Source: a virus. Taken from it: a stretch of 20,165 nt of DNA. Under the pieces are notes generated by a model that did not search any database, was not told the DNA's origin, and saw nothing but the letters and a program-made list of their open reading frames with translations. Positions 1 to 20,165 of the stretch are shown piece after piece (position 1 is the stretch's first letter; every line of letters starts with the position of its first letter). The DNA lies in the IMG/VR virus record IMGVR_UViG_3300027896_000284, positions 1-20,165 of that record. The stretch is one strand, 5' to 3'. A program made the translations under genes and the position numbers.

Positions 1-276
1 CCGCATATTCAATTGCTGGACCATCTTCGCGGTGGCGCTTGCCGTCTATCCACCATTCGCTGGTCCCGTCCGCATATTCAATTGCTGGACCATCTTCGCG
101 GTGGCGCTTGCCGTCTATCCACCATTCGCTGGTCCCGTCCGCATATTCAATCGCTGGGCCATCCTCGCGGTGGCGCTTGTCGTTGCGCCACCGTGAGCGC
201 GTACCGCCCGCATATTCAATCGCTGGGCCATCCTCGCGGTGGCGCTTGTCGTTGCGGTACCATTGACGCGACCCGT
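1..276. repeat. Four tandem 69-base direct repeats
   Basis: Units are 1-69, 70-138, 139-207 and 208-276. Units 1 and 2 are identical over all 69 bases. Units 3 and 4 share their first 49 bases and then diverge. The period is exactly 23 codons, so gain or loss of a unit keeps the minus-strand gene in frame. The array may continue left of the window. Confidence 0.95.
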
Positions 277-328
277 CAGGAAGCGTCTTCATGGTAACGG
301 ACAATTTTTCGTTTTCTTTCATGGTCAT
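1..328 (-). CDS. Repeat protein of 23-residue HRxDGPAxE units (partial, C-terminus off the left edge)
   Basis: The minus frame encodes a short N-terminus (MTMKENEKLSVTMK) followed by at least four 23-residue units of the type W(Y/W)xxxKRHREDGPAIEYA. Each unit is one 69-base DNA repeat. The gene continues past base 1, so total length and repeat number are unknown. Similar W..G..HR.DGPA.E repeats occur in many phage and bacterial proteins, sometimes described as MORN-like, without an established function. In-frame ATGs lie at 328, 322 and 292. None has a strong Shine-Dalgarno; I chose 328 because a weak GGGA sits 7 bases upstream. It lies after a hairpin that ends the upstream minus-strand operon, so it may have its own promoter. 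The family-level call is moderately sure; any function would be a guess. Confidence 0.75.
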   Translation of the reverse strand, partial: MTMKENEKLSVTMKTLPDGSRQWYRNDKRHREDGPAIEYAGGTRSRWRNDKRHREDGPAIEYADGTSEWWIDGKRHREDGPAIEYADGTSEWWIDGKRHREDGPAIEYA

Positions 329-358
329 TTGAATATCCCATATCAATTTGCATCTTAA

Positions 359-386
359 AGAAAGGGGGCTTTATCGCCCCCTTTAA
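359..386 (-). terminator. Hairpin terminator after the leftward small-gene operon
   Basis: A 9-bp perfect stem (361-369 AAAGGGGGC pairs with 376-384) has a 6-base loop. It lies just after the stop of the 83-aa gene at 391 when read on the minus strand, and is followed by a short CTTTAA tract. It separates the operon from the repeat-protein gene. The U-tract is short, so termination may be partial. Confidence 0.6.
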
Positions 387-390
387 TGTG

Positions 391-642
391 TCAAGCCGTG
401 CGCCAGACGCGCTTTCCGCCCTCTACGGTGCGAGACGCGAACTTAAAACCCAACTGCTTCTTAGCCTTCAGGATCGAAACCGAAACGCTAACGCTCCGGT
501 TTTTGTCAATCTTTTTATCCCCCGTAAAATGAATGGGGATAACAAAACTATCTCCCACTTCGAGCTGATCGAAGGGATACTTCATAGGCCGTCGCTCGTT
601 CCTGGCTGACGGGAACGGCACATTCTTGTCAATCGTTACCAC
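391..642 (-). CDS. Small conserved phage protein (KYPFDQLEVGDSF ... RVWRTA type)
   Basis: 83 residues. The N-terminus (IDKNVPFP), the KYPFDQLEVGDSF segment, a basic middle and a C-terminal ASRTVEGGKRVWRTA together match a widespread family of small phage proteins, which I believe is catalogued as DUF7303. No biochemical role is known to me. The start is a GTG at 640-642, fixed by a near-perfect Shine-Dalgarno (AGGAGGT) six bases upstream. It overlaps the end of the 98-aa gene by 14 bases, which suggests coupled translation. It is the last gene before a hairpin terminator. The protein is soluble with no membrane segment. Confidence 0.8.
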   Translation of the reverse strand: MVTIDKNVPFPSARNERRPMKYPFDQLEVGDSFVIPIHFTGDKKIDKNRSVSVSVSILKAKKQLGFKFASRTVEGGKRVWRTA

Positions 643-925
643 GTTCTACCTCCTGTTGAGTCGCCGACTTTGTAATTTCCTCGACGACCTTTTCCATTTC
701 CACAACAATACTCTCGGAGGGCAATGGCTCTCCGAGCATCCGGGCAACGCGAATGTTTATCACGTCGAACAGATTCCGGCATTTTTCGTCTAGTGTTTGC
801 TGCTCTTTTTTGTATGCTTCGCCGATGACCTTATTATATTCGTCATTAGCTTTGGTGACGGTCGCGAACCGTTCCTGCATTGCCGCATCCGCGTCGGCAT
901 AGAATTTTTCGAACAAGTCTCGCAT
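629..925 (-). CDS. Hypothetical helical phage protein, 98 aa
   Basis: 98 residues, highly charged and Glu/Lys/Ala-rich, with long stretches that look helical or coiled-coil (roughly residues 10-50 and 75-95). I do not recognise a family. The ATG at 923-925 has a good Shine-Dalgarno (AAGGAA) about six bases upstream. The start lies two bases after the stop of the 32-aa membrane peptide, and the 3' end overlaps the next gene by 14 bases, so it is part of a coupled leftward string. A partner or structural role is possible but nothing in the sequence decides it. Confidence 0.75.
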   Translation of the reverse strand: MRDLFEKFYADADAAMQERFATVTKANDEYNKVIGEAYKKEQQTLDEKCRNLFDVINIRVARMLGEPLPSESIVVEMEKVVEEITKSATQQEVERGND

Positions 926-927
926 GT

Positions 928-1026
928 CTATTTCCTTTTGATGATCGGGCTAATGGCGTTTGCTGCACCGGCCCCTAACGCGAACCCTACGGCGACAAGC
1001 ACCGCCCAAAGCAGGTAGGTATCCAT
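928..1026 (-). CDS. 32-aa single-span membrane peptide
   Basis: A 32-codon frame: MDTYLLWAVLVAVGFALG, then a small-residue stretch, ending PIIKRK and a TAG stop. About 20 hydrophobic residues near the N-terminus form one membrane span, with a basic C-terminal tail probably in the cytoplasm. A Shine-Dalgarno (TGAGG) sits six bases before the ATG at 1024-1026. It fits exactly between its neighbours, ending two bases before the 98-aa start. Function unknown; tiny membrane peptides in phage early operons can target host envelope or replication proteins, but that is inference. Confidence 0.65.
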   Translation of the reverse strand: MDTYLLWAVLVAVGFALGAGAANAISPIIKRK

Positions 1027-1058
1027 ATCAACCTCAATGATTGCTCACGAATCAGTTC

Positions 1059-1328
1059 TTAGGAGTTCTTGCGAAGCCTGTCAACAACTAACGACGCATA
1101 TCCGACGAGATCAACCCAATGATCGACGAAACTGTGATCTCCATTGACTATCCGTGACATCTTGGATGCAATCATATCAAGGGCTTCGCGAGAAATATCC
1201 TCCATTGCATACCAGCTATCGGCCTTCCGCAGCGCGTCTTTTATGCTCTGGCTGACCATTGCCACATCAAAAAATTCGCCGTGCGTTTTCTCGCGTTCCT
1301 CTAACAGCTTACGCATTTCGTCGTTCAT
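1059..1328 (-). CDS. DUF6378-like phage protein
   Basis: 89 residues from the ATG at 1326-1328, which has a GAGG six bases upstream; an in-frame start at 1382 would give 107 residues but has less support. The order EREKTHGEFFDVA, EALDMIASKMSRIVNGD and FVDHWVDLVGYASLV matches the phage family I know as DUF6378. The His/Asp-containing DHW..L.GYA helix is reminiscent of MazG-like all-alpha NTP pyrophosphatase folds, though I do not claim that activity. It overlaps the 3' end of the GcrA-like gene by 20 bases. Soluble, small and probably multimeric by analogy only. Confidence 0.75.
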   Translation of the reverse strand: MNDEMRKLLEEREKTHGEFFDVAMVSQSIKDALRKADSWYAMEDISREALDMIASKMSRIVNGDHSFVDHWVDLVGYASLVVDRLRKNS

Positions 1329-1788
1329 GTCTCGCCTCATCCTCTTTGGCGCGATAATAAGCAATCTTCCGATGGCCGGCACATACCCAATCGCCTACGG
1401 GCGTCGGCGCGGCGCAGAACAGATGCGGCTCGCCTTGGGCGGCGTCATTAACCGCGAATCGACACTCGTTTCGGGCCAAATCTGCCAGTATTTTCGGCTC
1501 CCCGTTCCATATTCGTTTCATTTCCGTAGGCATCGCAGAACCCTCCCAGGGGTTGAAACGAGGCGCTCCCACTATTCGTATTTTCTTTTCCTCGACGGGC
1601 CTTGTTTCTTTAACAGGCGTCGGCCGCCTTTTTGACGGTCGGCTCTGCACATAGACGCCTCTTTTGCGCGACCGGGACACGATACCCATCACGGTCCCGC
1701 GCGTTATGTTCAGCTTGTCCGAAATTTCATAGCTGGAAAGACCCGCGTTCCATGCCGCGACGATCTCGTCCGTCAGTTTGTTCTTCAT
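1309..1788 (-). CDS. GcrA-like transcription regulator
   Basis: 159 residues. Residues 1-45 form a helix-turn-helix of GcrA type (IVAAWNAGLSSYEISDKLN, then ITRGTVMGIVSRSRKRG). A basic Pro-rich linker follows. The C-terminus (LARNECRF, HLFCAAPTPVGDWVC, AGHRKIAYY) matches the Cys/His-containing tail of GcrA proteins. In Caulobacter, GcrA binds RNA polymerase sigma70 and acts at promoters methylated at GANTC. A phage copy could redirect host cell-cycle transcription or regulate late phage promoters; that is inference. The ATG at 1786-1788 overlaps the upstream stop (ATGA). This protein is the best clue that the host is an alphaproteobacterium. Confidence 0.82.
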   Translation of the reverse strand: MKNKLTDEIVAAWNAGLSSYEISDKLNITRGTVMGIVSRSRKRGVYVQSRPSKRRPTPVKETRPVEEKKIRIVGAPRFNPWEGSAMPTEMKRIWNGEPKILADLARNECRFAVNDAAQGEPHLFCAAPTPVGDWVCAGHRKIAYYRAKEDEARHERRNA

Positions 1789-2042
1789 CCCGGCATTCTT
1801 TCCAGATAGACCTGAACCTTTCCAATGTGCTCAACGGCCAAAAGGATCTCGCCTCGGTCGGCCCATGTGCGTTGCTTCGTGTGAGGGTTCAGGCTGGTGT
1901 AGAACTGGCGAACACAGATGAAGTCGTTTTCGTGCATATGCTCTTGCAACTCTTGCAAGCTCGCTGACGAATGGTCGGCAATGACCTGATGCACCAGATG
2001 ATCCTGAGAAGATCCCATATTCATCGTAAAAAGAAACCGCAT
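1785..2042 (-). CDS. Hypothetical phage protein, 85 aa
   Basis: 85 residues starting MRFLFTMNMGSSQDHLVHQV and continuing with an acidic His-rich middle (LQELQEHMHENDFICVRQFY) and a C-terminal VEHIGKVQVYLE strand. I recall similar proteins in other alphaproteobacterial phages but know no function. A good Shine-Dalgarno (GAGG, five bases before the ATG at 2040-2042) fixes the start. It lies 14 bases downstream of the helicase gene and overlaps the GcrA-like gene by four bases. It is soluble, with no membrane segment. Confidence 0.75.
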   Translation of the reverse strand: MRFLFTMNMGSSQDHLVHQVIADHSSASLQELQEHMHENDFICVRQFYTSLNPHTKQRTWADRGEILLAVEHIGKVQVYLERMPG

Positions 2043-2056
2043 ATTTACCTCGTCAA

Positions 2057-3442
2057 TTAGATGTTTTCCAAAACATCTTGTTTCTGTTTTTGTTTCAGAG
2101 CTTTAAGAAGTTCCCCTTGGGTCGCGTCTTTTTGGGAAAGGACGCGCAAGACACGCTCGTCAATAGTATTCTTTGACGCAATATGAACTATTCGGACGGG
2201 GCGCGTCTGGCCTTGTCGATGCAGTCGGGCATTGAACTGTTGGTAATACTCTAACGACCATGTCAATCCAAACCATACGACAAGCGCGCCCCCGTCCTGA
2301 AGGTTCAGACCATGCCCTGCCGAAGCAGGATGCGCCAGAAGCATTTTTATTTCGCCTCGGTTCCATCTGTCAATCGTGTCTTGTTTTTTGTCTAAAAGTT
2401 CTGCATGTGGAAATTTTTTCTTCAATCTCTCCAAGTCAAATTTGTAGTTATAGGCAACGAGAATTGTCTCATCGGGATTGTCTTCAACGATCTCCTCTAA
2501 GGCGTCCAGTTTGGCCGTATGGATCGCCGACCATGCCCCCGAATCACCGGTGTAAAGAGAACCGTTGGCAAATTGCAGCAGCTTGTTTGCCAGCGCCGCC
2601 GCCGTAATGGCCTCGACCTCCTCGCCATTGTCCAATTCCGCCAACAACGTTTTTTCGAACTCATCGTACTTGTCTTGCGCCGTTGCGGGCATTTCTACAT
2701 ATTCGACAACGTTTATCCTGTTTGGCAAATCAAGATAGTCCTCGGCGCTCATATGAATAACAGACGGGGCAATAAGATTTTGTATTGTTTTAGCGGCCTT
2801 GGGCCTTATAGTCCATTTATAGCCCATGTAATCTTGCTCAAAAAAGCGCTGCTTATATCCCGTCATTGTTCGACCAAGTGATTGCCCAAAGTCAATGAGA
2901 TACATTTGAGCCCAAATGTCTAACAAGCTGTTTGGCGAAGGCGTTCCTGTAAGGAGCGTCATATAATACGTGTGGGGAATAATTCTTCTCAGGGCTTTAA
3001 AGCGTTTGGTCGAGGCGTTTTTAAAAGAACTACTTTCGTCAATTATAACCATGTCGAAGGGCCATTTGTTTTTAAAATGGTCAGCAAGCCAAACGACATT
3101 TTCCCTATTTACTACATACACATCCGCGTCGATTATAAGCCCTTGCAATCTTTTCTTTTCCGATCCTGTGCAAACCGATATTTTCAAATGATTCAAATGG
3201 GCCCATTTTTTTGCCTCTTGCGCCCAAACGCTATTGGCTACACGCAACGGAGCTACAACAAGAACTTTTTTGACCAAAAAACTTTCAATCAAATCCGAAG
3301 CGGCTGTTAAAACAGACACGCTTTTTCCAAGGCCCATAGAAAGAAACAGGCCGCAACGTCGCTTGTCCTTGATGAACTCGACGCATCTTTTTTGATAGGC
3401 GTGCAGATCATTACGAGAAAGCAAGGGCGTCATCCATATCAT
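2057..3442 (-). CDS. SNF2-family DEAD/DEAH-type helicase
   Basis: 461 residues containing both RecA-like halves of a superfamily 2 SNF2-like ATPase. Visible motifs: Q-like LHAYQKR, Walker A MGLGKS (36-41), Ia VLVVAPLRV, Walker B DESS (135-138), motif III TGTPSPNS (165-172), motif V SAGHGLNLQ and motif VI QQFNARLHRQGQ. It probably remodels or unwinds DNA during phage replication or recombination. The pairing with a VRR-NUC nuclease just upstream is common in phage replication modules. It overlaps that gene by 32 bases. ATGs at 3442 and 3433 are both possible and neither has a clear Shine-Dalgarno, so translation is probably coupled. The length is complete for a compact phage SNF2 protein. Confidence 0.92.
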   Translation of the reverse strand: MIWMTPLLSRNDLHAYQKRCVEFIKDKRRCGLFLSMGLGKSVSVLTAASDLIESFLVKKVLVVAPLRVANSVWAQEAKKWAHLNHLKISVCTGSEKKRLQGLIIDADVYVVNRENVVWLADHFKNKWPFDMVIIDESSSFKNASTKRFKALRRIIPHTYYMTLLTGTPSPNSLLDIWAQMYLIDFGQSLGRTMTGYKQRFFEQDYMGYKWTIRPKAAKTIQNLIAPSVIHMSAEDYLDLPNRINVVEYVEMPATAQDKYDEFEKTLLAELDNGEEVEAITAAALANKLLQFANGSLYTGDSGAWSAIHTAKLDALEEIVEDNPDETILVAYNYKFDLERLKKKFPHAELLDKKQDTIDRWNRGEIKMLLAHPASAGHGLNLQDGGALVVWFGLTWSLEYYQQFNARLHRQGQTRPVRIVHIASKNTIDERVLRVLSQKDATQGELLKALKQKQKQDVLENI

Positions 3443-3674
3443 TTATTATAATAACTTCGCAGCCTAGATTACGCCGACGTTCGTGATCCCGCAACTGCAA
3501 CTCGGTTGGTTTTTTGCCTGGCGCTTTGCACTCGACAAAGATGATCCGCCCGCCCGGCAGAGTTACGATGCGGTCGGGAACTGAGCGCCGTCCGGGAGAC
3601 GTGAACTTCTCGCAAAGGCCGCCGAGTTCCTTGACCCGCTTGACTAGCGCCTTCTCAATCTCTTTTTCAAGCAC
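3411..3674 (-). CDS. VRR-NUC domain nuclease
   Basis: 87 residues, essentially one VRR-NUC domain of the PD-(D/E)XK fold. The core is KFTSPGRRSVPDRIV followed by IIFVECKAPGKKPTELQ; the catalytic residues are the Asp of PDR and the Glu-x-Lys of ECK. Stand-alone phage VRR-NUC proteins can act as structure-specific (Holliday-junction type) nucleases, and a role in processing replication or recombination branches is likely. It overlaps the polymerase gene by eight bases and the SNF2 helicase by 32, so all three are probably made together. Confidence 0.92.
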   Translation of the reverse strand: MLEKEIEKALVKRVKELGGLCEKFTSPGRRSVPDRIVTLPGGRIIFVECKAPGKKPTELQLRDHERRRNLGCEVIIINDMDDALAFS

Positions 3675-5457
3675 TGCGCACTCCCAGGTCGGTCAGGGCC
3701 GCCCGCGCCATCTCGACGTAGCGGAACACGTCAACGTCGCTCGGGAACGCCTCTGGCAACGTCATCAGCGGCCTTGCGCCATCAGATCGTGAAACCTTGT
3801 TGCTGTTCTTGGCGTAGGCAATATGTTCGCTGCGCAAAACTTCAGAAGAATAATAAAACCGCACAGCCTTCCCCAGAAACTCGCCCCGCCATTTCCCGCC
3901 GCCATCGACGCGGCGGACGGTCACGAATTTGAGAATGTCCCGGCAATCGCCAATCGTCTTTTCAATGCTCGTGCCTTTGCTCAGATATTCTGCCACGGCA
4001 TCGGTCACAATCGTGAACTCGGGGTTCTTCGCCAGCGTAGGCTCAGAGAACGCGCCCTTGCGCTTTGTCTTTCCGTCCGTCTTGACGGCAATGTAATTGT
4101 TCACGTCGCGGGAATGTAGTGCGGAATAGTCCGACCTTTCCAACTCAAAAGACGTGTAAAGCATCCAGGTGAAAGTCACTTTGTCCATTTCGTCCGACAA
4201 TTCTTTACTGCACAAGACGACGATGCCATCCGTGTTCGCGCTGATGACCTTAACGCCAATCGCTTCGAGCCGTTCAATTAGCATGAGCAAACACAATTGG
4301 CCTGTAATCGTCGTTTGGATCATCAATTCAGGCGCAAATAATGCGCTATACTTACTTCCCAACTTACCAAAGGAACCATTGACAACAATCTTTAATGTAT
4401 CAGCGACAAGCTTATCTCCGCGCTTTTTGGCCTCTAATCTGCGACTGACAATGCTCTGATAAACTTTCAAAAAGTCCTTCCCCATCTTCTTAGGGGACAG
4501 ACGCAACATCAATATGATGCTCGGGTAGTAACTGGCCACGTCGAAGTCGCACAGCATTTCGTCGGCGCTGGCCACAACGCTACGCGACTTCTCGCATGAA
4601 TGTAGGCCACCGACCCCCATTTGATACTCGGTCAAGCCAATCTTAATTTTCGTGTTTTGCAGCCACTCAGGTATTTTGACGGAGCCGTTCGCGCCAATGG
4701 GAAAGCCCGTCTCCAAGATCCGCTTGAATACATCCCGCAGCGTCGGCGTCTCAAAAGACACGATCTTCGGGTCTTTGTAGGCGCAAACATGGTCATCCGG
4801 TAGCGTGATCGGCTTGTATCTGTTGCCTGTCAGCGTCTCCAACTCATGCGCAATCACCGCCTCGGCGATCTGAGCATCCGACTTGGACCGCAGATCTATC
4901 CCGCCGTACTGCGCGCTCATGTCCTCCCGCAGCTTTATCGCGGGCTCCAGCTTCCGATACAGCCGCTCAGTCGTATCCAGATCGTTCGCGCAATAACTCC
5001 TCACGATCTCACGTTGCTCGGGCAAGATCGTGTCGGACGGGATGAACGGAAGATCCTGCATCGTCGGTGCGCCCAAGCGTCCGCCGTAGATCTTAAGACT
5101 TGCCTTGCCCGGAGCGACCTCGATCAAGTCGATATGATCCCAGCGGCCGGCTTTCGGCATTGTAACATTTTGCTCCCGCGCGATCTTCCACGCCGGCAGC
5201 TTGCTGAGGATCAGATCATCACATAACGCCTTCAACTGCTCACAAGACCGCCCCGCCAGAGCCGCCGCGATCATCACAATGTCAAACGAGTTCCCGTTGA
5301 AACTGACCGTCGTATGCGACGACATGTTCCGCGACACGGCCCCGGTGTCGAACTCACGACCCTCAAACAACTCATAGGAGGCGTAACGACCACTGGCCGT
5401 GCTTTTGAACATCAATAGAAAATAGTTGGAATAGACTTCACAGTCCAAGATGAGCAT
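3667..5457 (-). CDS. Family B DNA polymerase with 3'-5' exonuclease motifs
   Basis: 596 residues from the ATG at 5455-5457, which is preceded by GAGG nine bases upstream; a TTG at 5472 would add five residues. The exonuclease motifs are ExoI DCEVY (Asp5/Glu7), ExoII NGNSFD (Asp59) and ExoIII YCANDLD (Asp159). The polymerase motifs are A DVASYYPSI (Asp306), B KIVVNGSFGKLGS and C ANTDG (Asp410). Together they define a proofreading family B enzyme, short for its class. Motif C reads N-T-D where most family B enzymes have D-T-D; the second Asp, a main metal ligand, is kept. It would replicate the phage genome together with the primase-helicase. I see no terminal-protein gene, so protein priming is not indicated. 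Confidence 0.92.
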   Translation of the reverse strand: MLILDCEVYSNYFLLMFKSTASGRYASYELFEGREFDTGAVSRNMSSHTTVSFNGNSFDIVMIAAALAGRSCEQLKALCDDLILSKLPAWKIAREQNVTMPKAGRWDHIDLIEVAPGKASLKIYGGRLGAPTMQDLPFIPSDTILPEQREIVRSYCANDLDTTERLYRKLEPAIKLREDMSAQYGGIDLRSKSDAQIAEAVIAHELETLTGNRYKPITLPDDHVCAYKDPKIVSFETPTLRDVFKRILETGFPIGANGSVKIPEWLQNTKIKIGLTEYQMGVGGLHSCEKSRSVVASADEMLCDFDVASYYPSIILMLRLSPKKMGKDFLKVYQSIVSRRLEAKKRGDKLVADTLKIVVNGSFGKLGSKYSALFAPELMIQTTITGQLCLLMLIERLEAIGVKVISANTDGIVVLCSKELSDEMDKVTFTWMLYTSFELERSDYSALHSRDVNNYIAVKTDGKTKRKGAFSEPTLAKNPEFTIVTDAVAEYLSKGTSIEKTIGDCRDILKFVTVRRVDGGGKWRGEFLGKAVRFYYSSEVLRSEHIAYAKNSNKVSRSDGARPLMTLPEAFPSDVDVFRYVEMARAALTDLGVRSA

Positions 5458-5479
5458 GAAGAGTGTCCTCAATCAAAAA

Positions 5480-5513
5480 CAGAATGGCCCGGCCATTTGA
5501 TAGGCCGGGCCGG
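5480..5513 (-). terminator. Rho-independent terminator between ssDNA-binding protein and polymerase genes
   Basis: A perfect 9-bp GC stem (5486-5494 GGCCCGGCC with 5503-5511) has an 8-base loop. On the minus strand it is followed by ATTCTGTTTTTG. It lies right after the stop of the ssDNA-binding protein gene and would lower expression of the downstream polymerase relative to that protein. Confidence 0.8.
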
Positions 5514-5518
5514 TTCTA

Positions 5519-6073
5519 TCAAACGAAGTCGATTTCTTCATCCCCGTCAACGACATCAAAGTCATCAGCAGACGCCTTGACGCCATCGGCAAACGGCTCA
5601 TCGTCCTTGACGAACTGGACGCCCAACAGGTTCGCGTTGATGCGCTTGCCGTAGTTGTTATTCTGCGCCCAAAGTTCGATCACCGCATTGACGCGACATC
5701 CCGCGTAGATGCGGTTGTCCTCCTCCGTCAGGGGCGACTTGTCGCGATCCAGCACCAAAGGGCGCTTGGTCGAGGACGCCTTGATGCTGATATTCCCAGA
5801 ATATCCAGCGTAATCAATGGTGTCGCCGTCCTTGAGGCAGATCTTGTCGGGCGGCAGCTTCGCGCCCTTCAAGTCGTTCTTCAGAAGATCCCTGATCGCG
5901 GCATTGATTTCCGCAATCTTCGCCGCGCCTTCCTTCTTATCAATCAAGAAAGTGGCCTCGAACTTGGTTTCGTCGCCGTTGAATACAGCCTTACGGAACA
6001 GGCTCGGAAACGAAATCCGCGCGTTGGTGATCATGATCTTCTTGTTGCTCTTTTCGCCGTTCTCATTCGACAT
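5519..6073 (-). CDS. Enc34-type (DUF2815) ssDNA-binding protein
   Basis: 184 residues matching the DUF2815/Enc34 ssDNA-binding family: N-terminal MITNARISFPSLFRK, central FEATFLIDKK, and the CRVNAVIELWAQNNNYGKRI strand region typical of the OB-fold. The tail is strongly acidic (DDFDVVDGDEEIDFV), as in gp2.5 and other phage ssDNA-binding proteins, where the tail contacts replication partners. The start has AAGGGA about eight bases upstream. It sits between the DUF2800 and polymerase genes, the usual place for this family in phage replication modules. The terminator directly downstream fits a protein needed in high amounts. Confidence 0.93.
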   Translation of the reverse strand: MSNENGEKSNKKIMITNARISFPSLFRKAVFNGDETKFEATFLIDKKEGAAKIAEINAAIRDLLKNDLKGAKLPPDKICLKDGDTIDYAGYSGNISIKASSTKRPLVLDRDKSPLTEEDNRIYAGCRVNAVIELWAQNNNYGKRINANLLGVQFVKDDEPFADGVKASADDFDVVDGDEEIDFV

Positions 6074-6148
6074 TTTGTTTTTCCCTTAGTCTTTTCGTTT
6101 CAGTTTATCGCCACGCGAAGCGCGGCGCGCGCACGATACGCCTATCGC

Positions 6149-7258
6149 CTACTCGTCGTCAACGATCTCCGAAAATTCAAGTTCCATGCCATCGCCAAGC
6201 GCCGGGCGCGGGTCCGATTCCAAAGCGATTACAGGTGCGCCTTGGGGCTTTACAATTATGTCCTCAATTGCGGATTTGAACTTTTTACCAAGGGCTTTTT
6301 CGGCTTGGGGCGGGCTTATCAATTTCTTGGTCCATGCCGATTCGCCGAGCAAAAGTTCAAGCCTGTCGCCAGCGGTAGTCTCGTCAGTCCATTTGCGGTT
6401 TGATCGGCCCTCGACCAACTTGAACCCTGGGAAAGGCTTGCCTTCCGCCAGAGTCTTTTTTGCAAGGCTTTCGACCGACGACAACCACGCCTCGATCATT
6501 GGCTTCGCGTGCATCACTTTGGACAATTGCAACGGCGTCAGTGTGTTCGGCGGTGGAGCGCCGCTGACGTCATCAAAGTCCGCCATGATGGTTTCGGAAG
6601 TCATATTCGCCAAAGCGGCGCATGTCACCTTGGCTTTGCAGAACCGGCATTGCTTCTCGCCGGGAATGCGCGGCGCATTGGGCGCAAGGGCCGCTTCGGC
6701 CGCGGAAGCGGCCTGTTCGCCGAATCGCAGAAGATCCTCTAGCGGCAATTCCCATTCGGATATGCTGTCCCGACGCGGCTGGACGATGGATATTTTCACC
6801 GTATCAATATCCGCGATGAACCCGTAATCCGCATAAGCCCCCAAAGCGTATAACGCGCCCTGTGGATTGTTGACGGCATCGACCTGGACCCCTTTCCCAT
6901 ACTTCAGATCAACAATGTGAATTACATTGTCGTATATAAGAATGGTGTCGGCTGTTCCAAACCCATCCGGAACCCATTGGGAAAAGTCCACCCGGCGCTC
7001 AACCAGCATCTCGGCGGCGGGAATGGACCTGACGTAATCAAGATAGACTTGAACCGCTTCGGCCATTTCCTGATCGTCACACGCTGTCGAGGCGTGCCAG
7101 CCGCCTCGCAGACATGTCTCCATCACCTGATGGGCGAGCGTTCCTTCCTCGGCGAACGGGCTTGAGGTGTCGGGGATACCGGCCTCGGCGGCTACGCTAC
7201 CGGGACACGCCATCCAGCGGTGCGCCCCGCTGGCCGACAGTTTCGCGTGAGCTGTCAT
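6149..7258 (-). CDS. DUF2800 PD-(D/E)XK (RecB/Cas4-like) nuclease
   Basis: 369 residues of the DUF2800 family. The N-terminus has RWMACPGS and [15 protein letters not shown]. The nuclease core is [20 protein letters not shown] followed by KYGKG, giving Asp and (D)-x-K catalytic positions. [10 protein letters not shown] around residue 205, with the early Cys of ACPGS, resembles the four-Cys Fe-S cluster of Cas4/AddB-like nucleases. It probably trims DNA ends in phage recombination. The ATG (7256-7258) overlaps the upstream stop by four bases and has GGAGG seven bases before it. A 75-base gap with no gene separates it from the ssDNA-binding protein gene. Known DUF2800 proteins co-occur with DUF2815 proteins, as here. 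Confidence 0.9.
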
Positions 7259-7584
7259 TTACCATCCTCCGACGTAGACTCCGCCGCAATCTCATGCGCA
7301 ATGGCCTCTAGGGCATCGCGCACGGCGGCGAGCGCACCGTCTGGCAGTCGCGTGATCGTCTCAGCGCCGTGCTTACGCAGGATGCCGATTACGTCGTCTC
7401 GTCTGGACCTGTCGGCGCGAACGATGCTCGTGCATAACGTCGTCAGACCCTGCCGCGTGACCGGCGGCGAGGCAGAGGCGGCGGGAGCCGGGGCCTCTGC
7501 CGGCGCATCGGCCTTCGCCGCCGACATGACGTGCGTCAATTTCTCAATGGCCGCGCAGAGCTTTTGGATTTCAAGTTCTAACAT
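7255..7584 (-). CDS. Hypothetical phage protein, 109 aa, first gene of the leftward replication operon
   Basis: 109 residues from the ATG at 7582-7584, which has AAAGGA about 11 bases upstream; a TTG at 7617 would add 11 residues. The N-terminal [19 protein letters not shown] looks like a short coiled coil. An Ala/Pro-rich linker follows, then a helical C-terminal domain ([20 protein letters not shown]). I have seen this linker-plus-helix layout in phage proteins beside DUF2800 genes, with no known function; an accessory role in recombination or replication is only inferred from position. It is the promoter-proximal gene of the minus-strand operon. Confidence 0.75.
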
Positions 7585-7607
7585 TTTAGGGTTGTCCTTT
7601 TTTGGCG

Positions 7608-7636
7608 TTGAACGCAACGATTTGATACGATATGCT
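7608..7636 (+). promoter_or_regulatory. Rightward sigma70-type promoter for the HTH/primase operon
   Basis: TTGAAC (7608-7613), 17 bases, then TATGCT (7631-7636). Each hexamer matches consensus at four positions. The expected start site is about 30 bases before the HTH gene. It shares DNA with the leftward promoter, so the two may compete or be switched by one regulator. Confidence 0.5.
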
Positions 7637-7650
7637 CCGATTCATGTCAA
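7622..7650 (-). promoter_or_regulatory. Leftward sigma70-type promoter for the replication operon
   Basis: On the minus strand a perfect -35 TTGACA (7650-7645) is followed after 17 bases by TATCAA (7627-7622, four of six matches to TATAAT). The predicted start site is about 30 bases upstream of the 109-aa gene. It overlaps the rightward promoter. Confidence 0.65.
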
Positions 7651-7675
7651 TTCACCGGCGGCGACCAAGGCCATG

Positions 7676-7867
7676 ATGACCAGTTCAAAATTAGGCCGAG
7701 CCCTAGGGCTCAGCAAACGAACAGTGTTGCGTCTAGCGCGGGATGGGCTCATTCCGTCGATCATATTGCCATCGGGGCATCGGCGGTTCGATCTGGATGA
7801 GGTGCGGGCCGCTTTGGCATCGCCCGATCCGATCCTGATTCGGATGCGGGCGGGGGGAAAACAATGA
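7676..7867 (+). CDS. Excisionase/MerR-type small HTH protein
   Basis: 63 residues with the small winged-HTH fold used by excisionases and phage regulators: LGRALGLSKRTVLRLARDGL, then a wing (PSGHRRFDLDEVRAAL). The HRRFD(L)xEV ending is the hallmark. ATGs at 7673 and 7676 are both in frame; AAGG is two and five bases upstream respectively, favouring 7676. The stop overlaps the primase-helicase start (ATGA). Being first in the rightward operon next to two overlapping promoters, it is a good candidate for the switch protein of this region. No integrase is seen here, so an excision role is not indicated. Confidence 0.82.
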   Translation: MTSSKLGRALGLSKRTVLRLARDGLIPSIILPSGHRRFDLDEVRAALASPDPILIRMRAGGKQ

Positions 7868-10347
7868 TGATAAAATTCACATTTTGCCGCAATTTCGCCG
7901 AGGCCGAAACCCGCGAGTGTGACTGGGACACGTTCGCCAAGACGCTTTCCCGTTTCGAGGCGTTCCCGACGAAAGAGGCGTCCATCCGCCGCGCCGGTTT
8001 CGTCGGCGGCCTGCGCATCGACGAGAACCGGGGCCGGGCGGATGGCAACATCATCTCGCGCACGGTCGCCACAATCGATTATGACACGCTGCCCGAGGGG
8101 ACGACTGTCGCGGATGTCGAGTTCGCGCTTGTGTTTGGCCTTGATTGCGCGTTCGTCGCTTATTCGACCTACCGCCACACTCAGGATCAGCCTCGGTTCC
8201 GCCTTTGCGTTCCTCTGTCACGGCCGGTGGGCGAAGCCGACTACCGGCGTCAGGTGCAGACGATTGTGGATCGGGTAGGGCTAGGCCAGCCGGACAATTG
8301 CTCTTTCGTTATGTCCCAATTGATGTTCCTCCCGTCGCGTCAGGAGGGCGTAGAGCCGTTTTCCGTGCGGCAGGATGGGGAACCATGGCACGTCCCGGAA
8401 ACGCCCGCCGAGGGGCTTCCGGAACCATCTATAGCGGGTAACGTGACAGGTGAGGACGCCGAGGTCGATGATCTGGAGATCGCCGTCGCCAGTCAGCCGC
8501 TCGATATGGTCGCGTCCGAGGTGGATGCGCTGCTTGAAAATTACCCTGCCGAGGGCAGGGAATATGACGATTGGCTCCGGGTTGGGATGGCGCTTTATCA
8601 CCAATTCCAAGGCGGCGAGGACGGATGGAAACGTTGGATGGATTGGAGCGAAAAAAGCTCCAAACACAATCCTCGCCAAATGCGGACGAAATGGAGATCA
8701 TTCGGGGGTTCCCGCAATCCGGTGACGATGGCGTCGATCATCCATTTGACCGGCGGCCGGCGGGCGGCGGCGGAAATCAAACCTTCGGGAGGGACATTCG
8801 CCGCGCTCAGAGCTGAGGCTGAGCAGATTGGGTCGTTGGAGGACTACACTCGGTTTCGGAATAAAGTGGGGGGTTTTTCCGATATTCAGATCCCGGCGGA
8901 CATGCGGTCAATTCTCGCATCGACTGCGCATGAGGTGTTCGGCAGGGGGGCGGGGATTGGATTACGCGACATTAAGAGCGGTATGAAACCGCGCGACAAA
9001 CGCCGTAGAGCGGCAGGTGACGGCGAGGAGGATGGGGGAGAGGTTGACGGGATAGAGACGCCGGAATGGCTGCGGGATTGGGTTTATTGCGAGGCGGACT
9101 GCACTTTTGAAAGAGTGTCCGTGCGGCACGGGATCAAGCGCGAAGCGTTTCGCGCGAAATTCGACCGACAACCGGAGTGCATGGCGATGGACACGGATGC
9201 GGCGACGTTCGCTCTGACGATGGCGCGTATCCCGACCGTGGCGACCACGATGTACTGGCCTGGGCAGGGGCGCATTTTCGAGACGGAGGGACTGGCGCGG
9301 CTCAATACCTACTTCGAGAGCGGCATACCCCCAGCGGAGACGCTGGATGGCGATGAAGATGGGCAATCGGTCGTTGAGTTATTCCGTCAGCACATTGTCA
9401 ACACCGTATCTACGGAGCGCGAGCAGCGGATCTTGATCGACTGGCTCGCGTACGTCTACCAGCATCCCGGTAAGCGCGTTCGTTGGGCGCTGTTGCTGTA
9501 CGGCATCGAGGGCAACGGCAAAACGTATTTCTACAACGTAATGCAGTTGTTGCTCGGGCAGCGCGCGAGGGTCGTCGGATCGTCGTCAATCGACAGTTCG
9601 TTCACGGGATGGGCCGAAGGCGCGATCCTCGCCGGTATTGAGGAGATACGAATTAGCGGGATGAATAGATATGCGATTATGGACAAACTTAAGCCGCTGA
9701 TAACCAATGACACTATTGCAGTCGTTCATAAAGGCAAGGACGAACGGCATATTCCCAATTTTACTTCGTACATGATGATGACGAATCACGCCGATGCTAT
9801 CCCGGTCGGCGACAATGACCGGCGTTTCTGCGTCATCGGGACAAAACAGACGCAAAAACGCGATCTCTACGAGCAATATGGTGGGCCAGCGGAGGTCAAG
9901 GCGTATTTCGGACGGCTGTTCGCCGAGACGAGGAGGCGCATCGACGCCATCGGTCGATTCCTGTTGGACTGGCAGCTATCGGCGGATTTCGATCCGTCTG
10001 GGCGCGCGCCGGAGACGGCGGCCCTTTTGGCTATGAAGAGTTTGCACATCAGCGAGGATCGTGACGCGGTCGAGATCGCGATTGAAAAGCACGCCTGCGC
10101 GATCATCAGCGGCAACTTGGTCGACGTGACGTATTTGAACCGTCTGGTGACGATGGACGGGGACACGTTGCCTGGGACGAAAGGCATGGCGCACATCCTC
10201 ACCGATCTCGGGTACACGCAAATCGACAAACGGCGGACCAAAGTCGCGAGAAACACCTATCACTATGTGTGGTATCGGAGGGGCAGGATGACGAGTGACG
10301 AGGCCGAGAACGCGGTGAAGCTATTTCACGCAGATGTGCCGTTCTAA
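7864..10347 (+). CDS. Primase-helicase (AEP-like primase, PriCT-2, DUF5906/SF3-like helicase)
   Basis: 827 residues. Residues 1-190 look like an archaeo-eukaryotic-type primase/RepB-like domain (ATIDYDTLP for the catalytic acidic pair, then YRHTQDQPRFRL and QLMFLPSRQEG). A PriCT-2-like helical domain follows (NYPAEGREYDDWLRVGMALY, WKRWMDWSEKS). The C-terminal half is a DUF5906/D5-like superfamily 3 ATPase: Walker A GIEGNGKT (547-554), Walker B-like ILAGIEEIR (from 588), sensor-type MMMTNHADAIPVGDNDRRF. It would open DNA and lay primers for the family B polymerase. The candidate origin begins seven bases after its stop codon, as often seen for origin-acting proteins. An in-frame ATG three bases downstream is an alternative start. 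Confidence 0.93.
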   Translation: MMIKFTFCRNFAEAETRECDWDTFAKTLSRFEAFPTKEASIRRAGFVGGLRIDENRGRADGNIISRTVATIDYDTLPEGTTVADVEFALVFGLDCAFVAYSTYRHTQDQPRFRLCVPLSRPVGEADYRRQVQTIVDRVGLGQPDNCSFVMSQLMFLPSRQEGVEPFSVRQDGEPWHVPETPAEGLPEPSIAGNVTGEDAEVDDLEIAVASQPLDMVASEVDALLENYPAEGREYDDWLRVGMALYHQFQGGEDGWKRWMDWSEKSSKHNPRQMRTKWRSFGGSRNPVTMASIIHLTGGRRAAAEIKPSGGTFAALRAEAEQIGSLEDYTRFRNKVGGFSDIQIPADMRSILASTAHEVFGRGAGIGLRDIKSGMKPRDKRRRAAGDGEEDGGEVDGIETPEWLRDWVYCEADCTFERVSVRHGIKREAFRAKFDRQPECMAMDTDAATFALTMARIPTVATTMYWPGQGRIFETEGLARLNTYFESGIPPAETLDGDEDGQSVVELFRQHIVNTVSTEREQRILIDWLAYVYQHPGKRVRWALLLYGIEGNGKTYFYNVMQLLLGQRARVVGSSSIDSSFTGWAEGAILAGIEEIRISGMNRYAIMDKLKPLITNDTIAVVHKGKDERHIPNFTSYMMMTNHADAIPVGDNDRRFCVIGTKQTQKRDLYEQYGGPAEVKAYFGRLFAETRRRIDAIGRFLLDWQLSADFDPSGRAPETAALLAMKSLHISEDRDAVEIAIEKHACAIISGNLVDVTYLNRLVTMDGDTLPGTKGMAHILTDLGYTQIDKRRTKVARNTYHYVWYRRGRMTSDEAENAVKLFHADVPF

Positions 10348-10714
10348 TGGGTTGGGGCGCAATGGGGGTGCAATGGGGGCGCAATGGGGGCGCAATAAAA
10401 TGGGATTGCGCCCCCAGAAAAAAACGTTTATTTTCATATACTTATTCTCTTTTGGGGGTGCAATAATCAAAAAATAGAAGTCCAGTGAGAAAAAAATGAA
10501 TTTGTTCAAATTTGGTGAAATTAAATAATTTTCGTCAGGAGCGACTTTTGGCCAAAAATCGAGTTATTGCGCCCTTTTACAACCAAAGATGGCCTTAAGT
10601 CCTTGGAACTCAACAATAAAAAATGGGGGCGCAATGTGGGGGTGCAATCCTCATTTTGGCGGTTATTGCGCCCCCACATTTGAACATCAACGAAAGGTTA
10701 AAAAGGATCGCAAA
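10348..10714. other. Candidate replication origin (iterons around an AT-rich core)
   Basis: A 367-base gene-free region right after the primase-helicase gene. Two iteron clusters (10354-10415 and 10625-10675) flank an AT-rich stretch at about 10420-10565 with runs of A and T, which could serve as the unwinding element. Iterons next to the initiator/helicase gene plus an AT-rich core is the classic layout of phage and plasmid origins. An alternative is an operator array for a phage regulator. Function is inferred; the repeats are directly visible. Confidence 0.6.
10354..10675. repeat. Ten iteron-like copies of GGGGGYGCAAT in both orientations
   Basis: Forward copies: 10354-10363 (10 bases), 10364-10374, 10375-10385, 10386-10396, 10454-10464, 10625-10635 and 10638-10648. 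Inverted copies: 10405-10415, 10566-10574 (degenerate, 9 bases) and 10665-10675. The first four are head-to-tail with an 11-base period, about one helical turn, so a protein would bind one DNA face. Copies 10386-10396 and 10405-10415 can also form an 11-bp hairpin. The gene-free stretch between the primase-helicase and the next gene is filled by these copies. Confidence 0.9.
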
Positions 10715-10945
10715 ATGGAAAAGAAATCGAAGAAAAAGGCGACTAGCATGTCAGTTGAGTGCAATCATCTGACGGCGCAGATGATCGTCCTGCTGCATGA
10801 CGTCTCGCTTGACGTGGGCGTGAGCGTGATGGCGACACTGTTGGCCAATGCCCTAGCGACCGTGCCCGAGGAGGTCGGAGAGGCGGTGCTGCGCAATATG
10901 CGTCTCATCATGGCCTCGCCGCCAGAGGACGGGAGGTGGAATTGA
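10715..10945 (+). CDS. Hypothetical phage protein, 76 aa
   Basis: 76 residues: a Lys-rich start (MEKKSKKKATSM), then a mostly helical hydrophobic-amphipathic body (QMIVLLHDVSLDVGVSVMAT, LLANALATVPEEVGEAVLRN). The start has AAGGA about eight bases upstream. An open extension back to 10589 runs through the iterons and is not credible as coding. Not clearly a membrane protein; the helices look amphipathic. No family recognised. It is the first gene after the candidate origin. Confidence 0.7.
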   Translation: MEKKSKKKATSMSVECNHLTAQMIVLLHDVSLDVGVSVMATLLANALATVPEEVGEAVLRNMRLIMASPPEDGRWN

Positions 10946-10991
10946 CATGGAGGGTATTTGACCAAAAAACGGCGATTAAGCCCCATGCCGC

Positions 10992-11021
10992 TTGACACTG
11001 ATCGCAAAATGCAAGTATTGA
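10992..11021 (+). promoter_or_regulatory. Possible sigma70-type promoter before the 108-aa gene
   Basis: A perfect TTGACA at 10992-10997 is followed after 18 bases by a weak TATTGA (11016-11021). It lies 39 bases before the ATG at 11060 and argues that translation starts there rather than further upstream. The poor -10 keeps confidence low. Confidence 0.35.
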
Positions 11022-11059
11022 TTCGGTCATGGCCGCCAGGGCCAACGATGGAGATTGAA

Positions 11060-11386
11060 ATGCGCCGCAAACAACGTCCCTCGGGCGAATACGTATTCTT
11101 CGAGGATCGCGACATCGAGTTGACCCTCACGGGTCAGACGACCTACATCCCGGTGGAAATAGAATACACCGCCAAACCGGGTTATTCGCCCTCCTATGAC
11201 GACCCCGGCGCTCTGCCGGAAATCGAAATCGTGGAAATCAGCCCGTATGTCGAGCTGGCGGACAAGGCGAACCCGGACGGGCCCAAGAAAAAACATTTCT
11301 TGGATGTGCCGAACTGGTTGGTGAAAACGCTCGAAAACCTGATCGACGTCGATAACCTGCGTCCCGATTTCAGCCAGGACGAATAA
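11060..11386 (+). CDS. Hypothetical phage protein, 108 aa, beta-rich
   Basis: 108 residues: MRRKQRPSGEYVFFEDRDIE, LTLTGQTTYIPVEIEYTA, an acidic Pro-rich middle (PSYDDPGALPEIEIVEISP) and a helical tail (FLDVPNWLVKTLENLIDVD). I do not recognise a family. The start uses the cassette GGAGATTGAAATG, seen with small changes at several other genes in this arm. A TTG at 10958 preceded by GGAGGG would add 34 residues and cannot be excluded. Followed by a run of eleven A and a perfect palindrome. Confidence 0.7.
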   Translation: MRRKQRPSGEYVFFEDRDIELTLTGQTTYIPVEIEYTAKPGYSPSYDDPGALPEIEIVEISPYVELADKANPDGPKKKHFLDVPNWLVKTLENLIDVDNLRPDFSQDE

Positions 11387-11387
11387 T

Positions 11388-11427
11388 AAAAAAAAAAATC
11401 GCGCAGGGGGCTTGCAAGCCCCCTCGC
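11388..11427 (-). terminator. Palindromic hairpin with T-tract on the minus strand
   Basis: A perfect 20-base palindrome (11405-11424, AGGGGGCTTGCAAGCCCCCT), with outer GCG/CGC pairing, lies beside eleven A at 11388-11398. Read on the minus strand this is a GC stem followed by a long T run, a good intrinsic terminator for leftward transcripts, although the surrounding genes all run rightward. It could also be an operator. Confidence 0.6.
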
Positions 11428-11480
11428 AATATGCGATAAACGAATCACGCCAACGATGGCGCAACGCAATGGAGATTGAC

Positions 11481-11756
11481 ATGCTGACCAACCTGACCCT
11501 CGCCGACCGCTACGCTAACGCCAAGGCCCGTGCTGACGAGGCCGAAGCTATCCTGAAGGCCATCCGCGAGGAGATCCTCGCCACGGGCGTCGAGCGCCTT
11601 GATGGGGCGTTTGCATCTGTCACGGTCGCCCTGAGCGAACGCTCCTCGCTCGACTCGGCCAGCGTCAAGAAGATGTTGACGCCCGAGCAGGTCGCCGCGG
11701 TCACCAAGGTCAGCCTCGTGACAACGCTCCGCGTCAAGCCGGTGGTTCACGCCTAA
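11481..11756 (+). CDS. Small conserved phage protein, 91 aa (helical N-terminus, RVKPV C-terminus)
   Basis: 91 residues. The N-terminal half is a long helix (LADRYANAKARADEAEAILK, AIREEILATG). The C-terminal half is GAFASVTVALSERSSLDSAS followed by VKKMLTPEQV and TLRVKPV. I recall similar proteins in alphaproteobacterial phages, with the LD...V+.mLtpeqv pattern conserved, but no function; a loose resemblance to Gp157-type phage proteins is not strong enough to name it. The start is set by the GGAGATTGACATG cassette. Confidence 0.78.
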   Translation: MLTNLTLADRYANAKARADEAEAILKAIREEILATGVERLDGAFASVTVALSERSSLDSASVKKMLTPEQVAAVTKVSLVTTLRVKPVVHA

Positions 11757-11800
11757 TCTGGAAGCCTAGCGCCCCCTCACTCTTTCGAAGGAAAATTGAC

Positions 11801-12418
11801 ATGAAAGCCTCCCTTCATATCGAAACCTTGAAAGCCGCCGCCCTCGCCGCCCTCGCCGCATCAAACGAGGAAACCCGCTCTTTTTTGAAAGGGGTTTTGT
11901 GCGAAGTCGAGGAAAACCACGTGACCTACGTGGCGTCCGACGAGCATATCCTTTTTTGCCGGCGGGTCAAGGTTCCTGAGCCGAACACATTGCTTGGGGA
12001 GTTCATCGTTCCATTAACGGCAATTAAGTTGCTGAAGGTCTCGCGTAAAGGCCCATATCAAAACGCAACATACGAAAAAATCACGGCAGATCGAGGAGAA
12101 ATGTATATCCTCGGCGGCGTTGGAGACGCCGAGCCGATTGCCGCAACTTTCCCTCGCTGGCGCGCGATTGTCCCGAGCGCGCCTTATGCGCACGCGATGA
12201 CGGCTAAGCATGGATCATATCAGCTTGACGGATCTAAGCTGGCGGTTTTCAACAAGATCGGCAACGTTCTTGGGTTAGGATCTCCTATGCAAGTCTACAA
12301 TGCGGGCGGACCTACCCTAATCTATTTCGCAGAGGATATTGGCAATTCGCTCGGCCTCGTCATGCCCATGCGGGTCGCTCACGATCCAAAAGTCAATTTT
12401 CGCCCGGAGTGGATATAA
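11801..12418 (+). CDS. Sliding-clamp-like protein (DNA polymerase III beta-related)
   Basis: 205 residues resembling parts of the bacterial beta sliding clamp: EETRSFLKGVLCEVEENHVT followed by YVASDEHILFCRRV matches the clamp pattern tR.yL.GV....d...l.AtDGHrl. The end has a strand and SLGLVMPMR, the family's C-terminal VMPMR motif. At 205 residues it is much shorter than the three-domain host clamp (about 370), so it may form a different oligomer or act as a processivity or decoy factor. It could tether the phage family B polymerase; this is inference. AAGGA stands eight bases before the ATG. The stop overlaps the next ATG by one base (TAATG). Confidence 0.75.
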   Translation: MKASLHIETLKAAALAALAASNEETRSFLKGVLCEVEENHVTYVASDEHILFCRRVKVPEPNTLLGEFIVPLTAIKLLKVSRKGPYQNATYEKITADRGEMYILGGVGDAEPIAATFPRWRAIVPSAPYAHAMTAKHGSYQLDGSKLAVFNKIGNVLGLGSPMQVYNAGGPTLIYFAEDIGNSLGLVMPMRVAHDPKVNFRPEWI

Positions 12419-12594
12419 TGGAACAGCTTAAAGTCTTGATGCAGGAACTGAACCTCTCCGTGCCAGACGTCGCGCGCTTGGCCGGGGTTCACGTCTCGAC
12501 CGTGTTCCGCTGGCTTAGCCGGAAGTCGCGGGTTCCAAAGACGGTCCTGGCAATGATGCTGCTTATGCTTGATCTCCGGGATGCGAGGCGATGA
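12418..12594 (+). CDS. Small HTH protein (Cro/homeodomain-like)
   Basis: 58 residues, almost entirely one helix-turn-helix: LNLSVPDVARLAGVHVSTVF, then RWLSRKSRVPKTVLAMMLLM. The recognition helix is V(S)TVFRWLSR. ATG at 12418 has GGAG eight bases upstream; a GTG at 12409 is possible. It overlaps the previous stop by one base and the next start by four (ATGA), so it is coupled to both. Likely a DNA-binding regulator; its target is unknown. Confidence 0.78.
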   Translation: MEQLKVLMQELNLSVPDVARLAGVHVSTVFRWLSRKSRVPKTVLAMMLLMLDLRDARR

Positions 12595-12713
12595 GCTGGT
12601 TTGAATTAATCTGCTGGGTTCTGTCGAGAGCGGCGCTCGTCGCCGCTCTCGTGATGTGGGCCGTGATCTCATGGATCCGGCAAATGCCAGATGAAGATTG
12701 GAATCATGAATGA
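12591..12713 (+). CDS. 40-aa single-span membrane peptide
   Basis: 40 residues: MSWFELICWVLSRAALVAAL continues VMWAVISWIRQM and ends in an acidic tail (PDEDWNHE). One long hydrophobic span with Trp at both ends, as in real membrane anchors. ATGA overlaps with both neighbours (12591-12594 and 12710-12713) strongly support translation. Function unknown. Its place in a DNA-metabolism operon argues against a holin, but this is not decided by the sequence. Confidence 0.7.
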   Translation: MSWFELICWVLSRAALVAALVMWAVISWIRQMPDEDWNHE

Positions 12714-13294
12714 AAGTCCTTGTCGCCTGCGAATTTTCCGGCGTTGTCCGGGAAGCTTTTCGACGATGCGGACACAACGCATGGTCCTGCGATCTGCTGC
12801 CCGCTGATGATGGGTCCGAATATCACATCCACGGCAACGCAAGGGAGGTGCTCGATGGCCAATGGGATTTGCTGATTGCTCATCCGCCTTGTACGCGGTT
12901 GGCCAACAGCGGCGTGCGGTGGCTCCAGGAGCGAAATCTGTGGAACGAACTAGATGACGCCTGCGCGTTGTTCAGGATGTTTCTGAATGCGCCCGTACCG
13001 CGCATATGTGTCGAGAATCCAATCCCGCACAAATACGCTATCCAGCGAATTGGCGCGGAATATACGCAGGTCATACAGCCGTAGCAGTATGGACACGGAG
13101 AGAGTAAGGCGACGTGCCTATGGCTGCGCAACTTGCCGTCCCTGAGGCCGACCAATGTTGTCGAAGGGCGCGAGCAACGCATTTGGAAATTGCCACCTGG
13201 GTCCAACCGATGGAAGAAGCGGAGCATTACGTATGCCGGCATCGCCGCTGCGATGGCGAGCCAATGGGGGAACATCAATGATGTTGCAACTTAA
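12710..13294 (+). pseudogene. DNA methylase-like gene interrupted by an in-frame TAG
   Basis: The frame reads MKVLVACEFSGVVREAFRRC, WDLLIAHPPCTRLANSG (PPC at residues 59-61, the usual cytosine-methylase-type loop) and PRICVENPIPHKYA up to residue 124. It then meets TAG at 13082-13084 and continues in the same frame as QYGHGESKATCLWLRNLPSL ... SNRWKKRSITYAGIAAAMAS to a TAA at 13292-13294. The downstream part is clearly the family's C-terminal third, where related phage proteins read QPWQ(F/Y)GHGE, so the TAG most likely replaces a Trp TGG. Without readthrough the product is a 124-aa truncated, probably inactive protein. Alternatives are amber readthrough or a sequence error. It starts in an ATGA overlap with the membrane peptide and ends overlapping the next gene. 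Confidence 0.82.
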
Positions 13295-13493
13295 CCCGAC
13301 AATCCCCGTCTGGGTCGAGTCCAAAGACGGCTCGTGGCCGGGCGGGAACGGATACGCTGTCGCGTTAATGGATTATTCACAGGAACATAATACCTTGTGG
13401 TTAGTCGCGATGGACAACAACGGGCAAATGTGGTGGGTTCCGCAGTTGCACGTCAGGATGCAATTCAATCCTAGCATGGGAAGAATAAAATGA
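13278..13493 (+). CDS. Small conserved phage protein (LNPxIPV ... WWVPQLHVR type), 71 aa
   Basis: 71 residues: LQLNPTIPVWVESKDGSW, GYAVALMDYSQEHNTLWLVA, then GQMWWVPQLHVRMQFNPSMG. This matches a small family found near methylase or terminase genes in many phages; I know no function. It starts inside the 3' end of the broken methylase gene, with a G-run (13266-13270) seven bases upstream; the next codon but none, at 13281, is a second ATG. Its stop overlaps the following ATG (ATGA). Probably a small beta-rich soluble protein. Confidence 0.8.
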   Translation: MMLQLNPTIPVWVESKDGSWPGGNGYAVALMDYSQEHNTLWLVAMDNNGQMWWVPQLHVRMQFNPSMGRIK

Positions 13494-13603
13494 AATTTGT
13501 GATTGATATTACATTGTTCTTCGCTGAGACGGTCGGAGGCGCGATGGCGATAGGGTCGATTTGTTTCGGTGTCTATTGCGTCGCTTATTGGATAGGTGGT
13601 TAG
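13490..13603 (+). CDS. 37-aa single-span membrane peptide
   Basis: 37 residues: MKFVIDITLFFAETVGGAMA followed by IGSICFGVYCVAYWIGG and TAG. About 20 residues in the C-terminal half are hydrophobic enough for one membrane span, with Gly/small-residue spacing that could allow helix packing. Start overlaps the previous stop (ATGA); the terminase small-subunit GTG begins two bases after its stop. Third tiny membrane peptide in the window; role unknown. Confidence 0.62.
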   Translation: MKFVIDITLFFAETVGGAMAIGSICFGVYCVAYWIGG

Positions 13604-13605
13604 CC

Positions 13606-14145
13606 GTGTCGAAAAAAACTGGCAGACCAGTCGGAAGGCCAACATTGTATAGTGAAAAATTGGTCGACAAGATATGCAATCGCCTGTCAAATGACGAGAG
13701 TTTGCGAAACATATGCTCTGATCCGTCAATGCCTGAGCGTGTTACGGTTATGCGATGGCTTACGAAATATCCAGATTTTGTTGCCAAGTATATGCGTGCG
13801 CGCGATACTCAAGCGGATAATGTGTTTGAAGATATGTCAAATATAGAGCAGCGCGTATTAGACGGAGAGCTAGACCCAAACGCGGCGCGCGTAGCATTGT
13901 GGTCAAAACAATGGCGCGCGTCCAAGTTGGCTCCTAAGAAATACAACGACAAGACTATGATCGTTGGAGGAGACGGCGGCGCGGTAAAGATCGAACGCAC
14001 GAATGTGCTTGACATCACTGCGCTCGATGACGATCAACTTGACGCGCTCGAAACGGCCCTGCGCACGACTGTCCAGCAGCTGGCCGGGCCTAAGACGATT
14101 GAAGGCGAGATTGATAAGGGCGACGATGATGCCGATGAAAAATGA
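13606..14145 (+). CDS. terS: Terminase small subunit
   Basis: 179 residues with a GTG start at 13606 and AGGTGG seven bases upstream; an open frame further back lacks support. The N-terminal DNA-binding domain shows the family pattern GRPTLYSEKLVDKICNRL, SLRNICSDPSMPERVTVMRW and LTKYPDFVAKYMRARDTQAD, an HTH typical of phage terminase small subunits. The middle is a helical oligomerisation region and the tail is acidic (DKGDDDADEK), where the large subunit commonly binds. It recognises phage DNA for packaging. The large-subunit gene is about 3 kb downstream, an unusually wide gap filled with regulators and Mom. Confidence 0.9.
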   Translation: MSKKTGRPVGRPTLYSEKLVDKICNRLSNDESLRNICSDPSMPERVTVMRWLTKYPDFVAKYMRARDTQADNVFEDMSNIEQRVLDGELDPNAARVALWSKQWRASKLAPKKYNDKTMIVGGDGGAVKIERTNVLDITALDDDQLDALETALRTTVQQLAGPKTIEGEIDKGDDDADEK

Positions 14146-14572
14146 AAATGCAAAAACTCCGACTGCCGACGACGTGGCTCAAATCATAGTGGCAGCGGCG
14201 CGCGCCGAGGGCGAGGATCCGCTGGCGGTCGCTCAGGGCCGCTGGCGATGCCGATCGAGAGTCTACGCGTTTATTTCGCTCGGAGTCGATTTCCCCGCCG
14301 CGCCTCGCATCAGCCTGATGCGAATGTGTGGTGCGCCGCCAGGGCATGAAGGCTCGATGATCGTATCGGCGCTACAGATCGCGCGCAGGATCAGAGGCCG
14401 AGCCGTGACATGGTATAGTGTCGCGCGCCTCAACGATATTCGCGCAGCGATTGGTCTGCGGTCGGTGACGATTGACGAAGCCGAAATGCGCCGCATCCCA
14501 ATCGACGACGCCAGCGACGACAATGGCCGGAAAAGGCGCGGCGGTTGGAAAAACCTTGTCGGGGAGGCTTGA
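14126..14572 (+). CDS. Hypothetical phage protein, 148 aa
   Basis: 148 residues beginning MMPMKNENAKTPTADDVAQI with a helix, then DPLAVAQGRWRCRSRVYAFI and a region SLMRMCGAPPGHEGSMIVSA. Basic and probably helical. I recall proteins with the R.R.YAF pattern in phage neighbourhoods of this kind but no assigned role; a distant relation to the DnaA domain IV fold is possible but not demonstrated. Starts at 14126, 14129 or 14135; AAGGG at 14116-14120 suits the first two. It overlaps the terminase small-subunit 3' end by 20 bases. Confidence 0.7.
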   Translation: MMPMKNENAKTPTADDVAQIIVAAARAEGEDPLAVAQGRWRCRSRVYAFISLGVDFPAAPRISLMRMCGAPPGHEGSMIVSALQIARRIRGRAVTWYSVARLNDIRAAIGLRSVTIDEAEMRRIPIDDASDDNGRKRRGGWKNLVGEA

Positions 14573-14573
14573 A

Positions 14574-14945
14574 ATGACGCGCATGGCGCATTGGCACGCC
14601 GAAGCGATTCGCATGATCGACGAGGGTGCGAAATACCGGGAAGTCGCGGAGAAATATAATGTCACGGTGCAGGGGGTCATTTGGGCCGTCAACTATTCCG
14701 CGACCGCGCGCGGCGTGCAGCCTCCCTCAGAGGAGGAGCGCGCGTCTCGCGCTGCGGATCGGATTCAGCGACGAAAGGCGCGAGCGCGAGAGAAATATCG
14801 TCTTGCCAAAGGCATTGAACTTGGGGCACCATTACGCCCTGCGCCGGACGAGGATACCGCACGTCGTCGAGCGGCGTGGCGCAGATATATGAAAACATAT
14901 CGAGATAAGACGAAAGCCAACACTATTGAATGGGATATAAGATGA
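14574..14945 (+). CDS. HTH protein with basic C-terminus, 123 aa
   Basis: 123 residues. Residues 1-50 form a helix-turn-helix (AIRMIDEGAKYREVAEKYNV then TVQGVIWAVNYSATARG) of the resolvase/GcrA-like sort. The rest is Arg/Lys/Ala-rich (RASRAADRIQRRKARAREKY) with helical character and likely nucleic-acid contact. GGAGG six bases before the ATG fixes the start. Its stop overlaps the next gene (ATGA). Probably a DNA-binding regulator; target unknown. Confidence 0.72.
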   Translation: MTRMAHWHAEAIRMIDEGAKYREVAEKYNVTVQGVIWAVNYSATARGVQPPSEEERASRAADRIQRRKARAREKYRLAKGIELGAPLRPAPDEDTARRRAAWRRYMKTYRDKTKANTIEWDIR

Positions 14946-15328
14946 GCAAAGCAGTCATAGACGCAAGAACGGCACGCCTAATAGAACTATGGAACGCCGG
15001 GAAAACGAGGCGGCAGATCGCAGATGAAATAGGCGTCAGCTTTAGTTATATGAACACCATAATCCACCGCCTTCGAAGAGAAGGATGTAAGGATTTGCCT
15101 TATAGGCAATGCCCGGAGTATCAAAAAGTAAATGCGCCTGTAAAAACACACAAATGCGATAGATGCGGAAAGATAGAAGAAAAGAACGACAATGGTCCTA
15201 AAGTGACATGGCGCGTTTCTTTTACCGAAAGACATTATGGGAGACGCTTCAGCCGACTTCATTGCAAGATGTGCACATCTTGCAATGAAGAAATGGGGAG
15301 GCTCCGCAATGAGCCAGTTTGCGAATGA
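14942..15328 (+). CDS. HTH plus zinc-ribbon protein, 128 aa
   Basis: 128 residues. N-terminal helix-turn-helix: ARLIELWNAGKTRRQIADEI, GVSFSYMNTIIHRLRREG, similar in type to GcrA and the preceding gene. C-terminal zinc-binding region: KCDRCGK and CKMCTSCNE give at least four Cys suited to one Zn ion. Codons are clearly more AT-rich than in neighbours (many AGA, ATA, AAA), suggesting recent transfer. ATGA overlaps on both sides. Likely a DNA-binding regulator; no specific family is named with confidence. Confidence 0.75.
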   Translation: MSKAVIDARTARLIELWNAGKTRRQIADEIGVSFSYMNTIIHRLRREGCKDLPYRQCPEYQKVNAPVKTHKCDRCGKIEEKNDNGPKVTWRVSFTERHYGRRFSRLHCKMCTSCNEEMGRLRNEPVCE

Positions 15329-15867
15329 CGATCCCTCCCGCAGTTCTAGCCGCGTATAGGGCGCGCGGTTATTCCCAGGCGCAAATCGAGGCGGCGATAG
15401 CGGCAAAAGAACGCAAGGCGCGAGCTACGCCTCCTCCGGCCATCGCTGCGCCGGTTCAGGCTAAGGCCCCTCCCCCGCCTCCTCCCCCGCCTCCTCCTCC
15501 GCTTCCGCCGCCAGTAAGCCCCGCGTCCGCTCCTCAACCGCCGTCTCCACTTCGAGCGAGGACCCATTTTTCCAAAGCGCCCGACATCCTGCGCGAGGTT
15601 GCGAGCTATTACAATCTGACGCTGGATGATCTGATATCGCGAACTCGGCATCGCCGACTAAGCCGATATCGCCACATTGCCATGTATCTGGCGTATCGCA
15701 TGACGACGGCTAGCTTTCCGCAGATCGCCAAATTGCTGTTCAGGGATCATACGACGATCATGCACGGCGTCGACCGCATCGAAATGGCGATCCGAACCGA
15801 CGAGCGCGTTGCCGAGGAGGTCGAGGCCATTCGACTGTCAATATGGCACAAAAGGGGGATCAAATGA
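15325..15867 (+). CDS. DnaA domain IV-like DNA-binding protein with polyproline linker
   Basis: 180 residues. Residues 1-35 form a small helical region (AAYRARGYSQAQIEAAIAAK). Residues about 36-80 are a Pro/Ala linker with a run of 11 prolines. Residues 85-175 match the DNA-binding domain IV of the bacterial initiator DnaA: LREVASYYNLTLDDLISRTR, SRYRHIAMYLAYRMTTASFP, and the signature RDHTTIMHGVDRIE (compare RDHTTVLHA in DnaA). There is no AAA+ ATPase domain. It may bind DnaA-box-like sites and regulate phage or host replication; that is inference. ATGA overlap with the preceding gene. Confidence 0.85.
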   Translation: MTIPPAVLAAYRARGYSQAQIEAAIAAKERKARATPPPAIAAPVQAKAPPPPPPPPPPPLPPPVSPASAPQPPSPLRARTHFSKAPDILREVASYYNLTLDDLISRTRHRRLSRYRHIAMYLAYRMTTASFPQIAKLLFRDHTTIMHGVDRIEMAIRTDERVAEEVEAIRLSIWHKRGIK

Positions 15868-15892
15868 CGCCAAAATAATTCTCAAAATGCGC

Positions 15893-15921
15893 TTGACTCG
15901 CGAAATGCGATGTGGTAGAAA
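15893..15921 (+). promoter_or_regulatory. Sigma70-type promoter before the 74-aa gene
   Basis: TTGACT (15893-15898), 17 bases, TAGAAA (15916-15921). It lies in the only sizeable gap in this part of the arm, about 30-40 bases before the next start, and matches consensus at five and four positions. Confidence 0.5.
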
Positions 15922-15959
15922 AGATGCATGGTCGCTGATGACCGAAATGGAGATTGAAA

Positions 15960-16184
15960 ATGCAGACCGCTCACGTTGCCACGGTCAACGCCTTCGAGAA
16001 TAAGTCTGGTAGCTGGACTGGCGTTATCTGCAACGAAATTACGCGGGAAGTTATTCGCAAACGTTTCTCTACCAAGTACGAGGCTCGCAACTGGGTTCGC
16101 ATCAAAGCATGGGACATGTTTGGCCCGATTTCCTTCGCCGAGATCCGCCGCAAAAATGAGTATTGCGCAAACTGTTTGAAGTAA
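15960..16184 (+). CDS. Small conserved phage protein, 74 aa
   Basis: 74 residues: MQTAHVATVNAFENKSGSWT, ITREVIRKRFSTKYEARNWV, RIKAWDMFGPISFAEIRRKN, ending CANCLK. The EARNWV-KAW-(x)-RR pattern looks like a small phage family without known role. Start set by GGAG seven bases before the ATG (variant of the GGAGATTGA cassette). The terminal CxxC could bind metal but there is only one pair. Likely the first gene after its own promoter. Confidence 0.7.
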   Translation: MQTAHVATVNAFENKSGSWTGVICNEITREVIRKRFSTKYEARNWVRIKAWDMFGPISFAEIRRKNEYCANCLK

Positions 16185-16189
16185 GCATA

Positions 16190-16324
16190 ATGATATTGTA
16201 TAACGTCTACCCCAACCGCCGCGCCGCCGAGGCCGATCTGCCAATGGTGCGCGCCCTGCACGACGACGGCGCAATCGTCTTGCGCATCAGCAAGACTTGG
16301 TGCATACTTCTGCCGCCCGGCTGA
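16190..16324 (+). CDS. Hypothetical phage protein, 44 aa
   Basis: 44 residues: MILYNVYPNRRAAEADLPMV, RALHDDGAIVLRISKTWCIL, LPPG. It begins five bases after the preceding stop, with only a weak upstream Shine-Dalgarno-like GAAG, and ends 30 bases before a clear terminator. The sequence is compact and folded-looking (beta-rich) rather than low complexity. No family recognised. Confidence 0.55.
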   Translation: MILYNVYPNRRAAEADLPMVRALHDDGAIVLRISKTWCILLPPG

Positions 16325-16354
16325 GTCTAGACGGGCATTTCAACGCGAGACTCG

Positions 16355-16380
16355 GGCGGCCAATGGCCGCCTTCTTTTTA
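16355..16380 (+). terminator. Rho-independent terminator
   Basis: A 7-bp GC stem (16355-16361 GGCGGCC with 16365-16371) has an AAT loop and is followed by TTCTTTTTA. It ends the small operon that begins at the 15893 promoter. Confidence 0.85.
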
Positions 16381-16399
16381 TGTCATAGGGGTTTAGATC

Positions 16400-16597
16400 G
16401 TGATTAGGTGCAGGGCCTTTGTCGATACCATTCGAGCGCCGGGGCCGGTCGGGCTCGGGATGTACCGGGTCGAGGTGATGGGCGAGCCGCCGCATGATTA
16501 CGTCAGGATCTACGATATCGAGGCAAGAGACGAGAACAAGGCCGCGCGCGAGGGGCTAGATCGTTTTCAGGGCGAGTTCAGCGCGCCAGATCAATGA
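16400..16597 (+). CDS. Hypothetical phage protein, 65 aa
   Basis: 65 residues from a GTG at 16400 (AGGGG nine bases upstream). RCRAFVDTIRAPGPVGLGMY, RVEVMGEPPHDYVRIYDIEA and a final helix DENKAAREGLDRFQGEF. The R.Y.I.A.DE..AA.EGL.RF end resembles a short alpha-beta fold seen in small phage proteins near modification genes; no function known. It immediately precedes the Mom gene (start 13 bases beyond its stop). Confidence 0.7.
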   Translation: MIRCRAFVDTIRAPGPVGLGMYRVEVMGEPPHDYVRIYDIEARDENKAAREGLDRFQGEFSAPDQ

Positions 16598-16610
16598 TAT
16601 GAGGATTGAC

Positions 16611-17240
16611 ATGATAGTAGAAGCTATATCTTATAGGGAAGCTGTTGGTCTTTTCGTAAGAAACCACTACTTGCATAGAAGACCAAACGTAGTATTTTCG
16701 TTTGGCTTAGTAAGTGACGGCGAAATAAAGGGCGTGATTACTTTTGGAATACCCGCAAGTCGAGACGCGCAAATAGGGGCGTGCCCATCGTCGCCGAACG
16801 AGGTAATAGAACTTAATCGCCTTTGGGTTTGTGGTAGTATGCCGAGGAATAGCGAAACTTGGTTTATAGCAAAAGAATTTAACAAGATGCCTCCATTTAT
16901 CGTAATAAGCTATGCGGATACTTCTGAAGGTCATATGGGCTACGTTTACCTGGCCGCTAATTTCCGCTATGCCGGGTGGACCGACATGGATCGTAAAACG
17001 CCGAGGTTTGACTATGTTGTACCGGGTAAGCATTCCCGGGATGCGTTCCGTGATGGGGGTCCGAAGTTTACCGAGCGTGTTCGCCGTAAACCAAAAGTGA
17101 GATATTGGACGACTACTGGCAATCGGCGCGAGCGATATTCCCTAGAGCGCAAATGCGAGTGGCCGTCTTTGGATTGGAAAGTTATCCCTTCTCCTGTCGA
17201 GCATAAGACGCTGCGCGCTGTTGTGGGGGGCAATGGGTAA
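16611..17240 (+). CDS. mom: Mom-family adenine modification protein
   Basis: 209 residues matching the Mom family (phage Mu type), a GNAT-like enzyme that converts adenines in phage DNA to N6-methylcarbamoyladenine and so protects against many restriction enzymes. Visible family segments: REAVGLFVRNHYLHRRPNVV, FSFGLVSDGEIKGVITFG, ELNRLWVCGSMPRNS and ISYADTSEGHMGYVYLAANF, then a basic C-terminus (KFTERVRRKPKVRYW). ATG at 16611 with GAGG six bases upstream; an in-frame ATG at 16599 would add four residues. The 3' end overlaps the terminase large-subunit start by eight bases, as if modification and packaging were expressed together. The first half is AT-richer than neighbours, suggesting recent acquisition. 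Confidence 0.85.
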   Translation: MIVEAISYREAVGLFVRNHYLHRRPNVVFSFGLVSDGEIKGVITFGIPASRDAQIGACPSSPNEVIELNRLWVCGSMPRNSETWFIAKEFNKMPPFIVISYADTSEGHMGYVYLAANFRYAGWTDMDRKTPRFDYVVPGKHSRDAFRDGGPKFTERVRRKPKVRYWTTTGNRRERYSLERKCEWPSLDWKVIPSPVEHKTLRAVVGGNG

Positions 17241-19920
17241 GATCAAACTCCCGATCGACATCGACCCAGCTGGCCTTCTCCGCGATCTGGAGATCCAGCG
17301 TTGCGAGCGAAGCCTTGCCTATTTCATTCGCCGGGCATGGTCGCAGATCGAACCCGGCCAGCCCTATGTCCACAACTGGCACGTAGACATGATCTGCGAG
17401 CATTTGGAGGCGATCACCAACGGCGTCGAGATAGACGGGAAGCCATACAATCGCCTCCTTATCAACGTCCCGCCCGGTACGATGAAGTCGCTACTTTTGA
17501 ACGTCTTCTGGCCGGCATGGGAATGGGGGCCGCGAAACATGCCACATATGCGGTACGTTTGCGCCGCGCATAAGGTAGAAAACCTTTCAGCCCGCGACTC
17601 GCGCCGCATGCGCCAACTCATTACGTCGGAATGGTATCAGAGCTTATGGGGCAGCCGGGTCAGCCTCGCCAAAGACCAAAACGAGAAACTGAACTTCGTC
17701 AATTCAGCGAACGGCTTTCGCATTGCGACCGCCATCACGTCGCTGACCGGCATACGCGGCGACCGCGTTCTTTGTTTTCCTTATGATGAAGTTGTTCATA
17801 CAGAATATGGTAAATTAAAAATAGGAGAAATGGTAAAGTCAAAAATTAAAGTAAAAGTGTTTTCTTCTTTACCCGGAAGTAACGTAGTTGAATTGAAAGA
17901 AATTTTGAACTGGAAAGAAAATCCCGGTAGCCCGATTGTTGAGGTCGGGCTATCGGATGGTTCAACATTCAGATGCACGCCAGATCACAAAGTTTGGACC
18001 TCATCTGGATGGGTCGAGGCCGCGTCTCTTAATCCCGGTCACGTGCTGCCAAGCATGACCGTTGCGGATAGACCATATGGCCCTAGGGCTGACGCCGTAT
18101 TTTCGCGCCAAAACCCGTTGCGGTTCTTTGGACTTGCTAATGAAAATAGCGTCTTCAGAAGTTATTTTAGATTGTCCAGATTTTTCACCTCTAATATAAT
18201 AATCTCTTTTGGGAATATCTTTAGTAAATTCTCCCCAAAGTCTTCTGTTTCTTATGTGCTCAACAGTCCCATGGTCAATTCCGTATCTTTCGGCGAGAAC
18301 GTAAGCTGTTTCTTCACTTCGAATGATTATTCTTGCAATTTTCCTGTTGATTTTGGCTCCCGGACGTTTTTCTCCTACAGGAAAAGTTCCGTTCCTCTTG
18401 GCGTCGGCAATGTTTTCCGACCGAGTTCCATATTCAAGGTTATCAAGTCTGGCATCCCCTCTGTTTCCGTTTTTGTGTCTGACTTCTTGTCCCGGAAGCG
18501 GGGGGCCTTTGAAAGCCAACATAACAACTTGATGGACAAAAAACTGAGTGGAGATCCCGTTTATGTTCGCATTAAATTTGGGATATCCCTTTGTTGGCGG
18601 GGTTTTAATGATTTTTTCTTTAATCGTAAGGGTTCCTCGCCCTTCACGGGGGACGATGCGGAATTCGCTGCGGATGCGGCCGAGATTGCTGACACTGTAA
18701 AACCCTTCAAAGCCGGGGATCGGTTTCCAATTTTCGTTCGGCAAATCGGTCATGCGGAAAACACCTTCTGCTTGGAGGTAGAAGACAATCATACCTTCTT
18801 TGTGGGAAAAGGCGATGGGGTCCTTGTCTCCAACTGTGACGATCCACATTCTGTTGATTCGGCGATCTCCGAAGTCCAACGTCAAGCTGAAGTGAGCAAT
18901 TTTCTCGAAGCCATCCCGACCCGCCTAACCAATCCCCTCACGTCCGCAATCGTGGTCATCATGCAGCGCCTGCACGAGGATGATGTGTCGGGCGCGATTC
19001 TCGACAACAAGCTCGGCTATGATCATATTATGCTGCCAATGCGCTACGATAAGCGCCGCGCTGGCCCGACTATGCTAGGGACCATTGATCCTCGCGAGGA
19101 AGATGGCGAGCTTCTATTCCCCGAGCGGTTTCCTGAAGAGGTCGTGGCTCGCGACGAGCGCACCATGGGGCCTTACGCCACAGCGTCACAATTCCAGCAG
19201 GAGCCTGTTCCCAGAGGCGGCGGCATCATCAAAGACGATTGGTGGCAGTTATGGGTCGAGGCCGAGTTCCCGCCGATGGATTTCATCCTTGCTAGTCTCG
19301 ACACGGCCTATACGACAAAGCAAGAAAACGACTATAGCGCGCTCACTATATGGGGAGTATTTACGGCTGACACTAAAGCCAAAATAACTAAAACGATGAC
19401 GCGATACGGCACAATACAACAAATGGAAAGAGTATACGAAGAAGGCGCTCCAAGCGTTATGCTAATGTACGCTTTTCAAGAGCGTCTAGAGTTTCCAGAT
19501 CTTTTAAAGAAAGTATCTAATACTTGCAAATCTTTCAAAGTTGACAAGTTGATTATTGAAAACAAGGCGGCGGGCATCAGCCTTGCGCAGGAATTGCGCC
19601 GCTCGTTCAGCATCGAGGATTACGGCATCCAGCTTGTCGATCCCAAGGGCGGGGACAAGCTGGCGCGGCTTTATAGCGTGCAGCACCTGTTCAGCGAAGG
19701 CATGATCTGGGCACCGGACAAAGAATGGTCGGAGATGGTCATCCGGCAAACGTCATCATTCCCCAAAGGAAAACATGACGATTTGGTCGACTCCCTATCC
19801 CAGGGCTTGCGTCATCTTCGCGAAGCAGGCCTTTTGACACGCTCTATTGAGCGTATTGCAGAAATAGACCGGAATAAGGTATACAGGGGAGGCAAGCCGC
19901 CGCCATTGTATCCGGCCTAG
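17233..19920 (+). CDS. terL: Terminase large subunit precursor containing an intein
   Basis: 895-residue precursor from ATG 17233 (a TTG at 17221 would add four). The exteins are 180 and 361 residues, so the spliced product is 541 residues, normal for this protein. ATPase Walker A is PPGTMKS (80-86). Walker B would be formed only after splicing (GDRVL joined to CDDPHS). The RNase H-like nuclease has Asp690 (SLDTAY), Glu776 (LIIENKAAG) and Asp849/Asp850 (KHDDLVDS), in precursor numbering. It cuts and pumps phage DNA into capsids. The intein occupies residues 181-534. Bases about 19315-19560 (between nuclease motifs I and II) are clearly AT-richer than the flanks. Overlaps Mom by eight bases; the portal gene follows 11 bases after the TAG stop. 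Confidence 0.95.
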   Translation: MGKIKLPIDIDPAGLLRDLEIQRCERSLAYFIRRAWSQIEPGQPYVHNWHVDMICEHLEAITNGVEIDGKPYNRLLINVPPGTMKSLLLNVFWPAWEWGPRNMPHMRYVCAAHKVENLSARDSRRMRQLITSEWYQSLWGSRVSLAKDQNEKLNFVNSANGFRIATAITSLTGIRGDRVLCFPYDEVVHTEYGKLKIGEMVKSKIKVKVFSSLPGSNVVELKEILNWKENPGSPIVEVGLSDGSTFRCTPDHKVWTSSGWVEAASLNPGHVLPSMTVADRPYGPRADAVFSRQNPLRFFGLANENSVFRSYFRLSRFFTSNIIISFGNIFSKFSPKSSVSYVLNSPMVNSVSFGENVSCFFTSNDYSCNFPVDFGSRTFFSYRKSSVPLGVGNVFRPSSIFKVIKSGIPSVSVFVSDFLSRKRGAFESQHNNLMDKKLSGDPVYVRIKFGISLCWRGFNDFFFNRKGSSPFTGDDAEFAADAAEIADTVKPFKAGDRFPIFVRQIGHAENTFCLEVEDNHTFFVGKGDGVLVSNCDDPHSVDSAISEVQRQAEVSNFLEAIPTRLTNPLTSAIVVIMQRLHEDDVSGAILDNKLGYDHIMLPMRYDKRRAGPTMLGTIDPREEDGELLFPERFPEEVVARDERTMGPYATASQFQQEPVPRGGGIIKDDWWQLWVEAEFPPMDFILASLDTAYTTKQENDYSALTIWGVFTADTKAKITKTMTRYGTIQQMERVYEEGAPSVMLMYAFQERLEFPDLLKKVSNTCKSFKVDKLIIENKAAGISLAQELRRSFSIEDYGIQLVDPKGGDKLARLYSVQHLFSEGMIWAPDKEWSEMVIRQTSSFPKGKHDDLVDSLSQGLRHLREAGLLTRSIERIAEIDRNKVYRGGKPPPLYPA
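17773..18834 (+). mobile_element. Intein in the terminase Walker B motif, with antisense homing gene inside
   Basis: 354 residues. Starts with Cys1 (CFPYDEVVHTEYGKLKIGEM, block A). Block B is FRCTPDHKVWTSSGW with Thr69 and His72. The C-terminal block F is CLEVEDNHTFFVG (His340). It ends VLVSN with Asn354 followed by extein Cys. These are the residues needed for Cys-type protein splicing, except that the usual penultimate His is Ser here. No LAGLIDADG or HNH motif exists in the sense frame. Residues 77-327 are instead the reverse-complement translation of the endonuclease gene on the other strand, a Ser/Phe-rich, otherwise unfamiliar stretch. The first 130 bases are much more AT-rich than the host gene, a sign of foreign origin. 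Splicing itself is inferred from the motifs. Confidence 0.93.
18001..18753 (-). CDS. HNH homing endonuclease (NUMOD4-HNH-HTH), antisense within the intein
   Basis: 250 residues. NUMOD4 at 6-30 (ENWKPIPGFEGFYSVSNLGR). The HNH domain has His74 (FFVHQVV), His93 (VRHKNGNRGD) and Asn105 (LDNLEY). Two HTH DNA-binding modules follow, about 132-178 (LAERYGIDHGTVEHIRNR) and 194-240 (LARKYGVSPRAIWSIRNG). The whole gene lies inside the intein on the opposite strand. Start chosen at the ATG 18751-18753 because AGAAGG lies ten bases upstream and NUMOD4 begins at once; an open extension to 18885 would run into the extein and carries no domain. A lone -10-like TATGAT lies at 18793-18788. The enzyme would cut intein-less terminase genes and drive homing of the element; specificity is inferred. 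Confidence 0.93.
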   Translation of the reverse strand: MTDLPNENWKPIPGFEGFYSVSNLGRIRSEFRIVPREGRGTLTIKEKIIKTPPTKGYPKFNANINGISTQFFVHQVVMLAFKGPPLPGQEVRHKNGNRGDARLDNLEYGTRSENIADAKRNGTFPVGEKRPGAKINRKIARIIIRSEETAYVLAERYGIDHGTVEHIRNRRLWGEFTKDIPKRDYYIRGEKSGQSKITSEDAIFISKSKEPQRVLARKYGVSPRAIWSIRNGHAWQHVTGIKRRGLDPSR

Positions 19921-19930
19921 AGGATAATCT

Positions 19931-20165
19931 ATGCCCCTCGTCCCCAATATCCGCCTCGACCAGCCGGCCCAGCCTATGCCCGAGCCCGAGGACGTGGAGA
20001 TTCAGCAGGGCGACGACATCCCCGAATACGACGACAAGGGCGCAATTATCCGCATCACGCACGGCGACGGCAGCGTGACGGTCAGCCTCGACGGTTCGCC
20101 GCTAGTCGAGCCCGAAAACAAACATCCCAAGGGATTTTATGACAATCTCGTTGACGACATTGACG
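19931..20165 (+). CDS. Phage portal protein, N-terminal part (runs off the right edge)
   Basis: The first 78 residues begin MPLVPNIRLDQPAQP, followed by an acidic stretch (EPEDVEIQQGDDIPEYDD), a beta segment (IIRITHGDGSVTVSLDG) and KGFYDNLVDDID. The order acidic start, DGSV strand, then a (G)FYDNL helix is what I recall from portal proteins located directly after terminase large-subunit genes. Position 11 bases after the terminase stop supports it. The ATG has only a weak AGGAT ten bases upstream. The portal would form the DNA channel at a capsid vertex. Only the N-terminus is visible, so the call is moderate. Confidence 0.72.
   Translation, partial: MPLVPNIRLDQPAQPMPEPEDVEIQQGDDIPEYDDKGAIIRITHGDGSVTVSLDGSPLVEPENKHPKGFYDNLVDDID

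Follow-up and report, generated by a model that had tools for sequence, protein, structure and literature searches.

We analyzed a 20,165-nucleotide stretch of viral DNA (the window), positions 1 to 20,165 of the IMG/VR record IMGVR_UViG_3300027896_000284. Its gene for the terminase large subunit, terL, is interrupted by an intein, and a homing endonuclease gene lies on the opposite strand of that intein. The features of the locus are as follows.

17233..19920, + strand: terL, terminase large subunit, intein-interrupted, 895-aa precursor and 541 aa without the intein (phrog_38, TIGR01630)
17742..17772, + strand: GIRGDRVL, the left insertion flank, immediately preceding the Walker B motif (comparison with MW202675)
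17773..18834, + strand: intein of 354 aa, Cys1 to Asn354, followed by Cys+1 (profiles, predicted Hint fold)
17773..18060, + strand: Hint N-terminal part with blocks A/N1 and B/N3 (CFPYDEV..., CTPDHKVW; intein_Nterm at residues 1-76, pLDDT about 95 over residues 1-90)
18001..18753, − strand: nested antisense homing endonuclease gene, ATG at 18753 to TGA at 18001, with NUMOD4, HNH_3 and two HTH-like repeats (profiles, fold)
18064..18714, + strand: intein-strand reading of the endonuclease gene, a linker predicted to be disordered and kept open only (pLDDT about 30 over residues 98-314; codon-position flip)
18715..18834, + strand: Hint C-terminal part, TFCLEVEDNHTFFV...VLVSN (intein_Cterm at residues 331-354; pLDDT 91-96 from residue 321)
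18761..18769, − strand: Shine-Dalgarno-like AGAAGGTG, upstream of the antisense ATG and opposite the Hint TFC codons (family enrichment)
18835..18864, + strand: right flank of the insertion, CDDPHSVDSA, with Cys+1 where the empty allele has Ile

The terL start at ATG 17233 was picked by eye, and a longer ORF from TTG 17221 is possible. The terL start is overlapped by the end of a gene for a Mom-like DNA modification protein (16599-17240, + strand; Pfam Mom, 1.9e-28). Elsewhere in the window, an ORF at 11801-12418 (+ strand) matches both a RusA-like resolvase family (phrog_3007) and a sliding-clamp domain (DNA_pol3_beta_2).

In profile searches, the terL product matched phrog_38 (8.1e-73) and TIGR01630 (3.8e-12). 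The intein matched TIGR01445 intein_Nterm (2.5e-12) and TIGR01443 intein_Cterm (3.9e-5), both above the NCBIfam cut-off, and Pfam Intein_splicing at 4.2e-7 but below that model's own gathering score. It fulfills the class 1 Hint criteria with C1, the TxxH of block B (CTPDH), N354 and a +1 Cys, its end reading VLVSN and then C. No nuclease family was matched in the intein frame by Pfam and PHROG profile searches, and the in-frame criterion of canonical endonuclease-bearing inteins is not met. On the opposite strand, the gene of 250 codons plus TGA matched HNH_3 (4.1e-13) and NUMOD4 (1.6e-12), both above the Pfam cut-offs, as well as phrog_59 (3.4e-52) and I-HmuI (4.1e-9). The two frames are codon-aligned, each the exact codon-by-codon complement of the other. 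TTA, CTA and TCA codons in the endonuclease are stops on the intein strand, and the antisense gene of the window has none of them; across the nested region, the sense strand contains 0 stops in the intein frame and 7 and 22 in the other two frames.

The original prediction, made from the letters alone, had claimed complete splicing blocks at both ends, no endonuclease motif in the intein's own frame, and an intact antisense NUMOD4-HNH-HTH gene. All of this was borne out, as were its coordinates, register, boundaries and product lengths, each frame matching its own profile. The doubt that a sequencing error had produced one of the frames could be set aside as unlikely, because near-identical DNA occurs in two IMG/VR contigs from other samples, one with 3 mismatches over 2,286 bp, the other with 2 over 1,539 bp.

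Structure prediction agreed with the profiles. The AlphaFold (AF2) model of the intein, built with a 23-row family alignment, had pLDDT above 90 in both Hint blocks; residues 98-314, which lie opposite the nuclease gene, scored about 30. It had 46 PDB matches at E up to 0.001, the top ones being inteins and the best the Npu DnaE intein (2.8e-7). The AlphaFold model of the nuclease (pLDDT 82) matched I-HmuI in Foldseek (E 2.5e-7), and VIA-align superposed the two with Z 14.0, rmsd 2.1 and 32% identity over 104 residues. The models thus predict a confident Hint fold, a disordered linker and an I-HmuI-like nuclease. Hint domains seem to tolerate loops of more than 200 arbitrary residues, a property useful for protein engineering.

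To define recurrence, we counted a locus if an intact antisense endonuclease lay within an uninterrupted terL-intein ORF. The queries for IMG/VR were the intein, a profile of inteins and several endonucleases; phage records were searched by tblastn, and GTDB contigs in a further search. This search of terL inteins for antisense HNH frames yielded 20 distinct and diverse phage or prophage contigs (the window, L001, L003, L004, L005, L012, L013, L022, L023, L026, L027, L029, L030, L047, L084, L097, L098, L111, L112 and L114), with terL as the host gene and the same register in all 20. The single tblastn match in phage records was Escherichia phage BUCT618, whose terL intein bears the same antisense gene; the locus is annotated solely as terminase and the antisense gene was missed, an example of how annotation can overlook such nested genes. 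Neither the BUCT618 terL DNA nor its intein had a match in E. coli genomes and plasmids. L084 is a Clostridia MAG with the antisense form, and the only one of 391 Clostridia genomes to have it.

Intein queries favor open sense frames by ascertainment. Endonuclease queries led to seven members (L012, L013, L097, L098, L111, L112 and L114), which turned out to sit inside inteins; because they were found in this way, they were not selected for an open sense frame, and endonuclease-only queries gave the same picture. The antisense stop falls 73-86 residues after Cys1 in 20/20 loci; the ATG in most of them precedes the intein end by about 25-29 residues, a few of these distances being measured to an earlier SN/HN motif and hence too short. 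The insertion point shifts among loci by up to a few residues near the Walker B motif. NUMOD4 and HNH_3 were matched by 20/20 endonucleases and intein_Nterm by 24/24 inteins. Within the family, C1, the block-B T and H, the last N and the +1 Cys are conserved in the sense frame, and the antisense frame has invariant H93, N105 and N114. A frame break in L099 lies at a short contig end, in a sample with near-copies of the L026 phage, and was not scored as a broken copy.

Two members showed further peculiarities. The largest antisense nuclease (L047:2154-3137, − strand; 328 aa) has extra sequence past the usual end, apparently more HTH-like repeats. In L114 (reverse strand, 1807-5559), the terL ORF of 1,251 aa has, beside the antisense-bearing intein, another pair of matches, weaker ones, to the N and C blocks of inteins.

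The two frames are under different constraints along the insert. In all seven pairs compared, differences peak at sense codon position 3 in the exteins and the Hint N block, and inside the nested gene at sense position 1, which is endonuclease position 3. Between the window and L003, for example, differences at sense positions 1/2/3 number 15/13/42 in the Hint N block and 142/38/62 in the nested region. Over the same codons, the seven pairs share 59-93% identity in the endonuclease and 34-74% in the sense reading. By these patterns, selection acts on the Hint blocks as parts of an intein and on the middle, where the codon positions switch, as an endonuclease; there the intein frame is simply held open.

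Clean empty sites were found for two members. The terL of MW202675, the counterpart of the window, reads GDRVI|IDDPHSVD, and Pseudomonas phage MR14 provides the counterpart of BUCT618. These empty terL genes are about 64-67% alike to the occupied ones, and the expectation of occupied and empty alleles at one site is met. Near-identical pairs of occupied and empty alleles were not found, and recent homing is for this reason not shown. Among mini-inteins, L007 lacks the HNH and retains the HTH part, L031 and L085 carry antisense remnants, and L032 has no remnant; they look like later stages of the homing cycle. The Hint, endonuclease and terL trees share many groups, and L029 is placed differently by terL and by the element. 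For the most part the element has branched as terL has, which suggests that it seldom moves between distant terL genes; L029 is the clearest exception. Our inference is that nesting took place long ago, once or twice, and that the element was afterwards passed on mainly by vertical descent.

Putative translation start signals were also seen for the nuclease. At least five matched Shine-Dalgarno bases precede the antisense start in 9/20 loci, compared with 1.4% of background antisense ATGs (p = 6e-10, uncorrected for relatedness and therefore too small). The strings, such as AAAGGAG (L004, L005 and L084) and AGGAGGT (L027, L098 and L111), sit opposite Hint codons, which are [TS][FY]C in most members.

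On this basis, we propose the following mechanism. On the + strand, terL would be translated straight through the insert, and a Hint domain of about 92 N-terminal and 40 C-terminal residues would close round a long disordered loop and splice the intein out, leaving intact terminase. From the − strand of the same DNA, a free I-HmuI-like HNH homing endonuclease would be made, starting at an ATG opposite the codon about 27 residues before the intein end and using a Shine-Dalgarno-like signal that is the antisense of Hint codons. The targets of the nuclease would be terL alleles without the intein, nicked or cut close to the Walker B codons; repair templated by the occupied allele would then carry over both intein and nuclease. 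That nuclease and terminase would come from separate transcripts, with their expression decoupled, as the original prediction proposed, follows from the geometry, with expression itself inferred.

We are confident that the insert in the terL of the window and its relatives is a mobile terminase intein of distinct architecture. Computation established the two frames with their profiles and folds, the selection acting on each, the recurrence at 20 loci, the empty allele and the decayed copies; splicing, antisense transcription, DNA cleavage and homing are inferred. With moderate confidence, we further read the family as an old, recurrent antisense-overprinted homing gene in phage terminase inteins, in which the two directions of one DNA stretch encode a splicing scaffold and its mobility nuclease. 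On this reading, the Hint codons also supply the Shine-Dalgarno signal of the nuclease, whose expression is no longer tied to the late expression of terminase. A second, same-strand form of overprint in other terL inteins, apparently of separate origin, points to overprinting as a general means for inteins to carry nucleases.

In this second arrangement, an HNH_3 gene, in most cases with CxxC motifs, lies on the same strand in another frame (the relative frame being constant) inside Hint-bearing terL-type ORFs. It was seen at L009:5084-5749, L036:3180-3632, L048:1218-1877, L053:3216-3836 and L066:3129-3734, in 53 of the 80 loci L141-L220, and in Tetrasphaera phage TJE1 (L129) and Acinetobacter phage Highwayman (L130), both annotated only as terminase. 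Diverged pairs of this class share 56-63% identity in the HNH gene versus 27-34% in the intein frame. At L089:336-2304, a terminase ORF ends in an intein N-part and is followed by a same-strand HNH ORF, possibly a split intein.

The antisense form could be a mere strand variant of known out-of-frame HNH genes in terL inteins and phage methylases, its orientation having no special meaning. We regard this as unlikely, though it remains a possibility to be reckoned with. The putative intein-encoded, out-of-frame HNH gene of brucellaphage terL (PMC4422536) and the ShiLan element in a methylase (PMC11855218) speak for it, as does the second HNH family, in which 53 of 80 best matches are same-strand and out of frame in Hint-bearing ORFs. 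However, the antisense nucleases belong to a different family with NUMOD4 and HTH repeats, an opposite-strand gene requires its own transcript, and the register is fixed and codon-aligned. Nested endonucleases also cluster against free-standing homologues (2 label changes versus 10.4 when shuffled), and no nesting event common to both classes was seen, although without a tree test.

It is improbable that the antisense endonuclease is an unexpressed relic and the element now a vertically inherited intein. Consistent with such a relic, no clear antisense promoter was found: the best −10 matches in the intein were no better than those in shuffles (median p 0.57), and a promoter scan of the window gave nothing near the antisense start. 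The element trees also largely track terL, and copies have decayed at three loci. Yet the endonuclease frame is conserved with a position-3 bias of its own, and the ATG, the Shine-Dalgarno-like site and the HNH residues are intact in 20 loci.

Still less plausible is an HNH gene inserted in terL whose sense frame is open through chance codon usage, the intein being dead or absent. The predicted disorder of the intein-strand linker would suit a non-functional sense reading, and in GC-rich genes antisense in-register frames are often open. However, TTA, CTA and TCA account for 0 of 4,657 codons in the nested genes versus 54 of 1,854 in free-standing homologues, with at least one such codon in 0/20 and 12/13 genes, respectively (Fisher 4e-8). 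Computed from each terL's own codon usage, the chance of having none is about 1e-7 to 1e-10 in each of the four most telling, AT-rich loci (L022, L023, L029 and L047). Because 20 distinct loci contain no forbidden codon, the double frame of the window is not a chance event. The splicing residues and Hint fold are also conserved in all members, the Hint N block has a sense-frame position-3 pattern, and terL is normally essential. Removal of the insert at the RNA level as an intron can be practically discounted: NUMOD4-HNH nucleases, including I-HmuI, are common in group I introns, but the Hint blocks are complete and the sense frame is open throughout. An Rfam search of 17200-19500 on either strand at E up to 1 gave no match to a group I intron or other RNA.

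The antisense-overprinted intein is the preferred reading. Its two genes overlap at length on opposite strands, each product is of a known domain family, and selection on both frames shows in 20 loci, a rare combination for antisense overlaps. The pact between intein and nuclease needs no fused protein, and these loci provide a natural test case for the invasion of an intein by a nuclease gene.

In canonical large inteins with an in-frame LAGLIDADG or HNH domain, the sequence coding for the endonuclease likewise interrupts Hint between blocks B and F. They home by cutting empty sites, a mode that we infer here too, whereas the endonuclease of the window is a separate opposite-strand protein and its intein polypeptide has none. 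I-HmuI, the endonuclease of a group I intron in Bacillus phage SPO1, shares the NUMOD4-HNH-HTH layout but is encoded in an RNA intron on the sense strand. Dassa and colleagues in 2009 reportedly described fractured genes in which the two halves of a split intein flank a free-standing endonuclease gene. There, as in the window, the endonuclease is apart from the intein polypeptide yet inside the element; the intein, however, is split and trans-spliced, whereas that of the window is contiguous with the gene nested antisense. The original prediction had named group I introns with reverse-oriented homing genes as the nearest idea, which need not be dismissed but is not the only one, as same-strand out-of-frame HNH genes are published. 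In brucellaphage terL, an HNH gene termed intein-encoded overlaps the middle of terL out of frame, as in the window, but it is listed as forward and described with zinc-binding sites, like the same-strand class, and no opposite-strand case is given (PMC4422536). In the ShiLan element, similarly, an actinobacteriophage methylase carries an insert through which the host frame is open and on which an HNH homing gene is overprinted (PMC11855218). It differs in being on the same strand, without Hint and with no splicing expected; the window, with its opposite strand and Hint, does not meet a ShiLan-type criterion. The claim that no intein of this arrangement is known held insofar as no opposite-strand case was found in the literature searched, which did not cover a 2025 preprint on non-canonical intein architecture (10.1101/2025.01.02.630785), but the window is a member of a recurrent family and not a lone oddity. 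Intein and nuclease are both of known families; subject to possible overlap with that preprint, what is new relative to the nearest published cases is their nesting on opposite strands with a different type of nuclease.
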